From Pseudarthrobacter sp. L1SW (GTDB lineage: Bacteria > Actinomycetota > Actinomycetes > Actinomycetales > Micrococcaceae): 64,000 bases of DNA. Shown piece by piece: positions 1 through 64,000 of the stretch. The stretch is taken from contig NZ_CP078079.1 in NCBI RefSeq assembly GCF_020809045.1, forward strand, positions 868,001 to 932,000, in the 5' to 3' direction. The notes under the pieces are model-generated. The model did no database searches. It had not been told where the DNA came from and was given only the letters and a program-made list of their open reading frames with translations. The position numbers and the translations under genes are program-made. Within the stretch, counting starts at the first letter, position 1. Every line of letters starts with the position of its first letter.

Positions 1-876
1 ATCGAGGGCATCCCGGGCGCCGTGGCACTTGCCGACGCCGAGGAAGCCCTCAACAACGGCGATGTCAACGCGGTACTGATCGCCACCCCCGGTTTCCTGC
101 ACGAGGACATCCTGTTCAAGGCCCTCGCCAAGGACATCCCCATCCTCTGCGAAAAGCCGCTGACCCCCGACGCCGAATCCTCCTGGAAGATCGTCGAGGC
201 CGAGGTGGCGCTGGGCCACAAGCGCATCCAGGTGGGGTTCATGCGGCGGTTCGACGCCGAGTACGCGGCATTGGGCGGAATCATCCGGAACGGCGAACTG
301 GGCGAACTGCTCATGCTGCACCACCAGCACCGGAACCCCACCACACCGGATGGCTTCACCAACGAGATGCTAATCAACGACTCCGTGGTCCACGAGTTCG
401 ATGCCATCCGCTACTTCACCGGCGAGGAAATCACCAGTGTCCAGGTCCGCCTGGGCAAGGCCACCAAGAACGCGCCCGCAGGCCAGCACGATCCCCAGCA
501 CGTCCTGCTCGAGACCGAGTCAGGCGTCCTGGCCGACGTCGAAATCTTCGTCAACGCCAAGTTCGGCTACGAAGTGGCCACTCAGGCTTCCTTCGAAGAA
601 GGCATTGTCAACATTGGCGGCGACAAGGGGCCATACACCCGCAGCGCCGGCCACTGGGGCGGCAACGTCACGCCCGGCTTCGAGGAGCGCTTTGGCGCGG
701 CGTACGACGTCGAAATCCAGTCATGGGTGGACGCGGCGCTTAAGGGCGAAATTGGCGGTCCAACCGCCTGGGACGGTTACGCCACCGCAGCGTGCTGCGA
801 AGCAGGCGTCGAAGCGCAGAAGAACGGCGAAAAGGTCGCCGTGAAGCTCGCCGCAAAGCCCGACCTCTACAAGTAG
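1..876 (+). CDS. Gfo/Idh/MocA family dehydrogenase, inositol 2-dehydrogenase-like (5' partial)
   Basis: The reading frame is open from base 1, so the N-terminus, including the Gly-rich NAD(P) loop of the Rossmann domain, lies outside the window. What remains (about 291 residues) carries the family's CEKPLTP motif with the conserved EKP lysine, the RRFD segment and the NDSVVHEFD stretch that holds the catalytic Asp/His region. The C-terminal substrate domain is complete. The family oxidises a sugar or cyclitol hydroxyl with NAD(P), and the closest general resemblance is to inositol 2-dehydrogenases (IolG-like). It is followed 40 bases later by a TIM-barrel isomerase and then a sugar-porter transporter on the same strand, which suggests one catabolic operon. 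The substrate is inferred, not shown. Confidence 0.85.
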   Translation: MEGIPGAVALADAEEALNNGDVNAVLIATPGFLHEDILFKALAKDIPILCEKPLTPDAESSWKIVEAEVALGHKRIQVGFMRRFDAEYAALGGIIRNGELGELLMLHHQHRNPTTPDGFTNEMLINDSVVHEFDAIRYFTGEEITSVQVRLGKATKNAPAGQHDPQHVLLETESGVLADVEIFVNAKFGYEVATQASFEEGIVNIGGDKGPYTRSAGHWGGNVTPGFEERFGAAYDVEIQSWVDAALKGEIGGPTAWDGYATAACCEAGVEAQKNGEKVAVKLAAKPDLYK

Positions 877-916
877 CCCCCGCCCTGCCGTTCTGATCCA
901 CGATGGAGTGTTTTTC

Positions 917-1789
917 GTGAAAATCGCACTTGACCCCACGCCGTTCCACCACTCGCATAGCCTGCTTGAGTTCCCCAAGGTGGTGGCGGACCTCGGCTAC
1001 AAGTACATGCAGATGACCCCGCACGCCGATTTCATCCCCTTCTTCAACCATCCCAAGGCGGATGACGAACTGGTGCGCCAGCTGAACAAGGCCTGCAAGG
1101 ACGCGGGAATCGAAATCGCCTCCGTGCTGCCGGTGCTTCGCTGGTCCGGACCGGACGAGGATGCCAGGGAAGCGGCTGTCCGCTACTGGAAGCGTGCCAT
1201 CCAGATCACCGTGGACCTTGGCGTGAGCACCATGAACACTGAGTTCAGCGGCCGCCCGGAGAAGGCGGAGGAGTCCGAAAGGGCCTTCTACCGTTCCATG
1301 GAAGAACTGCTGCCCATCATCGAGCGGGAGGGCATCGACCTGCTGATCGACCCGCACCCGGACGACTTTGTGGAAGAGGGCCTCGCCGCCATCCGCGTGA
1401 TCCGCGGGGTCAATTCGAAGAATGTGGGCATGGTCTACGTGGCTTCGCACAGCTTCCACATGAAGAACGCGCCCCTGGACATCATGCGCGCCGCAGGTGA
1501 CAAGCTGCGGCTGGTCCACGTGGCGGACACCATGGACCATCACGCCTCCCATGGCCTGCGCTACATCACCAACCCTCCGGGCAACCCGGTCCGTGTCCAC
1601 CAGCACCTGAAAATCGGCGATGGCGACGTGAACTGGGATGAGTTCTTTGGTGGCCTGAAGGAAATCGGGTTCCTGGACCGGGATGACACGGTCATGGTGT
1701 CCAGCGTTTTTGCCGAGGACGAGCATGCGGAGGACGTCTCCCGGTACCAGCTGGAGACGATGCAGGACTATATCGCCAAAACGAAATAG
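917..1789 (+). CDS. Sugar phosphate isomerase/epimerase (IolE/IolI-like TIM barrel)
   Basis: A 290-residue AP-endonuclease-2-type TIM barrel (xylose isomerase-like fold). Visible metal and active-site stretches are [20 protein letters not shown] and [10 protein letters not shown], which supply the usual Glu/Asp/His metal ligands. I chose the GTG at 917 because GGAG at 905-908 is 8 nt upstream; a GTG at 908 in the same frame would overlap that site. The family includes inosose isomerases and dehydratases and 3-keto-sugar isomerases. The gene lies between an IolG-like dehydrogenase and a sugar porter whose possible GTG start overlaps its stop codon. A role in inositol or inositol-like sugar catabolism is the best inference. 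Confidence 0.8.
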
Positions 1790-3258
1790 TGGACGCGCCG
1801 ATGGAAAACAGCAAAGGAACCATGACCGCGCCGGGCGCGGCGGGAACGCCCGGCATTGCAAGGAACTCCACACCGTCAAAGTCCTCGGACCCGAAGAAAT
1901 TCATGCGGAAGGTGGCGATCTTCTCCACCTTCGGCGGCCTGCTGTTCGGCTACGATACCGGCGTCATCAACGGCGCACTGCCCTTTATGCAGCGGGATCT
2001 TGGCCTTACTCCGCTGACTGAAGGGCTCGTCACCTCCACGCTCCTCTTCGGTGCAGCATTTGGCGCCATCAGTGCCGGACGCTTATCGGACCGCTTCGGC
2101 CGGCGGAAAACCATCATGGGGCTGGCGCTGATTTTCGTCGTCGCCACCATCTTCTGCACTATTTCGCCGAGTACTGAACTGCTGATAGCGGCAAGGACCT
2201 TGTTGGGCCTCGCCGTGGGTGGTGCGTCGGTGATCGTCCCGGTATACCTCGCGGAGATGTCGCCGGCGGCCCAGCGCGGCCGCATCGTCACGCAGAACGA
2301 ACTGATGATCGTTACCGGGCAGTTCCTGGCCTTCACGTTCAACGCGGTGCTGGGTAACGCGTTTCCTGAAGAAGCGAACATCTGGCGCTGGATGCTCGTG
2401 ATCGCTACGTTGCCGGCCGTGGTGCTCTGGTTCGGGATGCTCGTCCTGCCGGAAAGCCCTCGCTGGCTTGCGTCCGCCGGCAGGTTCGGCGCCGTCCTGG
2501 AGGTGCTGCGCTCCACTCGCGCTGCCGGGGACGTGTCAGCAGAGTTCGACGAGGTGCGGCAGGCGGCCCGCGAGGATTACCAGGCAAAACTCGGCACGGT
2601 CAAGGACCTCACCGTCCCGTGGATCCGCAGGATCTTCGTGGTGGGTCTCGGCATGGCGATCATCAACCAAATCAGCGGTGTGAACGCGATCATGTACTAC
2701 GGGACGTCCATCCTGTCCTCGTCAGGATTCGGCGACCGTGGCGCACTGATCGCGAATGTCCTCAACGGCATCACTTCTGTGGTGGCCGTGGTTATAGGTA
2801 TGTACCTGATGTCGCGCGTACGCCGTAAACCCATGCTGATTGTGGGACTGTGCGGCACGTCCTCGTCCCTGCTGGCGATCGCGATCATCTCCTTCGCCCT
2901 GCCGGCAAGCACCCTGCGCGGCTACCTGGTCCTGCTGTTCATGGTGACGTTCCTGGCCTCCATGCAGGGCTGCATTGGCACCGTCACCTGGCTGACCATG
3001 TCCGAGATCTTTCCGATGCACGTCCGTGGCGTTGCTATGGGTATCTGCGTTTTTGTGCTGTGGATGGTCAACTTCCTCATTGGTTTCTTTTTCCCACAGA
3101 TGGTTGCGTGGACCGGTGTTTCGGCTACGTTCCTCATCTTTGTGGCACTGCAGCTCGGCGCCATCGTTTGGGTCAAGCGGGTGGTCCCGGAAACCAAGGA
3201 CAAGTCCCTCGAGGAGCTCGAGCACCTGTTCAAGGAACGCTCCCGCGTGGACGCCTAA
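1789..3258 (+). CDS. MFS sugar porter, inositol/pentose:H+ symporter-like
   Basis: A 489-residue, 12-helix member of the sugar porter (SP) family. It has the diagnostic motifs [13 protein letters not shown] in TM1, DRFGRRKTI between TM2 and TM3, PESPRWL before the central loop, [13 protein letters not shown] in TM7 and [11 protein letters not shown] after TM12. These transporters bring sugars or myo-inositol into the cell with protons (IolT/XylE group). The GTG at 1789 overlaps the upstream stop (TAGTG), suggesting translational coupling; an ATG at 1801 is an equally possible start, and neither has a strong ribosome binding site. Its place after a dehydrogenase and an isomerase suggests it imports their substrate. 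Confidence 0.88.
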
Positions 3259-3293
3259 GGCCCCCAAAACGGGGCGGCGCAGCAGGTGCCACA

Positions 3294-3329
3294 AGAAACG
3301 CCCGACGCCTGCCGGCGTCGGGCGTTTCT
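3294..3329. terminator. Bidirectional hairpin terminator
   Basis: A perfect 16-bp stem (3294-3309 with 3314-3329) and a 4-nt TGCC loop. It sits between the converging sugar porter and the minus-strand dehydrogenase and can serve both. Confidence 0.85.
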
Positions 3330-3350
3330 GCCTCCAGGGTGACGGCGGTG

Positions 3351-4376
3351 CTAGAGCGCAATCACCGTGTTGCGCAACGCGCTTTCGCGGGCGGCGTCAA
3401 GAACCTCCAGAGTCCTGATCCCTTCAGCCGCCGGTACCGGTTCGGGGCCTTCTCCCCTGACAGCGCGGGCGAATTCCACGTAGAAGCCGGCGTAGTTTCC
3501 CTGGGCTGAGGCGATAACCTCGCGCCCTCCCTGTAAAGAAAGCGTCCCCCAGTTTTCCGGGGCATCAATTCCCCACGCCGCCGGTTCCGCCGCAGGACGG
3601 CGGCCTGCGAACAGAGCCTCGGCCTGGACATCCGCACCTGTTGCCACATAGCTGCCGTTGCTGCCGTAAGCGCGCAGTTCCCTGGTACTTGAATGGTTCA
3701 GTTTGCTGGCGGACACTGTGGAGACAACTCCGGATGCATGCCTCATGGTGACGACGAAGCCGCAGTCCGTCCGTTCCCTGAAGCGGTCCGTCCAGTCAAG
3801 GGTTGCATAAACGGAGCTGGCCGGACCCAGGAGCCACAGCATCTGGTCCACAAGGTGGCTGCCAAGATCCCGGAGGAGTCCGCCACTGGCACCAAGTTCC
3901 AAGGTGTCCGCGTTGTCCTGATCCATCGTCGAGTGGACACGCCACAGCTCACCGAGTTTCCCTGATGCAAGGACGTTCGCGAGAGTAATGATATCGGCAT
4001 CCCGCCGCCGGTTGTGATAAACGTTCAGGAAAACCCCGGCCTGGCTGGCTGCGTGTTCCAGCTCCCTGGCGTCTTTCGCTGTGGGCGCGAAGGGCTTATC
4101 CGCCACAACGTGGACACCAGCGCTGATAGCTTCCAAGACCAGATCCCTGCGGGTGTGCGGCGGCGTAGTGATGGTTACTGCATCCACCCCTGTTGCCAGC
4201 ATTTCGGCAAGGCTGCCGTAGACCGGAAGGCCCGGATAGTCCTGTTCCACGTGTGCCCGGTTGACCGCCGACCTGGCCACCACCCCGGCGAGTTCCACGC
4301 CGTCGGCCGCTTCCACAAACGGGGCATGGAAGTACCGGCCGCCTGCTCCATAGCCCACAACGCCGATTCGCATCAT
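3351..4376 (-). CDS. Gfo/Idh/MocA family oxidoreductase (LgdC-like candidate)
   Basis: A 341-residue NAD(P)-dependent sugar dehydrogenase. The N-terminus has the Rossmann loop GVVGYGAGGRYFHAPF typical of the YvaA-like branch. The EKP position reads ADKPFAP, and GSHLVDQMLWLLG provides the active-site Asp/His region. An AAGGAG site precedes ATG 4376 on the minus strand; ATG 4373 is an alternative. It is the third gene of a minus-strand set (dehydrogenase, TIM barrel, dehydrogenase) but is separated from the second by a strong hairpin, so it may have partly independent expression. In levoglucosan-type pathways a second dehydrogenase reduces 3-keto-glucose to glucose; that role here is inference. 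Confidence 0.85.
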   Translation of the reverse strand: MMRIGVVGYGAGGRYFHAPFVEAADGVELAGVVARSAVNRAHVEQDYPGLPVYGSLAEMLATGVDAVTITTPPHTRRDLVLEAISAGVHVVADKPFAPTAKDARELEHAASQAGVFLNVYHNRRRDADIITLANVLASGKLGELWRVHSTMDQDNADTLELGASGGLLRDLGSHLVDQMLWLLGPASSVYATLDWTDRFRERTDCGFVVTMRHASGVVSTVSASKLNHSSTRELRAYGSNGSYVATGADVQAEALFAGRRPAAEPAAWGIDAPENWGTLSLQGGREVIASAQGNYAGFYVEFARAVRGEGPEPVPAAEGIRTLEVLDAARESALRNTVIAL

Positions 4377-4425
4377 TCGTCTCCTTTGCCTGTTGGATTT
4401 ATTGTTCGGGTGGAATGAACGGAAA

Positions 4426-4466
4426 ACAGCAGGAGGGGCGACGCGTTTGCGCCGCCCTCCTGCTGT
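4426..4466 (-). terminator. Intercistronic hairpin between TIM-barrel gene and downstream dehydrogenase
   Basis: A 12-bp perfect stem (4426-4437 with 4455-4466) with a GC-rich apical part. It follows the stop codon of the 4486-5505 gene on the minus strand and precedes the next gene by about 50 nt. It could terminate, attenuate or stabilise the upstream message. There is no clear T-run. Confidence 0.6.
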
Positions 4467-4485
4467 CAGGGTGTCCCTCGGGTTA

Positions 4486-5505
4486 TCAGGCGGTCGGGTT
4501 CAACGAGGCTGCGAGGGCTGCGTCAGCGTCCTTCAAAACTTTGGCGGCTACTTCCAGTCCTTCGATCCTGCCCAGCGAAACGTCCTCGTGCTCGATATTG
4601 ACCAGCATGTCCGGATCTACCTCGTGCAGTGCGCGAAGGAACTCCGTCCAGAAGGCTGTGTCGTGCCCGCGGCCCAAGGCCACGAAGTCCCAGGCGGAGT
4701 TCTTGGGCCACTCGTTGGCCCATTCATCGCCGCCAAGGTTGGTGCGGTTCTCCTCCGGGGAGAGCCGACGGAAACTGTTGTCCAGCACGCCGTAGAGCGC
4801 CGCGTTTTCCGTATTCACGCGGACGTCCTTTGCTGCGGCCTGGAACACCAGGGGGCCGAGTTCGCGGACCACAGCTACCGGATCCATCTGCTGCCAGAAC
4901 AGGTGGGAGGCATCAAGTTCCACTCCGACGTGTGTTGCACCCGTAAGCTCGATAAGTTTGCGGACATCGGCGGTGTTGAAAACGAGGTTTTGGGGGTGCA
5001 GCTCAAGAGCCACCTTGACGTCGTGGTCAGCAGCAAGGCGGTCAGTTTCCTTCCAGAACTCCGCTGCCACGCCCCACTGGTAGTCCAGTACATCCAGCGC
5101 AGCCGAGTTCCAGGCGTTGACCACCCAGTTGACGGTGGTGGCGCCCGGTTCGCCTCCGGGCAGGCCGGACATGGTCACCACCCGGTTCTGCCCCAGGCGG
5201 TGTGCCAGCCGGATGGAACGGCGGATGTCTTCGGCGTGCTTCTTACCGATCTCACGCTTGGGGTGCAGCGGGTTGCCGTTGCAGTTCAGGCCGGCGATCG
5301 AGACGCCGGTGCCTTCGAAAATCGCAAGGTAGTCGTCGCGCGCGGTGTCGCTTTCCAGGATTTGGTCCATGGTGGGGACATGGACGGCGGGCAGGAATCC
5401 GCCCGTGTTGATTTCAATGCCAGTGAGGCCAAGATCGGCTATGACCTTCAGCGCTTCGGGAAGTGGACGGTCATGCAGGATCGCGTTGTAGACGCCGAGT
5501 TTCAT
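4486..5505 (-). CDS. Sugar phosphate isomerase/epimerase family TIM barrel, 3-keto-glycoside lyase-like
   Basis: A 339-residue TIM barrel of the xylose isomerase-like superfamily, longer than the hydroxypyruvate isomerase branch. Putative metal-binding stretches include LELHPQN, VGVELDASHLFW, QAAAKDV and NIEHED. The start (ATG 5505) overlaps the upstream dehydrogenase stop by 4 nt (ATGA), so the two are translationally coupled. Relatives of this length act on 3-keto-glycosides (for example LgdB of levoglucosan catabolism and C-glycoside deglycosidase subunits), and pairing with a Gfo/Idh/MocA dehydrogenase is typical of those pathways. The family assignment is firm; the specific reaction is inference. 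Confidence 0.82.
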   Translation of the reverse strand: MKLGVYNAILHDRPLPEALKVIADLGLTGIEINTGGFLPAVHVPTMDQILESDTARDDYLAIFEGTGVSIAGLNCNGNPLHPKREIGKKHAEDIRRSIRLAHRLGQNRVVTMSGLPGGEPGATTVNWVVNAWNSAALDVLDYQWGVAAEFWKETDRLAADHDVKVALELHPQNLVFNTADVRKLIELTGATHVGVELDASHLFWQQMDPVAVVRELGPLVFQAAAKDVRVNTENAALYGVLDNSFRRLSPEENRTNLGGDEWANEWPKNSAWDFVALGRGHDTAFWTEFLRALHEVDPDMLVNIEHEDVSLGRIEGLEVAAKVLKDADAALAASLNPTA

Positions 5506-6680
5506 AGCGTGATTTTCTTTCCGTTGCTAAGGGCGGATTCGGTGACGGCGCCCAGCAGTTCCATGTTCCGCACGCCCTCGTCAAACGTGGCGCAGCGGGG
5601 GAGCGACTCTTCTTCGCTGAGGCCGGCAATCTCTTCGAGGAATGCACGTGCCTGGTAGCCAAAGGCATCGTTCTGGCCAAAGCCCACTTCGGGGGCGTCC
5701 ATTGCGAGCCCGCCGGCGATATATGGGTGGCCCGGGCCCAGGATGACCTGCCGGTATCCATTTTCGTTGCCGGAGCCGTCGTTGAGGAACAGCTGGATTT
5801 CGGACGGACGGCGCTGGTCGAACTTTGCGGCACCGTTTTCGCAGAACACCTCGAATTGGAGGCTGTTGGCGTGTCCGGCCGCAACGCGGGAGACTTCAAA
5901 GCTGCCGGCGCCCGTGGCGAATTCCGCATTGAAAGCGGCATAGTCGTCGTTCTCGACGGCTTCGAAGGTGTCGCTGACAGGGGCATGGTCATGGCCCATC
6001 ACAGCAGCGAGCGGCAGTGGCCGCTTGTTGATGACCGTGCTGAGCTGACCGCCGGAAACGGACTTGATGTCGCCGCACAGGAACTCGGAAATGTACGTCA
6101 GGTGGGATCCGACGTCGGCGAGGGCGCCTGAGCCGGGGCCGCCTTTATAGCGCCAGCTCATGGGAGCGGAGGGGCTGAAGCCGTAATCCGTCCAGTAGCG
6201 GCCGCTGAAGTGCAGGACGTTGCCGAGCACCCCGGTCCGGATGAGGTCCCGGATATAGGCGATGCCCGGTGTGCGGCGGAAGGTGAACCCGATCCGCGCG
6301 ATACTGGACGCGCTGCGGGCTGCGTCAGCCATGGCCCGGGCGTCTTCCATGGAATCACTCAGGGGCTTCTCGCACAGCACGTGCTTGCCGGCGGCCAGCA
6401 GGCCCTCAACAACCTCACGGTGGAGGGCGTTGGCGATGACGACGCTGACCACGTCGATATCATCGGCTTCGGCGATTGCCTGCCATGAGGTGTCGTTACG
6501 CTCGTAACCGAAGCGCCGGGCGGCCAGGGAGCCGAATTCGGCATTGACGTCACCGATCGAAACCAAGCGCACCGGAGGAAGGACCGGGCTGTAGAGGGCG
6601 GACGCCGTCCGGTATGCGGCAGCGTGGGCCTTGCCCGCCATGCCTGCACCGATGACGGCTACACCAAGGCTTTCAGCCAT
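5502..6680 (-). CDS. Gfo/Idh/MocA family oxidoreductase (levoglucosan dehydrogenase-like candidate)
   Basis: A 392-residue dehydrogenase with the Rossmann loop VAVIGAGMAGKAHAAAY, the CEKPLSD motif (EKP lysine), the RRTPGIAYIRDLI helix and VGSHLTYISEFL in the catalytic region. The length near 390 residues and the inserted loop around GRYWTDYGFS resemble the levoglucosan dehydrogenase branch rather than the shorter IolG branch. AAGGAG lies just upstream of ATG 6680. It is the first gene of the minus-strand set and stands opposite a LacI regulator, with a promoter and palindromic operator between them. It probably oxidises a sugar C3 hydroxyl, but this is inferred from family and context. Confidence 0.86.
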   Translation of the reverse strand: MAESLGVAVIGAGMAGKAHAAAYRTASALYSPVLPPVRLVSIGDVNAEFGSLAARRFGYERNDTSWQAIAEADDIDVVSVVIANALHREVVEGLLAAGKHVLCEKPLSDSMEDARAMADAARSASSIARIGFTFRRTPGIAYIRDLIRTGVLGNVLHFSGRYWTDYGFSPSAPMSWRYKGGPGSGALADVGSHLTYISEFLCGDIKSVSGGQLSTVINKRPLPLAAVMGHDHAPVSDTFEAVENDDYAAFNAEFATGAGSFEVSRVAAGHANSLQFEVFCENGAAKFDQRRPSEIQLFLNDGSGNENGYRQVILGPGHPYIAGGLAMDAPEVGFGQNDAFGYQARAFLEEIAGLSEEESLPRCATFDEGVRNMELLGAVTESALSNGKKITL

Positions 6681-6729
6681 TGATTTCTCCTTTGAAATTC
6701 AGCCGCGACATGGAACGTCCGACGGCGTT

Positions 6730-6743
6730 TTGTAGCGCTACAA
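6730..6743. promoter_or_regulatory. LacI-type operator palindrome
   Basis: TTGTAGCGCTACAA is a perfect 14-bp palindrome with the central CG typical of LacI-family operators. It lies between the divergent dehydrogenase operon and the LacI gene, about 10-25 nt downstream of the predicted minus-strand start point, where a repressor would block elongation. Confidence 0.8.
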
Positions 6744-6760
6744 TTTTTACGCTGGCCTTG

Positions 6761-6789
6761 AGCGTAGCTATGTCTATTTGTCCTGTCAA
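6761..6789 (-). promoter_or_regulatory. Promoter of the dehydrogenase/TIM-barrel operon
   Basis: On the minus strand, a consensus -35 TTGACA (6789-6784) is followed after 17 nt by TACGCT (6766-6761), which fits the actinobacterial TAnnnT -10. The palindromic operator at 6730-6743 lies just downstream. Confidence 0.7.
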
Positions 6790-6833
6790 TGATCGGCCGG
6801 GATATTCTCAACCCAGAGATGAAAGGCTTTTTC

Positions 6834-7847
6834 ATGACGCATGATCGCTCCAGAACCCGGCGCCCCACCATCTATGACGTGGCAAAGCAGGCGGGCGTCT
6901 CGCCCTCGCTGGTTTCGCTGGTGCTGCAGAATCCCGTGCGGGTAAGCGAGAAGCGGCGCGACGCTGTGCAAGCGGCAATTACGGAACTTGGCTACCGCCC
7001 CAGCCGGGCAGCCACGGCCCTCGCCAGCAGTCGGACGAAGAGCATAGGCCTCGTGATCGACGACTACCGGAACCTGTGGTTCGTGGACCTGCTGCGGGGC
7101 ATGGAGTCCGTGCTGACGGAGGAAGGCTACCGGGTGATGCTGGCTGACTCCCGGCCCGGCGAGAACCGGATCAGCGAAGCCGTGGACGGCCTGCTTGCCA
7201 TGCATGTTGACGGTTTGGTGATTGCGGCTGAGCCCAGCGCGTCAATGCTCGCCGGCGCAGGTGTGCCCACGGTGGTGGCAGGGTGGCGGAACGGCGTGCC
7301 TGTCGGCGCGGACCTGATCACCAATGACGACGACGGCGGCGGCGCCATGGCTGCCGACCACCTCCTGGGTCTCGGCCACACCAGGATTGGGCACCTGTCG
7401 GGGTTCGGCGGCGCCGCCGCCCACCGCCGCGCCGGTTTTGCCGGCCGCCTCCGGGAGGCGGGCGCGGATATGCACGTCGTTGGGGAGGCGGGGGGTACGT
7501 CGGAGGAGGATGGGTACGCGTCGGCCTGCTGGCTGCTGGACCACCATCCGGACACAACGGCTATTTTCGCTGCCAACGACACCATGGCGCTGGGTGCCTT
7601 CGGAGCCATCAAGGCGCGCGGCTTGGCCGTCCCGTCCCAAATTTCCGTGATCGGATATGACAACTCAACCCTCGCCAAGTCCCGCTATCTGGAGTTGACC
7701 TCGGTGGACAACCGAAGCGACCTTGTGGGCAAGGACGCGGCTAAGGTGCTGCTCGCGCGGATAGAAAGCGGTGCCCCAAGCTCAGGGCGGACCCTTATTG
7801 CGCCGACATTGGTTGTCCGGGGAACCACTGGTCCGCTACCCGACTGA
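6834..7847 (+). CDS. LacI family transcriptional repressor
   Basis: A 337-residue regulator. The N-terminal helix-turn-helix reads TIYDVAKQAGVSPSLVSLVL, followed by the hinge helix segment SRAATALAS and a periplasmic-binding-protein-like sensor domain (IGLVIDDY, DGLVIAAEP, AIFAANDTMALG, SVIGYDNS). GAAAGG at 6821-6826 sits 7 nt before ATG 6834; in-frame ATGs at 6789 and 6819 would add an unconserved extension. It is divergent from the 6680-3351 operon and directly upstream of a sugar ABC importer, so it probably controls one or both. The palindrome at 6730-6743 is its likely operator. The effector is unknown, presumably a sugar or its catabolite. Confidence 0.92.
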   Translation: MTHDRSRTRRPTIYDVAKQAGVSPSLVSLVLQNPVRVSEKRRDAVQAAITELGYRPSRAATALASSRTKSIGLVIDDYRNLWFVDLLRGMESVLTEEGYRVMLADSRPGENRISEAVDGLLAMHVDGLVIAAEPSASMLAGAGVPTVVAGWRNGVPVGADLITNDDDGGGAMAADHLLGLGHTRIGHLSGFGGAAAHRRAGFAGRLREAGADMHVVGEAGGTSEEDGYASACWLLDHHPDTTAIFAANDTMALGAFGAIKARGLAVPSQISVIGYDNSTLAKSRYLELTSVDNRSDLVGKDAAKVLLARIESGAPSSGRTLIAPTLVVRGTTGPLPD

Positions 7848-7907
7848 GGGTGCAAGGAGGCCGAGCGTCCAGGTTTGGTCTAAACATCCTAATGTCAGGA
7901 CAAAGTA

Positions 7908-7936
7908 TTGACATTCGTGAAATAGATCACCATGAT
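7908..7936 (+). promoter_or_regulatory. Candidate promoter of the ABC importer operon
   Basis: TTGACA (7908-7913), a 17-nt spacer and CATGAT (7931-7936) precede the lipoprotein gene. Two short dyads lie just upstream: GTTTGGTCTAAAC at 7873-7885 and TGTC-AG-GACA at 7893-7902. Neither matches the TAGCGCTA core of the LacI palindrome. Confidence 0.55.
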
Positions 7937-7999
7937 CGAGGTAGGCAGTGCCCCGGAGGTTGCAAAATGGCAGCGCGGGACCTGAGATCAAAGGAGATT

Positions 8000-8998
8000 A
8001 TGGTGGCTAATTTTTCTTGGCGTAAAGCGGCTCTGGTGACAGCAGTAGTTCCAATGCTGGCCTTAAGCGCATGTTCAAGCGGTGGTGGACGGACCCCCGA
8101 GACTGGCACAGGAGGCGGTGGTGGCCAGGTTGCCACCACCGAGCGGATGAAAATAGCACTGATTGCGCACGCCCCCGCTGGTGACACCTTCTGGGATACC
8201 GTCCGTAAGGGCGCAGAAGAAGCTGCAGCAAAGGACAATGTCGAACTGCTCTACACGTCAGATCCTGAGGCCGGCCGTCAGGCGCAGCTGATCGAGCAGG
8301 CGGTGGACCAGAAGGTGGACGGGATCGCGGTAACGCTGGCCACTCCCGACGCACTGAAGAGTGCCCTCAAGAAGGCCTCTGATGCGGGAATCCCGATCGT
8401 CAGCTTTAATGCCGGCGAAGCGGCTTCTGCCCAGCTCGGGGCGTTCACCCACTTCGGCTCGAATGAGAAGCTCGCCGGGGAAGCAGTGGGTTCCAAACTG
8501 GCCGAGGGCGGCTACAAGCACCCGGTCTGCGTCATCCAGGCGCAGGGGCACGTGGGGCTCGAGGCCCGGTGCGCCGGTGTGAAGGCCAAAGTGCCCGGCA
8601 CCGAAATCCTGTATGTCAACGGTGCAGACATGACGTCTGTTGAATCGACGGCGACCGCAAAGCTCCAGGCTTCCGCGGATGCTGACGTCATCATCGGCCT
8701 CGGCGCGCCCATCACGCTGACGCTCATGAAGTCAGTGTCTACGGCCGGAAGCTCGGCCAAGGTTGCCAGCTTCGACCTGAACAAGGAACTCGCGCAGAAG
8801 GTTGCTGATGGCAGCGTACTGTTCACCGTGGACCAGCAGCCTTGGCTGCAGGGCTACGGCGCAGTGGATGCGCTGTGGCAGAACAAGCGGGGCGGCTTCA
8901 AGCTCGGTGGCGGACAGTCCGTCCTCACCGGTCCGGCAATCGTCGACAAGTCCAATGCAACCGAAGTCCTGAAGTTCGCCGAACAGGGAATCCGCTAA
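8000..8998 (+). CDS. Sugar ABC transporter substrate-binding lipoprotein
   Basis: About 332 residues. An N-terminal signal peptide (WRKAALVTAVVPMLALSAC) ends in an LSAC lipobox, and a Gly-rich linker leads to a type I periplasmic-binding fold (IALIAHAPAGDTFWDTV, QKVDGIAVTLATPDAL, IPIVSFNAG), the RbsB/xylose-type group. AAGGAG at 7991-7996 is 3 nt from ATG 8000 and 6 nt from GTG 8003, so either codon may be the start. It is a membrane-anchored sugar-binding protein delivering substrate to the permease encoded next. It is the first gene of a binding protein-permease-ATPase operon that continues into dehydrogenases. The ligand is unknown; a cyclitol or anhydrosugar would fit the neighbours. Confidence 0.9.
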   Translation: MVANFSWRKAALVTAVVPMLALSACSSGGGRTPETGTGGGGGQVATTERMKIALIAHAPAGDTFWDTVRKGAEEAAAKDNVELLYTSDPEAGRQAQLIEQAVDQKVDGIAVTLATPDALKSALKKASDAGIPIVSFNAGEAASAQLGAFTHFGSNEKLAGEAVGSKLAEGGYKHPVCVIQAQGHVGLEARCAGVKAKVPGTEILYVNGADMTSVESTATAKLQASADADVIIGLGAPITLTLMKSVSTAGSSAKVASFDLNKELAQKVADGSVLFTVDQQPWLQGYGAVDALWQNKRGGFKLGGGQSVLTGPAIVDKSNATEVLKFAEQGIR

Positions 8999-9050
8999 CA
9001 GCCCGCTTGCCGGGCCGGCCAGCGCCGGCCCGGCAGCAAGGAGAAACATC

Positions 9051-10100
9051 ATGACCATCACCCAGACCAAGATTGCATCACCGGCGACCGATGAGCGCGT
9101 CGCCAAGCGCAGTCCCTTGCAGAAGCTCCTCGGCCGGCCTGAAGTCGGTGCCCTGGTGGGCGCAATTGTCCTTTTTGTCTTCTTCGCGTTGGTGTCCCCG
9201 ACGTTCACCCAGCCCAATGCGCTGGCGACCATTCTTTATGGCAGCTCCACAATCGGAATTATGGCCGTAGGGGTGTCGCTGCTGATGATCGGCGGAGAGT
9301 TTGATCTTTCCACTGGTGTCGCCGTGATTTCATCGGCGCTGACGGCGTCGATGTTCAGCTGGTACTTCAGCACGAATGTCTGGGTAGGGGTCCTCCTGGC
9401 TTTGCTGGTGTCCCTCGGTATCGGCTTCATCAACGGCTGGATCCTGATGAAGACCAAGCTGCCAAGCTTTATCGTCACCCTCGCAACCTTCCTGATGCTG
9501 ACCGGCCTGAACCTCGGCCTCACGCGTCTGATTGGTGGTTCCGTCTCATCGCCGTCAATCTCCAACATGGATGGTTTCGATACCGCCCGCGGTGTCTTCG
9601 CCTCCGCGGTGAACATCGCCGGCATTGAAGTAAAAATCACGGTCTTCATCTGGATTGCACTCGTCGCCGTAGCCACCTGGGTGCTGATGCGGACCCGGGT
9701 TGGGAACTGGATCTTCGCCGTCGGAGGTGACGAGAACGCGGCCCGCGCGGTGGGTGTGCCGGTCAAGGCCACCAAGATCGGCCTGTTTATGGGCGTGGGA
9801 TTCTGTGGCTGGGTCCTCGGCATGCATAACCTCTTCGCCTTCGATACCGTGCAGTCCGGTGAAGGCGTGGGCAACGAGTTCCTCTACATCATCGCCGCGG
9901 TGATCGGAGGCTGCCTCCTGACCGGTGGTTACGGTTCTGCGATCGGCGGTGCTATTGGAGCCTTCATCTTCGGCATGGCCAACAAGGGCATCGTCTATGC
10001 GCAGTGGAACCCTGACTGGTTCAAGTTCTTCCTGGGCCTGATGCTGCTCCTGGCCACCATCGTCAACCTCATCGTCAAGCGCCGCGCAGAACTGAAGTAA
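9051..10100 (+). CDS. Sugar ABC transporter permease (RbsC-type)
   Basis: A 349-residue integral membrane protein of the ribose/xylose permease family with 8-10 hydrophobic segments. Family features seen are GVSLLMIGGEFDLSTG in an early helix pair, PSFIVTLATFLMLTG, RAVGVPVKATKIG in the cytoplasmic coupling loop and NEFLYIIAAVIGGCLLTGG near the C-terminus. AAGGAG precedes ATG 9051. It forms the membrane channel for the lipoprotein encoded upstream and is powered by the ATPase encoded 12 nt downstream. A single permease gene implies a homodimer. Confidence 0.9.
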   Translation: MTITQTKIASPATDERVAKRSPLQKLLGRPEVGALVGAIVLFVFFALVSPTFTQPNALATILYGSSTIGIMAVGVSLLMIGGEFDLSTGVAVISSALTASMFSWYFSTNVWVGVLLALLVSLGIGFINGWILMKTKLPSFIVTLATFLMLTGLNLGLTRLIGGSVSSPSISNMDGFDTARGVFASAVNIAGIEVKITVFIWIALVAVATWVLMRTRVGNWIFAVGGDENAARAVGVPVKATKIGLFMGVGFCGWVLGMHNLFAFDTVQSGEGVGNEFLYIIAAVIGGCLLTGGYGSAIGGAIGAFIFGMANKGIVYAQWNPDWFKFFLGLMLLLATIVNLIVKRRAELK

Positions 10101-10112
10101 GGGGCCGGAAAA

Positions 10113-11048
10113 ATGAACGCACATGAAATAGACCAGCAAACGCTGCTCCAGAACGAACGGGACCCCCTAACCCATACCCCAGTCCACCTGCTCTCCCTCG
10201 AGGGCGTGGGCAAGCATTACGGCAACATCATTGCCCTGAGCGACGTCACCATGGCCGTGGACAACGGCCGGGTCACCTGCGTCCTTGGCGACAACGGTGC
10301 AGGCAAGTCCACTCTGATCAAGATCATCGCAGGCCTGCACCAGCATGACGCAGGGGTGTTGAACATCATGGGCGAGGAACGGACGTTCTCTTCCCCCCGT
10401 GATGCTTTGGATGCAGGCATTGCCACCGTGTACCAGGACCTCGCGGTGGTGCCCCTGATGCCGATTTGGCGCAACTTCTTCCTCGGCTCGGAACTGACCA
10501 GCGGGTTCGGCCCGTTCAAGAGCATGGACGTCGAGAAGATGAAGGCCATCACGCTCAAGGAACTGGCCGAGATGGGCATCGACCTCCGCGACGTGGAACA
10601 GCCCATCGGGCAGCTCTCGGGCGGTGAGCGGCAGTGTGTCGCCATCGCGCGGGCTGTTTACTTCGGCGCCAAGGTCCTCATTTTGGACGAGCCGACGGCG
10701 GCGCTCGGCGTGAAGCAGTCAGGCGTCGTTTTGCGCTATATCCTCCAGGCCCGTGACCGCGGCCTCGGGGTCATCTTCATCACCCACAATCCGCATCACG
10801 CTTTCCCAGTGGGCGACCGGTTCCTCCTGCTCAAACGCGGCAAGTCGATCGGCTACTACGACAAAAAAGACATCACCCTGGACGAGCTCACCGCTCAGAT
10901 GGCCGGTGGCGCCGAACTCGCAGAGCTCGCCCATGAGCTCGAGCAGCTCGGCGGCCACAGCGACGTCGTCAAGGAAGTGCAGGCCGAGGTCGCGGACGTG
11001 ACCCACACGTCAGAAGCACCAAAGGAAAGCAGCCCCCGGCACGCCTAG
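10113..11048 (+). CDS. Sugar ABC transporter ATP-binding protein (single NBD)
   Basis: A 311-residue ATPase with Walker [10 protein letters not shown], signature LSGGERQ and Walker [11 protein letters not shown], plus an H-loop in FITHNPHH. Unlike RbsA/XylG of enterobacteria, which carry two nucleotide-binding domains (about 500 residues), this protein has one, so two copies would pair. The N-terminal 30 residues and the acidic, Glu/Val-rich C-terminal 50 residues are poorly conserved extensions. It follows the permease after 12 nt. A hairpin after the stop (11061-11095) may reduce readthrough into the downstream dehydrogenases. Confidence 0.9.
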
Positions 11049-11060
11049 CAGGGACGGGCA

Positions 11061-11095
11061 TGGGGGCCTGCCGGAAATAACCGGACAGGCCCCCA
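11061..11095 (+). terminator. Hairpin downstream of the ABC importer genes
   Basis: A 14-bp stem with one bulged base (11061-11074 with 11081-11095) and an AAATAA loop. No T-run follows, so it may attenuate rather than fully terminate before the next gene at 11144. Confidence 0.6.
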
Positions 11096-11143
11096 ATCGC
11101 CATGCCAAGGCGCAAAAGGAACCACAAGCAGACGGGAAACATC

Positions 11144-12139
11144 ATGACCATCCGGGTTGGCGTCATCGGCGCCGGTGTCATGGGTGCAGACCATATCAGG
11201 AACCTCTCCACCACCATCAGCGGCGCCGAAGTCACCTATGTGGCAGACCTCGACGCCGGGCGTGCAGCGGCGGCCGCGCCTCCGGCGGCCCGGACCACCA
11301 CCGACCCGTCGGAGTTGATCAACTCCAGTGAGGTGGACGCCGTCGTTATTGCTTCCCACGATTCCACCCACGCCGGGCTGGTGTTGGAATGCTTTGAAGC
11401 GATGATGCCCGTGCTCTGCGAGAAGCCCCTGGCCCCTACGCTCCTCGAGAGCCTCGAGGTGGTGGAGGCTGAGGCGGACATCTTTGCAGCAACTGGTGCC
11501 AAGCTGCTGTCAATGGGTTTCATGAGGCGCTTCGACCCGGGCTACGTGGCTCTGCGCCAGTCAGTGCAGGACCGGGTCCAGGGCGAGCCGCTGATAGTCC
11601 ACTGCACCAGCCGCAACGCCTCGGCGGGTCCCGGCACCACAGCCGAATCCGCCATCACCAATTCCGCCATCCACGAACTGGACATCGTCCCCTGGCTGCT
11701 GGACTCGCCCATCGCGGAAGTCTCGTGGCAGGCGGGCCGGAGTTCCCGCTACGCCGGCGGAGGCCTCCAGGACCCGGCGTTCATGCTGTTCCGCCTGGCA
11801 GATGGAACCCTGGCCACCCTGGAGTTGTTCCTCAATGCACAGTACGGCTACACAACCGCGTGTGAGGTTGTGTCGGAGCGGGGCACCACCGCCCTGCCGG
11901 AACCGGCGGACCTGCCCGTGCGGGAGGAAGGCCAACGGCGCTCACGGATTCCCGCTGACTGGCGTCCCCGCTTCGCCGACGCCTACCGGCTCGAGCTGCA
12001 GGCATGGATCTCCTCGCTCGAACTCGGTGAACCGGCCACGCTTGCCACGGGAGAGGACGGTTTGCGGGCATCCCAGGTTGCCCAGGCAATGATCCGGTCG
12101 CTGCACAGCGAAGATGCCTTCACGAAGGTCATCTACTGA
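11144..12139 (+). CDS. Gfo/Idh/MocA family oxidoreductase
   Basis: A 331-residue NAD(P)-dependent dehydrogenase: VGVIGAGVMGADHIRNL Rossmann loop, CEKPLAP (EKP lysine), MRRFDPGY, and NSAIHELDIVPWLL as the catalytic Asp/His region. I chose ATG 11144, which begins directly before the conserved first beta strand; the in-frame ATG at 11102 would add 14 unconserved residues. GGGA at 11134-11137 is a modest ribosome binding site. It lies downstream of the ABC importer and upstream of another dehydrogenase. It resembles the partial protein at 1-876 in its RRFD and C-terminal segments, suggesting related cyclitol-type substrates. Confidence 0.87.
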   Translation: MTIRVGVIGAGVMGADHIRNLSTTISGAEVTYVADLDAGRAAAAAPPAARTTTDPSELINSSEVDAVVIASHDSTHAGLVLECFEAMMPVLCEKPLAPTLLESLEVVEAEADIFAATGAKLLSMGFMRRFDPGYVALRQSVQDRVQGEPLIVHCTSRNASAGPGTTAESAITNSAIHELDIVPWLLDSPIAEVSWQAGRSSRYAGGGLQDPAFMLFRLADGTLATLELFLNAQYGYTTACEVVSERGTTALPEPADLPVREEGQRRSRIPADWRPRFADAYRLELQAWISSLELGEPATLATGEDGLRASQVAQAMIRSLHSEDAFTKVIY

Positions 12140-12254
12140 TGGCGCCTGCACGCCTGCACGCCTGCCCGCGGCACGCGTGCCCGACTCCAATCTCCCGGTG
12201 AAGGCAATTCGCCCGCCTGACCCATTCCTGTAAGTACACCGAAAGGACGAGCCC

Positions 12255-13349
12255 TTGGCTTACATCACCCAGAACCCCACGGCGGGCCCAGTACCGGTAC
12301 GGATCGGTCTTATCGGCTCAGGCTGGATGGGTGCGTTCCATGCCGAAAGCATTGCCCGCCGCGTCCCCAGCGCTGACCTGGCCGCCATCGCCGACCCCAA
12401 CCTCGAGTCCGCGCAGAACCTTGCCCTGGAGCTGGGTACTGCCAAGGTGACGGCCAGCGCTGATGACATCTTGGCCGATCCGGAGATTGACGCCGTGATC
12501 ATCGCCAGCCCTGCACGGTTCCACTCGTCACTCATCGCGCAGGCGGCCGCCGCCGGGAAGCACGTTTTCTGCGAGAAGCCCGCCGGCCAGACCCTCGCTG
12601 AACTCGACGCCGCGCTCGCCGCCGTGGACGAGGCGGGCATCCTGTTCCAGATCGGATTCAACCGCCGGTACGCCGATGACTTCAAGGCAGCGAAGAAGGA
12701 CCTCGCCGCCGGAACCGCAGGAACCCCGCAGCTCCTGCGCTCGCTGACCCGCGACCCCGGGACCGGAAGCATCCCCAACGCGGCCAGGGTCCCGGCCTGG
12801 ACAATCTTCCTTGAAACCTTGATCCATGACTTCGACACCCTCAACTGGTTCAACGAGGGGGCCGAAGCCGTGGAGGTCTACGCCGTGGCCGATGCGCTCG
12901 TGGAGCCGTCCCTGCGCGACCAGGGGTTCCTGGACACCGCCGTGGTGACCATCCGGTACAGCAACGGCGCCGTGGCGGTGGCCGAAGCAAACTTCAGTGC
13001 ACTCTACGGGTACGACGTCCGTGGCGAAGTCTTCGGCTCCAAAGGCATGGTGCAGGCCGGCCGGTCCACCGAAACGGCGGCCCGGCGCTACACCGCAGAA
13101 GGACTTTCGGCGGATACACCGCGCCTCAACGTGGAGCTGTTCCGCCAGGCCTACACGGACGAACTCGCCGACTTCGCCGCGGCCGTGCGGGCAAAGCGCG
13201 ACGGCGTGCCGTCGCCGTCGCCGTCGCCCGATTTCACGCTGACGCCCGGCGCCGCCGATGCCCGCCGTGCCCTGGCTATGGCCCTGGCCTGCATCGAATC
13301 GGTCAAACGCGGGGCCCCCGTCATCGTCAGCGAGAAGGCAGCCCTCTGA
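12255..13349 (+). CDS. Gfo/Idh/MocA family oxidoreductase (inositol 2-dehydrogenase-like)
   Basis: A 364-residue dehydrogenase starting at a TTG codon (12255) preceded by GAAAGGA at 12241-12247, 7 nt away. It shows the Rossmann loop IGLIGSGWMGAFHAESI, CEKPAGQ (EKP lysine), the FNRRYADD segment and ETLIHDFDTLNWF with the catalytic Asp/His pair. A short run of proline and serine (PSPSPSPDF, near residue 320) interrupts the C-terminal domain. Its stop overlaps the start of the next gene by 1 nt, so it forms a coupled trio with the isomerase and the dehydrogenase that follow. An inositol or related substrate is likely by family, not proven. Confidence 0.87.
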   Translation: MAYITQNPTAGPVPVRIGLIGSGWMGAFHAESIARRVPSADLAAIADPNLESAQNLALELGTAKVTASADDILADPEIDAVIIASPARFHSSLIAQAAAAGKHVFCEKPAGQTLAELDAALAAVDEAGILFQIGFNRRYADDFKAAKKDLAAGTAGTPQLLRSLTRDPGTGSIPNAARVPAWTIFLETLIHDFDTLNWFNEGAEAVEVYAVADALVEPSLRDQGFLDTAVVTIRYSNGAVAVAEANFSALYGYDVRGEVFGSKGMVQAGRSTETAARRYTAEGLSADTPRLNVELFRQAYTDELADFAAAVRAKRDGVPSPSPSPDFTLTPGAADARRALAMALACIESVKRGAPVIVSEKAAL

Positions 13350-14134
13350 TGCGCCTGGCCGTCTGCGCCGAGATGGTCTTTTTGGACCTGCCGTTCCTGG
13401 AACGGGTGCGCAGGATCCATGAGGCGGGATTCGACGTCGAACTCTGGGATTCCCGGACCAAGGACGTCCGGGCACTGAAAGCTACCGGGGCCGTCTTCTC
13501 CTCCATGACCGGCTACACGTCCGGCAGCCTGGTGGACCCGGACACGGCCGACGACGTGGTGCGGTCAGCTGAAGCGCTGATCCCCACCGCCGTCGAGCTC
13601 GGCGTCAGCCGCATGGTGGTGCACCCGGCTGAACTGGTGGACGGCCGCGCCGCCCGCCCGGCATACCGCTCCACCGGCCGCATGTGGGCAACGGGCGCGC
13701 GCACCCTGCAGCGGCTGGGCGCCCTGGGCGAAAAGCACGGCGTGACGTTCTGCTTGGAGAACCTGAACACAATCGTCGACCATCCCGGCATTCCGCTGGC
13801 ACGCGCCAAGGACACCCTCGCACTGGTGGAGGCCGCGGGGCACCCGAACGCCAAACTGATGCTGGATCTCTACCACGCCCAACTGGGGGAGGGGAACCTC
13901 ATCGAACTGGTGAGGTCGGCAATGCACTACATCGGTGAAATCCAGGTGGCGGACGTTCCCGGACGCTGCGAGCCGGGCACCGGGGAAATCAACTACGCGG
14001 CTGTGGCCCGGGCCCTGGCCGAGGCCGGCTATGAGGGCACAGTAGGCATGGAGGCGTGGGCGAAGGATGACAGCAACGCAGCCCTCGACGCCTTCCGGAC
14101 CGCTTTTACCGTCTATGCAGAGGAAAAATCATGA
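13349..14134 (+). CDS. Hydroxypyruvate isomerase-family TIM barrel
   Basis: A 261-residue TIM barrel of the Hyi/IolE-like group. Conserved metal and active-site stretches include VVHPAEL, FCLENLNT, LMLDLYHAQLGEG, GEIQVADVPGRCEPG and GMEAWA. The length matches hydroxypyruvate isomerase (about 258 residues) and the Q-x-A-D-x-P-x-R motif is typical of that family. It starts by a 1-nt overlap (TGATG) and ends by a 4-nt overlap (ATGA) with flanking dehydrogenases, so all three are probably made in equal amounts. In this context it may isomerise a keto-sugar or 2-keto acid product of the dehydrogenases rather than hydroxypyruvate itself. Confidence 0.82.
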   Translation: MRLAVCAEMVFLDLPFLERVRRIHEAGFDVELWDSRTKDVRALKATGAVFSSMTGYTSGSLVDPDTADDVVRSAEALIPTAVELGVSRMVVHPAELVDGRAARPAYRSTGRMWATGARTLQRLGALGEKHGVTFCLENLNTIVDHPGIPLARAKDTLALVEAAGHPNAKLMLDLYHAQLGEGNLIELVRSAMHYIGEIQVADVPGRCEPGTGEINYAAVARALAEAGYEGTVGMEAWAKDDSNAALDAFRTAFTVYAEEKS

Positions 14135-15174
14135 AGAATGTAGCGCTTGGCTTGGTCGGCGTAGGCCGGATCGGCGTCATGCACGCCCAGAACATCGCCG
14201 CCCTCAACGAGGTGTTGAATCCGAAGGGAATTAACGTGACCCTCCGCCTCACGGACGTGGCTGAAGAGCATGCCCGGAACGTTGCCGCGGGCCTCGGCGC
14301 CGAGTACCTTTCTTCCGTGGATGCACTGCTCGCCTCCCGCATTGACGGCCTGGTGGTGGCCACGGGCACCGCGACCCATCCCGAGCTGATCAAGGCGGGA
14401 GTGGACGCTGGCATCCCGGTCTTCTGCGAAAAGCCGGTGGCCATGAACGTTGCGGACGCCCTGCCGGTCCTGGACTACATCCGGGACAACAACGGCGTGG
14501 TCCAGATCGGCCACCAGCGGCGTTTCGATGCCGGATACCTTGAGGCACGGCGGGCGTACCAGGCCGGCGAGCTTGGATGGATCCACTCCCTGCGCGCGGT
14601 CACCTGCGACATGGCTCCGCCGCCCGTGGAGTTCCTGGCAACCTCCGGTGGACTCTTCCGGGACTGCTCGGTCCACGACTTCGACATCCTGCGCTGGCTG
14701 ACGGGCCGCGAGATCGTCGAGGTCTACGCCAAGGGCTCCAACAACGGTGACCCGGCAATCGGCGAAGCAGGGGACGTGGATACGGCCCTGGCGCTGGTGA
14801 CGTTCGACGACGGGACGGTAGGCACGGTTTCGGCCACGCGGTACAACGGGGCGGGCCATGACGTGCGCCTGGAAATCCAGGGGTCCAGCCGGTCGCTGAC
14901 GGTGGGCCTGGACGAAAAGACCGCCATGGCCTCGGCCGAACCCGGCGTCGTTTTCCCTTCGGGTGAGCCGCACAGGACCTTCGCCGAGCGTTTCGACCAG
15001 GCATACCGTTCCGAAATGGCCGCCTTCGTTGAGCTTGTCCTGGGCGAGCGGGACAACCCGTGCACGCCCGAGGACGCTGTGGCCGCCTCCCGGGTGGCAG
15101 ACGCCGCCCAGGAGTCCCTGGCCAGCGGCCTCCCGGTGTGGGTGGCAGGAGCTACGGCCAGCCAAATGTCCTGA
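14131..15174 (+). CDS. Gfo/Idh/MocA family oxidoreductase (IolG-like)
   Basis: A 347-residue dehydrogenase with the Rossmann loop GLVGVGRIGVMHAQNI, CEKPVAM (EKP lysine), HQRRFDAGYLEARR and GGLFRDCSVHDFDILRWL, the Asp/His catalytic segment seen in inositol 2-dehydrogenases. ATG 14131 overlaps the previous stop by 4 nt. It ends the plus-strand catabolic operon; a MarR gene converges on it after 14 nt with no obvious terminator between. By family it oxidises myo- or scyllo-inositol or a close analogue, but several paralogues in this locus mean the exact substrates cannot be told apart from sequence alone. Confidence 0.87.
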   Translation: MKNVALGLVGVGRIGVMHAQNIAALNEVLNPKGINVTLRLTDVAEEHARNVAAGLGAEYLSSVDALLASRIDGLVVATGTATHPELIKAGVDAGIPVFCEKPVAMNVADALPVLDYIRDNNGVVQIGHQRRFDAGYLEARRAYQAGELGWIHSLRAVTCDMAPPPVEFLATSGGLFRDCSVHDFDILRWLTGREIVEVYAKGSNNGDPAIGEAGDVDTALALVTFDDGTVGTVSATRYNGAGHDVRLEIQGSSRSLTVGLDEKTAMASAEPGVVFPSGEPHRTFAERFDQAYRSEMAAFVELVLGERDNPCTPEDAVAASRVADAAQESLASGLPVWVAGATASQMS

Positions 15175-15188
15175 GCGACCTTGACGGG

Positions 15189-15638
15189 TCAGGAAACTGC
15201 GTGCAGCTTGGGTAGCGCGTCCACCAGGGGGGCCAGCTCAGGGATGTCCTGCGCCGCCCCCAGCGCACGTTCGAGGGTGGCGTCGTGCACCGGCCTCGCT
15301 TCCTCAAGGAGGCTGAGGCCTGTGGGCGTCAGCTCCGTATAGATTCCCCGGCGGTCGTCAGCGCACAGGATGCGTGTCAGCAGGCCCCTGTCCTCCAGCC
15401 GGTTGACCAGCCGGGTGGTGGCACTGGGGCTCAAAGCAGAAGCGCGGGCCAGCTGCTGCATCCGCATGTGCCAGCCGTCCTGCCTGCTCAGGGCATCCAG
15501 GACCGTGTATTCCACGACCGATAGCTTGTACCGGGACTGGAGGGAGCGCTCCAATTCCGTCTCGATGAGGCCGTGGAGGGCCGCAAGCGTGCGCCAGCCT
15601 TGCGCGCGGACCTCAACGGCGTCGTCCTTAATGCCCAT
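15189..15638 (-). CDS. MarR family transcriptional regulator
   Basis: A 149-residue winged-helix regulator: MRMQQLARASALSPSATTRLVNRLEDRGLLTR is the recognition region (shown here only to locate it), followed by the D-D-R-R-G wing and a long C-terminal dimerisation helix. I chose ATG 15638 because AGGAG (15650-15646) lies 7 nt upstream; the GTG at 15653 would overlap that site. It is divergent from an MFS efflux gene, a classic MarR arrangement in which the regulator represses both. The inducer is unknown. Inverted GTTGC/GCAAC repeats between the genes are the likely operator. Confidence 0.88.
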   Translation of the reverse strand: MGIKDDAVEVRAQGWRTLAALHGLIETELERSLQSRYKLSVVEYTVLDALSRQDGWHMRMQQLARASALSPSATTRLVNRLEDRGLLTRILCADDRRGIYTELTPTGLSLLEEARPVHDATLERALGAAQDIPELAPLVDALPKLHAVS

Positions 15639-15660
15639 GGTGGTACTCCTCACCCAGATA

Positions 15661-15691
15661 GTTGCTTGCGCGGTATATTTGCGTGTGCAAC
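15661..15691. promoter_or_regulatory. MarR operator candidate
   Basis: Inverted repeat GTTGCTTGCGC (15661-15671) and GCGTGTGCAAC (15681-15691), 8 of 11 positions paired, with a 9-nt AT-rich centre. ATAGTTGCTT at 15658-15667 recurs exactly in front of the second MarR/MFS locus at 29403-29412. Confidence 0.6.
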
Positions 15692-15777
15692 AATAAATCC
15701 CGCGCCTGCAACTAGTTTACGCGCAATCCTGCGCACACCAACATGCGCGTCCCCACACAACACGGAGGAGTACCGGC

Positions 15778-16989
15778 ATGCCTGTCGGATTGATAGCACT
15801 GGCCCTTGGAGGCTTTGGAATTGGACTTACGGAGTTTGTGATCATGGGCCTGCTGCCCGAGGTGGCAGCGGACTTCGGTGTCACCGAAGCGGAAGCGGGC
15901 TGGCTCATTTCCGGCTACGCGCTGGCGGTGGTGGTGGGCGCCCTGGGCCTCACCGCGGCCGTCACCCGTTTCCAGCGGAAGCCGGTGCTGGCGGCGCTGC
16001 TGGTCCTGTTCATCGCAGGCAACCTGCTGTCGGCCACCGCAGCCGACTACTGGCCCATGATGGCAGGCCGGGTTGTCGCGGCGCTGGCCCACGGCGCCTT
16101 CTTCGGCATCGGCTCGGTGGTGGCGGCAGGCATGGTTGCCCCTGCGAAGAAGGCGGGCGCCATCGCGCTGATGTTTACCGGCCTGACGGCGGCCAACGTC
16201 CTGGGTGTGCCGCTCGGCACCCTCCTGGGCCAGGCTGCGGGCTGGCGTGCCACCTTCTGGGCCATCACCATCATCGGTTTCCTGGCGCTCGCCGGGATCC
16301 TGGCGCTCGTCCCCAAGGCAGCCGGAGCGCGGGGCGAAACCGGAGGGCTGCGCGGCGAACTGCGGGCCTTCCGCTCCGGGCAGGTATGGCTTTCGATTGT
16401 GGTGACCATCCTCGGTTTCGGGGGCATGTTCGGCGCCTTCACCTACATCGCCTACACCCTCACCGAAGTGTCCGGTTTCGCTGCCGGCACGGTGCCCTGG
16501 CTCCTGATCCTTTTCGGCCTGGGGCTCTTCGCGGGCAACACGCTCGGCGGAAAAGCGGCTGACCGGAACCTGGACCGCACCCTGCTGGTGGTTCTCGCGG
16601 CCCTTACCGCCATCCTCGTCGTCTTTGCCCTCACGGCCACCAGCCAGGTGCTCACTGTGGCCTCACTGGTACTTATGGGCGGCTTCGGTTTCGCCACCGT
16701 ACCCGGCCTACAGATGCGGGTGATGAACTACGCCAGCAGCGCCCCCACCCTGGCCTCCGGTGCAAACATCGGGGCGTTCAATGTGGGCAACGCACTGGGC
16801 GCGTGGCTTGGCGGCGTCACCATTACTGCAGGGCTCGGCTACACCTCGCCCATCTGGGCAGGAGCGGGCATTACAGTGCTGGGCCTGGCGGTCATGGCTT
16901 TCGCAGCGGCTGGCGCCAGGCGCAGCAAGACACCGGCGGGAGTCCTGGAAGCGGCGCCGTCGGACGTCGAAGACGCCCTCAAAGTGTGA
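15778..16989 (+). CDS. MFS transporter, AraJ/arabinose efflux-like (DHA1)
   Basis: A 403-residue 12-helix transporter. It has GFGIGLTEFVIMGLLPEVA in TM1, GYALAVVVGALGLTA in TM2, the central RFQRKPV loop and AGRVVAALAHGAFFGIG in TM4, features of the DHA1 efflux branch (AraJ/YdhP-like). GGAGGAG precedes ATG 15778. It stands opposite a MarR gene with the operator between, so it is probably an inducible exporter of a drug or a metabolite such as a sugar. Just at the stop codon an 18-bp stretch is repeated in tandem, so the stop context has been duplicated. Confidence 0.87.
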   Translation: MPVGLIALALGGFGIGLTEFVIMGLLPEVAADFGVTEAEAGWLISGYALAVVVGALGLTAAVTRFQRKPVLAALLVLFIAGNLLSATAADYWPMMAGRVVAALAHGAFFGIGSVVAAGMVAPAKKAGAIALMFTGLTAANVLGVPLGTLLGQAAGWRATFWAITIIGFLALAGILALVPKAAGARGETGGLRGELRAFRSGQVWLSIVVTILGFGGMFGAFTYIAYTLTEVSGFAAGTVPWLLILFGLGLFAGNTLGGKAADRNLDRTLLVVLAALTAILVVFALTATSQVLTVASLVLMGGFGFATVPGLQMRVMNYASSAPTLASGANIGAFNVGNALGAWLGGVTITAGLGYTSPIWAGAGITVLGLAVMAFAAAGARRSKTPAGVLEAAPSDVEDALKV

Positions 16990-17009
16990 GTCGCCCTCAA
17001 AGTGTGAGT
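16974..17009. repeat. 18-bp tandem duplication at the 3' end of the MFS gene
   Basis: CGCCCTCAAAGTGTGAGT occurs twice head to tail at 16974-16991 and 16992-17009. The first copy contains the TGA stop at 16987-16989, so the duplication leaves the protein unchanged. It looks like recent slippage. Confidence 0.9.
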
Positions 17010-17101
17010 CTTCGTCCAGATGTGCAGGGCTGGATGGCTGACGACTCCACCCTGCCATCGGGGGAGGGGGTGCCGGACGGCGTCCAGGGCCCGCGCGGCG
17101 T

Positions 17102-17995
17102 TCAGGCGCCGAACGGCAGCCGGGGGTCGATGTCCTGTCCGTCCCACGTCTGGCGCACCCAGCCGTGGTGCGGATCGTCGCTGATGAGCCACTCGCGAAC
17201 CGGTCCCGGGCCGGCCATGACGTTCAGGTAGTACAGGTCATAGCCCGGGGCCGCCATGGCGGGGCCGTGCCAGCCGTAAGGCACCAGGACAACATCGCCC
17301 GTACGCACCTCGGCGGACACGTCGATGGGGCGCTCATCGGAGGCGTACACGCGCTGGTAGCCCATGGCATCGGCGTCGGCCGGGGCTGCGGAACTGGCAG
17401 CCACCTGCGTTTCGAAGTAGTAGATCTCCTCCAGCTGCGTCTCGCCGTCCTTTTCCTCGTCGTGCTTGTGAGGGGGATAGGAGGACCAGTTGCCGGCGGG
17501 AGTGAGTACTTCACAGACGATGAACCTGTCGGCCTCCAGCGCGGCGGGCGTCCCGAAGTTGTGGACCTGGCGGGAGCAGTTGCCCGCCCCGCGGAGTTCC
17601 ACGGGGGTCTCGACGGCGGTCACCAGGCGGGTGGGGTACGAATCCTTCGCCGGTGCTGTGGCAATCGCCACGCGACCGCCGTCGGCCGAGCTGATGGTGA
17701 CCTCCCGGCCCGCGCCGGAGTAGAGGACGTCGCTGGGGCCGTGGAACACGGAGGCACGGCCCGCCAGCTGGTATTCCGTGCCGTCCACGGTGACGGTGAA
17801 CGAGCCGTTGAGCGGGACCACAATGCGTTCCTCTGCCGCGGCGGGAAGGACGACGTCGGCCCTTGCGGCCAGGGTGGCCACCTTCAGTCCGGTGTGTGCC
17901 CACCCCTCCACGGAGAGGGAGGAATCGGACGTCCCGATCGAAACATCCCACTTGCCGTCGGCGGCTGTGCCCAGGGGATAGACCCAGTTGGTCAT
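17102..17995 (-). CDS. iolB: 5-deoxy-glucuronate isomerase IolB
   Basis: A 297-residue bicupin of the KduI/IolB family. Recognisable parts are VVPLNGSFTVTVDG in the first cupin, RQVHNFGTP, the metal-binding region PAGNWSSYPPHKHDEEKDG (His/His/Glu ligands), LEEIYYFE, VVLVPYGWHGP and a C-terminal YYLNVMAGP. IolB converts 5-deoxy-D-glucuronate to 5-dehydro-2-deoxy-D-gluconate in myo-inositol catabolism. AAGGAG precedes ATG 17995. It lies 17 nt after a GntR regulator and is presumably repressed with it. The length matches the family. It is the one gene in this island that ties it firmly to inositol; iolC, iolD, iolE and iolA are not in the window. Confidence 0.93.
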   Translation of the reverse strand: MTNWVYPLGTAADGKWDVSIGTSDSSLSVEGWAHTGLKVATLAARADVVLPAAAEERIVVPLNGSFTVTVDGTEYQLAGRASVFHGPSDVLYSGAGREVTISSADGGRVAIATAPAKDSYPTRLVTAVETPVELRGAGNCSRQVHNFGTPAALEADRFIVCEVLTPAGNWSSYPPHKHDEEKDGETQLEEIYYFETQVAASSAAPADADAMGYQRVYASDERPIDVSAEVRTGDVVLVPYGWHGPAMAAPGYDLYYLNVMAGPGPVREWLISDDPHHGWVRQTWDGQDIDPRLPFGA

Positions 17996-18012
17996 GCAGT
18001 TGGCTCCTTGAA

Positions 18013-18753
18013 CTAGCGCTGTACGAGTGTCATTTCAAAGCTGTAGGAATCCGCGCGGTACACATGGTGGCCGGTTTCAACCCGGCGGCCGGTGTCGTCC
18101 ACTGCGGTGCGTTCCATGGTGACGAGGGCGGATCCCTGCTCGGCGTCGAGCATGCCGGCCTGGTATTCGTTAGCGGTCATTGCCCCGATCCGCTGGGTGG
18201 CCAACCGGAAGTTGACGCCCCCGCGGCGCAGGATTGCGTAGAGCCCCTCGGCGGACAGCATCGCCTCGTCCATCTCCGTGATGTCGTCGCGGACCCAGTT
18301 CTCCATCAGGGCCAGGGGCTTGCCCCCCACTTTCCGCAGCCGGGTGAAGTGGTAGACCTTTGAACCGGCCGGGAGCTGCAGCGTGGACAGGGTGGCCTCG
18401 TCCGCCTCAATGTGGGAGAAGCTCAGGACCTCGGTGGTGGGTTTCTTGCCGTTGTTGGTGAGGTCGTCATAGAGGCTGGAGAGCTCCAGCGGGCGCCGGA
18501 CCTGGCTTGACACCACCTGGGTTCCCACGCCGCGTTTCCGCACCAGCAGCCCGGACCGGACCAGTTCGTCCATGGCCTTCCGCATGGTGGGGCGCGAGAG
18601 GTTCAGCTGGGCGGCAAGGTCGATTTCGTTGTCGAGCCGGCTGCCCGGTTCCAGCACGCCACTGTAGATGGCCGCTTCTATGCCCTGGACCACCTGGTGG
18701 TACAGGGGCACGGGGGAGGAGCGGTCGATACTGAGACCCAGGTTGTTTGCCAC
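18013..18753 (-). CDS. GntR family regulator with UTRA ligand domain
   Basis: A 246-residue HutC-type regulator. The N-terminal winged helix includes YHQVVQGIEAAIYSGVL and AAQLNLSRPTMRKAMDELV; the C-terminal UTRA domain includes VYHFTRLRKVGGKPLALMEN. The start is GTG 18753 with AAAGGAAC 7 nt upstream. It is the first gene of a two-gene unit with iolB, so it probably senses an inositol-pathway intermediate and controls iol genes here and perhaps elsewhere. An imperfect TATGT/ACATA dyad upstream is a candidate operator. Confidence 0.9.
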   Translation of the reverse strand: MANNLGLSIDRSSPVPLYHQVVQGIEAAIYSGVLEPGSRLDNEIDLAAQLNLSRPTMRKAMDELVRSGLLVRKRGVGTQVVSSQVRRPLELSSLYDDLTNNGKKPTTEVLSFSHIEADEATLSTLQLPAGSKVYHFTRLRKVGGKPLALMENWVRDDITEMDEAMLSAEGLYAILRRGGVNFRLATQRIGAMTANEYQAGMLDAEQGSALVTMERTAVDDTGRRVETGHHVYRADSYSFEMTLVQR

Positions 18754-18819
18754 GGTACGTTCCTTTCTGCGGCTTCAGCCCGATCGGGAGCCAAACGCAG
18801 TACGGCAACTTTGCCGCTA

Positions 18820-18841
18820 TATGTTCGCTTGATAGGACATA
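18820..18841. promoter_or_regulatory. GntR operator candidate
   Basis: TATGTTC (18820-18826), 8-nt spacer, GGACATA (18835-18841): arms pair at 6 of 7 positions. It lies 67-88 nt upstream of the GntR start, in the only AT-rich part of this intergenic region. Confidence 0.5.
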
Positions 18842-18955
18842 CTTCCTTTTGATCGTAGCAGGCACCGGCCCGGCAGGCCAAGGTCTCCGAGGGCCAGTCC
18901 ATTCCGGAGCTCCGGACAGGCAGAATCCGGCCCCGCTTTGCTTTAGGTTTAGACC

Positions 18956-20113
18956 GTGAACCTCTCCGGAAACCTGGGCCCCCACCCGCACAACCTCGAA
19001 GTCCAGGACCTGGAAAGCTTCGACCGGTTGGTCAGCGCAGGTGCCCTGGACATGCACGGCTGGCACGCACAGTCCCTGGACCTGCGGGGGAGGACCGCTG
19101 CGCTGGAGGGCATGCACGTGGAGGGGGCCATCTTCCTCGGCTGCACGTTCGACGACGGCACCGAGGACCTCCTCCGGCAACGGGGAGCGTTGATCTTTCC
19201 GCGGCTGGAGGCGGTACCTTTCAACCCCTACCGCGCCACCCTCTATTCACCGCAGGAGCTTTACGCGGGGCTGCCGCACTCCCCGTACGAGCAGCTCCCG
19301 GATGCCCGGATCTACCAGTGGAGCATCCACGACGGCCAGCGGCACCGGCTGGATGCCACCCTCGCCTCGGCGCTGCACGACCACGCCATCGGCGACGCCC
19401 TGGACGAGCTGACCCGGGCAGCGCCGTGGCGGGACCGGGCCATGGTGGGAGTGATGGGCGGGCACGCGGCGCAGCGCGGCAGCACGGACTTTGCCCAGGC
19501 CGCGCTGCTGGGCCGGCTGCTTGCGCGGGACGGTCGCGTGGTGGCCACCGGCGGAGGGCCGGGGGCCATGGAGGCGGCCAACCTGGGCGCGTACCTCAGC
19601 GAGGCGTCCGACGGCGAGGTGCGGGCGGCGCTGGACACGCTCGCCGCCGTCCCCGGCTTCCGTCCCTCGGTGTCCGCGTGGGCGCGCGCCGCTGCCGCCG
19701 TCGTCGAACGCTTTCCCGGCGGGACGCCGTCGCTCGGCATTCCCACGTGGTTCTACGGGCACGAGCCGCCCAATTACTTCGCCACGCACATCGCCAAATA
19801 CTTTGCCAACGCCATCAGGGAAGCCATCCTGCTGGAACTGTGCAAGGGAGGCATCGTCTTCCTTCCCGGCGCCGCGGGCACGGTGCAGGAAATTTTCCAG
19901 GACGCCTGCGAGAACTACTACGGCGCGCGGGAAAAGGTCACGCCCATGGTGCTGGTGGGCAGGGACCACTGGGAACACCAGTACCCCGCCTGGCCCATGC
20001 TCCGCAGCCTGGCAGCCGGCCGGCCGATGGAAGAACACATATTCCTGGTGGATTCCGTGCAGGATGCGGTGGAGGTGCTGCAAAGCCAGTTGGGCCCAGG
20101 GCAGGCCCCCTGA
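18956..20113 (+). CDS. LOG-family Rossmann nucleotide-binding protein
   Basis: A 385-residue protein. The C-terminal two thirds is a LOG/TIGR00730-like Rossmann fold with VGVMGGHAAQRG, ATGGGPGAMEAANLGA and PGAAGTVQEIFQDA, the last being the variant of the family's PGGxGTxxE motif. That fold hydrolyses nucleotide monophosphate-ribosyl bonds in LOG cytokinin-activating enzymes and related pyrimidine/purine 5'-nucleosidases. The first 110 residues are a less conserved domain that appears in longer bacterial members. The start is GTG 18956. It is monocistronic, facing a convergent metalloprotease gene, and unrelated to the iol genes. Substrate specificity is unknown. Confidence 0.8.
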   Translation: MNLSGNLGPHPHNLEVQDLESFDRLVSAGALDMHGWHAQSLDLRGRTAALEGMHVEGAIFLGCTFDDGTEDLLRQRGALIFPRLEAVPFNPYRATLYSPQELYAGLPHSPYEQLPDARIYQWSIHDGQRHRLDATLASALHDHAIGDALDELTRAAPWRDRAMVGVMGGHAAQRGSTDFAQAALLGRLLARDGRVVATGGGPGAMEAANLGAYLSEASDGEVRAALDTLAAVPGFRPSVSAWARAAAAVVERFPGGTPSLGIPTWFYGHEPPNYFATHIAKYFANAIREAILLELCKGGIVFLPGAAGTVQEIFQDACENYYGAREKVTPMVLVGRDHWEHQYPAWPMLRSLAAGRPMEEHIFLVDSVQDAVEVLQSQLGPGQAP

Positions 20114-20141
20114 AACCTGGCAGGTATGCCGGCCCGGCCGG

Positions 20142-21086
20142 TCAGAGGTCCTTGCGGCACTGGGCCTTGCCCAGCTCAAACAGCCCGTTGAGGTCTCCGG
20201 CGGACAACCCCTCCGGCGTGCCGATCTCCGGGTACATCAGCTGCGTGGGGTCCTCCACATGGTCAAGTCCCATGACATGGCTGAGCTCATGCAGGATCAC
20301 GGCGCGTGCGTAAAGGTGGCCATCGGGGTTCAGGAGTTCGTCGGCGATCTGCGGTGAGTCCAGGTCCAGGCCGCCTGTGACGAAGGCCTTGGGGCCGTCG
20401 TCGTAATTGAAATGGGTGCTGCCCCCGGTGCCGATCACCTTGCCCCTGAGCTGCGGAGCCACCTCCGGTGTTGTCCAGGCGATGAGCAGCGGCGCCCAGC
20501 GCTCGCCGTAGGCCTCCGGCTGGTACGGCGGCCGTTGGGGTGAGGGCAGTTCACGGGTGGTTCCTTCGTAGGTGAACTGGATGCCGGTGGCGGCCGAGAT
20601 GGTAGTGATGGCCTCCGCAATGAGCTGCTGTGCGCCGGCAGGGGCCAGCTCATCATTGACTACATAGTGCAGCGGCCTGCAGGGGGAATACCCCACCGGG
20701 CTGCCGTCCCCGTTGACTGCCAGGAAACGGTAGGAATCGCTGCCCGGCGGCGGCGGGTTGGCCGCTCCCAGGGGAGCCTCCGACTCCTCGAATCCGGGAG
20801 GCGGCGTTTTGGTCCGGCCCTCGGCCGGCGGTGCCTGGCCTGCGTGCCCTGTGGGGCCAGCGCCCTGCCGGCCTTCCGGCTCCCCCGACGTTCCGCCTGG
20901 CGGGCCGGTTCCCGGGCCGATGCGGACATCCAGGAATCCCTTGACCCGCGGATCGCTGACCGCCACGGCCGCACCGAACACGGCAGCCGTGGTCAGCGCG
21001 GCGATGACCAGGAGCCTGCCAATACCGCGTGCGCCCCGGCGGACCCTGGACCGCGCATGGCGGGACCCCGCGCCGTGGTCCTCCAC
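20142..21086 (-). CDS. Matrixin-type zinc metalloprotease, membrane anchored
   Basis: A 314-residue protein. Near the N-terminus is one hydrophobic segment (LLVIAALTTAAVFGAAVAV), then a Pro/Gly-rich linker of about 90 residues, then a metzincin catalytic domain with HELSHVMGLDH (three zinc-binding His and the catalytic Glu) and a Met-turn LMYPEI. This is the matrixin/interstitial collagenase-like pattern. It is probably a secreted or surface-tethered protease. The start is GTG 21086 with no clear ribosome binding site, lying 27 nt after the upstream stop, so a start further downstream is possible. Its target is unknown. Confidence 0.83.
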   Translation of the reverse strand: MEDHGAGSRHARSRVRRGARGIGRLLVIAALTTAAVFGAAVAVSDPRVKGFLDVRIGPGTGPPGGTSGEPEGRQGAGPTGHAGQAPPAEGRTKTPPPGFEESEAPLGAANPPPPGSDSYRFLAVNGDGSPVGYSPCRPLHYVVNDELAPAGAQQLIAEAITTISAATGIQFTYEGTTRELPSPQRPPYQPEAYGERWAPLLIAWTTPEVAPQLRGKVIGTGGSTHFNYDDGPKAFVTGGLDLDSPQIADELLNPDGHLYARAVILHELSHVMGLDHVEDPTQLMYPEIGTPEGLSAGDLNGLFELGKAQCRKDL

Positions 21087-21113
21087 TAGCGCGCGCCCAT
21101 TAGCAGGCCACCG

Positions 21114-22343
21114 CTAGCCCACCACGGTGCCGAAGACGAGCCCCAGCAGGTAGGTGACTGCCGCCGCGCCCAGGCCAATGGCCAGCTGGCGGATCCCGCG
21201 CGTCAGGGGTGACGTGCCGGACAGCAGGCCAACGGTGGCGCCTGTGACCAGCAGGGCGAGGCCTACCAGGACGCCCGCCACCACCAGTGCAGGCACGCCG
21301 GTCAGGCCGAACACAAACGGCAGGATGGGAACAATTGCCCCGGACGCGAAGAAGCAGAAGCTGGAGAGGGCCGCGCCCCATGCGGTGCCAACAGCCTCGT
21401 GCTGGTCATCGACGTCGGGCAGTTCCGGCTGCAGCGAAAGGCTGGGGTCGCAGTCACAGGGCAACAGGCCGGTGCGCTCGGCCACCCGGTGCTCCGCCGC
21501 TTCCTGGGTCATGCCCCTGGCAAGGTATACCAGGAGCAGTTCGTTGTGCTCGAGGTCCAGCTTGGGAGCCGCCACCAGGGTGACCTGTGTGGGCCGGGTT
21601 GCCGCCAGCAGTTCCCGCTGGGAACGGACGGAAATGAACTCGCCGGCCCCCATGGACATGGCACCGGCCAGGAGGCCGGCGATGCCGCTGAGCAGCACCA
21701 CGCTGCTGGCCACGCCGGAAGCGGCCATGCCCATCACCAGGGACAGGTTGCTGACCAGTCCGTCATTGGCGCCGAACACCGCCGCGCGGAAAGTTCCCGC
21801 CAGGCGGTTGCGTCCCCGTGTGGCCAGCCCGCGGACCACTTCCTCGTGGATCTGTTCATCAGCGGCCATGGCGTCCGTGGCGTTGGGATCCTTGGCGTAG
21901 GGGGAGCGGCCTTCGGCGCGCTGGGCCAGCGCCAGCACGAACACGGAGCCGAAATGCCGGGCCAGGAAACCGAGCAGCCGGCTGCGGAGTGACGCCCGCC
22001 GGGGCTTGCCCGCACGGTCTCCCAGCAGGCCCAGCCAGTGTGCTTCGTGGCGGCCTTCGGCCTCGGCCAGGGCCAGGAGGATGTCGCGTTCTTCGCCCTG
22101 CCGGTTTTGCGCGAGGTCCCGGTAGACGGCGGCTTCGGCGCGCTCGTCTGCGAGGTATTGCCGCCATCGCTTGATGTCCGACGGCGACGGCTGGGGCTGC
22201 TGGTCCGGTGCGGATGCTTCCGGTGCAGCTGCTTCGGGTGCAGCGGGAAGGGGCGACGACGCCTGGGGCGTGGCGTTGCGGTTGTTCTGGGCGTGCGGAG
22301 ACACGGACACTCCTGGGCTGGATGGGGCATGGTTCGGCCCCAT
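21114..22343 (-). CDS. VIT1/CCC1-family transporter with N-terminal ferritin-like domain
   Basis: A 409-residue fusion. Residues about 60-190 are a rubrerythrin/ferritin-like helical bundle with di-iron-type motifs (DERAEAAVYRDLA, AEGRHEAHW, DEQIHEEVV). Residues about 190-409 are a CCC1/VIT1 membrane domain with AAVFGANDGLVSNLSLVMG and five hydrophobic helices. Such proteins move ferrous iron or manganese and the soluble domain likely oxidises or senses the metal. ATG 22343 gives a long Ser/Pro/Ala-rich N-terminus; GTG 22304 with AGGAG 5 nt upstream is a plausible alternative start. A perfect 16-bp palindrome sits 21 nt upstream of ATG 22343. Confidence 0.87.
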   Translation of the reverse strand: MGPNHAPSSPGVSVSPHAQNNRNATPQASSPLPAAPEAAAPEASAPDQQPQPSPSDIKRWRQYLADERAEAAVYRDLAQNRQGEERDILLALAEAEGRHEAHWLGLLGDRAGKPRRASLRSRLLGFLARHFGSVFVLALAQRAEGRSPYAKDPNATDAMAADEQIHEEVVRGLATRGRNRLAGTFRAAVFGANDGLVSNLSLVMGMAASGVASSVVLLSGIAGLLAGAMSMGAGEFISVRSQRELLAATRPTQVTLVAAPKLDLEHNELLLVYLARGMTQEAAEHRVAERTGLLPCDCDPSLSLQPELPDVDDQHEAVGTAWGAALSSFCFFASGAIVPILPFVFGLTGVPALVVAGVLVGLALLVTGATVGLLSGTSPLTRGIRQLAIGLGAAAVTYLLGLVFGTVVG

Positions 22344-22363
22344 TGCAGTGCCAGCTTACTGCG

Positions 22364-22379
22364 AAAATCCGCGGATTTT
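22364..22379. promoter_or_regulatory. Perfect 16-bp palindrome upstream of the VIT1-like gene
   Basis: AAAATCCGCGGATTTT. It could be an operator for metal control of the transporter, though it does not match the DtxR/IdeR or Fur consensus. It is too far from a stop codon on either strand to be an evident terminator. Confidence 0.6.
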
Positions 22380-22464
22380 TGGCAGGTATTCCTCCCTAGG
22401 GGGTTTCGGTCCGCCGTAATCCAGGGCAGGCCCTGAGGGTGACTCCGGCCGGTTATTTGCGCTA

Positions 22465-22493
22465 TTGACCCGTATGCCGGGCGGTGCTGTGAT
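22465..22493 (+). promoter_or_regulatory. Promoter of the acidic small protein
   Basis: TTGACC (22465-22470), 17-nt spacer, TGTGAT (22488-22493). The implied transcript starts near 22500, giving a leader of about 60 nt before ATG 22560. Confidence 0.55.
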
Positions 22494-22559
22494 GAAAGTG
22501 TGGCGCAGCCAGCGCCCTCACTGAAAGAGCACGTCAGGCGAACAAACGGAGGTTCAATC

Positions 22560-22793
22560 ATGAGCACCACCGGACAGCACCCGGACATGCCGCACCTGGA
22601 TGCCGTAGAGGCGGACCCCGCCTATGACTACGCAGAGGATGCACCGGTAGTTGAGGACGACTGGGACACCGAGGACGAATACCTGGACGAAGAGGAGCCG
22701 GTAGTCCAGCCGCCTCCTGTCGTCATCGACGCCGAGGACCGCCCGGTCCCGCTGGAGGACCCGGACGAGGTCCGCGAAGCCGAGCAGGACTGA
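22560..22793 (+). CDS. Small, highly acidic hypothetical protein
   Basis: A 77-residue protein starting at ATG 22560 with GGAGG at 22548-22552, 7 nt upstream; a longer reading from GTG 22500 ignores this site. About a third of residues are Asp or Glu, and there is a Pro/Val stretch (VVQPPPVVIDAED) in the middle. There are no cysteines, no hydrophobic segment and no domain I recognise. It is probably intrinsically disordered. It has its own promoter and a very strong terminator, so it is a genuine monocistronic gene, perhaps abundantly expressed. The function is unknown. Confidence 0.75.
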   Translation: MSTTGQHPDMPHLDAVEADPAYDYAEDAPVVEDDWDTEDEYLDEEEPVVQPPPVVIDAEDRPVPLEDPDEVREAEQD

Positions 22794-22843
22794 CGACGGC
22801 GGCACCTCCTTCGCTGTAACGCGGGAGGAGGTGCCGCCGTCGT
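22793..22843. terminator. Strong hairpin terminator
   Basis: A perfect 18-bp stem (22793-22810 with 22826-22843) and a 15-nt loop, beginning at the last base of the acidic protein's stop codon. It also faces the end of the minus-strand symporter gene. Confidence 0.88.
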
Positions 22844-22896
22844 GCTTTGCCGTGGAACCTTCCGCCGGGCCTGGCGGGCCTGCCTGATTTAGCGGA

Positions 22897-24414
22897 TTAG
22901 CCGACGGCGGCCGGAGCCGGCACCTCTTCGTTGTCCTGCCCGGCAACCCGGCGCTGCCAGTTGCGCATGACCTGCGGGTCGGTGGGCCTGGTCAGCAGGG
23001 ACACCGCAATGTAGGCCACGGCGGAGGTCAGGAGGCCGTAGTAGATGGGCTCGTTGGCGTAGATGCCGTCCAGCGGCGCCTTGGCGTTGACTTCCAGGAT
23101 GATCATGGTGCCCAGGGTCACCACGGATCCCACCGCCATGGAAACCGCGGCGGCCAGGCCTGTCCCGCGCTTCCATACCAGGCCGCCGAGGATTGCCACC
23201 AGGAGGCCGCCAACCAGGATGTCGTAGGCGATGGTCAGGGCTGCCACCACGTCCTTGGTGATGATGGCGATGACGATGGCCACGATGCCCAGGGCGAGGA
23301 CCCAGGCGCGGTTGGCTTTGACGTCGTGCTCCGGGTTGTCCGTGTCTTCGGTGTTGATGGTCTTGCCGAACCAGCTGGCAACAAAGGGCAGGACGTCTGC
23401 ACGGGCAACGGTGGCCGCGGCGATAAGGGCGCCGGAGGCTGTGGACATCATGGCGGCCACGGCTGCCGCGAGGACCAGCCCGCCGATGCCGACGGGGAGC
23501 AGGGTCTGGGCAACTTCGGCGTAGACGTCATCCTTGGCTGCGATCTCGATGTTGGCCAGGGCAACGCTGGCGGCCATGCCGATCAGGGCGCCGGCCACGC
23601 CGTAGAGGATGCAGTAGATGCCTGCAGTGGCACCGCCCCACCGTGCCACTGCCGGGGTCTTGGCCGTGAAGACGCGCTGCCAGATGTCCTGGCCGATCAG
23701 CAGGCCAAGGGTGTAGACCACGAAGTAGGTGATGATCGTCTGGAGCCCGATGCCGTCAATCTGGAAGAAGCTTTCGTCCACGCGGCTGCGGATGCCGTCC
23801 AGGCCGCCGGCGGCGCTCAGGGTGAAGGGGAGCATGAGGAAGAAGATGCCCACTGTCTTGATGACGAACTGCACCTGGTCGGCCAGGGTGATGGACCACA
23901 TGCCGCCCACCGTGGAGTAAACCAGCACGATTGCTCCGCCGACCGCGATGGCAAGCGCCCTGTCCCAGTCGAAGAGGACCACGAAGATGGTGGCGTAGGC
24001 GCCGGTGGACGTGGCGCACAGCATCAGGGTGTACGCGAGCATCACGATCCCCGAGGCTTCGGTGGCCCGGCTGCCGTAGCGCAAAGTGAGCATCTGCGAG
24101 ACGGTGTAGATCTTCAGTTTCTGGATGGTGCCGGCGAACAGGAGGCTGAGCAGCAGGACGCCTGCGCCGATGGCCACCACCAGCCACATGCCGGAGATGC
24201 CGAACTTGTAGCCCAGCCCCACGCCACCGACGGTTGAGGCGCCGCCAAGGACGACGGCGGCCATGGTGCCTGTGTAGAGGAAGGGGCCGAGGCGCCGGCC
24301 GGCTACCAGGAAGTCGCTGTTGTTCTTGGTGCGGGACTTGCCCCACCAGCCAAAAGCCAGCATCGCCAGCAGATACACCACCACGATTGCGATGTTGATG
24401 ACATTTACGTCCAT
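22897..24414 (-). CDS. Sodium:solute symporter family transporter
   Basis: A 505-residue SSS-family protein with about 13 hydrophobic helices. Family features are FGWWGKSRTKNNSDFLVAG after TM1, RRLGPFLYTGTMAAVVLGG, STVGGVGLGYKFGISGMW and RYGSRATEASGIVMLAYTL. I chose ATG 24414, which has AAGGAG directly upstream; a longer frame would add 20 unconserved residues. It is divergent from an XRE-cupin regulator and in the same neighbourhood as an agmatinase-type enzyme and a ThDP enzyme, so the cargo may be arginine, agmatine or a guanidino acid. That is inference; the family also carries proline, pantothenate, acetate and sugars. Confidence 0.85.
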   Translation of the reverse strand: MDVNVINIAIVVVYLLAMLAFGWWGKSRTKNNSDFLVAGRRLGPFLYTGTMAAVVLGGASTVGGVGLGYKFGISGMWLVVAIGAGVLLLSLLFAGTIQKLKIYTVSQMLTLRYGSRATEASGIVMLAYTLMLCATSTGAYATIFVVLFDWDRALAIAVGGAIVLVYSTVGGMWSITLADQVQFVIKTVGIFFLMLPFTLSAAGGLDGIRSRVDESFFQIDGIGLQTIITYFVVYTLGLLIGQDIWQRVFTAKTPAVARWGGATAGIYCILYGVAGALIGMAASVALANIEIAAKDDVYAEVAQTLLPVGIGGLVLAAAVAAMMSTASGALIAAATVARADVLPFVASWFGKTINTEDTDNPEHDVKANRAWVLALGIVAIVIAIITKDVVAALTIAYDILVGGLLVAILGGLVWKRGTGLAAAVSMAVGSVVTLGTMIILEVNAKAPLDGIYANEPIYYGLLTSAVAYIAVSLLTRPTDPQVMRNWQRRVAGQDNEEVPAPAAVG

Positions 24415-24520
24415 GTTGGCTCCTTGGAGCGTGTTGGCAGCGGGCCCGGTCCGGGTGCCGGGGAAGCCGGGCAACCGCTGCGGAAATGGGGGAAGGTTCT
24501 CGGTTATTGCTATATAGGCA

Positions 24521-24535
24521 ACAACTGTTGTCCAA
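24521..24535. promoter_or_regulatory. Operator candidate between symporter and XRE-cupin gene
   Basis: ACAAC-T-GTTGT is an odd palindrome (24521-24531) extended to CTGTTGTCCAA (24525-24535). The same 11-mer recurs at 25343-25353 in CTGTTG-TC-CAACAG, and a half site ACAACAG is at 26476-26482 before the agmatinase gene. It is a likely binding motif of the XRE-cupin regulator. Confidence 0.55.
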
Positions 24536-24674
24536 AGCTAGGCTGTGACCGTGGTAACAGTCAAGGGAGGTTTACGGTCCCCGGGCCACGCCTGCAATGA
24601 CGCGTCACAGTAGGGGTGGCCCATTAGGATTGCTCCAGAGCGGAGCCGGGCGGCCGGCCATGAAAGGTTCGTAG

Positions 24675-25250
24675 ATGAAGGCACTGCCAGTTGAGCCGAG
24701 CAACGTTCCGGTAGCCATCGGTTCCAGGATCCGTGCGGCCCGGCAGTCCCAGCGGCTCACCATAGAGCAGGTGGCCGATGCCACGGGCCTCACCAAGGGG
24801 TTCCTTAGCCGCGTGGAGCGGGACCTGACGTCGCCGTCTGTCGCCTCGCTCGTGACGCTGTGCCAGGTGTTGTCCATTTCAATCGGCGATCTGTTCGCGG
24901 CCCCCGAGACGCACCTGACCAAACGCAACGAGGGGCCAAGGATCTCCCTCGGCGGCGAAGGCATCGTGGAGCGGCTCCTCACCGCCCGTTCGGAGCGGCG
25001 CATCCAGATCATCCAGGCCTCGATCGACCCGCGCGGCCGCGGCGAGTCCGAGCTCTACGCCGTGGACTGCGACGTTGACGTGCTCCACGTGATCAAGGGC
25101 AGCATCCGGCTGATCCTCACCAATGAGGAATACGACCTCAATGCCGGAGACACGGTGACCTTCCCGGGCCGTGAACCGCACACCTGGGTCAACCCCACGG
25201 ACAAGCCGGTCGAGGTGCTGTGGGTCCTGGTTCCCGCTGCCAGCCGGTAA
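24675..25250 (+). CDS. XRE family regulator with C-terminal cupin sensor
   Basis: A 191-residue PuuR-like regulator. Residues about 15-70 form an XRE helix-turn-helix (QRLTIEQVADATGLTKGFL, SRVERDLTSPSVASLVTL); residues about 115-190 form a cupin (VDVLHVIKGSIRLILTNEEY, LNAGDTVTFPGREPHTW). GAAAGG at 24662-24667 precedes ATG 24675 by 7 nt. Such proteins often control polyamine, amino-acid or guanidino catabolism with a small-molecule-binding cupin. It is divergent from the symporter and upstream of the agmatinase operon, with shared CTGTTGT boxes, so it probably regulates all of them. Confidence 0.88.
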   Translation: MKALPVEPSNVPVAIGSRIRAARQSQRLTIEQVADATGLTKGFLSRVERDLTSPSVASLVTLCQVLSISIGDLFAAPETHLTKRNEGPRISLGGEGIVERLLTARSERRIQIIQASIDPRGRGESELYAVDCDVDVLHVIKGSIRLILTNEEYDLNAGDTVTFPGREPHTWVNPTDKPVEVLWVLVPAASR

Positions 25251-25264
25251 CTCCTGCCCAACCG

Positions 25265-25376
25265 CGTGCGTTCCTTCCCGGTTACTCACGGCGGCACGTT
25301 GTTGCAGCCGCCCGTTCTGTGGGAACTCGTCCCGCCCAACGGCTGTTGTCCAACAGTAACTGGGCTGGAGCGCATG
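25265..25376. repeat. Palindromic repeat element, copy 1
   Basis: The ends are imperfect inverted repeats of about 22 nt (25265-25286 and 25355-25376; 17 of 22 paired), of the pattern GTGCGTTCCT-CCC-GTTACT. The interior contains the CTGTTGTCCAACAG box. The same end sequence recurs at 26284-26404, on the other side of the DUF559 gene. Confidence 0.75.
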
Positions 25377-25380
25377 CAAA

Positions 25381-26229
25381 TCAGTGAGCTGTGAAGTGCC
25401 GGGCCGCCAACACGGTCCTAATTTCCGCCATGACCTGGTCCGGGCTGAACCACACGTGCTCGGGCATGTAGCGCAGGACGGAATACCCGTTGACGGTGGA
25501 GGTGTTGTTGCGGTTCCGGTCGCGGAGCATGTCCTCGCGTTTGGAATGGAACGCGAAGCCGTCGATCTCCACGATGAGGAAGCCATCCAGCAGGAAGTCC
25601 ACCCGGCCAATCCCGGGCAGGAAGACCTGCGCCTCGTAGTCGATCCCGTTACTCCGGAACAGGTGCTGCGCATCGACCTCGACGATGGATTCGGCGCGCA
25701 CGTCGAGTTCCCGCAGTACGCGGAGTGCTGTGCCGGAACGGTCTGCCCGCAGGTGGTGCACCAGCAGTTCCGGGGATACGCCATGCAGCCGGATTGCCGA
25801 CGTCGCCATCGCGGTGGATGCTGGCGGCGGGAGGCAGCCCAAGGCATGCAGGGCTACGTCTTCCACTGCGGCTACCGGTGCGAACGGATGCCCCTCGAAC
25901 CTGACTGTGCGGTGGCGGACAAAGCCGCTGCCGTGGCCATGGTTGCAGGCCAGGTGGAGCCGTGAAGGTGGCTGTCTCAGCCAGAGCCCATAGTGGGCGG
26001 CGGCGCTGGCGCAGCTGAGCCGGCCGTTGTGCCGGATTGCCGCCTGGTAATCCTCATCGCAGCCCGGGAGGGCGAAGACCCCGCGCCTGGGCTGGCTGGC
26101 TCCGGACTCCCTGAGCCGTAGCAGGTCACGGCGCGAGAAGCCAGCGTGGAGGAGTTGGGCCGATCGCGCAACTCCGCCGGCCTTCTGCAGATACTCAAGA
26201 ATGTCCACATCGCCATCTGATCGCCGCAA
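25381..26229 (-). CDS. AbiEi-like N-terminal domain protein with DUF559 (Vsr-like nuclease fold) C-terminus
   Basis: A 282-residue protein. Residues about 10-55 look like the winged-helix domain of AbiEi-type regulators (GGVARSAQLLHAGFSRRDLLRL, a recognition-type helix). The C-terminal 100 residues match the DUF559 PD-(D/E)xK-like pattern: GIGRVDFLLDGFLIVEIDGF, then FHSKREDMLRDRNRNN, with the Asp and Glu-x-Asp spacing of a Vsr-like nuclease. The start is TTG 26229 or GTG 26208; neither has a strong ribosome binding site. The gene stands alone in the opposite direction to its neighbours, and palindromic repeats abut both sides. Such genes are frequent and multicopy in actinobacteria with no settled function; defence or a mobile role is inference. 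Confidence 0.75.
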   Translation of the reverse strand: MRRSDGDVDILEYLQKAGGVARSAQLLHAGFSRRDLLRLRESGASQPRRGVFALPGCDEDYQAAIRHNGRLSCASAAAHYGLWLRQPPSRLHLACNHGHGSGFVRHRTVRFEGHPFAPVAAVEDVALHALGCLPPPASTAMATSAIRLHGVSPELLVHHLRADRSGTALRVLRELDVRAESIVEVDAQHLFRSNGIDYEAQVFLPGIGRVDFLLDGFLIVEIDGFAFHSKREDMLRDRNRNNTSTVNGYSVLRYMPEHVWFSPDQVMAEIRTVLAARHFTAH

Positions 26230-26283
26230 TTGCCGCAGGGGAATCGGATGCCCGCCCTATGTGGACACTCCTCCCCGACCGTG

Positions 26284-26404
26284 TGTGCATTCCATCCCAG
26301 TTACCTGCCGTGCACCGGGTTCCTGCTGACGCGGAGTGCCGGAATCCTGCGGTTGAGGTGGGAGGGCCCCAGTGGCGCCGGGAGTAACTGGGCAGGAACG
26401 CACG
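26284..26404. repeat. Palindromic repeat element, copy 2
   Basis: Inverted ends at 26284-26305 and 26383-26404 carry the same motif as copy 1. The outermost ends of the two copies (25265-25286 and 26383-26404) match in inverted orientation at 20 of 22 positions, while the interiors differ. Together they bracket the 25381-26229 gene. Confidence 0.75.
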
Positions 26405-26462
26405 GGTCTGCTGTGCCACCGAGTGGGAGGTAAACAGATGATGCTCTGTGGAAAACAAGCTG

Positions 26463-26482
26463 TATGATGGCAATCACAACAG
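26463..26482 (+). promoter_or_regulatory. Candidate -10 and regulator half-site of the agmatinase operon
   Basis: TATGAT (26463-26468) fits a -10; no convincing -35 is seen. ACAACAG at 26476-26482 is the half-site of the CTGTTGT motif found beside the XRE-cupin gene and would overlap the start point. Confidence 0.45.
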
Positions 26483-26512
26483 TCCCTCAACTCCTCGAAG
26501 GAGAGGCCTCCA

Positions 26513-27577
26513 GTGGAAGAGCTGCGCATCGAAGCCAACGGCAACCTTGGCCCCATCGATTCATCCCGGATCCCGCGCTACGCGGGTGCTGCCACATATG
26601 CCCGCCTGCCGCGGCTGGACCAGGTGGCCAAAGCTGATGTCACCGTGGTGGGCGTGCCGTTCGATTCGGGCGTCTCCTACCGCCCGGGTGCCCGCTTCGG
26701 GTCCAACCACGTCCGCGAAGCCAGCCGGCTGCTGCGCCCTTACAACCCGGCATGGGATGTCAGCCCGTTCGAGAACATCCAGGTTGCCGACGCCGGGGAC
26801 ATGGCGGTCAACCCGTTCAACATCCATGAGGCGATTGAAACCATCCAGCAGAACGCGCTGGACCTCACCGCAGGCGGCAGCAAGCTGGTAACCCTGGGCG
26901 GGGACCACACCATCGCCCTGCCGCTTCTCCGCGCAGCGGCTGAGCGGGCGGGAGCGCCGGTCGCCATGCTCCACTTCGACGCACACCTTGACACCTGGGA
27001 CACCTACTTCGGCGCCGAATACACCCACGGCACGCCGTTCCGCCGCGCCGTCGAGGAAGGCATCCTCGACACCGAGGCCATCAGCCACATCGGCACCCGC
27101 GGCCCCCTCTACGGCAAAAAGGACCTCGACGACGACCATCGCTTCGGGTTCGGCATCGTCACCTCGGCGGACGTCTACTACCAGGGCGTCCTGGAAACTG
27201 TGGCCAAGGTCCGGGACCGGATCGGCAACCGTCCGCTGTACATCTCCGTGGACATTGACGTCCTGGACCCGGCCCATGCCCCCGGCACCGGCACTCCCGA
27301 GGCCGGCGGCATCACCAGCCGCGAGCTGCTGGAAATTATCCGCGGCTTCCGCGGCATGAACCTGGTGGGCGCCGACGTCGTGGAGGTCGCTCCCGCTTAC
27401 GACCACGCCGAGATCACCGGCGTCGCCGCAAGCCACGTTGCCTACGAACTGGTCACGCTGATGGCGGACAATGCCGTAGAAGGGGACCGCTTCGGCGCGG
27501 CAACAGGCTACGCCGCCCAGGCCCTCGGCCAGGAGGCCCGCCGCCCGGCAGGCTTCGCGCCGGCAGGCAAGGAGTAA
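26513..27577 (+). CDS. Agmatinase/ureohydrolase family enzyme (guanidinobutyrase or agmatinase)
   Basis: A 354-residue ureohydrolase. The binuclear manganese motifs are complete: [16 protein letters not shown] and [14 protein letters not shown], along with GTGTPEAGG. The family cleaves urea from agmatine, arginine, 4-guanidinobutyrate or related guanidino compounds. The start is GTG 26513 with AAGGAG upstream. It is followed after 5 nt by a ThDP-dependent enzyme. That pairing favours 4-guanidinobutyrate over agmatine as substrate, because a ThDP decarboxylase (AruI) makes 4-guanidinobutyraldehyde in the arginine transaminase pathway. Naming it speB would overstate what the sequence shows. Confidence 0.88.
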
Positions 27578-27582
27578 CGGAG

Positions 27583-29292
27583 ATGGCCGATCACGATCCG
27601 GATCAGGCAGCTGTGCCCGCAGGGAATGGTCCACGTACCGGCACCCGCAACGGCGGGGACCTCGTCGTCGAGACACTCGAAGCGCTGGGCGCAAAAACCG
27701 TCTTCGGCATCCCCGGCCAGCACGCCCTGGGACTCTTCGACGCGATGGGCCGGGGCAACCTGCAGTTCGTTTCCTCGCGGGTGGAGAACAACTCCGCCTT
27801 CGCCGCAGACGGGTACTCACGGGCAACGGGTGAAGTGGGCGTCCTGTTCCTCTCCACCGGTCCCGGTGCACTGACGTCCCTGGCTGGGCTGCAGGAGGCC
27901 TATGCCACCGGCGTGCCGATGGTGGTGGTGGCGAGCCAGATTCCGCTCGACGGCTTGGGCGCCCGGCGCAAGGGCATGCTGCACCAGCTCGATGACCAGA
28001 AGGCCTCGGCCGCGAACGTCACCAAGAGTCAGCGCCTGATCCAGCATGCCTCCGGCATTCCGTCCGCAATCCAGGACGCCTGGACCGAGGCGATCTCCTC
28101 GCCCCAGGGGCCGGTGTGGCTTGAGATCCCCCAGAACGTCCTGCTGGATCCGATCATGGTCCCGCCGGTGGAGGATGCGCTCGCGGAAGCGGCGGACAAC
28201 CCGCCGCGTGTGGAACTGGTCCGCGAAGCCGTGAAGTGGCTCCAGGCTGCGGAACGCCCGGCCATCATTGCCGGCGGCGGCACCCGCCGGGGCCGGGCGG
28301 AGAAGCCCTTGCTGTCCATCGCGGAGAAGCTCCGTGCCCCGGTGATCTGCACGCCGGGCGGCAACGGCGCGTTCCCGTGGAACCATGAGCTCTCGCTGCA
28401 ATCCTGGATCGAGGACCGCTACATGACGGACCTGCTCGAGGACGCCGACGTGCTGGTGGTGATCGGCTCGTCCCTGGGCGAGGTCACGTCCAACTACTTC
28501 ACCTTCGAACCGCGCGGCAGGATCATCCAGATCGACGCCGAACCCCGGGTCCTGGAATCCAACCGGCCCGGGCTGGGCATCCGCGCTGACGCCGGCCAGG
28601 CGCTGGCTGCCCTGGACGAGGCGCTGGAGGTGGGGCCCGCGCATGCCACGCCCAGCTGGCACGGCACCGCTCCGGAGGACCTGGTCAAGGAAACCCTGGC
28701 GAAGGTCCGGGCCCGCCTGGAATCCCAGGACCTCGCCAAGGAGATGAAGTTCATGGCAGACATCCGGGAAGCAGTCCCGGCGGACATGCAGACCTTCTGG
28801 GACATGACCATCGCCGCATACTGGGGCTGGAGCTGCTGGGACGCCCGGGAGGGCCAGTTCCACTCCGCCCAGGGCGCCGGCGGCCTGGGCTACGGCTTCC
28901 CGGCGGCGATCGGCGCGGCCGTAGGGCTGGAAACAGTCGGCAAGCCGGGCCGGGTGCTCGCGGTCTCGGGCGACGGCTCGTCCATGTACTCCATCTCCGA
29001 ACTTGCCACAGCGAAGCAGCACAACGTGCCGGTCACCTGGCTCATTGTGGACGACGGCGGCTACGGCATCCTGCGCGAATACATGGTGGGCGCCTTCGGC
29101 AAGGCAACGGCCACCGAACTGGCCCGCCCGGACTTCGTCAAACTCGCTGAGGCCTTCGGCGTGCCGGCCACCAAAGTGGCCCCCGAGGACGTGGGGAAGG
29201 CGCTAAAGGCGGGCTTCGCTGCGGACGGGCCCAACGTCGTCGTGGTGGAAACACTCCTGAAGATGTTCGCCCCAACCCACCTCCCTCGATAA
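27583..29292 (+). CDS. ThDP-dependent enzyme, acetolactate synthase-like (AruI-like candidate)
   Basis: A 569-residue three-domain ThDP enzyme. The N-terminal Pyr domain has GIPGQHALGLFDAM and the conserved Glu in SSRVENNSAFAADGYSRA; the middle domain has AIIAGGGTRRGRAEKPLL; the C-terminal PP domain has the cofactor motif GDGSSMYSISELATAK, ending in VDDGGYGIL where most relatives have N-N. The length and the neighbouring ureohydrolase resemble AruI, the 2-ketoarginine decarboxylase of the arginine transaminase pathway. It could equally be another 2-keto acid decarboxylase or carboligase. GGAG precedes ATG 27583. A terminator follows. Confidence 0.82.
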   Translation: MADHDPDQAAVPAGNGPRTGTRNGGDLVVETLEALGAKTVFGIPGQHALGLFDAMGRGNLQFVSSRVENNSAFAADGYSRATGEVGVLFLSTGPGALTSLAGLQEAYATGVPMVVVASQIPLDGLGARRKGMLHQLDDQKASAANVTKSQRLIQHASGIPSAIQDAWTEAISSPQGPVWLEIPQNVLLDPIMVPPVEDALAEAADNPPRVELVREAVKWLQAAERPAIIAGGGTRRGRAEKPLLSIAEKLRAPVICTPGGNGAFPWNHELSLQSWIEDRYMTDLLEDADVLVVIGSSLGEVTSNYFTFEPRGRIIQIDAEPRVLESNRPGLGIRADAGQALAALDEALEVGPAHATPSWHGTAPEDLVKETLAKVRARLESQDLAKEMKFMADIREAVPADMQTFWDMTIAAYWGWSCWDAREGQFHSAQGAGGLGYGFPAAIGAAVGLETVGKPGRVLAVSGDGSSMYSISELATAKQHNVPVTWLIVDDGGYGILREYMVGAFGKATATELARPDFVKLAEAFGVPATKVAPEDVGKALKAGFAADGPNVVVVETLLKMFAPTHLPR

Positions 29293-29318
29293 CGCCCGAA
29301 CCCAACCGAATACGCAGT

Positions 29319-29355
29319 GAAGGGTCCCGGCATCCACAGGATGCCGGGACCCTTC
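29319..29355 (+). terminator. Hairpin terminator after the ThDP enzyme gene
   Basis: A perfect 15-bp stem (29319-29333 with 29341-29355) with a 7-nt loop, 27 nt after the stop codon. Confidence 0.85.
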
Positions 29356-29384
29356 GTCATCTCCGCCCACGCTTTAGTTTCCCA

Positions 29385-29412
29385 AAGCAACCAAATAGAT
29401 ATATAGTTGCTT
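29385..29412. promoter_or_regulatory. MarR operator candidate before MarR/DHA2 operon
   Basis: AAGCAAC (29385-29391), 14-nt AT-rich centre, GTTGCTT (29406-29412). It overlaps the AT-rich stretch ATAGATATATAG that could hold the -10. It lies 30 nt before the MarR start and would allow autorepression. Confidence 0.6.
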
Positions 29413-29441
29413 CAGGCAAACAAATAAGGAGGCCTGAACCC

Positions 29442-29912
29442 ATGGCAGTAGCACCGGACACGGCGGCCGATCTCGTCTACCAGATTTTCGATCTCCAGCG
29501 CGCGGTGCGGTGCATTGCCGCCGCCGGCGTGCGCGGGCAGGAAACCGGAGTGGCGCTCCAGGGCGTCCTGCGGTTCGTGGGGGAGGGGGAGTCCCGCGCC
29601 ACGAGCCTGGCCGAACGGCTGGGAGTTAGCGCGCCGGTCCTCAGCCGCCACATCGCGGACCTGGAAGAGCACGGCCTGGTGGTCCGCAGGCAGGATCCCG
29701 ACGACGGCCGGGCGCAGCTGGTTGCCCTCACGCCCCTCGGAGCGGACAAACTCCGGAGCATCGAGGAGCAGCGGACGGCAGTCCTGCAGGGCTACCTGCG
29801 GGACTGGAGCGAGGAGGACGCCGGCAACACGGCGAAAACCCTCCACAAGCTCACCGAATCACTCAGGAAATCAGCCCGGGCAACGGCGGCCGGCACTATC
29901 ACCACCCCCTAG
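29442..29912 (+). CDS. MarR family transcriptional regulator
   Basis: A 156-residue winged-helix regulator with ATSLAERLGVSAPVLSRHIA as helix-turn-helix, LEEHGLVVRRQDPDDGRAQ as recognition helix end and wing, and a helical C-terminus. A strong AAGGAGG-type site precedes ATG 29442. It lies 11 nt upstream of a DHA2 efflux pump in the same direction, forming an autoregulated resistance operon. It is not closely similar to the MarR at 15189, but the upstream DNA shares ATAGTTGCTT with that locus. Confidence 0.9.
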   Translation: MAVAPDTAADLVYQIFDLQRAVRCIAAAGVRGQETGVALQGVLRFVGEGESRATSLAERLGVSAPVLSRHIADLEEHGLVVRRQDPDDGRAQLVALTPLGADKLRSIEEQRTAVLQGYLRDWSEEDAGNTAKTLHKLTESLRKSARATAAGTITTP

Positions 29913-29923
29913 GAGCAAAACCT

Positions 29924-31543
29924 ATGGCAACCACAGCCGCCCCGGCCACCACGCCGAGTTCACCCGCTGCACCGCCCGAAATGTCCCACCGCCAGATCAT
30001 GGAAGCCCTCACCGGGCTCCTGGCTGCCTTCTTCACGGCGATCCTCAGCAGCACGATCGTGGCCAACGCCTTGCCCACTATCATGTCCGACCTGCACGGA
30101 ACCCAGACCGACTTCGCCTGGGTGATCACCGCCGCTCTGCTGGCCAACGCGGCCACCACCCCCATCTGGGGGAAACTGGCCGACCTCTTTAACAAGAAGG
30201 TCCTGGTGCAGCTCACCATCATCATCTTCGTTGCAGGCTCCGTCATGGCCGGCCTGTCCGAAACCATCCCGCTGCTGCTTGGCGCGCGGGTCATCCAGGG
30301 CGTGGCCATGGGCGGCCTCACGGCGCTTGCCCAGGCCATCATCGGCACCATGATCCCGCCCCGGAACCGGGGCAAATACTCCGGCTACATGGGCGCGGTC
30401 ATGGCAGTTGGCACCGCCGGAGGACCGCTGCTGGGCGGCTTCATCGTGGACAGCCCGCTCGGCTGGCGCTGGACCTTCTTTGTCTGCGTGCCGCTCGCCG
30501 TCGTCGCCCTGATCCTGCTGCAGGTCACCCTCAAAATCAGCCACATCCGGCGGCCCGCCAAGATCGACTGGCTGGGCTCCATCCTGCTGACCTCCGGTGT
30601 GAGCCTCTTGCTGATCTGGGTCTCCTTCGCCGGCAACCCCGCCTACTACGACTGGATCTCCTGGCAGTCCGCCCTCATGGTGGGCGGCGGAATCCTCCTG
30701 CTGGCCCTCCTGGTCCTGGTGGAATCCAAGGTGGAGCAGCCCATCATCCCGCTCAAGATCATCTCCGAACGCACCACGGCGCTGGCCATCCTCGCCTCCG
30801 TGGCCGTGGGCATCGCGATGTTCGGTTCCTCAACCTTCCTGGGGCAGTACTTCCAGGTGGCCCGAGGCGCCACCCCCACCGAGGCCGGACTCCTGACCCT
30901 GCCCATGATCGCTGGCAACCTGGCGGGCTCGGTGGCCTCCGGCCTGCTGATCAGCCGCACCGGAAAGTGGAAGGGCTACCTGATCGCGGGATCCATCCTG
31001 CTGATCGGCGGGCTGGGACTGGCAGGCACCATGGACCACACCACCGAGCTCTGGCAGGCCGGCGTCTTCACCGCCATTCTGGGCCTTGGGCTGGGCATGC
31101 TGATGCAGAACCTCGTGCTGGCGGTGCAGAACACCGTCCGGGCTGCGGACATTGGAACGGCCAGCGCCTCGGTGGCGTTCTTCCGGTCCGTGGGCGGCGC
31201 CATTGGCGTCTCCGTGCTGGGCGCCGTCCTGGCCAACAGGGTCAGCGAACTGGCCACCCAGGGCATGGCGGCGGCCGGCATTCCGGTCCAGGGCGGCGCG
31301 GCAGGCTCCAGCATGGACCTGGCCCACATGCCGGAACCGGTCCGCGAGATAATGCGGGCCGCCTACGGCGACGCCACCGCGGAAGTGTTCCTGATCTCCG
31401 CCGCCGTGGGTGTCGTGGCCCTGGTGTCCGTGCTGTTCATCAAGGAAAAGCCGCTGCGGCGCACAGTTGACATCCAGCCGGCGTCCGAGCAGGCGCGCCA
31501 GCAGGAAAGCACGACGGCGGAGCCCGCCCCGGCGGGCAGGTGA
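29924..31543 (+). CDS. DHA2-type (EmrB/QacA) MFS multidrug exporter
   Basis: A 539-residue, 14-helix drug:H+ antiporter. It shows SSTIVANALPTIMSDL in TM1, AWVITAALLANAATTPIWG (motif D region), GKLADLFNKKVLV (motif A), ARVIQGVAMGGLTAL (motif B) and GAVMAVGTAGGPLLGG (motif C, antiporter signature). AGGAG precedes ATG 29924. The hydrophilic C-terminal 30 residues are Gln/Ala/Thr-rich. Being under a MarR regulator suggests induction by its toxic substrate. The substrate is unknown. Confidence 0.92.
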   Translation: MATTAAPATTPSSPAAPPEMSHRQIMEALTGLLAAFFTAILSSTIVANALPTIMSDLHGTQTDFAWVITAALLANAATTPIWGKLADLFNKKVLVQLTIIIFVAGSVMAGLSETIPLLLGARVIQGVAMGGLTALAQAIIGTMIPPRNRGKYSGYMGAVMAVGTAGGPLLGGFIVDSPLGWRWTFFVCVPLAVVALILLQVTLKISHIRRPAKIDWLGSILLTSGVSLLLIWVSFAGNPAYYDWISWQSALMVGGGILLLALLVLVESKVEQPIIPLKIISERTTALAILASVAVGIAMFGSSTFLGQYFQVARGATPTEAGLLTLPMIAGNLAGSVASGLLISRTGKWKGYLIAGSILLIGGLGLAGTMDHTTELWQAGVFTAILGLGLGMLMQNLVLAVQNTVRAADIGTASASVAFFRSVGGAIGVSVLGAVLANRVSELATQGMAAAGIPVQGGAAGSSMDLAHMPEPVREIMRAAYGDATAEVFLISAAVGVVALVSVLFIKEKPLRRTVDIQPASEQARQQESTTAEPAPAGR

Positions 31544-31706
31544 CGGGCGGAAGCACTCCCGGCGGATGATCTTTCGCGGGGCCGGTTTCACCGCGGGGAG
31601 GAGTTTCGTAGAGTTGGAAAGCTACGGATGTCAGCCCCGGCTGCTACTACTTAAGCCTCGTGCTTTTACGAACCCATCGTCGAACCCATCCTAAGGACCC
31701 GCGGGC

Positions 31707-33440
31707 ATGCTCCTGACCCTGATAAGGCAGTTTTCCAGGCCGTACAAGCCGTACATAGTGGCCGTCATTGTTCTTCAGCTGGCATCCACCATGGCGGCGC
31801 TGTACCTGCCCAGCCTTAACGCCCAGATCATCGACGAAGGGGTTTCCCGCGGGGACACGGACTTCATCTGGCGCACGGGCGCCGTGATGCTGCTGGTGGC
31901 CTTCGTTCAGGTGGGCACCGCCATTGCCGGTGTCTACTTCGGGTCCAAGACCGCCATGGCCATGGGCCGCGACCTGCGGCGCGGTGTGTTCCGCAAGGTC
32001 ACCAGCTTCTCGGCCAAGGACGTGAACGCCTTTGGCGCCCCCACGCTCATCACCCGCGGCACCAACGATGTCCAGCAGGTCCAGATGCTTGTCCTGATGG
32101 GACTGAACTTCATGGTGGCCACGCCTATCATGTGCGTGGGCGGCATCATCATGGCGCTGCGCGAGGACCTCAACCTGTCCTGGCTGGTGTGGGTTTCGGT
32201 GCCCCTCCTGACAGTGGTGGTGGGGTACCTGGTGGTCCGGCTCATGCCGCTGTTCCGGTCCATGCAGAAGAAGATCGACCGCATCAACGCCGTGCTGCGG
32301 GAACAGATCATTGGCATCAGGGTTGTCCGGGCCTTTGTGCGCGAACCCTATGAAACGGAGCGCTTCGGTGAGGCCAACAAAGAACTGACGGATGTGTCGC
32401 TGAAGATCGGCGCCCTCTTTGTCCTGATGTTCCCGGCCATCAGCATGATCCTGCACCTGTCCACCGCCGCCGTGCTGTGGTTCGGCGGGCAGCGCGTGGA
32501 CTCGGGCGACATGCAGGTGGGCGCCCTCACCGCTTTCCTGCAGTACCTGCTTCAGATCCTGGTGGCCGTCATGATGGGCACCTTCATGGCCATGATGATT
32601 CCGCGCGCCTCGGTGTGCGCGGACCGCATCGGTGAAGTGCTCGACGTCGAACCCTCCATCCACGATCCGGAGCGTCCGGAGGCGCCGGCCGCCCTGCGCG
32701 GCGTCGTTGAATACCGGAACGTCACCTTCGCCTACCCGGGCGCTGAATCGCCCGTGCTGAGCAACATCAGCTTCACGGCGCGTCCCGGGCAGACCATCGC
32801 CATTATCGGCTCCACCGGTGCGGGCAAAACCTCCCTCCTGTCCCTCCTGCCGCGGCTTTACGACCCCGTGGAAGGGGAAGTGCTGCTGGACGGTGTCCCC
32901 GTGAGCCGGATGGACCGTGCCGACATCACCAAACGCGTTGCCCTGGTACCCCAGCGGCCCTACCTGTTCTCCGGCACCATCGGGCACAACCTGCGGTTCG
33001 GGAAGACGGAAGCCACGGACCAGGAGCTGTGGGAGGCCCTGCAGGTGGCGCAGGGTGAGGAATTTGTCCGGGCCAAGAAGAAAGGGCTGGGCTCGCGCAT
33101 CGCCCAGGGCGGCACCAACGTTTCCGGCGGCCAGCGCCAGCGCCTGTGCATCGCCAGGGCCCTCGTCACCAGGCCCCGGGTGTACCTGTTCGACGACTCC
33201 TTTTCGGCCCTGGACGTGGCCACGGACGCCCGGCTCCGCGCCGCGTTGAAGGGCATTACGGCGGACGCCACCGTGATCATCGTGGCCCAGCGGATATCCA
33301 CCATCACTGAGGCGGACCAGATCCTGGTACTGGACAACGGACGGATCGTGGACCGCGGAACCCACCAGGAACTCCTGGAAACCTCGCCCACCTACCAGGA
33401 AATCGTTGAATCCCAGCTGAGCGTGGAGGAAATGGCATGA
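31707..33440 (+). CDS. ABC exporter half-transporter, subunit A (non-catalytic Walker B variant)
   Basis: A 577-residue type IV ABC exporter half: six N-terminal helices (residues about 1-310), then a nucleotide-binding domain with Walker A GSTGAGKTS, intact signature VSGGQRQRL and Walker B VYLFDDSFSALD. The usual catalytic Glu after Walker B is Asp here. In heterodimeric exporters such as TM287/288 and BmrCD one subunit carries this change. The next gene starts within its stop (4-nt overlap) and supplies the complementary subunit. It probably exports drugs, lipids or peptides; the cargo is unknown. AGGA lies before ATG 31707. Confidence 0.9.
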   Translation: MLLTLIRQFSRPYKPYIVAVIVLQLASTMAALYLPSLNAQIIDEGVSRGDTDFIWRTGAVMLLVAFVQVGTAIAGVYFGSKTAMAMGRDLRRGVFRKVTSFSAKDVNAFGAPTLITRGTNDVQQVQMLVLMGLNFMVATPIMCVGGIIMALREDLNLSWLVWVSVPLLTVVVGYLVVRLMPLFRSMQKKIDRINAVLREQIIGIRVVRAFVREPYETERFGEANKELTDVSLKIGALFVLMFPAISMILHLSTAAVLWFGGQRVDSGDMQVGALTAFLQYLLQILVAVMMGTFMAMMIPRASVCADRIGEVLDVEPSIHDPERPEAPAALRGVVEYRNVTFAYPGAESPVLSNISFTARPGQTIAIIGSTGAGKTSLLSLLPRLYDPVEGEVLLDGVPVSRMDRADITKRVALVPQRPYLFSGTIGHNLRFGKTEATDQELWEALQVAQGEEFVRAKKKGLGSRIAQGGTNVSGGQRQRLCIARALVTRPRVYLFDDSFSALDVATDARLRAALKGITADATVIIVAQRISTITEADQILVLDNGRIVDRGTHQELLETSPTYQEIVESQLSVEEMA

Positions 33441-35506
33441 ACGCCCCCAAGCAGGACTCCACGGACACCAGCGAAACAGCCGCAGCCCAGGCCAAGCTGG
33501 GCGCGGGAGACGCGCCGGTCGAGGACGACGACTTCGTCGAGGAGGAGTACACACCCTCCGAAGCCGACGGGGACATGTTCGGCGGGATCCCCGCAAAGAA
33601 AGCCCAGCACTTCTGGCCCTCCGCCAAGCGGCTGATGGGGCTGCTGAAGCCCGAAGCCCTGGGGATCTACGTCGTGGTGGGCATGGTGGTGGTCGCCGTG
33701 GTCCTGAATGTCATCGCCCCCAAGATCCTGGGCCAGGCCATGGACGTGATTTTCGCCGGCGTGGTGGGCAAGCAGCTTCCGGCGGGCGTCAGCAAGGAAC
33801 AGTTTGTGGACGGGCTGCGCCAGCAGGGCCAGGGCAACTTCGCGGACATGGTGTCCCGGATGGAACTGGTGCCCGGCGCCGGCATCGACTTCGATAAGCT
33901 CACCACGCTCATCGCGGTGGTCCTGCTGATGTACTTCGTGGCCAACATCTTCCTCTGGCTGCAGGGCTATGTGCTCAACCGCATCGTGATGAAGGTGATC
34001 AGGCGGCTCCGCGATGATACGGAAAAGAAGCTGAACCGGCTTCCGCTGAACTATTTCGACACCCGCCAGCGCGGCGACGTGCTCTCCCGGGTGACGAACG
34101 ACGTCGACAACATCCAGCAGGCGCTCCAGCAGGCCTTCGCCCAGCTGATCAACTCGCTGCTGACGGTGGTGGGCATCGTGATCATGATGTTCATCGTGTC
34201 CTGGCAGCTGGCCCTGATCGCCCTGGTTGCGCTTCCGCTTTCCGGCGTCGCAGCGGGCATGATCGGGGTGCGCAGCCAGAAGCTCTTCGCAGCGCAGTGG
34301 AAGAACACCGGTTCCCTCAACGGCCAGATCGAGGAATCATTTTCGGGCCACGACCTTGTCCGGGTCTTCGGCCGGGACGCGGACATGCTGGAACGGTTCG
34401 AGGAACGCAACGAGGCCCTGTACAAGGCCAGCTTCGGGGCCCAGTTCGTGTCCGGCATGATCTTCCCCGTGATGCAGTTCGTTTCATACCTCAGCTATGT
34501 GGGCATCGCTGTGGTGGGCGGCCTGCGGGTTGCTTCAGGGTCCATGTCCCTGGGTGATGCCACCGCGTTCATCCAGTACTCCCGGGAGTTCACGCAGCCG
34601 CTGGGCCAGATGGCCGGGATGGCCAACATGCTGCAGTCCGGGGTGGCGTCCGCGGAGCGGGCCTTCGAGTTCCTGGATGCCGACGAGCAGGACACGGAAA
34701 CCGCCACGGAGCACCTGCCGGCCAGGACCGACGGCCACGTGGACTTCAAGAACGTCACCTTCAGCTACACGGAGGACAAGGCGCTCATCGAGAACCTGTC
34801 CTTCACGGCGGAACCGGGAAACACCGTGGCCATCGTGGGGCCCACCGGGGCCGGAAAGACAACCCTGGTGAACCTGGTGATGCGGTTCTACGAGCTCAAT
34901 GCCGGCTCCATCATGCTGGACGGTGTGGACATCACCCACCTCAGCCGCTCCGAGCTCCGGTCAAAGGTGGGCATGGTGCTGCAGGATGCCTGGCTGTTCG
35001 GCGGTTCCATCTACGACAACATCCGCTACGGCAACCTGGACGCCACCGAGGACCAGGTGATGGGGGCGGCAAAGGCCACATTCGTGGACCGCTTTGTGCG
35101 CGCCCTGCCGGACGGCTACAACACCGTGATCGACGAGGAAGGCAACAACGTCAGCGCCGGTGAAAAGCAGCTGATCACCATTGCCCGCGCGTTCGTGGCC
35201 AACCCTTCACTGCTGATCCTCGATGAGGCCACCAGTTCCGTTGACACCCGCACCGAACTGCTGGTGCAAAAGGCCATGGCAGCCCTGCGCACGGACCGCA
35301 CCAGCTTCGTCATTGCGCACCGTCTTTCCACCATCCGCGATGCCGATACCATCCTGGTCATGGAAAACGGAAAGATCGTGGAACAGGGCAACCACAAGGC
35401 CCTCCTCGCCGCGCAGGGCGCGTACTACCGCCTGTACATGTCCCAGTTCGCCGGAGCGGACGCGGAGGAAGTCCCGGTGGATGATTCGACGGCGGTGCAC
35501 AGTTGA
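33437..35506 (+). CDS. ABC exporter half-transporter, subunit B (catalytic Glu, degenerate signature)
   Basis: A 689-residue half-transporter with an extra acidic N-terminal extension of about 60 residues, six helices including a long extracellular loop after TM1 (about residues 95-155), and a nucleotide-binding domain. Walker A GPTGAGKTT and Walker B LLILDEATSSVD are canonical, but the signature reads NVSAGEKQL instead of LSGGQ. This complements subunit A, so the pair would have one competent and one degenerate ATP site, as in known asymmetric heterodimers. It overlaps the next gene, a thioesterase, by 4 nt at a TTG start. Confidence 0.9.
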   Translation: MNAPKQDSTDTSETAAAQAKLGAGDAPVEDDDFVEEEYTPSEADGDMFGGIPAKKAQHFWPSAKRLMGLLKPEALGIYVVVGMVVVAVVLNVIAPKILGQAMDVIFAGVVGKQLPAGVSKEQFVDGLRQQGQGNFADMVSRMELVPGAGIDFDKLTTLIAVVLLMYFVANIFLWLQGYVLNRIVMKVIRRLRDDTEKKLNRLPLNYFDTRQRGDVLSRVTNDVDNIQQALQQAFAQLINSLLTVVGIVIMMFIVSWQLALIALVALPLSGVAAGMIGVRSQKLFAAQWKNTGSLNGQIEESFSGHDLVRVFGRDADMLERFEERNEALYKASFGAQFVSGMIFPVMQFVSYLSYVGIAVVGGLRVASGSMSLGDATAFIQYSREFTQPLGQMAGMANMLQSGVASAERAFEFLDADEQDTETATEHLPARTDGHVDFKNVTFSYTEDKALIENLSFTAEPGNTVAIVGPTGAGKTTLVNLVMRFYELNAGSIMLDGVDITHLSRSELRSKVGMVLQDAWLFGGSIYDNIRYGNLDATEDQVMGAAKATFVDRFVRALPDGYNTVIDEEGNNVSAGEKQLITIARAFVANPSLLILDEATSSVDTRTELLVQKAMAALRTDRTSFVIAHRLSTIRDADTILVMENGKIVEQGNHKALLAAQGAYYRLYMSQFAGADAEEVPVDDSTAVHS

Positions 35507-36039
35507 GCACGCAGGAGGCACCCGCCCAGCACGAAAGCCCGGCGCAGCGCACGCAGGCGCAGCAGGACACCCCAGCGCAGCCAGGCACCGACGGCGGCCG
35601 GCGGATCGAGGTCCTGGTTCCCATGCGCTGGGGCGACATGGACGCGTACGGGCACATCAACAACGTCCAGATTGTCCGGATGCTGGAAGAAGCCCGGATC
35701 GCAGCCTTCGGCCCGCCCCGGGGCGCCGGTCTGCCCGGGATGGAACCGCACGTTTCCCTCTTCAACGACGTCCCGGAGGGCACCATGGCGCTAGTGGTAG
35801 ACCACAAGATCCGGTACGTCAGGACCCTCGAATACCGCAACGTGCCGGCCGTGGTCCTGGTGTGGATCGGGGCAGTGAAGGGGGCCAGCTTCGACATCCA
35901 CTATCTGGTCCAGGATCCGGTCACCCGGGAGGACTGCGTGAAGGCAAGCAGCCACCTGGCGTTCGTGGACGAAGCCACGGGACGGGTGCAGCGGCTTACC
36001 CGGGAACAGAAGGAACGGCTGGCACCGTTCACGGCCTGA
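35503..36039 (+). CDS. Hotdog-fold acyl-CoA thioesterase (4-hydroxybenzoyl-CoA thioesterase-like)
   Basis: A 178-residue protein. After a Gln/Ala-rich N-terminus of 30 residues comes a YbgC/FcbC-type hotdog domain with MRWGDMDAYGHINNV, where the Asp is the usual catalytic position, then RYVRTLEYRNVPAVVLVW and ASSHLAFVDEATGRV. It hydrolyses acyl-CoA or acyl-ACP thioesters. It starts at TTG 35503 overlapping the ABC exporter stop (TTGA), an uncommon start that makes expression dependent on translation of the exporter. The link suggests the exporter cargo could be acylated or lipid-like; that is inference. Confidence 0.83.
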   Translation: MSTQEAPAQHESPAQRTQAQQDTPAQPGTDGGRRIEVLVPMRWGDMDAYGHINNVQIVRMLEEARIAAFGPPRGAGLPGMEPHVSLFNDVPEGTMALVVDHKIRYVRTLEYRNVPAVVLVWIGAVKGASFDIHYLVQDPVTREDCVKASSHLAFVDEATGRVQRLTREQKERLAPFTA

Positions 36040-36121
36040 GCCGCAGTGCGGGGGCACTGCCACCCATTGCGCAGCGGGCGCCTGCATCGGAAACTGAAAG
36101 CCCAACCAAGGAGCAGCGAAC

Positions 36122-36355
36122 ATGGCCAAGAAAAAGACCTGGAAGGAAATGTCTCCGTCAGCCAAGGCAGGCACCATTGTGGTGGGCATCGTGCAGATGT
36201 CACTGCTGGTAGCAGCGCAGCGGGACATCTCCAAGCGCCCGGCCGCAATGATCAACGGTCCCAAGGCGGCTTGGCGTGCGGCGTCCTTCATCAACTTCAT
36301 CGGCCCCATGGGCTACTTCATTTTCGGCCGGAAGAAGCCCGTCACCGCCATGTAG
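36122..36355 (+). CDS. Small PLDc_N-like membrane protein
   Basis: A 77-residue protein with a hydrophobic segment near residues 16-30, a basic loop (QRDISKRPAAMINGPKAAW), and a second hydrophobic segment ending FIGPMGYFIFGRKK. The N-G-P-K-x-x-W and F-x-G-P-x-x-Y-F-x-F-G-R pattern resembles the phospholipase D N-terminal (PLDc_N) domain, which occurs alone in many actinobacterial proteins and is structural, not catalytic. AAGGAG lies 8 nt before ATG 36122. It stands alone between the thioesterase and McrB genes. Confidence 0.75.
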   Translation: MAKKKTWKEMSPSAKAGTIVVGIVQMSLLVAAQRDISKRPAAMINGPKAAWRAASFINFIGPMGYFIFGRKKPVTAM

Positions 36356-36426
36356 GGGGCCAGGCCGAGCCGGCCGTTCACAGTCTGTTGAGCGCCCGTC
36401 CAGCTTGACCCTGTAAATTTGAATTC

Positions 36427-38658
36427 ATGACCCCCGCCTCCACTGCTGCCATGACCCGCGCCCTCGGCATTTCAAAGGAGATTGAGGACGCAGCGTGGTT
36501 CGTATTGGGCCCGGGGCTTCTGGGAAAGCCGTCTGCCCTGGATGGCCGGACGCTGACGTGGACGGCGGACGCGGCGGCTGAGCTCCTGGAGCGCCTGGAA
36601 CGCGGGACGCCGGACCCGAAAGCCCCCATGATGACCAACCTCCGGCATAACCTGGAGGGCGCCTCCCGGGAGGCGAAGCAGCTGGCCGTAGAACTGCTGT
36701 TCCTGCAGTCCCTCCCGCTGGCCCATGAGGTGAAGTCACTGAAGGTCAAGCGTGCCCGCGTGGCCGAGGCTGCTTCATGGCTGGAGCCTCCTCTGGAGCT
36801 GCCCGACGAGCTCTACGAGGGCATGACGGACCACGGCGTCATCAGGGACCGCACCGCCGAGTTCAACTGGACCATCTGGGACCACCTCAAATGGCTGTGC
36901 CGCTTTGTCCAGCACGTGGACCAGCAGCCCACGGCGGCCATCGCCGCCGCCCTGCAGGACCCGCTGGAGTTCCACCGCCTGGCTTCCGCCACACCGGACG
37001 ACCAGCCCGCCATCCGCCGCAGCATCGAGTTCCTCACCTGCCCCAGCTACTTCGAGCCCGTGGTGGCGGACGTGGAGCGGCAGGAGATCCGGGACGCCTT
37101 CGCCTCGCTGGTGGGCGGCGCGAAGGGGGATGCCGAAGAGGACGTCACCGCTGACATCCACCGCATCCGCCTGCACCTGGACGAGCAGGCCGGCCAGCGC
37201 ATCGACTGGTACTCCCGCCAGCTTGTCAGCCAGTGGCGCAAGGTGGGCGACCCCGGCCGGCGGGCGTGGCTGCTGCGCACGCACAGCGACAACACCGAGC
37301 TGCTCACCGCCTGGCAGGGCGAGGAGAAGGTGACCCTCGACGTCGAACATCTCCGCCTGCTGGACCCGGGCGTTACCGCAGGGCTGGTCCAGCACGCCGT
37401 GGACGAGGACTACAAACACCTCGGCTATGTGGAGCGCGAGGACACCAAGACGGCGGTCTTTGCCTTCCTGACGGTGATGAAGCCGGGGGACCTGGTGCTG
37501 TACCAGCACGCGGGCGCGGTGCGGCTGGGTGTGGTGCTGGGAGAGCCCGAACACAACGATGACAACCGGCGGCTGCGCCGCAAGGTCCGCTGGTTCGACG
37601 AAGGGCACGCCACCACCAGCCTGCCCCGGCACGTCCAGCGTCAGCTGGCCACGCCCGGAATCGTTGTGGACGTGACCAAAGTGGTGCAGGCGCTGCAGGC
37701 CCTGCTGCCCGCAGAAGCGGAAACGGAGCCCGACGGCGACGCTGAAGCGGCCGCCGTCGTACCTCCCGTCCAGGAGGGCTTCCGCCCGCTGACCCGCGAG
37801 TTCGCCGACTCGCTGCACATGGAGCTTGAGCCGCTCCAGGAGATCGCCGAACTGCTGGAGGAGAACCGGCAGCTGGTCCTGTATGGGCCGCCGGGCACCG
37901 GCAAGACCTACTTGGCCAAGCACCTGGCCGCCGAGCTGGCGGACGACACCACGGATGAGCGCGTCAAACTGGTCCAGTTCCATCCCTCGTACGCGTATGA
38001 GGACTTCTTCGAGGGATACCGGCCGGACAAGACGGACGAAGGCCAGGTGTCCTTCAAGCTGGTGGCGGGGCCGCTGCGCCGGCTCGCGGAGGAAGCGGCG
38101 AAGCCCGGCAACGAGAAGAAGCCGTACTTCCTGATCATCGATGAGATGAACCGCGCCAACCTGGCCAAGGTGTTCGGTGAACTGTACTTCCTGCTGGAAT
38201 ACCGGGACGACCGGATCTACCTGCAGTACAGCCCGAACGAGCCGTTCACGCTGCCGGACAACCTGTACATCATCGGCACCATGAACACCGCGGACCGCTC
38301 CATCGCCATGATGGATGCAGCCATCCGGCGCCGGTTCTCCTTCATCGAGCTGCACCCGCAGACCGAACCCGTGAAGGGATCGCTGCTGCGGTTCCTCCAG
38401 GCGCGCCAGCTGGACCTCACGCCCGCGCTGCTGCTGGACGCCCTGAACAGTGCGATTGACGAGTGGGACCGGGACCTGATGATCGGCCCGTCCTACTTCA
38501 TGAAGCCCGCTGCCCAGACGCCGGCCGGCCTGCGCCGGATCTGGAAGTACGAGCTCATGCCGCTGCTGGAGGAGCACTACCACGGCCAGTTGACCCGCGC
38601 GCAGCTTGAGGAGCGTTTCGGGCTGGACCAGCTGCTGGGACGCCTTGCGGGCCGCTGA
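36427..38658 (+). CDS. McrB-like AAA+ GTPase/ATPase of a type IV restriction system
   Basis: A 743-residue protein. The C-terminal AAA+ domain has Walker A GPPGTGKTY (about residue 488), Walker B YFLIIDEMNRANLAKVFGEL (about 568), and IIGTMNTADRSIAMMDAAIR (about 615), where M-N-T-A-D-R-S is the McrB signature. The first 480 residues form a long N-terminal region. Within it, about residues 340-410 (MKPGDLVLYQHAGAVRLGVV and following) look like a small beta-barrel reader found in some restriction proteins, a likely modified-DNA-binding module. The nuclease partner is encoded next, with overlapping frames. It would cut DNA carrying methylated or otherwise modified bases. No methyltransferase accompanies it. 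Confidence 0.88.
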   Translation: MTPASTAAMTRALGISKEIEDAAWFVLGPGLLGKPSALDGRTLTWTADAAAELLERLERGTPDPKAPMMTNLRHNLEGASREAKQLAVELLFLQSLPLAHEVKSLKVKRARVAEAASWLEPPLELPDELYEGMTDHGVIRDRTAEFNWTIWDHLKWLCRFVQHVDQQPTAAIAAALQDPLEFHRLASATPDDQPAIRRSIEFLTCPSYFEPVVADVERQEIRDAFASLVGGAKGDAEEDVTADIHRIRLHLDEQAGQRIDWYSRQLVSQWRKVGDPGRRAWLLRTHSDNTELLTAWQGEEKVTLDVEHLRLLDPGVTAGLVQHAVDEDYKHLGYVEREDTKTAVFAFLTVMKPGDLVLYQHAGAVRLGVVLGEPEHNDDNRRLRRKVRWFDEGHATTSLPRHVQRQLATPGIVVDVTKVVQALQALLPAEAETEPDGDAEAAAVVPPVQEGFRPLTREFADSLHMELEPLQEIAELLEENRQLVLYGPPGTGKTYLAKHLAAELADDTTDERVKLVQFHPSYAYEDFFEGYRPDKTDEGQVSFKLVAGPLRRLAEEAAKPGNEKKPYFLIIDEMNRANLAKVFGELYFLLEYRDDRIYLQYSPNEPFTLPDNLYIIGTMNTADRSIAMMDAAIRRRFSFIELHPQTEPVKGSLLRFLQARQLDLTPALLLDALNSAIDEWDRDLMIGPSYFMKPAAQTPAGLRRIWKYELMPLLEEHYHGQLTRAQLEERFGLDQLLGRLAGR

Positions 38659-39898
38659 CCCCGGCGCGTCCGTCCGGCACCTGGTGCTGGACGAACTGTC
38701 CCGCGGCATCGTGGAGCGGCTGGACCCGGCCAGCGCTTCCTTCCTGAATTCCAGCGGCCTGGCCAAGGCATCACCCATGGGCCTTGGGCTGTACCGGATC
38801 GAGCCGGTAGGCAAGGTGGGTTCGGTGCGCACACCCACGGTGCAGCTGGACGTGCGTCCCAAGGACAGGCTGGGGCTGAGCAGGCTCCTGTTCCTGCTCA
38901 GCTACGCCGGAGAGCAGGGCTTCCGCCCTGACTCGGTCTCCGCCTTGGAGGACCGGGAGCTGTGGAGCGCGCTGGCGGAGTCGCTGGCGCAGCTGGCCGA
39001 GCGGGCCCTGGGCCGCGGCGTGCTGCAGGGCTATCTCACGGTGGACGAATCGCTCCGGACGGTCAAGGGCCGGATCCGGATTTCGGACCAGATCTCCCGG
39101 CGTCCCGGCATGCTGGTGCCCCTTGAGGTGTCCTATGACGAGTTCACCGAGGACATTGCCGAGAACCGGATCCTGCGCGCCGCGCTGGAGCGGATGGGCC
39201 AGGTGCCGCGCGTCCGCCCCGAGGTGCTGAGCAGGCTGCGCCAGCTCAAGGGAAAGCTCGACGCCGTCACGCGCCTCCCGGCCGGAGCGCCGCTGCCCCG
39301 GTGGAAAGCCACCAGGATGAACGTCCGCTACCACGCCGTGCTGCGCCTGGCGGAGCTGATCCTGCGCAACGCCTCCGCGGAAGCGGGCGAAGGCATGCAG
39401 CAGACCGCCTCCTTCGTGGTGGACATGTCCCAGGTGTTCGAGGATTTCGTGGGCACGGCGCTGCGGGAGGCAATGGCCGCCTACCCGGGCGAGCTCCGGC
39501 TCCGGTTCAACGCACTCCTGAGCGAGGCGGTGCATGACGCCGACAGGCTGTCGGTGCGCCCGGACGCCGTACACCTGCTCGGGGGGCGGCCGGTAGTGGT
39601 GTACAACGCCAAGTACACCGCTGCTTCAGATTCCGGCGCTTCCCTGACGGCGGACCACTACCAGATGCTGGCCCACTGCACCGCACTGGCAGTGCCCACC
39701 GCCTGGTTGGTCTACGCCGGGGCGGGGGAGATGAAGCTCCGCCGCATCCTCAACACGGATATCGACATCGTGGAATTTCCGCTGGACCTGTCCAGGCCGC
39801 CGTCGGAAATCCTCGCGTCCGTCCGGGAACTGGCCCGCCAGTCCTGGGGCGAGGTTGTCCGGCAGGCTGGGCCCACGCCCGCAGGGTTCCCGGGCTGA
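38645..39898 (+). CDS. McrC-like nuclease subunit with altered PD-(D/E)xK motif
   Basis: About 417 residues. The N-terminal half (TVQLDVRPKDRLGLSRLLFL, LAESLAQLAERALGRGVLQG, LTVDESLRTVKGRIR) is typical of McrC and docks to McrB. The C-terminal nuclease core has RPDAVHLLGG with the first Asp (about D307) and VVVYNAKY where D/E-x-K is expected: Asn (codon 39605-39607) replaces the second acid, while the Lys is kept. The start is uncertain; TTG 38645 overlaps McrB by 14 nt, and TTG 38606 and GTG 38684 are alternatives. If Asn is real the nuclease may be weakened or use a different ligand. Confidence 0.8.
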   Translation: MRAADPGASVRHLVLDELSRGIVERLDPASASFLNSSGLAKASPMGLGLYRIEPVGKVGSVRTPTVQLDVRPKDRLGLSRLLFLLSYAGEQGFRPDSVSALEDRELWSALAESLAQLAERALGRGVLQGYLTVDESLRTVKGRIRISDQISRRPGMLVPLEVSYDEFTEDIAENRILRAALERMGQVPRVRPEVLSRLRQLKGKLDAVTRLPAGAPLPRWKATRMNVRYHAVLRLAELILRNASAEAGEGMQQTASFVVDMSQVFEDFVGTALREAMAAYPGELRLRFNALLSEAVHDADRLSVRPDAVHLLGGRPVVVYNAKYTAASDSGASLTADHYQMLAHCTALAVPTAWLVYAGAGEMKLRRILNTDIDIVEFPLDLSRPPSEILASVRELARQSWGEVVRQAGPTPAGFPG

Positions 39899-39973
39899 GC
39901 TTGCGAGGTTAGGGTGCGGGTGGGGACGCTCATGGCGCTTCGGTGTGGGGCAAGGAAGGCCATGCCTATCCGG

Positions 39974-40009
39974 CACGAGGGGCACGTCCAAAAGGACGTG
40001 CCCCTCGTG
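39974..40009. terminator. Bidirectional hairpin terminator
   Basis: A perfect 16-bp stem (39974-39989 with 39994-40009) with an AAAA loop, between the convergent mcrC-like and xylanase genes. Confidence 0.87.
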
Positions 40010-40053
40010 TGTCCCGACGACGTGACGCCGCCGGAGCAGGAATCGGGTGTTGG

Positions 40054-41199
40054 TCAGGCTGCGTCGCGCAGAACTTCGCGCAGCGCCTCGTACTGTGGCT
40101 TCGGGTTGTTGTGCATGTCGTACAGCAGGCCTGCGCCCTGGCCGGTGAACCAGCCCGGGATCCAGGAATTCGCGTCGGACACGCCCCATACCGTGTATGA
40201 GTTGCACGCCTCAACGGCGAGACAGTCCTCAAGGGTCTGTGCCCACCAGTCAACCTGCTGGTCGGCCTCGGCAGGGTCCACCGGGGTGTTGGTGTAGGTG
40301 CCGTTCGGCTTCTGGGCGACGTAGGTCCGAATATCGACCTCAGTCAACGCGACCTCCAGACCCAGGTCGGCGAATCGCTGCAGGTTGTTGCGCAGGTCAG
40401 GGTAGCCGTACTGCGTGTCCAGGTGCCCCTGGAAACCGACACCGTGAATCGGCACACCGTCCGCGAGCAGTTCCTGCACGAAGGCATACGCAGCGTTGCT
40501 CTTGGGGCCAGTGAACTCCAGGTTGTAATCGTTGTAGAAGAGCAGCGCATTCGGGTCGGCCTCGTGCGCCCAGCGGAATACGTCGGCGACGTACTGCTCG
40601 CCCGGCAGGCCGAGTTCCTCGTATGCCTGGTACCAAACGGTCTCGCGGAAGCTACCCTCGGCGTCGTCGTTGAAGATCTCGTTGACGACGTCCCACTGCT
40701 GGATGTCGCCCGCGAAGTGCCCGGCGACTGTCCGGACGTGGTTCTCCAAGATCACGCGCAGCTCTTCGGCGCTGTAATCCCCCGTTGTGAGCCAGGTGGG
40801 CAGCTGGTTGTGCCACACGAGCGTGTGCCCCCGTACCACCTGGCCGTTCGCCTCGGCGTTGGCGATCAGCGCCTCCGCCGCGGCCCAGTCGTAAACGCCG
40901 GGAGCCGGGTTCAGCGCCTCCCACTTCATCACATTTTCGGCGGTGACGCTGGAGTACTGGGTGTTGACGATGTTGCGGTACTTGCCGTTTTGTTCCAGCA
41001 GATCGGCATTCACGGCAACACCGATCTTGATGCCGGCTTCGTCCGCGAGGGCGCGCAGGCTGTTCTCACTGATGACGGACGAGTGCTCTGACGCCTTTGG
41101 GTCTGACGGCGGAGCCGGAGCAGCGAAGGCCGTGCTCGGGACGATCACCACAGAGGCCAGCGCCAGGACGCTCGCGAGTAGGGGACGAGTTGTGCGCAT
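40054..41199 (-). CDS. Secreted endo-1,4-beta-xylanase, glycoside hydrolase family 10
   Basis: A 381-residue protein. A signal peptide of about 26 residues ends in an AFA-AP cleavage site, and the remainder is a GH10 TIM barrel. Visible are VTAENVMKWEAL, GHTLVWHNQLP, the acid/base Glu174 in WDVVNEIFND, GVGFQGHLD and the nucleophile Glu287 in ALTEVDIR. It cleaves internal xylan bonds outside the cell. There is no carbohydrate-binding module. AAGGAG precedes ATG 41199. A ROK regulator and a relic of a xylose permease lie behind its promoter, consistent with a xylan/xylose locus that has partly decayed. Confidence 0.94.
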   Translation of the reverse strand: MRTTRPLLASVLALASVVIVPSTAFAAPAPPSDPKASEHSSVISENSLRALADEAGIKIGVAVNADLLEQNGKYRNIVNTQYSSVTAENVMKWEALNPAPGVYDWAAAEALIANAEANGQVVRGHTLVWHNQLPTWLTTGDYSAEELRVILENHVRTVAGHFAGDIQQWDVVNEIFNDDAEGSFRETVWYQAYEELGLPGEQYVADVFRWAHEADPNALLFYNDYNLEFTGPKSNAAYAFVQELLADGVPIHGVGFQGHLDTQYGYPDLRNNLQRFADLGLEVALTEVDIRTYVAQKPNGTYTNTPVDPAEADQQVDWWAQTLEDCLAVEACNSYTVWGVSDANSWIPGWFTGQGAGLLYDMHNNPKPQYEALREVLRDAA

Positions 41200-41470
41200 A
41201 AATACTCCTTTGTACGAGGGGCGTGGCGGGCGGATTAGCTTTCTCCTCCCACCGACCCATAGTTAGCCAGAATAAGTTGCGCCTGTCAACAAATAGTTCC
41301 TGAATGTCACGCCCTTCCTCGATTCCTCCGACCGACGGCGGACCGACGCCGCGCGGTGTGGCACCGTTCGACTGGGGAGTTGCTCACGATCGGACGTCCA
41401 CCCGCTGCGGGGCGCTGGGTCACTACTTGCCAGCCCGTGCTTATCCGTACCAGCGCAAAGGCTGTAATAA
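41200..41470. other. Intergenic region upstream of the xylanase
   Basis: This holds the xylanase leader and promoter. On the minus strand there is TTGACA (41289-41284), with a weak -10 TAACTA (41265-41260) 18 nt away. AT-rich sequence from about 41255 to 41310 is the likely site for regulator binding. I see no gene between 41310 and 41470. Confidence 0.4.
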
Positions 41471-41698
41471 TGGGAACCGCGAAAATCCGCAGGATTCTGG
41501 GCGGCACTGGCAGGTGTTGTCAGCGCGGCCCGGGCGGGCGGTGCTGTCGCCTTTGCCGGGCAGAACGATGAGCTGGATGCCATCGCAGCGGTATTCATCG
41601 GCGGTGCGGCGGTCCAGGTCGGAAGAGGAACCGTCACCGGTTTCAACAAGCGCCGTTCCGGGGAGATGAGCGACTACAACGGATTTCGAGAGGCATAG
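41471..41698 (+). pseudogene. xylH: xylH remnant: C-terminal piece of a xylose ABC permease with internal deletion
   Basis: A stop-free frame of 75 codons with no start codon, preceded by two stops at 41465-41470. Its translation contains FWAALAGVVSAARAGG and NDELDAIAAVFIGGAAV, which align with the conserved near-C-terminal helices of XylH permeases (E. coli XylH has AELDAIAACVIGG at this place). It then jumps from GTVTG straight to FNKRRSG, resembling the extreme C-terminus of such permeases, so about 50 codons seem deleted in between. Some 300 N-terminal codons are also missing. The TAG stop overlaps the GTG start of the ROK regulator, suggesting the two were once translationally coupled. 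Confidence 0.75.
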
Positions 41699-42915
41699 TG
41701 TTGACGGCTTCACAGCTGAGGAAGCTGGACGGTACGCGAAGAACCAAGGCGGCGCCGCTCCATAGCACGGACACGATCCGGCGCACCAACTTGTCGTTGA
41801 TTTTGGGCCTGCTCCACAGGGGAGGACCGCTGTCGCGTGCCGACCTGACGAAGCGGACGGGGTTGAACCGCTCAACTATAGGCGCCCTTGCGGCCGAGCT
41901 CGGGGACCTCGGACTTGCCTACGAAACAGAACCGCCTGCCATAGGGCGTGTCGGACGGCCAAGCCCCCTCGTTCATCCCAACGAAAAGGTCGCGGCCTTA
42001 GCCATTAATCCAGATGTAGATGCCGTGACCGTCGGGCTTGTGGGCCTCGGCGGTCACGTTCATCGCAGGATTCGGTATGAGGCAGCCACACAGCCTTCCG
42101 TAACGGAAACAGTGAACATTAGCCGGGCGATTGTAGAAGGAATGCAGGCCGACCTGGACGCCATGGATCGGATTACAGGCGTTGGGCTTGCTGTTCCCGG
42201 ACTCGTCAGATCGTCCGACGGCCAGATACTACTGGCACCGCACCTCCAGTGGGCCGATGAGCCCTTGGCGGCCTTTCTTGAGCAAGCCCTGGCCCGTCCG
42301 GTGCGTGCCGGGAACGATGCCACTCTGGGTTCGCTCGCCGAAAGTATTTACGGGGCGGCCGTAGGGATCTCGGACGTTGTGTATCTGAACGGAAGCGCCA
42401 GCGGCATCGGCGGTGGCGTCATGTCCGGAGCCAGGACTTTGCGGGGTTCTGCAGGTTTTGCCGGCGAGCTTGGACACACTCTGGTGCGAACCAACGGGGA
42501 AAAGTGCCATTGCGGAAGGTCCGGGTGTTTGGATGCCGAAGTCCGCCTCGAACGGCTGCTCGCCCCGCTCGGCCTTGCCCGGGCGGATCAGGACGAGCTG
42601 GAGCGGGCCATTGCCGAGCCTCCGTCCCGGGAGCTGCAAAAGGAAGTTGAACGGCAGATCGACCTCCTTGCGGTGGCACTGACGAATTTTGTCAACATTT
42701 TCAACCCCGAAATGATCGTGCTCGGCGGGTTTCTGGGCGCGATCTTCTCCCTGGACCCGGAGCGCCTTACCTCGGCCGTGGCCCGGGAGACGATCGGGGG
42801 ACTCGGAGCGGACGTCAAGATTAAAAGGGCGGTTCTCGGGTCCGAATTGCTATTGGTTGGCGCCGCCGAGCTGGCATTTGCCCAGCTTCTCGCTGACCCT
42901 GCCGGGACGGCCTAG
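41698..42915 (+). CDS. ROK family transcriptional regulator (XylR-type)
   Basis: A 405-residue regulator. An N-terminal winged helix (GPLSRADLTKRTGLNRSTIG) is followed by a sugar-kinase-like ROK domain with GLGVAVPGLV, the ROK signature GELGHTLV and the zinc site CHCGRSGCLDA. NagC/XylR-type members repress sugar genes and release DNA on binding the sugar. The start is GTG 41698 with GAGAGG 5 nt upstream; TTG 41701 is possible. It is divergent from the GH10 xylanase and abuts a xylH remnant, so xylose or xylo-oligosaccharides are the likely effectors. No clear operator is visible. Confidence 0.88.
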   Translation: MLTASQLRKLDGTRRTKAAPLHSTDTIRRTNLSLILGLLHRGGPLSRADLTKRTGLNRSTIGALAAELGDLGLAYETEPPAIGRVGRPSPLVHPNEKVAALAINPDVDAVTVGLVGLGGHVHRRIRYEAATQPSVTETVNISRAIVEGMQADLDAMDRITGVGLAVPGLVRSSDGQILLAPHLQWADEPLAAFLEQALARPVRAGNDATLGSLAESIYGAAVGISDVVYLNGSASGIGGGVMSGARTLRGSAGFAGELGHTLVRTNGEKCHCGRSGCLDAEVRLERLLAPLGLARADQDELERAIAEPPSRELQKEVERQIDLLAVALTNFVNIFNPEMIVLGGFLGAIFSLDPERLTSAVARETIGGLGADVKIKRAVLGSELLLVGAAELAFAQLLADPAGTA

Positions 42916-42990
42916 ACCTTCCCTCGAGATACCCGGGGCATCAGGTCAACCGTTGCCGGTCCTTTTTGTCGAAGGCCGGAGGCCTGCGCC

Positions 42991-44655
42991 CTAGACCGGA
43001 ACCCGGAATGTGAAGGTGGTCCCCTCGCCGAGGGTGCTGTCCACCCCGATGGTTCCGCCGTGGGCTTCGACGATCGCCTTGCTGATCGGCAGGCCCAGGC
43101 CGACGCCGGGGATGCCCGTCCGGCGGACACTGCTGGAGCGGAAGAACTTGGCGAAAACCTCGGACGCGTCCTCGGGGCTCATGCCCATGCCGGTGTCGGT
43201 GATCCGGCAGGCCAGGTGCCCGTTCTCCTGCGCCAGGGAGACCAGCACGCTGCCGCCGTCCGGGGAGTACTTGATGGCGTTGGACACCAGGTTGTCCAGG
43301 ACCTGGGAGATCCTTGCACCGTCAACGTGCGCTTCCAGCCTGTCCGGGGTCCGCGCTTCGAGTTCCACGCCGGCCGCTGCCGCCCGGGGTATGGCCGAGG
43401 AAACGCTGGACCGCACCAGCTCGGCGACGTCCACGGCCTCCGGCGTGACGATCAGCTGCCCGTTGCGGCTGGACAGCAGGTCCGAGACAAGGGTCAGGAG
43501 CCGCTCGGAGTTCCGCCGGATAATCTCGAGCATCTGCCGCTGCTGCTGCTCCAGCCCGTCGTCGAGCAGGATTTCCACGTAGCCCAGGATGGAGGTCAGC
43601 GGCGTCCGGAACTCATGGGACACGCTGGAGACAAAGTCGTCCTTGGCCGCCAGGGCGTTCACCAGGTCCGTCACGTCGCTGAACGCGATCACCGAGCCCA
43701 CGAACACGCCGTCGTTGTCCTTCATGGCCCGGGCGGTGGTCACGAACGCGCGCTGGCCGCTGCCGGAACCCAGCCACACCAGGTAGTCCGTGAAAGTTTC
43801 ACCCAGGACGGCGCGGCGTACAGGCCGCTCCTCCACCGGGACCGGCGTCTTCCGGTCCGGCCCGAATACCAGCAGCTGGGACTCATTCGGATCTGCGATG
43901 TCCCGGGGCCGGGCCAGCTCGTGGTTGCCGCGCTGCTTGCGGTTCATCAGGATGTCGTGCCCTCCAGCGTCCACCGCAAGGACGCCAAGGTGGACCGTGT
44001 CCAGGACGGTGTTCAACAGTGCTTCCTGCCGCTGGCTGGTCCGGAGGTTGGCCTGCAGCTGGGCGTCTTTTTCCTCAAGTTCGCGCTGCTGCCGCATCAT
44101 GCTGAGGGTCAGGACGCTCACGGACACCCCGATTCCGAGCACAATCACCGGAAGAAGCAAGGAACGCGCCAGGTCCTGCGGCGTAAAGTTTCCCTTCAGC
44201 AGCAGCGGAACCCAGATGATGGCCAGCGGCCCCAGGAAGGACAGCCACAACGCCGCCCTGGGGTAGTATCCGGACGCGCACAGCCAGATCACGGGGAATA
44301 CTGCCAGCAGGCTGATGCCCGCGAGTCCTTCCTGCCCGCCCTGCCGGCCGACGCCGATGGAGACGAAGTCCAGCAGCGGAATGACCAGGAAGCTCGTGTA
44401 GGGCAGCCGCTCCCAGGGAACCACGTAGCAAAGGCCCATGATGGCGAGCTGGGAGATCACGAAGGCAACAAAGAGCGGATTGTCCATGGTGCCGGGGAAG
44501 AAGGCCCACACCAGGAACACCGTCAACAGCGTGGTGACAAACAGCGGCATCTGGCTCAGCCCCACCCGCTGGGTCAGGCTGTACTCGTGGAAGGGCCGCC
44601 GGAAAAACCTCAACTTACCCGAGGCCCACGCCACTGGGTGGCTCATGGCGCGCAT
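42991..44655 (-). CDS. Membrane sensor histidine kinase with PAS domain
   Basis: A 554-residue kinase: about six N-terminal hydrophobic helices (residues 25-190), a coiled region, a PAS domain (about 215-330), HisKA with SHEFRTPLTSILGYVE (phospho-His), then HATPase_c with N box DNLVSNAIKYSP, G1 DTGMGMSPED and G2 GVGLGLPISKAIVEAHGG. The start ATG 44655 lacks a good ribosome binding site. It is divergent from an OmpR-type response regulator (86 nt between starts), its probable partner, with an Hpt-like gene beyond. The signal is unknown; the multi-helix sensor and PAS domain suggest membrane state or redox. Confidence 0.92.
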   Translation of the reverse strand: MRAMSHPVAWASGKLRFFRRPFHEYSLTQRVGLSQMPLFVTTLLTVFLVWAFFPGTMDNPLFVAFVISQLAIMGLCYVVPWERLPYTSFLVIPLLDFVSIGVGRQGGQEGLAGISLLAVFPVIWLCASGYYPRAALWLSFLGPLAIIWVPLLLKGNFTPQDLARSLLLPVIVLGIGVSVSVLTLSMMRQQRELEEKDAQLQANLRTSQRQEALLNTVLDTVHLGVLAVDAGGHDILMNRKQRGNHELARPRDIADPNESQLLVFGPDRKTPVPVEERPVRRAVLGETFTDYLVWLGSGSGQRAFVTTARAMKDNDGVFVGSVIAFSDVTDLVNALAAKDDFVSSVSHEFRTPLTSILGYVEILLDDGLEQQQRQMLEIIRRNSERLLTLVSDLLSSRNGQLIVTPEAVDVAELVRSSVSSAIPRAAAAGVELEARTPDRLEAHVDGARISQVLDNLVSNAIKYSPDGGSVLVSLAQENGHLACRITDTGMGMSPEDASEVFAKFFRSSSVRRTGIPGVGLGLPISKAIVEAHGGTIGVDSTLGEGTTFTFRVPV

Positions 44656-44741
44656 ACGTACGGGAGCGGGGTGTGTGGAGCCATACCAGCAGGATATCGG
44701 CAGCCAGCTATACTTCTGACGTTGGCTGCTGAGGGGGCGCT

Positions 44742-45509
44742 ATGAGTGATGCACGAGTGGGACTGGTCATCGAGGATGACCACGACATCCGGGAACTGGT
44801 ACGCACCGTCCTGTCACAGGCCGGTTTCGAGGTGAGCGTTGCCAGCAGCGGGGCGGAAGGCGTCCTGATCGCCAAGACCCTCAGCCCGGACGTGATCACC
44901 CTGGATCTTGGGTTGCCGGACATTGACGGATTCGAGGTTTCCCGCCAGATCCGCGAGTTCTCCGATGCCTACATCGTGATGCTCACGGCCCGCACCGAGG
45001 AACTGGACACCCTGATCGGGCTGGAGTCCGGGGCGGACGACTACCTCACCAAACCCTTCCGGCCCCGGGAATTGCGCGCCCGCATCGCCGCGATGATGCG
45101 CCGTCCCCGTTCCGTCGCGGATCCTGCCGACGCCCTGTCCACGGACAGCACAACGGACGGGGGAGCCCACCCCGAGCGCGGGAACTTCAGCCACAACGGG
45201 CTGGAGCTGAGCTACGCGTCCAGGACCGTGGTTGTTGACGGCAAGGAAATGAACCTGACCCGCACGGAGTTTGAACTCCTGCACGCGTTGCTGGAAGCGG
45301 GACGGACAGTGCGGACCAAATCGGACCTGGTGCGGCGGCTGCGGGACGAGGATTACGACGTCGGCAGTTACATCAGCGAGGCGGACGAACGGTCCGTCGA
45401 GGTGCACATGGGCAACCTGCGCAAGAAGCTGGGCGACTCGCCCCAGAAGCCACGCTGGCTGCAGACAGTCCGGGGAGTGGGCTACCGGCTGGCGCCGGAA
45501 GCGAACTGA
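44742..45509 (+). CDS. OmpR/PhoB-type response regulator
   Basis: A 255-residue regulator. The receiver domain (1-120) has the acidic pair in VIEDDHDI, phospho-acceptor Asp55 in VITLDLGLPD and the Lys in YLTKPFRPRE. The C-terminal winged helix (about 150-250) has LTRTEFELLHALLEA, SVEVHMGNLRKKLG and VRGVGYRLAPE. It is a DNA-binding transcription factor. It is divergent from the sensor kinase, presumably its phospho-donor. Its last 28 bases overlap, tail to tail, the 3' end of the Hpt-like gene on the other strand. Confidence 0.93.
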   Translation: MSDARVGLVIEDDHDIRELVRTVLSQAGFEVSVASSGAEGVLIAKTLSPDVITLDLGLPDIDGFEVSRQIREFSDAYIVMLTARTEELDTLIGLESGADDYLTKPFRPRELRARIAAMMRRPRSVADPADALSTDSTTDGGAHPERGNFSHNGLELSYASRTVVVDGKEMNLTRTEFELLHALLEAGRTVRTKSDLVRRLRDEDYDVGSYISEADERSVEVHMGNLRKKLGDSPQKPRWLQTVRGVGYRLAPEAN

Positions 45510-45892
45510 GCCTGCAGGCGGTGCGTCGTTTGCCCGCTGCAGTGGTTGATAGGCCTGAGGAAGGCCACGGCCAACTGGGGCAGGAGGACGGCCACGTCAG
45601 CCTTGCGGGCCTCGGTGCGTATTTCCACTTCCAGTTCCGTGGCCAGGCCGGCCAGCCGCTCCGCACCCACCATCTGGCTGGAGGTCTTCAGGCTCAGGAC
45701 CGCGTCCACTGAACCTTCCAGGTCTCCGGTGGTCAGCGCGAGGCGGAGCCGCCCGATCCGTTGCGGCAAGTACTCGATGAAGTTCCCCACGAAGACCCTG
45801 CAGTACCCCTCGTCCTCCTCGAGTTCTTCCCGGAGCCGGTCCAGGACGGATTGGTCCACCAGGGGCCGGGGGGCATCATCGGCGGCGCTCAT
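45482..45892 (-). CDS. Hpt-like protein lacking the phospho-histidine
   Basis: A 136-residue, mostly helical protein resembling an Hpt (histidine phosphotransfer) domain. Residues 14-50 form helices with FVGNFIEYLPQRIGRL, and the core helix reads VLSLKTSSQMVGAERL where Hpt domains have A-H-x-L-K-G-x-S. Leu66 (codon 45697-45695) occupies the place of the phosphorylated His, while the Lys and the S-S pair are kept. It therefore probably cannot relay phosphate and may act as a binding or inhibitory module for the neighbouring two-component pair. The C-terminus overlaps the response regulator gene by 28 nt. Confidence 0.75.
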   Translation of the reverse strand: MSAADDAPRPLVDQSVLDRLREELEEDEGYCRVFVGNFIEYLPQRIGRLRLALTTGDLEGSVDAVLSLKTSSQMVGAERLAGLATELEVEIRTEARKADVAVLLPQLAVAFLRPINHCSGQTTHRLQAQFASGASR

Positions 45893-46073
45893 GGCGGTCC
45901 TTTCGGTGGGTGCGGTCCATTCCTGGAGGGGGCATTTATGTGGGGCATGGATGTCACTTCAGGTTAGGTCTGTTGCTTTGGTGGAGAAGGTTTCCCGGCG
46001 AGAATTGTGGGTTTCTTGATGGGACTGGATGCCTGCGCCGGGGGAACCATTCCAGTCCGCCGGGGCGGCCTCC

Positions 46074-46083
46074 GGGGGGGGGG
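46074..46083. repeat. Homopolymer tract of ten G
   Basis: A run of ten G in the non-coding 226-nt stretch between the Hpt-like start (45892) and the vsr end (46119). It is prone to slippage or sequencing error. I see no gene or terminator in this stretch. Confidence 0.9.
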
Positions 46084-46118
46084 CCAAAGCCCAAAGCGGC
46101 GCTGAACACCCTGTGGGG

Positions 46119-46547
46119 TCAGCGGCGGGTTTCCAGGAACTGCACCAGCTCGGCTTCCAGGGCCGAGCTGTCCTTGAGCTCGCACTCCCACACCGTCAGG
46201 ACGTCCCAGCCGGCATCCTCCAGCAGCCGGCGCTGGCTGGCGTCCCGGTCTCGGGTCCGTGTGCGTTTGGCAGCCCAGAATTCGGCGTTGGCCTTCGGCG
46301 CATGCTGCCCCACCCGGCAGTCATGGAAGTGCCAGAAGCAGCCGTTGATGAAGATGACTTTGCGGCGTCCGGCGAAGACCAGGTCCGGGTTGCCGGGCAG
46401 GCGGGTGCTGCCGGAGCGGCCGTGCAGCCGGTACCGGTAGCCCTTGGCATGGAGAAGCCTGCGCACCAGCAGCTCGGGCTTGGTGTTCTTGCCCCGGATC
46501 CGGGACATGTTCCAGCTGCGCTGTTCAGGGGTGAGCCTGTCCGCCAT
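46119..46547 (-). CDS. vsr: Very short patch repair (Vsr) endonuclease
   Basis: A 142-residue Vsr protein: SRIRGKNTKPELLVRRLLH at the N-terminus, GNPDLVFAGRRKVIFINGCF with the catalytic Asp, CFWHFHDC with the His and a zinc-site Cys, EFWAAKRTRTRDRD and VLTVWECELK. Vsr nicks beside T:G mismatches that arise by deamination of 5-methylcytosine. Where E. coli Vsr has His64 this protein has Asn (INGCFW); other acids or amides occur there in the family, so this may be tolerated. The normal partner, a Dcm-type cytosine methyltransferase, is absent from the window. ATG 46547 has only a weak ribosome binding site. Confidence 0.9.
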   Translation of the reverse strand: MADRLTPEQRSWNMSRIRGKNTKPELLVRRLLHAKGYRYRLHGRSGSTRLPGNPDLVFAGRRKVIFINGCFWHFHDCRVGQHAPKANAEFWAAKRTRTRDRDASQRRLLEDAGWDVLTVWECELKDSSALEAELVQFLETRR

Positions 46548-46599
46548 GCCCTCAGTCCGCCAGTGCCCTCAGTCCGCCACGCACTCCGTCCAGGAGCTC

Positions 46600-47034
46600 C
46601 TAGATTTCCCGCTCGGGCTGTTCGCCGAACTGGAAGTGCCGGCCGCTGACGGACGTAGGTTCGATTTCCACGTAGAAGTCCTTCAGGGTGGGGACCCAGG
46701 TTTTCAGGCCCAGTTCCTCCACGGCCGCCAGTTCCGCGGAGTTGCTGATCACGCGTGCCTTCCCGCGCAGCACCACGGACCAGGCCTCCTCGGAGAGGAT
46801 GCCGTCCGTTTCGAAGAGGACAGCGGAGTTGATGGTGAGCTGGGCAAGCTTGTTGCCCGGCGCCGTCCTCAGATAGAGCTTCCGGGCGGACGTGACGTAG
46901 TTGACCGGGAAGATGTCAGGTTCACCGGCGACCGACACCACGAGCCGTCCGTGCTTGGTGCCCTCCAACAGGCGCCAGGACTGCTCGTCATTGAGTTCCA
47001 GTACGGGTTGTCCATCTGCATGTTCAAACATCAT
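46600..47034 (-). CDS. Pyridoxamine 5'-phosphate oxidase-like flavoprotein
   Basis: A 144-residue split-barrel protein of the PNPOx-like family: WRLLEGTKHGRLVVSVAGEP, DIFPVNYVTSARKLYLRTAP, ILSEEAWSVVLRGKARVI and a C-terminal PTLKDFYVEIEPTSVSGRHF. Such small proteins bind FMN, F420 or haem and reduce or sense varied substrates; few are true PNPOx. ATG 47034 or 47031 starts the gene, with a weak ribosome binding site. It ends near the 5' side of vsr on the same strand but is probably independent. Confidence 0.82.
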   Translation of the reverse strand: MMFEHADGQPVLELNDEQSWRLLEGTKHGRLVVSVAGEPDIFPVNYVTSARKLYLRTAPGNKLAQLTINSAVLFETDGILSEEAWSVVLRGKARVISNSAELAAVEELGLKTWVPTLKDFYVEIEPTSVSGRHFQFGEQPEREI

Positions 47035-47051
47035 GCAGCCATTCTTCTACG

Positions 47052-47354
47052 TTATGTAGAAATATTCCAGAGGTTTGATGAATTTGCTTCCTGTGACGGG
47101 GTGGCCGTTCCGTGCCGGGAACAGGTTGCCCGCCAGGCAAGGGGTGAGACCTGCACTTTCAGGCGGCGCCCGCATTCCGGGCAGTAGCGCGGTGGTTCCA
47201 GTTGCAGCCGCACGGTGCACCCCTGGTGGCGGGCGCCGCCTTGGTGAACGTACGACGGCGCGGTGCTGCCGCCGTCGGACGTTTCCTTTCTCAGGGCCTC
47301 GCCGCAGAGGGCGCAGAACAGGGCGGCGGCTGGACCCTGTGCGGGGCTGCTCAT
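47052..47354 (-). CDS. bsaP: Biotin synthase auxiliary protein BsaP
   Basis: A 100-residue Cys-rich protein starting at ATG 47354, which overlaps the bioB stop by 4 nt (ATGA). Cysteines are at 14 and 17 (CALCGEAL), 46 (HQGC), 58 and 61 ([11 protein letters not shown]) and 78 (ATCSRHG); the [13 protein letters not shown] block is typical of actinobacterial BsaP (Rv1590-like). In mycobacteria BsaP carries an iron-sulfur cluster and supports biotin synthase turnover. A longer in-frame reading exists upstream but is the antisense-like shadow of bioB; the coupling and conserved motifs define the true start. Confidence 0.88.
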
Positions 47355-48370
47355 AGGGTCTTCTGGAGTTCCTTGATGGGCATGTTGAGGTCCACCAGGA
47401 GGTTGAGGTCGGCGGTTGCGGGGCGGCCGAGGGTTGTCAGGTAGTTGCCGACGATGACGGCGTTGATGCCGCCCAGGAGTCCCTCGCGGGTGCCCAGGTC
47501 GCCCAGGGTGAGCTCCCGGCCGCCGGCGTAGCGCAGGACCGTGCGGGGCATGGCCAGCCGGAAGGCTGCGATGGCTCGGAGGGCGTCCTTGCCGTCCATA
47601 ATCTGCTGGTTCTCCAGCGGTGTACCCGGGCGGGGGTTGAGGAAGTTCAGCGGGACCTCGTGGGGTTCCAGCGCCGCCAGCTGGGCTGCGAGTTCGGCCC
47701 GCTGCTCCAGGGATTCGCCCATGCCGATCAGGGCGCCGCAGCACAGCTCCATTCCGGCCTCCTTGACCATGTTGCAGGTGTCCAGCCGTTCCTCGTAGGT
47801 GTGGGTGGTGACCACCTGGGGGAAGTAACTGCGGGCAGTCTCGAGGTTGTGGTTGTAACGGTGGACGCCCCAGCCGGCCAGCTGGTCCACCTGGTGCCGG
47901 GTGAGCATGCCCAGGGAGCAGGCGATGTTGATGTCCACCTCCTCGTTGATGCGGCTGATGGCGAACTTGATCTGGTTCATGAGCTTGATGTCCGGCCCGC
48001 GGACTGCGGCTACGATGCAGAACTCGGTGGCCCCGGTCGCCGCGGTTTCCTTGGCTGCCTTGACCAGTTCCGGGATGTCCAGCCAGACGCCACGGACCGG
48101 GCTGTCAAAGAGCCCGGACTGGCTGCAGAAGTGGCAGTCTTCCGGGCAGCCGCCGGTCTTGATGGAGATGATGCCTTCCACCTCCACGGCCTCTCCGCAG
48201 TGCTTGAGGCGGACCTGGTGGGCAAGCTCCAGGGCGGCCGGAACTGCGTCGTCGGGAAGCCGGAGGACCTCCACCAGCTGCAGCTCCGAGAGGCCAACTC
48301 CGCCCTCCAGGACCTGCTGCCGGGCGGTCTCGAGGATGGGGTGTTCCACATGAAGCGGGTGCGTCATCAT
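47351..48370 (-). CDS. bioB: Biotin synthase BioB
   Basis: A 339-residue radical SAM enzyme that inserts sulfur into dethiobiotin. The SAM cluster motif [12 protein letters not shown] (C-x3-C-x2-C) is present, with [10 protein letters not shown] before it, IACSLGMLT and [20 protein letters not shown] further on, and [12 protein letters not shown] near the C-terminal part. GAAGGAC lies before ATG 48370; ATG 48367 is an alternative. It is coupled to bsaP by a 4-nt overlap. bioA, bioD and bioF are not in the window. No BioQ-type operator was recognised in the 211-nt upstream region. Confidence 0.97.
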
Positions 48371-48581
48371 TTCAGTCCTTCGGGTTGGATTAGGTCTCCT
48401 TCTGACCGTAATTCTGTCCTTGCCCGCCGTTTTTGTGGCCCGGCAACAATGCAGGGCTTCCGGGTTTGTTTACAGGGGCAGTCAAATGCTTAACGCCGCG
48501 GAAACAACCTGGTGACCGGCCCGTCGATCTTGCTGGATAGCGTCGCGTTAGACCCCTTCAGCAAGGAAAGCGACGCACATC

Positions 48582-50306
48582 ATGAGCAACGACAAAGAGA
48601 CAACGCAACTGCTGGAACCGCCGGCACCGTCAGGCGCCGCCGTCGTCGGAAGCGCTCCGGCAGCGACGGCGGGCAACGCTGCGGCGCTGAGCGCCACCAA
48701 GGAAAGCCTCGAGGACTACACCCTGCGGTTCGCGCCGCGCTCCTACCGCAAGTGGAGCGCCGGCGTAGTGGCCACCAGTGCCCTGGGCGGCATTGCCTAC
48801 CTGGCGGACTTCTCCATCGGCGCGAACATCGGCATCGCGTACGGCACCGTCAACGCCATTTTCGGCATCCTGGTGGCGGCGGTGATCATCTTCGCCACAG
48901 GCTTCCCGTTGGCCTATTACGCAGCCCGGTACAACATCGACCTGGACCTCATCACCCGCGGCTCCGGCTTCGGCTACTACGGGTCCGTGGTCACCAACGT
49001 CATCTTCGCGACATTCACGTTCATCTTCTTCGCCCTTGAAGGCTCCATCATGGCCCAGGGCCTGGAAGTGGGCCTGGGGATTCCGCAGTGGCTGGGGTAC
49101 GCCGCATCCACCGTGATCATCATTCCGCTGGTGATCTACGGGATGAACACCCTGGCCAAGCTGCAGGTGTGGACCACCCCGCTGTGGCTGCTCCTGATGG
49201 TGGTTCCGGTGGGCTACCTGCTGGTTTCGCACCCGGAGAGCATCAACACCTTCTTCGCCTACACCGGGCAATCTGGCGAGGGCGGGCCCAACCTTGCCTC
49301 CGTGATGCTGGCTGCCGGCGTGTGCCTGTCCCTAATGGCCCAGATTGCCGAACAGATCGACTACCTGCGCTTCATGCCGCCCCGCACCGAGGCCAACAAG
49401 GGTGCGTGGTGGCGGGCAGTGATCCTTGCCGGGCCGGGCTGGGTGATCTTCGGCGCCATCAAGCAGATCGTCGGGCTGTTCATTGCCATCTACCTGATCG
49501 CTACTTTGGATCCGGCTGCCTCCGCCACCGCCAACGAGCCGGTGCACCAGTTCCTGGGCGTCTACCGGGAGATGATGCCGGCCTGGCTGGCCATGACGCT
49601 GGCGGTGGTGCTGGTGGTCATCTCGCAGATCAAGATCAATGTCACCAACGCCTACTCCGGCTCGCTGGCATGGACCAACTCCTTCACCCGCATCACCAAG
49701 ACCTACCCCGGCCGCATGGTCTTCGTGGTGGTCAACCTGGTCATTGCCCTGGTCCTGATGGAAGCCAACATGTTCGACTTCCTCAACACCATCCTCGGGT
49801 TCTACGCCAACTGCGCCATGGCGTGGGTGGTAACCGTGGCATCCGACATCGCCATCAACAAGTACCTGCTGAAGATCTCGCCCAAGGTTCCGGAGTTTCG
49901 CCGCGGCATGCTGTATGCGGTGAACCCGGTGGGGTTCGTCTCGATGCTCGTTTCCGCGGGGATCTCGATTGCCGTGTTCTTTGGAGCCTTTGGGGCCGCG
50001 ATCCAGCCGTTCTCGCCCATCTTCGCGGTGGGCCTGGCGCTGGTTCTTCCGCCGGTGCTGGCCCTGGCCACCCGCGGGCGGTACTACCTCCGCCGCACGG
50101 ACGACGGCATTGACCTGCCCATGTTCGACGCCGATGGGAACCCGAGCGACGCCAAGCTCCTGTGCCACGTGACCGGCATTGAGTTCGAGCGGCCGGACAT
50201 GGTCCGTTCCGCGAAGGACGCTCCCGACGGCGGCCCGCAGTATGTTTCGTCGCTCGCCTTGTCCACGGACAAGACAGGGGAGTTGGTGCTGCCGCCGCAG
50301 AAGTAG
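48582..50306 (+). CDS. Purine-cytosine permease (NCS1/CodB-like) family transporter
   Basis: A 574-residue, 12-helix NCS1-type permease. After a 45-residue N-terminal tail come YTLRFAPRSYRKWSAGVVA, ALGGIAYLADFSIGANIGIA, PLAYYAARYNIDLDLITRGS, GFGYYGSVVTNVIFATFTFI and EQIDYLRFMPP. The C-terminal 70 residues are cytoplasmic and extended (LPMFDADGNPSD). AAGGAAAG precedes ATG 48582. It is divergent from bioB, but there are no nucleobase-catabolic genes nearby, so the cargo could be a base, an allantoin-like compound or something linked to biotin. A T-tailed terminator follows. Confidence 0.85.
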   Translation: MSNDKETTQLLEPPAPSGAAVVGSAPAATAGNAAALSATKESLEDYTLRFAPRSYRKWSAGVVATSALGGIAYLADFSIGANIGIAYGTVNAIFGILVAAVIIFATGFPLAYYAARYNIDLDLITRGSGFGYYGSVVTNVIFATFTFIFFALEGSIMAQGLEVGLGIPQWLGYAASTVIIIPLVIYGMNTLAKLQVWTTPLWLLLMVVPVGYLLVSHPESINTFFAYTGQSGEGGPNLASVMLAAGVCLSLMAQIAEQIDYLRFMPPRTEANKGAWWRAVILAGPGWVIFGAIKQIVGLFIAIYLIATLDPAASATANEPVHQFLGVYREMMPAWLAMTLAVVLVVISQIKINVTNAYSGSLAWTNSFTRITKTYPGRMVFVVVNLVIALVLMEANMFDFLNTILGFYANCAMAWVVTVASDIAINKYLLKISPKVPEFRRGMLYAVNPVGFVSMLVSAGISIAVFFGAFGAAIQPFSPIFAVGLALVLPPVLALATRGRYYLRRTDDGIDLPMFDADGNPSDAKLLCHVTGIEFERPDMVRSAKDAPDGGPQYVSSLALSTDKTGELVLPPQK

Positions 50307-50323
50307 CCACTCGACATATCTGT

Positions 50324-50363
50324 CATAAGGAAAGCCGGTGCTTTTGTGCCGGCTTCCCTTATG
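50324..50363 (+). terminator. Rho-independent terminator after the permease gene
   Basis: A 15-bp stem with one mismatch (50324-50338 with 50349-50363), loop of 10 nt, followed by five T at 50366-50370. Confidence 0.88.
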
Positions 50364-50504
50364 ACTTTTTCCGTGACCCTTGGTGATGGTAAAACCTTGC
50401 CGGGGTAGCTGTGGATAAGTTTGATCGCTGAATTGTGACCTGGGCTACCCTTAAGTCATTGTCCGGAGCAAGCCGTCTTGAAACTACTGGGGGATTAGCG
50501 GCCC

Positions 50505-51167
50505 ATGACATCACAGAACCTCCCTACGTCTTGGCGGGCCCGGCCCAGTGCCGCCGCCTTCCTTGTTGCAGCGGCGCTATTGCTTGCCGGTTGTGCTGGT
50601 GGCGCTCCCGCAGATCCCGGCACGGCAACTCCTGCGGGTACAGAGTCGGCCAGCCCCAGCCCCAGCCCTTCCTCGACTCCAACGCCGACCGCCGTCTACA
50701 AGCCAGCCGACGCATCCGGCCCTGCCCAGAACGTTCCGGTCCCCGTGCTGCCTGAGGTTGCAAAGACGGAGACGAAGGAGGGGCTTGAGGCGTTCGCAAA
50801 GTACTGGTTCAGTGTGCTCAGTTACTCCTACGAGACTGGCAAGATTGATGCCTTTGAAAGCGTGGAGCCAGAGTCCTGCGCAGCCTGCCAAAAAGTCAAA
50901 GAAGTCATAGTGAACTGGCACTCAGATGGACGATGGCTTGTAGGCGGAAAGCTTACGACTCCAGTCGCAGACACCAATTTCGTAAAGGATCAAGGGGGGA
51001 AGTACAAGGTAGCCGTTCAGGTTCACCAAGAGCCGTTGTCCTATATGCGAGCTGATGGGACTACCGCACGAACAGACCCACAGGCGCCCGACCAGGGCAA
51101 TCTGCTCGTTGTGGCCTATGAGAACGGCGCCTGGTCAGTGGCTGAGCTCGGAAGCATAGTTGGCTAG
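50505..51167 (+). CDS. DUF6318-family lipoprotein
   Basis: A 220-residue lipoprotein. The signal peptide ends in LLAGC (lipid-anchored Cys), then a Ser/Pro/Thr-rich linker (about residues 35-60) crosses the cell wall, then an alpha+beta domain of the DUF6318 type: GLEAFAKYWFSVLSYSYETG, CAACQKVKEVIVNW, GGKYKVAVQVHQEPLSYM. No enzymatic motif is seen. Two bases separate it from the next secreted protein gene, so they form a pair of surface proteins. The second half of the gene is distinctly lower in GC than its surroundings, suggesting acquisition or relaxed selection. Confidence 0.8.
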   Translation: MTSQNLPTSWRARPSAAAFLVAAALLLAGCAGGAPADPGTATPAGTESASPSPSPSSTPTPTAVYKPADASGPAQNVPVPVLPEVAKTETKEGLEAFAKYWFSVLSYSYETGKIDAFESVEPESCAACQKVKEVIVNWHSDGRWLVGGKLTTPVADTNFVKDQGGKYKVAVQVHQEPLSYMRADGTTARTDPQAPDQGNLLVVAYENGAWSVAELGSIVG

Positions 51168-51169
51168 CC

Positions 51170-52093
51170 ATGTCGGGTTATCGACTGCTCCGTATCATCC
51201 TTGCAGCGGCAGTCTTCCTTCTCTTTCTTTCGCATCCCGTTCGTGCGGAGGAAGCTAGCGATCCGGAGTTCGGTGGGGAGTGGAATCCCGGACTGCAATT
51301 CAATGGCTTCAAATGGGACTCTGAGGCAAAGGATTTTGTTCGAGCAGATCCAAACGTCCCTAATACAGACCCCAACGAGTACAAGTACGAACTCCAGTGC
51401 CACTTGGGCGGTGGTGACTTTGACACGCCTTGCCTCGCGAGGCAGCTTGAGTGCAAAAACGGGCCCGACGGAAAGGAAGGAATTCCTGTCACTTGGCTTT
51501 CCAAGCCACGGGGAGTTCCGGGGGCAGTCTGGGCATTCCATTCCGGCCCTACTTGCCTCTACGACGCCCGACCAGAAGACCTGCTGCCTCGGATCGCCGC
51601 TGACATCCAGCGGCAATTCCAGAGCCTTCCGGTCGACGCCGGGACAGTGGTGGCCCAACCAAGTCCGCACACGTTGAGGGGTGCCGAGACCAACTTCTAC
51701 GCGGAGGCGGCTGAACAGCAGTTCGACGTCACCATGTTCGGGCAGCAGGTGCACATCATTGCCACGCCGGTCCAGTACACCTGGAACTACGGGGATGGGA
51801 CCGTCTTCGGTCCCCAGCCGTCAATGGGCGGACCGCTGCCGCAGGACCGCTGGGGCGAGAAGACCCGGACGAGCCATGCCTACGGAGCCACGGGCGACTT
51901 CCAGGTGGTGCTGACCACGTCCTTCCAGGGAACGTACTCTGTCAACGCCGGTCCGGCCCTGCCGATACCGGGCCAGGGCCAGTTCAGCGCTCCACCCCAG
52001 ACCATCAGCGTGTGGCGCTCGCTCACCAGGAACTACGCCGATGACTGCAACGCCAATCCCCAGGGCCAGGGCTGTCCGGGCGGCCAGCGGTAG
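51170..52093 (+). CDS. Secreted protein with PKD-like C-terminal domain
   Basis: A 307-residue protein with a signal peptide (LLRIILAAAVFLLFLSHPVRA). The N-terminal half has four cysteines (CHLGGGDFDTPC, then two near CKNG and CLYD) that may form disulfides. The C-terminal half carries a PKD-like pattern (YTWNYGDGTVFGP, SHAYGATGDFQVVLTT). DNA composition changes inside the gene: bases 51301-51360 are 48% GC, while beyond about 51600 it returns to over 60%. It follows the DUF6318 gene after 2 nt. Paired genes like these are common in Arthrobacter; the function is unknown. Confidence 0.78.
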   Translation: MSGYRLLRIILAAAVFLLFLSHPVRAEEASDPEFGGEWNPGLQFNGFKWDSEAKDFVRADPNVPNTDPNEYKYELQCHLGGGDFDTPCLARQLECKNGPDGKEGIPVTWLSKPRGVPGAVWAFHSGPTCLYDARPEDLLPRIAADIQRQFQSLPVDAGTVVAQPSPHTLRGAETNFYAEAAEQQFDVTMFGQQVHIIATPVQYTWNYGDGTVFGPQPSMGGPLPQDRWGEKTRTSHAYGATGDFQVVLTTSFQGTYSVNAGPALPIPGQGQFSAPPQTISVWRSLTRNYADDCNANPQGQGCPGGQR

Positions 52094-52214
52094 GGGCTCA
52101 ATAAGAGCCACGGCGCCCGGCGAACCTGCTGTGATTCGCATCGCAGCCGGAATAGCCGCCGGTGCTTCCAAGTTGGCAAGGACAGTAGTCTTCAGCCTTC
52201 GAAAGGAACTGCGC

Positions 52215-53285
52215 ATGCTGTTTTCCCCCCTCACCCTCGGCGAACTTGAACTCCCCAACCGCCTGGTCATGGCGCCTCTGACGCGGCTCCGCGCAGGTGA
52301 GGAAGGCGTCCCCGGTCCGCTCGTCGTCGAGCATTACCGCCAGCGGGCGTCCCTCGGGCTCATTGTCAGCGAAGGAACCTATCCCGCCCCTGCCGGCCGG
52401 TCCTACGCCGGCCAGCCCGGCATCGTCACCGAGGAACAGGTGGCCGGCTGGAAGAACGTCACCGACGCCGTCCACGCTGAAGGCGGCCGCATGTTCGCCC
52501 AGGTCATGCACGGCGGACGCGTCTCGCACCCGGACATCACCGGCGGCCTTGTACCGGTGGCTCCCAGCGCCGTCGCCATCGAGGGCGAGGTCCGCACCCC
52601 GCTCGGCAAGCAGCCCTACCCGGTGCCGCATGCGCTGACCACGGATGAGCTGCCCATGGTGATCCAGGAATTCGTGAATGCTTCGCTCAACGCCATCGAG
52701 GCCGGTTTCGACGGCGTGGAACTGCACTCGGCCAACGGATACCTGCTGCACGAATTCCTTGCCCCCAACTCCAACGTCCGCACCGACAGCTACGGCGGCT
52801 CGCCGGAGAACCGTGCCAGGTTCGTCATCGAAACCGTGAACGCAGTGGTGGCCGCCATTGGCGCCAACCGCGTCGGCATCCGCATCTCCCCGGAGCACAA
52901 CGTGCAGGGAATCGCTGAAACTGATGCCGCCGACGTCCGTGCGACGTACGAGGTGCTCGTGGACAGCATCGCCCCGCTCAACCTTGCATACCTGAGCATC
53001 CTGCACCACGAGCCGGCAGGGGAACTGGTCCAGGATCTCCGTGCCCGCTTCGGCGGAACCTTCCTGGTGAACACCGGATTCGGCGTGGTCACCACCCGTG
53101 ATGAGGCCGCGTCCCTGGTGGCGGACGGCCATGCCGACGCTGTGGTGGTGGGCCGTCCTGCCATTGCCAACCCGGACCTTGCCCGCCGCTGGAAGGAAAG
53201 CCTCCCGCTGAACGAGCCGGACCCGTCTACGTTCTACGCCGCCGGCGCGGAGGGTTACACGGACTACCCCGCCTACCAGAACTAG
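52215..53285 (+). CDS. NADH:flavin oxidoreductase, Old Yellow Enzyme family
   Basis: A 356-residue FMN TIM barrel of the classical OYE group (NemA-like). Motifs are LPNRLVMAPLTRLRA, FAQVMHGGRVSHPD, FVNASLNAIEAGFDGVELHS (substrate region near the conserved HSANGYLLHEFL, which has the usual His-x-x-Asn), TDSYGGSPENRARF, and VVVGRPAIANPDLA. It reduces activated C=C bonds of enones, nitrate esters or similar electrophiles with NAD(P)H. I chose ATG 52215, with GAAAGGA at 52201-52207, 7 nt upstream; a longer frame from 52041 adds an unconserved 58-residue stretch. It is monocistronic. Confidence 0.92.
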   Translation: MLFSPLTLGELELPNRLVMAPLTRLRAGEEGVPGPLVVEHYRQRASLGLIVSEGTYPAPAGRSYAGQPGIVTEEQVAGWKNVTDAVHAEGGRMFAQVMHGGRVSHPDITGGLVPVAPSAVAIEGEVRTPLGKQPYPVPHALTTDELPMVIQEFVNASLNAIEAGFDGVELHSANGYLLHEFLAPNSNVRTDSYGGSPENRARFVIETVNAVVAAIGANRVGIRISPEHNVQGIAETDAADVRATYEVLVDSIAPLNLAYLSILHHEPAGELVQDLRARFGGTFLVNTGFGVVTTRDEAASLVADGHADAVVVGRPAIANPDLARRWKESLPLNEPDPSTFYAAGAEGYTDYPAYQN

Positions 53286-53300
53286 GACGGGGTTTAACGA

Positions 53301-53334
53301 CGACGGCGGCACCCGGCTCTGGGTGCCGCCGTCG
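53301..53334 (+). terminator. Hairpin terminator after the OYE gene
   Basis: A perfect 14-bp stem (53301-53314 with 53321-53334), 6-nt loop. The stem core CGACGGCGGCACC is shared with the terminator at 22793-22843. Confidence 0.85.
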
Positions 53335-53504
53335 CTGGCTGCGCGGTGTGCTGTCCCGGCAGCTGGCGCCAGGGGCCATCCGACGACCTCCGGCTCACAC
53401 TGTTAATCTGGCCCGCCGGACTCCTCAGGGATGCCGGCGGTGATCAGATGCTACTCCAGCGAATGGACTTTCGCTAGGGCCGATTTCCCGGCAAGCGCGT
53501 GCCG

Positions 53505-53801
53505 TTAAAGCACGGCCTCCCGGCCGGTTCCTTCCTTCATCACCAGCTTGCCGTCCTCGATCCAAACCAGCACGCTTTTAGGCTTGCCGCTCACCTTCGT
53601 GATCGCCTTCAGCCCCCGATTGGTCACCTCCACGCCCACCTGCGCTCCCTTTGCAGGTAGCTCCACGGACACCTCGTTGGCAATGCCCAGGAGCGGGTTG
53701 GTGGACACCCCTAGGTCCCGCCGCGCCTGTTTGCCGTTGACCGTCACAGTGATGTTGGCTTCGTCGAACCCCTCCTGAAAAACGATAAGCAGTTCCCGCA
53801 T
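53505..53801 (-). CDS. Small hypothetical protein, beta-rich
   Basis: A 98-residue protein I do not recognise. Alternating hydrophobic residues (ITVTVNGKQARRDLG, EVSVELPAKGAQVGVEV, KSVLVWIEDGKLVM) suggest a beta sandwich. There is no signal peptide, cysteine or motif. GAGGAAGAGG just before ATG 53801 makes it a credible gene. It is divergent from tex across 152 nt. No function is assigned. Confidence 0.65.
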   Translation of the reverse strand: MRELLIVFQEGFDEANITVTVNGKQARRDLGVSTNPLLGIANEVSVELPAKGAQVGVEVTNRGLKAITKVSGKPKSVLVWIEDGKLVMKEGTGREAVL

Positions 53802-53953
53802 GGTGGCCTCTTCCTCGAGCGTTGGGCGCCTGTGACGGCATTTCCACTACAGCACTTTGCGGGCGGGAGCGGAATACCTCTGCCCGGGGGTGCCGGTGGC
53901 CGGCTGCCGCACGGGCAGTGGAGCCGGGGAAGCCGGTAGGGCAAGATGTTCTG

Positions 53954-56428
53954 GTGACTCAACTGCCGCAAGCCCCGTCCGCCCCGTCCCAGTCCACGAC
54001 ACCGGACGATGCCATCTACTCGCAGATAGCCGCAGAGCTCGGCGTCAAGGCCTGGCAGGTGAAGGCAGCTGTTGAACTGCTCGACGGCGGATCCACCGTG
54101 CCGTTCATCGCCCGGTACCGCAAGGAGGCCACCGGGACGCTGGACGACACCCAGCTCCGCGAACTCGACGAACGGCTCCGCTACCTCCGCGAGCTTGCCG
54201 ACCGCCGTCGTTCGGTGCTCGACGCGATCGAAGCGCAGGGCCAGTTGACTCCTGAGCTGGCCAAGGCCATCCTCGCCGCGGACACGAAATCCCGGCTCGA
54301 GGACATCTACCTGCCGTTCAAGTCCAGGCGGCGGACCAAGGCGCAGATCGCGCGGGAAGCCGGCCTTGAGCCCCTTGCCGATGCCCTGCTGAAGCGGCCT
54401 GACCTTGACCCGGAACGCGAGGCCGCCAAGTACCTCAACGCGGAGCATGCCATCGCCGACGCCGTTGCGGCGCTGGCCGGGGCACGCGCCATCCTGGTTG
54501 AGCGGGTAGCGCAGGACCCCGACCTGGCCGCCACCCTGCGTGAGCGGCTGTGGACGCAGGGCCGCATGGTGTCGCGCGTAAAGAAGGGGAAGGAAAGCGA
54601 CGGGCAGAAATTTGCCGACTACTTCAAGTTCGCCCAGGCGCCCGCCGGGATGCCTTCCCACCGCGTCCTGGCATTGCTGCGCGGCGAGAAGGACGGCGTC
54701 CTCGAGCTGGACCTTGCCGAGGCAGATCCAGCGGACGACGACGCTTTGGCGGCCGCGCGCTCGCGGTACGAATCGGCAGTGGGCAGGTGCCTCGGGGTCG
54801 CCGACCGCGGCCGTCCCGCCGACGCGTGGCTGGTCCAGACCGCGCAGGTGGCCTGGCGGTCCCGCCTGCTGTCGCGGCTGACTGCGGATCTCCGCGGCAA
54901 GATGTTCGTTGCCGCGGAGGACGAGGCCGTCCGGGTGTTCGCGGCCAACCTGCGCGACGTACTGCTGGCCGCCCCGGCCGGGAACCGGGCCACCCTCGGG
55001 CTGGACCCGGGGCTCCGCACCGGCGTCAAAGTGGCCGTGGTGGACGGCACCGGCAAGGTGGTGGCCACCGACACCGTCTACCCGCATGCACCCGCCCGGA
55101 AGTGGGACGAAGCACTGGCAACCCTGGTGCGGCTGGCGCGGCAGCACGCCGTCGAACTCATCGCCATTGGAAACGGCACGGCGTCGCGGGAGACGGACAA
55201 ACTCGCGGCCGAGCTGATCAAGCTGCTGCCGGAGGTGGACCGGAAGCCGCAGAAGCTGGTGGTGTCCGAAGCCGGTGCGTCCGTCTATTCTGCGTCGGCC
55301 CTTGCTGCCGCTGAGCTGCCCGGGATGGACGTCTCCCTCCGCGGTGCGGTGTCCATTGCCCGCCGTCTCCAGGACCCGCTTGCGGAGCTGGTGAAAATCG
55401 ATCCGAAGTCCATCGGTGTGGGCCAGTACCAGCATGACGTGACGGCCTCGAAGCTGGACCGCAGCCTGGACGCCGTGGTGGAGGACTGCGTGAACGCCGT
55501 GGGCGTGGACGTGAACACGGCCTCGCCCGCACTGCTCAGCCGCGTGGCCGGCGTCGGGCCCCTGCTGAGCGAAAACATTGTGGCCTACCGGAACGAGCAC
55601 GGCCCCTTCGCCAAGCGCACCGACCTGAAAAAGGTGCCGCGGCTGGGCGCCAAGGCCTTTGAGCAGTGCGCAGGCTTCCTCCGGATCACCGGGGGAGCGG
55701 AGCCGCTGGACGCCTCCAGTGTGCACCCGGAATCCTATGCGGTGGCCCGGAAGATCCTGGTTGCTGCCGGTTCGGCGCCGGCCTCCTCCCTGGACCCGCG
55801 CGACTTCGTGGACGATACGTTCGGCCTGCCCACAGTGCAGGACATTCTCTCCGAGCTGGACAAGCCGGGACGGGACCCGCGCCCTGCGTTTGCGGCCGCG
55901 ACATTCTCGGAGGGAATCGAGAAGATCTCCGACCTCAGGCCCGGGATGGTGCTGGAGGGAACGGTGACGAACGTCGCTGCCTTCGGCGCCTTTGTTGACG
56001 TTGGCGTCCACCAGGACGGCCTGGTCCACGTCTCGGCGATGGCGAACCGCTTTGTTTCCGATCCCCGCGAAGTGGTGAAGTCCGGCCAGGTGGTCCGTGT
56101 GAAGGTGCTGGAGGCGGATCCTGAGCGGAAGAGGATTTCCCTGACGTTGAGGCTCGACGACGAACCCTCCGTTGGCGGGGCCGGTTCCGGCAGGCCGGGG
56201 GCCGGCAGGTCCGGGGGAGGTCAGTCCGGCTCGCCAAAGGCCGGCCCGCAGAAGCCCGGTTCGCAGAAGCCTGGTTCGCAGAAGCCTGGCGCCCAGCAGC
56301 CCGGCGCCCGGCCGGAGCCGAAGCGCTCGGGAGCGCAGCCCGCCGTCGGCCGTGCTTCTTCGCCGAAGCCTGCCCCCGTCAACACAGCCATGGCCGAGGC
56401 CCTGCGGAAAGCTGGCCTTGGCAAGTAG
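53954..56428 (+). CDS. tex: Tex family S1 RNA-binding transcription accessory protein
   Basis: An 824-residue protein with the full Tex order: N-terminal helical domain with ELLDGGSTVPFIARYRKEAT, a YqgF/RNase H-like domain starting TLGLDPGLRTGVKVAVVDG, helix-hairpin-helix repeats (NTASPALLSRVAGVGPLL) and an S1 domain (GMVLEGTVTNVAAFGAFVDV). A low-complexity basic tail of about 80 residues follows, with 15-nt DNA repeats at 56243-56302 encoding G-x-Q-K-P units. Tex binds nucleic acid and affects transcription elongation and toxin expression. The start GTG 53954 was chosen at the conserved N-terminus; its ribosome binding site is weak. Confidence 0.92.
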   Translation: MTQLPQAPSAPSQSTTPDDAIYSQIAAELGVKAWQVKAAVELLDGGSTVPFIARYRKEATGTLDDTQLRELDERLRYLRELADRRRSVLDAIEAQGQLTPELAKAILAADTKSRLEDIYLPFKSRRRTKAQIAREAGLEPLADALLKRPDLDPEREAAKYLNAEHAIADAVAALAGARAILVERVAQDPDLAATLRERLWTQGRMVSRVKKGKESDGQKFADYFKFAQAPAGMPSHRVLALLRGEKDGVLELDLAEADPADDDALAAARSRYESAVGRCLGVADRGRPADAWLVQTAQVAWRSRLLSRLTADLRGKMFVAAEDEAVRVFAANLRDVLLAAPAGNRATLGLDPGLRTGVKVAVVDGTGKVVATDTVYPHAPARKWDEALATLVRLARQHAVELIAIGNGTASRETDKLAAELIKLLPEVDRKPQKLVVSEAGASVYSASALAAAELPGMDVSLRGAVSIARRLQDPLAELVKIDPKSIGVGQYQHDVTASKLDRSLDAVVEDCVNAVGVDVNTASPALLSRVAGVGPLLSENIVAYRNEHGPFAKRTDLKKVPRLGAKAFEQCAGFLRITGGAEPLDASSVHPESYAVARKILVAAGSAPASSLDPRDFVDDTFGLPTVQDILSELDKPGRDPRPAFAAATFSEGIEKISDLRPGMVLEGTVTNVAAFGAFVDVGVHQDGLVHVSAMANRFVSDPREVVKSGQVVRVKVLEADPERKRISLTLRLDDEPSVGGAGSGRPGAGRSGGGQSGSPKAGPQKPGSQKPGSQKPGAQQPGARPEPKRSGAQPAVGRASSPKPAPVNTAMAEALRKAGLGK

Positions 56429-56443
56429 TCCTGTTGCGGTTGT

Positions 56444-57241
56444 TCAGGCCAGCGACAGCACGAACGCAAGGACAAACCCGGCCGCGGTGCTCAGCGCGAC
56501 GGCCGGTCCGCCGTGCTCATAGGCTTCCGGCATTAGGGTGTCTGCGAGGGACGCGATCACCGCGCCTGCTGCGAATGCGAGCGGTACGGAGATGGCCTCG
56601 GGGTCGGTGCCGGATAGCGGCCCAGCCCCGACGACGACGGCGATGACCAGCAGGACGGCACAGGCAACCCACAATCCGATGATGCTGCTGGTGGACCGCC
56701 CCTGGCTCCGCATGGAGGCTGAACCAACCAGCGCTTCGGGGAAGTTGGAGACAAAGATTGCTGCCAGCAAAGCCAGACCTCCTGTTCCCTCGCCCAAGGA
56801 GATTCCCAAGGCAACGTTTTCCGGGACGCCGTCCAGAGTGACCGCGGCCAGCAAGGCCAAACCGGCGGCTCCGCTCGTGGATGCCTTGGTGGCGCGTTTG
56901 TCGCTCGCCGCGGCATCGGTGTCCAGCTTCGCACTTCCCTGGAACTCATCCGCGGCCTTGGCATGCTTCTGGTCTCCCGCCTGTGCCCAGCGGTCCAGTA
57001 CAGCGCTCAAAACCGTGAAGACCACTGCACCCAGCAGCAGCCCGATCGCCGCGCGTACTATGCCCCCGCGTTGGTAAGCGTCCTCGAAGAGTTCAAAAGC
57101 CAAAGCTGTGATGAGCGAACCGGCGGCGAAAGCCAGGAGCATGGCCAGAAGCCGTTTGGGAAGTTCGAACCGGACACCGATGAATGCACCCAGTACCAGG
57201 GCGCTGGATGCTATGGCGCCAAACCACAGCGACATCATCAT
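56444..57241 (-). CDS. ZIP family metal transporter, probably leaderless mRNA
   Basis: A 265-residue membrane protein with about eight helices and a variable hydrophilic loop (about residues 85-125, rich in Ala, Asp and Lys). The two metal-path motifs are present in changed form: TLDGVPENVALGISLGEG, where family members have H-x-x-P-E-G, and FVSNFPEALVGSA. It would import zinc or another divalent metal. Three ATG codons lie in a row; the first, 57241, is placed exactly at the expected start point of a TATACT -10, so the message may have no leader, and no ribosome binding site is seen. It ends 15 nt from tex, convergently. Confidence 0.85.
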   Translation of the reverse strand: MMMSLWFGAIASSALVLGAFIGVRFELPKRLLAMLLAFAAGSLITALAFELFEDAYQRGGIVRAAIGLLLGAVVFTVLSAVLDRWAQAGDQKHAKAADEFQGSAKLDTDAAASDKRATKASTSGAAGLALLAAVTLDGVPENVALGISLGEGTGGLALLAAIFVSNFPEALVGSASMRSQGRSTSSIIGLWVACAVLLVIAVVVGAGPLSGTDPEAISVPLAFAAGAVIASLADTLMPEAYEHGGPAVALSTAAGFVLAFVLSLA

Positions 57242-57247
57242 CCGGCA

Positions 57248-57253
57248 AGTATA
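57248..57253 (-). promoter_or_regulatory. -10 element of a predicted leaderless transcript
   Basis: On the minus strand TATACT ends 6 nt before ATG 57241, so the A of the start codon would be +1. No consensus -35 is seen 17-18 nt upstream. Confidence 0.6.
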
Positions 57254-57343
57254 GGAGCCTGCTGGTTGACGTGGGAATACGTGCTTTGGCTCCGCAGCGC
57301 GGGCCGACTTTCGGCAGTGCGGTGTTTCTGCAAAGGTGGGCTT

Positions 57344-57664
57344 ATGACCTATTTTCTGGAGTACACGATTCCTGCCGCGACCGGCGATGCCGAGTTTGAG
57401 TTCCCCTACGATGAGATCAACACCGGCACCACCATTCCGCTCTCCGAAACCAACGCGGAGGTGGTGCACACCCCGGAACTTCCGGCCAGGACAGGGATCG
57501 TCGGGGCAACCGTGCCGGAGGCAAAGCTTGAAGCGGAGCAGCTCATAACCCACAGCCGTGCCTCCGAAGCTTCCCTTTACTTTGACCCGTCCAACTCGCT
57601 GCAGGCTGGCGTGGGCACGCTTGTGGCCACGTTCAGCGAAGGCCGGGGCTGGCAGGACGCCTAA
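57344..57664 (+). CDS. Small hypothetical protein
   Basis: A 106-residue soluble protein starting at ATG 57344 with AAAGGTGG shortly upstream. It begins MTYFLEYTIPAATGDAEFEF and contains acidic and Thr-rich stretches and an ATFSEGRGWQDA C-terminus. It has no signal peptide, cysteine or recognised domain. Its 3' end overlaps the convergent DUF2071 locus by 4 nt. The function is unknown. Confidence 0.65.
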   Translation: MTYFLEYTIPAATGDAEFEFPYDEINTGTTIPLSETNAEVVHTPELPARTGIVGATVPEAKLEAEQLITHSRASEASLYFDPSNSLQAGVGTLVATFSEGRGWQDA

Positions 57665-58430
57665 GCCACCGGCGGTTGGCCGAGGCTACCCACCAGCCTC
57701 GGCCGCCCGAACTGGGTCCGCACCCCTGGTGAAAACAGGACCGATTCGGGCGGACCGCCCACGCTGATCCCCGCAGACCCAATCAGTTCGTCCTGTAGAT
57801 GGTCCAGCCTGGCAGAGTACAGCGGCCATGGTTGATGGGTGTTGGGAATGTAGATGCTCCGTCCCCGGAATGCGCCGTGCATGCCAAACCTCGCCGTGAG
57901 GAAGACCGATAACGGGTCCTCGACGGCGGGCCCGGACTGGGGTACCACGGCAAAGCTGCTCCGGGCTCCTTGCCTGAAACGCCTGACGGAATAGCCGAGC
58001 GTTTCATTGCCCGGCGCCGGCCAGGGCTGGGAAGAGCGGATTCGCGACCACACGTAGGGATGCCGGCCGCCCGCGCCGCCAGGACCACCGGCAGCCGGTC
58101 AGCGTCCAGGCTCAGGAAGACCACGCCCCGGGTGCCATCGGGTTCCCTCGAATAGAGGCGCACGTTGACCTCATTGAAGCTCCCCAAGTACGGGATTCCG
58201 GGACCGCGTCCGATTCCGGCGTTCGTCATCCGTAAAGCGATAAGACCAACCCACGTACTGCCGTCGAAGAGGTCCGGCTGCACTCCGGGCGGCATGAAAC
58301 GGGCAGCCTCGTTTTCAGGGATGCGCCAGTGCAGGAATATGGCGTCTCTCCACTGCTGGTCCATGATGCAGGGCGGCGGCAGTTCGGGCGGGGAGGGCCA
58401 GAGGTCCGCGGCGTTCGAACGGTGATCCAC
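57661..58430 (-). pseudogene. DUF2071 (YqjF-like) gene broken by a frameshift
   Basis: The frame from ATG 58430 encodes MDQQWRDAIFLHWRIPENEA and GSFNEVNVRLYSREPDGTRG, typical of the DUF2071 N-terminal half, up to about 58060. The protein then continues in another frame from about 58059 with VWSRIRSSQPWPAPG, FLTARFGMHGAFRGRSIYIP and SARLDHLQDELIG, the family's C-terminal half. Around 58057-58062 the expected sequence G-I-P-Y-V-W needs one extra base, so there is a 1-nt deletion. This may be a true mutation or a sequencing error. DUF2071 proteins are acetoacetate decarboxylase-like in fold, with unknown role. Confidence 0.8.
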
Positions 58431-58472
58431 GTGCGAAGCCTACCGGAGGCCACTGGACGCGACTCTGCCTTT

Positions 58473-58868
58473 CTAGCTTGCGGGGGCCCCGGCAGGATCG
58501 GCGGACTCCCGGGACTCTTTCTGCCACGGCCAGCGCCCGGTGATTTCCAGCTCCAGCGAGAAACTGAGGAATGTCCGGATCAGCACAATGACGGCCAGGA
58601 CCCCGACGCTTTCGAAGGTCGGGGTGACAGCGACGGTGCGGATGATGTCGGCGGCCACCAGCAGCTCGAGGCCCAGAAGGATGGACCTCCCCAGCAGCTG
58701 CCGGTAGGAACGGTACAAGGTCAGCTTCTCCGCGCCGGCGGGCAGTTTGCGGGGCTGGTGGCCGCGCAACGCGAGGGGGATGGAAACAAGCGCCCCGATC
58801 ACCATCACGGCCACCCCGGCAAAGTCGACAAACTCGCCAACCGTTTCAATGATGTGCCGAAAATCCAT
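58473..58868 (-). CDS. DUF1622 family membrane protein
   Basis: A 131-residue protein with three hydrophobic segments: FVDFAGVAVMVIGALVSIPL, a middle helix within SILLGLELLVAADIIRTV and VGVLAVIVLIRTFLSFSLEL. The R-x-x-L-G-R-x-I-L-L-G-L-E-x-L-V-A-A-D-I-I-R-T pattern and the L-I-R-T-F-L-S-F-S-L-E-x-E-I end are diagnostic of DUF1622. GAGGAAGG precedes ATG 58868. The function of the family is not known. It is not obviously in an operon. Confidence 0.85.
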   Translation of the reverse strand: MDFRHIIETVGEFVDFAGVAVMVIGALVSIPLALRGHQPRKLPAGAEKLTLYRSYRQLLGRSILLGLELLVAADIIRTVAVTPTFESVGVLAVIVLIRTFLSFSLELEITGRWPWQKESRESADPAGAPAS

Positions 58869-58940
58869 GGTCCACGCCTTCCTCTTCGTCCTGGGCCCAA
58901 GCAGCCAGCCTAAGCGCAGACGTCGGTGCGCGGCCCCAGG

Positions 58941-59801
58941 CTAGGGGTGGCGTACCCCCTTGCCGGCGAGGATGTCCCGGTAGCCCTCACGGAACGAGGG
59001 AAACGCGAATTCAAATCCCGTGCTGCGCAGCAGTTTGTTCCGGCAGCGCTTATTGCCGCCCCGTGCGGGCCCGGCATCGCCCACTGGCGGCTCCGCCAGC
59101 CCCAGCTCCGCGGCCAGGAAGCGCAGCACTGTGCCCAGATCGGCGGGGTCGTTGTCCACGCCCACGTATACGGGGGCCGGTTCGGGAGGCATGGTGGCCA
59201 GGTGCACGATGGCGGCAGCAGCGTCGTCGCGGTGGATGCGGTTGGTGTACCTGGCATCGTCCGGTACCACCGCGGTACCGCCGCGGACCTGGTCGATCAG
59301 GCGCGTGCGGCCGGGTCCGTAGATGCCGCCCAGCCGGAGGGACGTGGCAGTGGTTGCCGTTCCGCTGAACCTGGACTCCAGCAGCTGCTCCGCCTCCAGC
59401 AGGATGCGCCCCGAGAATCCAGCGGGGCGGGGAGGCGTGCTTTCATCCACCCAACCGCCGCCGGCATCGCCGTACACCGCCGTCGAGGAAACGAAAAGCA
59501 CCCGCTGGGGCCTCACGCCGTCGCGCTCCAAGGCGTCCAGCACGTGGCTGAGGCCGCCAACATAGGCGGACCGGTAGGCCTCTTCCGTCGTCGAGTCGGC
59601 AGCCACGGCAATGACGACGGCGGTGGTGTCCGCCGGGACGCGCGGCAGGTCGGGTGCGCCCAGGTCCGCCGCTGCACCTTCGATCGCGGCCGGCAGTTTG
59701 GCGGGGGAACGCCGCCAGCCCACCACGTGGTGGCCAAGGGCATGGAACCGCAGCCCGGCCTCGGTCCCCAAATCACCGCAGCCGGCTAACAGGATGGTCA
59801 T
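58941..59801 (-). CDS. NAD(P)-dependent epimerase/dehydratase-like SDR (YeeZ-like)
   Basis: A 286-residue extended SDR-like Rossmann protein. LLAGCGDLGTEAGLRF is the nucleotide loop (G-x-G-x-x-G); VLFVSSTAVYGDAGGGW holds the S and Y of the active site, although the usual Y-x-x-x-K lysine is not obvious; LRLGGIYGPGRTRLI and NRIHRDDAAAAIVHLA follow. It resembles YeeZ-type proteins annotated as nucleoside-diphosphate-sugar epimerases without proven activity. ATG 59801 lies 3 nt after the upstream gene, so the two form an operon with the MSMEG_6728-like gene. Confidence 0.82.
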   Translation of the reverse strand: MTILLAGCGDLGTEAGLRFHALGHHVVGWRRSPAKLPAAIEGAAADLGAPDLPRVPADTTAVVIAVAADSTTEEAYRSAYVGGLSHVLDALERDGVRPQRVLFVSSTAVYGDAGGGWVDESTPPRPAGFSGRILLEAEQLLESRFSGTATTATSLRLGGIYGPGRTRLIDQVRGGTAVVPDDARYTNRIHRDDAAAAIVHLATMPPEPAPVYVGVDNDPADLGTVLRFLAAELGLAEPPVGDAGPARGGNKRCRNKLLRSTGFEFAFPSFREGYRDILAGKGVRHP

Positions 59802-59804
59802 GGG

Positions 59805-60719
59805 TTACGGCGCCTCCACCGGGAAGAACACCCTGGGGTCTTGGAGCAGGGCGGGGTAGGCAAAAGCGGAGCGGTCGATGATCTCGGTGACAGTGAAATT
59901 CCTGCCGAACCTGCCGTCCTCCAGCGTGATGGGCCGGCCCACCACCTGTCCCACCGCAAACTTGTGGCCGTGCTCGAACGGAACGGCCACCGGCGTTTTG
60001 CCCGGCAGTGTGGAGAATGCTTCCTCCTGCGCCAGGCGCTTGCGGGTCGGTTTCTTGACCAGCTGCTTGGGCGGTGCCTTCCGGGACTGCCGGGAAGGGC
60101 GGCGGGACCCGTCGTCGAGGAAGACAGGGGAGTAGTCGTCGTCGCCAGGAACCGCCTCCGCAGCGGAGCTCCGGTTCACCGGCGGAAGCGCCACTGTGGT
60201 CAGTGTCTGGGGATCGACGTCGTGGTGCGGGGAACGGAGGATCCACAGAATGTCGCCTTCCGGCTCCTGCGGGAGGAACTCATGCCTGGGCTCCGGCCAG
60301 ATGTAGTCCATTTCGGGGATCGCATCCGTGAATACCGGGCTGTAGAACTTCGGCTCCTTGCGCACGAGCTTGGAGCGGTGGCTGAGGTGGAAATCTGCAT
60401 CCCCAAGCCAAGGCGGAAGCGGAATCTTCGCCGCATAGTCCGGGTGGGCGGCTTGTGGTGCAAATTCGGTGATGTTCGCCCGGGTGTTGTCCGGGTGGCC
60501 GCGCTTGGTCCACTCGTCCACCATTGCCAGGCCGTACATGGTCAGGGCCGGCACATAGCCCATCCACATCCGGATCGCCGGGTGGGTCTGCCAGCCGTAT
60601 CCCGGCAGCACCAGGGAACGGAGTGCCTGCAGCGCCTCGACGCGCTGCTTGCCCAGCCTGGCGGTGTCCAAGGCGGCGGCGCTCTGCTGGAAATCGGGGT
60701 ACGGGAGGAAGGTTTGCAT
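59805..60719 (-). CDS. MSMEG_6728-like protein of unknown function
   Basis: A 304-residue protein. The N-terminal 180 residues contain MQTFLPYPDFQQSAAALDTA, RLGKQRVEALQALRSLVLPG, IRMWMGYVPALTMYGLAM, DEWTKRGHPDNTRANI and LPPWLGDADFHLSHRSKLVR, a conserved pattern in many actinobacteria and phages (pyrimidine dimer DNA glycosylase-like, MSMEG_6728 group). The C-terminal 120 residues are Lys/Arg-rich, then a small compact domain. ATG 60719 begins the conserved core; a longer frame adds 37 unconserved residues. GAAGGG directly abuts the ATG, so the ribosome binding site is poor. A role in DNA repair is only a guess from the glycosylase-like pattern. Confidence 0.75.
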   Translation of the reverse strand: MQTFLPYPDFQQSAAALDTARLGKQRVEALQALRSLVLPGYGWQTHPAIRMWMGYVPALTMYGLAMVDEWTKRGHPDNTRANITEFAPQAAHPDYAAKIPLPPWLGDADFHLSHRSKLVRKEPKFYSPVFTDAIPEMDYIWPEPRHEFLPQEPEGDILWILRSPHHDVDPQTLTTVALPPVNRSSAAEAVPGDDDYSPVFLDDGSRRPSRQSRKAPPKQLVKKPTRKRLAQEEAFSTLPGKTPVAVPFEHGHKFAVGQVVGRPITLEDGRFGRNFTVTEIIDRSAFAYPALLQDPRVFFPVEAP

Positions 60720-60875
60720 CCCTTCAGTCTGACGGCACCTGGCGGATGTGCCAATTGCAGTGCCCCGGACCACACACGCAGGCCGGTGGTGTTCACATCG
60801 TGGACGCATGCATACGCCGGGGGCCTCCACGCACTAAGATCACCGCAACCACCCCAGCCTTTTGGAAGCCCTCTC

Positions 60876-61466
60876 ATGACATCAACTGTTGAAAAAACCA
60901 CCGGAAACACCCCAGCCTCCATGCCCCGCTACGGGCAGATGCTCAGCCCGGAAGCAAAGGGCATCCTGGTCCTTGACGAGTTCACCATCGATCCTGCAGC
61001 AGCGCGCAAAGAGCAGCACCGCTTCCGCGACGGCGTGGCTGCAGTCGCCCGGACGATGCGCCGGATCGCCGCTCTCCGCATTGTGATCGCGATCGTAGCC
61101 ATCGGAAACCTGCCGCTGTTCCTGCTCTCCAGCGGCTGGTGGATCTACGCCGTATCGCTCACCCTCGTGGTGGCCGTGCACGCGGCTGTTTCGTGGCTGA
61201 ACCGCCACGAGCCGCGGCTGAAGCAGCGCTCGGCCCTGGAGTTGCACATGCACCGGGAACGCAGCGTCAACTACCGCAAGGTGCGCGACGCCGTGAAGTA
61301 CATGATCGACACCCCCGCACGCATGAACGAGCACCTGTACCTGGAACTGCTCGCCGCGAAGCGCGTCGCCCTCAACCTGGCCCATGGCACCGTCGCCCTG
61401 CTGGACACCAGCGATGACAAGGCGTGGAAGGTACGGATCGTGCGGGAAATTCCCGCCGCCGGCTGA
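60876..61466 (+). CDS. Membrane protein of unknown function
   Basis: A 196-residue protein. Residues about 65-110 contain two hydrophobic helices (IVIAIVAIGNLPLFLLSSGW and IYAVSLTLVVAVHAAVSWL), flanked by basic and amphipathic segments (MHRERSVNYRKVRDAVKYM). No catalytic motif is seen. I chose ATG 60876, since upstream in-frame sequence is antisense to the neighbouring gene. GGAAGC is a weak ribosome binding site. It is divergent from the MSMEG_6728-like gene and followed by a strong terminator. The function is unknown. Confidence 0.72.
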   Translation: MTSTVEKTTGNTPASMPRYGQMLSPEAKGILVLDEFTIDPAAARKEQHRFRDGVAAVARTMRRIAALRIVIAIVAIGNLPLFLLSSGWWIYAVSLTLVVAVHAAVSWLNRHEPRLKQRSALELHMHRERSVNYRKVRDAVKYMIDTPARMNEHLYLELLAAKRVALNLAHGTVALLDTSDDKAWKVRIVREIPAAG

Positions 61467-61495
61467 CCGCGCGGCAGTCCCTCCAAGGATTAAGG

Positions 61496-61541
61496 AACGA
61501 CGCCGGCACGCCCCTTTTGGGGGCGTGCCGGCGTCGTTTTT
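61496..61541 (+). terminator. Rho-independent terminator
   Basis: A 19-bp perfect stem (61496-61514 with 61520-61538), 5-nt loop, and T-run 61537-61541. It is placed between the membrane protein gene and the convergent rpf-like gene. Confidence 0.92.
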
Positions 61542-61646
61542 GGTCAACGGAATTTGTCTATCGCCGACCTGTCTGTGGTGCCCTTCGGCTGCCGCCTCGC
61601 GGTGGCTGGCCCGGCGGCGACAACAGCCGCCAGGCCTGCGCAATCA

Positions 61647-62345
<699 letters not shown>

Positions 62346-62464
62346 TCATCGCGCCACTGCCCGCCCCTGACGAATAGAGGTCAATTTCGGTGGCTGCCTG
62401 CTGGGCAGTTGTGGTGGAGGCAGCACCGGGCATTCCTGGCCCGCCGGCAGCGGGCATGCTTTTC

Positions 62465-62493
62465 ACGCTAGGACATCACCGGGGCGTTATCAA
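62465..62493 (-). promoter_or_regulatory. Promoter of the rpf-like gene
   Basis: On the minus strand TTGATA (62493-62488), 17-nt spacer, TAGCGT (62470-62465; fits TAnnnT). The implied start near 62458 leaves a long untranslated leader. It lies right after the UvrA-like stop codon. Confidence 0.6.
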
Positions 62494-62512
62494 ATCGAGA
62501 TTTTTCTGGGTG

Positions 62513-64000
62513 TTAGCTGGTGGTTGCCTGACCGAGCGCAGCGGCCAGGTAGGGAGCGGTGCGGCTGCGGGTGGAGCGGGCGACGGCGGCAGGCGTCCCG
62601 GCCGCCATGATCTGCCCGCCCTTGTCCCCTCCTGACGGCCCGAGGTCGATGACCCAGTCGGCTCCGGCAACCACGGCCATGTCGTGCTCAACCACCACCA
62701 CCGAATTTCCGGCGTCCACCAGGCCGTGGAGCTGGGCCATCAGGAGTTGCACGTCGGCGGGGTGCAGTCCGGTGGTCGGCTCATCCAGGAGGTAGACGCT
62801 GTGGCCGCGCTGTGCCCGTTGCAGCTCAGTAGCCAGTTTGATGCGCTGCGCCTCGCCGCCGGAGAGTTCGGTGGCCGGCTGCCCCAGCCGCAAGTAGCCA
62901 AGACCCACGTCCTTCAGGCTTGTGAGGCTCCGCGCCGCAGCGGGGATGCCGGCCAGGAATTCGGAGGCGGCGTCCACCGTCAGCGCCAGGACCTCGGCCA
63001 CATTCAGGCCCCGGTACAGCACCTCAAGCGTTTCCGGGTTGTACCGGGATCCTGCGCACTCAGGGCACGGGCCGTAGCTGCCGGGAAGGAAGAGGAGTTC
63101 GACGGCCACAAATCCCTCTCCCTGGCACGTTTCGCAGCGCCCGCCAGCCACGTTGAAGGAGAACCTTCCGGCACCGAAGCCGCGGTCCCTGGCGTGGTCC
63201 GTTGCGGCGAACTCCTTTCGGACGGCGTCGAAAAGCCCGGTGTAGGTGGCCAGGTTGGACCGCGGGGTCCGGCCGATGGGCTTCTGGTCCACGGTGACCA
63301 GCCGGTCGATGCCGTGGTTGCCCATGACGCTTCCCAGCTCCAGTGGTTCCGCAGGTTCGTCCTGCTCCACCGGGGTTTTGAGACCGGCGGCCACCACCTC
63401 GCCCAGGACTTTGCCCACCAGAGTGGACTTGCCGGAGCCGGAAACACCTGTGACTGCCGTGAGCACGCCCAACGGGAACTCTGCGTCCAGTCCCCGCAGG
63501 TTGTGCCGGCGGATGTCCGTCAGTTCCAGCCACTCCTTCGGCTCCCTGGCCCGGCTGGTACCGGCACCGCCCGCGGGGACGTGCCCGCCGTCGTCGAACA
63601 GGAAAGGCCTGGTGACTGACGCCTCAATCCCGGCGAGGCCGCCGACGGGTCCGCTGTACAGCACTTCGCCGCCGCCCTCGCCGGCGCGCGGGCCCACGTC
63701 CACCAACCAGTCGGCCCTGCGCACCACGTCCATGTTGTGTTCCACCACAAATACGGAGTTGCCGGACGATTTCAGCTGCTCCAGCACCTCCAGCAGCGGC
63801 TCTGCGTCGGCGGGATGAAGCCCCGCGGAGGGCTCATCAAGCACGTAGATCACGCCGAACAGGCCGGACCGCAGCTGCGTGGCGATCCTGAGCCGCTGCA
63901 TCTCGCCCGGCGACAGGGTGGGGGTGGCGCGGCCGAGCGCCAGGTAGCCGAGTCCGAGGTCCAGCAGGACAGTGATCCGCTGGAGCAGGTCCCGGGTGAT
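62513..64000 (-). CDS. UvrA-like ABC ATPase paralogue (5' partial)
   Basis: The frame is open to the window edge, so the N-terminus is missing. The visible 495 residues include the end of the first ATPase half with an unusual signature LSPGEMQRLRIATQLRSG (UvrA: LSGGEAQRIRLA) and Walker B VIYVLDEPSAGLHPAD. The second half has Walker A GVSGSGKSTLVG, zinc-finger cysteines (CETCQGEG and CPECAG), signature LSGGEAQRIKLATELQRAQR and LLDEPTTGLHPADVQL. This is the UvrA2/DrrC-like branch linked to DNA-damage or drug resistance rather than the main UvrA. The C-terminus ends 20 nt from the rpf promoter. Confidence 0.9.
   Translation of the reverse strand: MTRDLLQRITVLLDLGLGYLALGRATPTLSPGEMQRLRIATQLRSGLFGVIYVLDEPSAGLHPADAEPLLEVLEQLKSSGNSVFVVEHNMDVVRRADWLVDVGPRAGEGGGEVLYSGPVGGLAGIEASVTRPFLFDDGGHVPAGGAGTSRAREPKEWLELTDIRRHNLRGLDAEFPLGVLTAVTGVSGSGKSTLVGKVLGEVVAAGLKTPVEQDEPAEPLELGSVMGNHGIDRLVTVDQKPIGRTPRSNLATYTGLFDAVRKEFAATDHARDRGFGAGRFSFNVAGGRCETCQGEGFVAVELLFLPGSYGPCPECAGSRYNPETLEVLYRGLNVAEVLALTVDAASEFLAGIPAAARSLTSLKDVGLGYLRLGQPATELSGGEAQRIKLATELQRAQRGHSVYLLDEPTTGLHPADVQLLMAQLHGLVDAGNSVVVVEHDMAVVAGADWVIDLGPSGGDKGGQIMAAGTPAAVARSTRSRTAPYLAAALGQATTS

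Follow-up and report, generated by a model that had tools for sequence, protein, structure and literature searches.

The window, a 64-kb stretch of DNA, contains a nuclease gene flanked on either side by a palindromic element, at positions 25265–25376 and 26284–26404. We conclude, with a probability of roughly two in three, that the DUF559/AbiEi protein it encodes is the dedicated partner enzyme of this element family, one that would recognize and mobilize the repeats in a RAYT/REP-like function built on an unrelated nuclease. The gene keeps to a fixed locus with one element per side, solo copies of the elements are dispersed, and other DUF559 clades have element families of their own. The end motifs are conserved, or diverge together with the protein, while the element interiors turn over. 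Bacterial genomes commonly contain palindromic repeats, for some families of which no enzyme is known; one survey from 2013, on GTAG and CGTC repeats, described CGTC REPs as lacking a dedicated transposase (PMC3733652).

Results

Two palindromic elements share an end motif around one nuclease gene

At the window locus, four copies of an end motif of about 20 bp, TGCGTTCCTNCCCAGTTACT, form the two elements. The element on the 3′ side of the gene (E1, 25265–25376) carries one copy at 25267–25286 on the plus strand (TGCGTTCCTTCCCGGTTACT) and another at 25355–25374 on the minus strand (TGCGCTCCAGCCCAGTTACT), with an end-motif offset of 88 and a DNA fold z of −3.65 on the plus strand. The 5′ element (E2, 26284–26404) carries a plus-strand copy at 26286–26305 (TGCATTCCATCCCAGTTACC) and a minus-strand copy at 26383–26402 (TGCGTTCCTGCCCAGTTACT) at an offset of 97, and its middle holds a central core on the plus strand (26339–26352, CCGGAATCCTGCGG) that is common to elements of other DUF559 clades. 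Shuffled windows gave 0 matches to the end motif; an earlier note on this DNA had claimed that palindromic elements with a common end motif flank a DUF559/AbiEi-like gene, and the four copies confirm it. The outermost arms (25265–25297 and 26372–26404) are 88% complementary over 33 nt, and the figure of 20 of 22 positions given earlier for the inverted match of the outermost ends is correct. The gaps between element and gene, about 6 nt on the stop side and about 56 nt on the start side, agree with the earlier estimate of within about 60 nt, and E2 lies within the promoter region of the gene. An Rfam search returned no meaningful match.

The gene itself (25381–26229, minus strand, TTG start) encodes 282 amino acids and runs, as its previously reported reverse orientation implied, opposite to both immediate neighbors. 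The product matches the Pfam families DUF559 (E 3.8e-7) and AbiEi_4 (E 1.3e-5), with the AbiEi-type winged helix-turn-helix domain N-terminal and DUF559 C-terminal. In the predicted structure (mean pLDDT 88.8), residues 178–279 match the Vsr-like nucleases NGO0050 (Z 13.2), I-Bth0305I (Z 12.9), and Vsr (Z 11.0), and residues 3–176 match an AbiEi antitoxin (Z 9.2). Residues D211, E221, H228, and D237 are identical in 16 homologs. By its predicted fold and these conserved acidic and histidine residues, the protein is a Vsr-like PD-(D/E)XK (EDxHD) nuclease of putative activity.

The similarity to the AbiEi domain would favor a defense or toxin–antitoxin unit of the AbiE kind; the earlier note had raised a defense unit as a possibility. 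The genes around it, however, encode an XRE-cupin regulator (PuuR-like, under the model cut-off), agmatinase, and a TPP enzyme; no AbiEii toxin gene adjoins it, its immediate neighbors being the XRE-cupin regulator and agmatinase, and these include no defense genes. PADLOC matches only the AbiEi antitoxin domain, and the unit contains no toxin gene. A defense role would also leave the dispersed elements unexplained; we regard it as unsupported and the least probable of the readings weighed here.

Orthologs occupy one conserved locus

Orthologs of 60–100% identity occur in about 40 of 121 genomes of the genus, 3 fragments included. All 35 full-length orthologs that we read in detail carry one element on each side, which bears out the idea that elements and nuclease gene belong together, and all 35 adjoin the same XRE-cupin gene, with agmatinase also near in most. 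Across these orthologs the 3′ element is as conserved as the 5′ element; in L095 the reading frame runs into it at its end. Between species, the flanked protein is 60–82% identical, whereas its neighbors are mostly 88–97% identical.

The inverted ends around the gene and the dispersal of elements would also suit a conventional transposon, in which the whole 1.14-kb unit is bounded by terminal inverted repeats and the nuclease serves as transposase. Yet the orthologs checked all share one locus, and in none of the genomes checked was the whole unit seen at a different place with a target duplication. Relatives of the gene were found on no phage and on plasmids as two distant matches only, and carriage of the gene by plasmid or phage is accordingly rejected. 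The dispersed copies, moreover, lack the gene, and such a transposon is very improbable. What stands of the "mobile unit" proposed earlier is that an element of about 100 nt disperses alone; the 1.14-kb unit with its gene was not seen moving. The gene stays put while the elements disperse.

Several loci show further arrangements. In L057:2287–2761 (G024), three elements stand in a row 5′ of the gene, which suggests local duplication. The high-copy GTAG hairpin directly follows the XRE gene in L248 (G021) and L251 (G004), at the XRE–agmatinase site that holds the window's DUF559 unit in other genomes. In L262 (G082) and L263 (G133), the intergenic site after the XRE gene holds another hairpin, GTGCCAATGTTTC.. 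/ AATGCCGATGTTTC.., which may represent a further element family.

Elements are dispersed and co-occur with the gene

The end motif is neither unique to the window site nor free of a link to DUF559, and a search of the genome and its relatives finds it outside the window locus. The window's own genome has 12 motif matches that make up seven elements, two at the gene and five at other sites, all five away from any DUF559 gene. With a strict two-ended pattern, elements are found in 40 of the 121 genus genomes and the reversed control gives 0 matches; the pattern controls for the element searches gave 0 across the 121 genomes. Of 40 genomes that have the clade 1 gene, whole or as a fragment, 30 contain clade 1 elements, versus 10 of 81 that lack it; for clade 2 the counts are 8 of 12 with the gene versus 5 of 109 lacking it. 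For gene–element co-presence in three families, Fisher p ranges from 1e-12 to 6e-7 when genomes are taken as independent and kinship is ignored. In five genomes with elements and no gene (G068, G075, G110, G115, and G142), the place that the gene occupies in relatives still holds half a motif or a single element, and because of these remnants the five appear to have lost the gene. G114, also with elements and no gene, has a partial motif there, and no scar is visible at the site in G005, G011, G021, and G082, which likewise carry elements without the gene.

The 101 dereplicated elements have end-motif offsets of 76–77, 86–89, 96–99, 111, 120, and 132, in steps of about one helical turn; relatedness inflates the Rayleigh p-values for this spacing, which we do not treat as probabilities. 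Element interiors differ almost wholly, with ends and phase retained. This helically quantized spacing, together with the kept ends, points to proteins that sit on one face of double-stranded DNA.

Such phasing would equally be expected if the elements were operators of an AbiEi-type regulator that acts through the inverted motifs as a repressor of its own gene and of a small regulon, the nuclease domain being incidental or serving something else. In Streptococcus and Mycobacterium, AbiEi binds inverted repeats to control its own expression (PMC7319586), and the location of E2 in the promoter region fits as well. The 3′ element is equally conserved, however, and the clade 1 solo copies lie most commonly between convergent genes, not at promoters, in a rough gene call that places elements mostly outside open frames. 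Hairpins in high copy number (23 in G000) and near-identical copies set in unrelated flanks also act like dispersed repeats, and the nuclease residues are invariant. A regulator with dispersed operators is the main rival for the long elements, although an unlikely one, and its combination with a REP-like role is possible.

Some solo elements have features of their own. At L013:3720–3827 and the orthologous sites L228–L236, a clade 1 element encloses a terminator-like hairpin, apparently the host terminator; at the matching site, G001, G009, and G010 have the terminator alone, without end motifs. A solo subfamily (L014, L016, L032, L034, and L059) has a common interior, GGCGCGCCGCG..ACGACGGCGTGTC, and a left outer flank, GCCGCCGTCG, that is complementary to the interior, an arrangement suggestive of two overlapping palindromes. 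Short tandem repeats of approximately CAAGTGAGAGAGCGTCGCCCGAAAACCCACGT lie beside a solo element just right of 3162011 in G000:C1 (L014, after position 4012).

Element movement appears infrequent

Genome G073 has three clade 2 elements that are 97–98% identical or more, interiors included. The copy on contig C6 shares about 12 nt of left flank and about 30 nt of right flank with the copies on contig C10, and the sequences beyond are unrelated; near-identical copies in unrelated outer flanks indicate that elements spread without the gene. In G100, five places hold elements of 82–88% similarity with little flank homology. As for the empty sites raised in the earlier note, one element, in G062, has an empty counterpart in G000, the edges of which have diverged. 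No clean target-site duplication was found at the element sites compared between genomes, just as none had been evident at the window unit, and many solo elements are old and common to several species. For these two reasons, movement appears, from the sequences compared, to be real but infrequent.

Two other candidates were considered. The RAYT family (Y1_Tnp) is absent from 120 of the 121 genomes, the window's own among them, and was rejected as a hidden mobilizer of the elements for most of these genomes on that ground. Palindrome-associated transposable elements (PATEs), the papers on which reportedly concern Haloquadratum and Halanaerobium, were dropped as a lead.

Other DUF559 clades have their own elements

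At 78 DUF559 loci of Arthrobacter, Pseudarthrobacter, Paenarthrobacter, and Sinomonas, we scored palindromes on one side of the gene for matching partners on the other, with 536 control placements comprising shuffled flanks, random window sites, and off-gene sites in the same loci. Scores at 68 of the 78 loci exceed those of all 536 control placements. The scored loci have about ten clade-specific end motifs, common within a clade and different between clades, examples being TGCGTTCCTNCCCAGTTACT, ATTCTGCTGGATCA, CCGCTGANNTTCCCCA, AACTCCCCGCTTTTGG, and ACTGGCCCAGTT. Motif similarity tracks protein similarity (Mantel r = 0.64, 0 of 999 permutations), and the correlation is small among pairs of less than 55% identity (r = 0.12). 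A central core, CCCCGGAATnnCGCGG, occurs near the element center with at least 11 of 14 matches in 30% of elements versus 1.8% in shuffles, and its relative orientation in 5′ and 3′ elements follows no clear rule. Across the order, about 13 of 19 tested DUF559 genes, taken from other families of the order plus an additional gene from the window's own genome, have paired cognate palindromes, some of them two identical elements; some DUF559 genes, such as G000:167116 (L020), have no flanking pair. The elements overall are mostly about 40–140 nt long.

A DUF559-like gene at G000:1139721–1140662 (L022), for which the DUF559 and MTES_1575 scores are sub-threshold only, is flanked by two copies of the hairpin GTAGCGCTAAGTGTCGTTTTGA...TCAAAACGACACTTAGCGCTAC. 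This hairpin has 23 copies in G000 and is present in 35 of the 121 genus genomes, with a control of zero. It is found in 20 of 21 genomes that have a close L022 relative (at least 75% identity), with a mean of 10.4 copies, versus 15 of 100 genomes that have none, with a mean of 0.3. At more distant L022 orthologs, both flanking hairpins switch jointly to a new sequence, their arms remaining complementary.

These clade-specific pairs bear on whether the elements are instead host terminators, insulators, or nucleoid sites of some other protein, with DUF559 genes merely sitting in element-prone intergenic places. The terminator-like hairpins inside some elements and the many elements between convergent genes would fit such a role. 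The motifs, however, match on both sides of each gene yet differ by clade, which a common host protein would not bring about. The XRE gene occurs in 18 of 18 tested genomes, those without elements included, on which ground we also rejected the XRE neighbor as the motif binder. A host function of this kind is improbable.

Discussion

If the DUF559/AbiEi protein is the partner enzyme of its elements, a working scheme can be outlined. The AbiEi-like winged-helix domain would bind the end motifs of about 20 bp, probably as two protomers on one DNA face, as the helically quantized spacing suggests. Given that AbiEi proteins bind inverted repeats (PMC7319586), motif binding by the N-terminal domain is plausible by analogy. 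The Vsr-like domain would then nick or cut the element, and repair or copying would seed further copies at new sites, mostly between genes. The 5′ element may double as an operator for autoregulation.

An open-access library yielded 14 papers that mention DUF559, judged mostly by title and abstract, and none that links it to palindromic repeats. Our results suggest that such repeats belong to, and are probably spread by, a protein family not linked to them before. A link between DUF559 and its own repeat families provides a testable function for a large unexplained protein family, puts in question the "AbiEi antitoxin" label now attached to its members, and supplies a large set of natural protein–motif pairs in which recognition and co-evolution can be studied. 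We would give even odds to a broader proposal: that actinobacterial DUF559/AbiEi proteins form a large second class of REP-mobilizing enzymes, of an origin independent of RAYTs, that each recognizes its own rapidly diverging palindromes through their end motifs, and that they act by a Vsr-like nicking chemistry not previously known to mobilize DNA.

Parts of the system resemble known proteins. Caulobacter VsrA shares the DUF559 nuclease domain; it is responsible for the SOS response in cells without a cytosine methyltransferase, and a mismatch-repair role has been proposed, but the main text of that report never mentions palindromes (PMC12907096). The C-terminal fold of the predicted structure is that of Vsr and other EDxHD nucleases, including I-Bth0305I and NGO0050 (Z 11 to 13.2), from which the DUF559/AbiEi protein differs in being tied to palindromic repeats; unlike in the homing endonuclease I-Bth0305I group, no insertion of the unit into a conserved target gene was seen. 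The N-terminal winged-helix region and its N-domain fold (Z 9.2) recall the AbiEi antitoxin of AbiE type IV systems. In contrast to those toxin–antitoxin pairs, there is no AbiEii toxin gene and the AbiEi domain is fused to a nuclease, and unlike for AbiEi, motif copies flank the gene on either side and occur throughout the genome.

The closest parallel is the RAYT/REP system, for which Nunvar et al. described a gene between two inverted repeats, co-evolution, accelerated protein evolution, and a correlation between gene and repeats (PMC2817692). Here too, as in a REPtron, a single chromosomal gene at a fixed locus has two flanking palindromes in inverted orientation. Cognate repeats are dispersed in the genome, with copy number following gene presence in three families (kinship ignored), repeat and protein co-evolve, as judged by the Mantel test and the L022-class hairpins, and the protein evolves fast relative to its neighbors (compare PMC2817692). 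The enzyme, on the other hand, is not an HUH/Y1 (IS200/IS605-like) transposase but a predicted Vsr-like nuclease that carries an AbiEi-type winged helix. At about 40–140 nt, most of the elements exceed REPs in length, and in place of an asymmetric GTAG tag they have symmetric end motifs, which in the window's family are helically phased. Because the features listed by Nunvar et al. recur with an unrelated enzyme, the DUF559/AbiEi protein would, at the level tested, work like RAYT/REP without being a RAYT.
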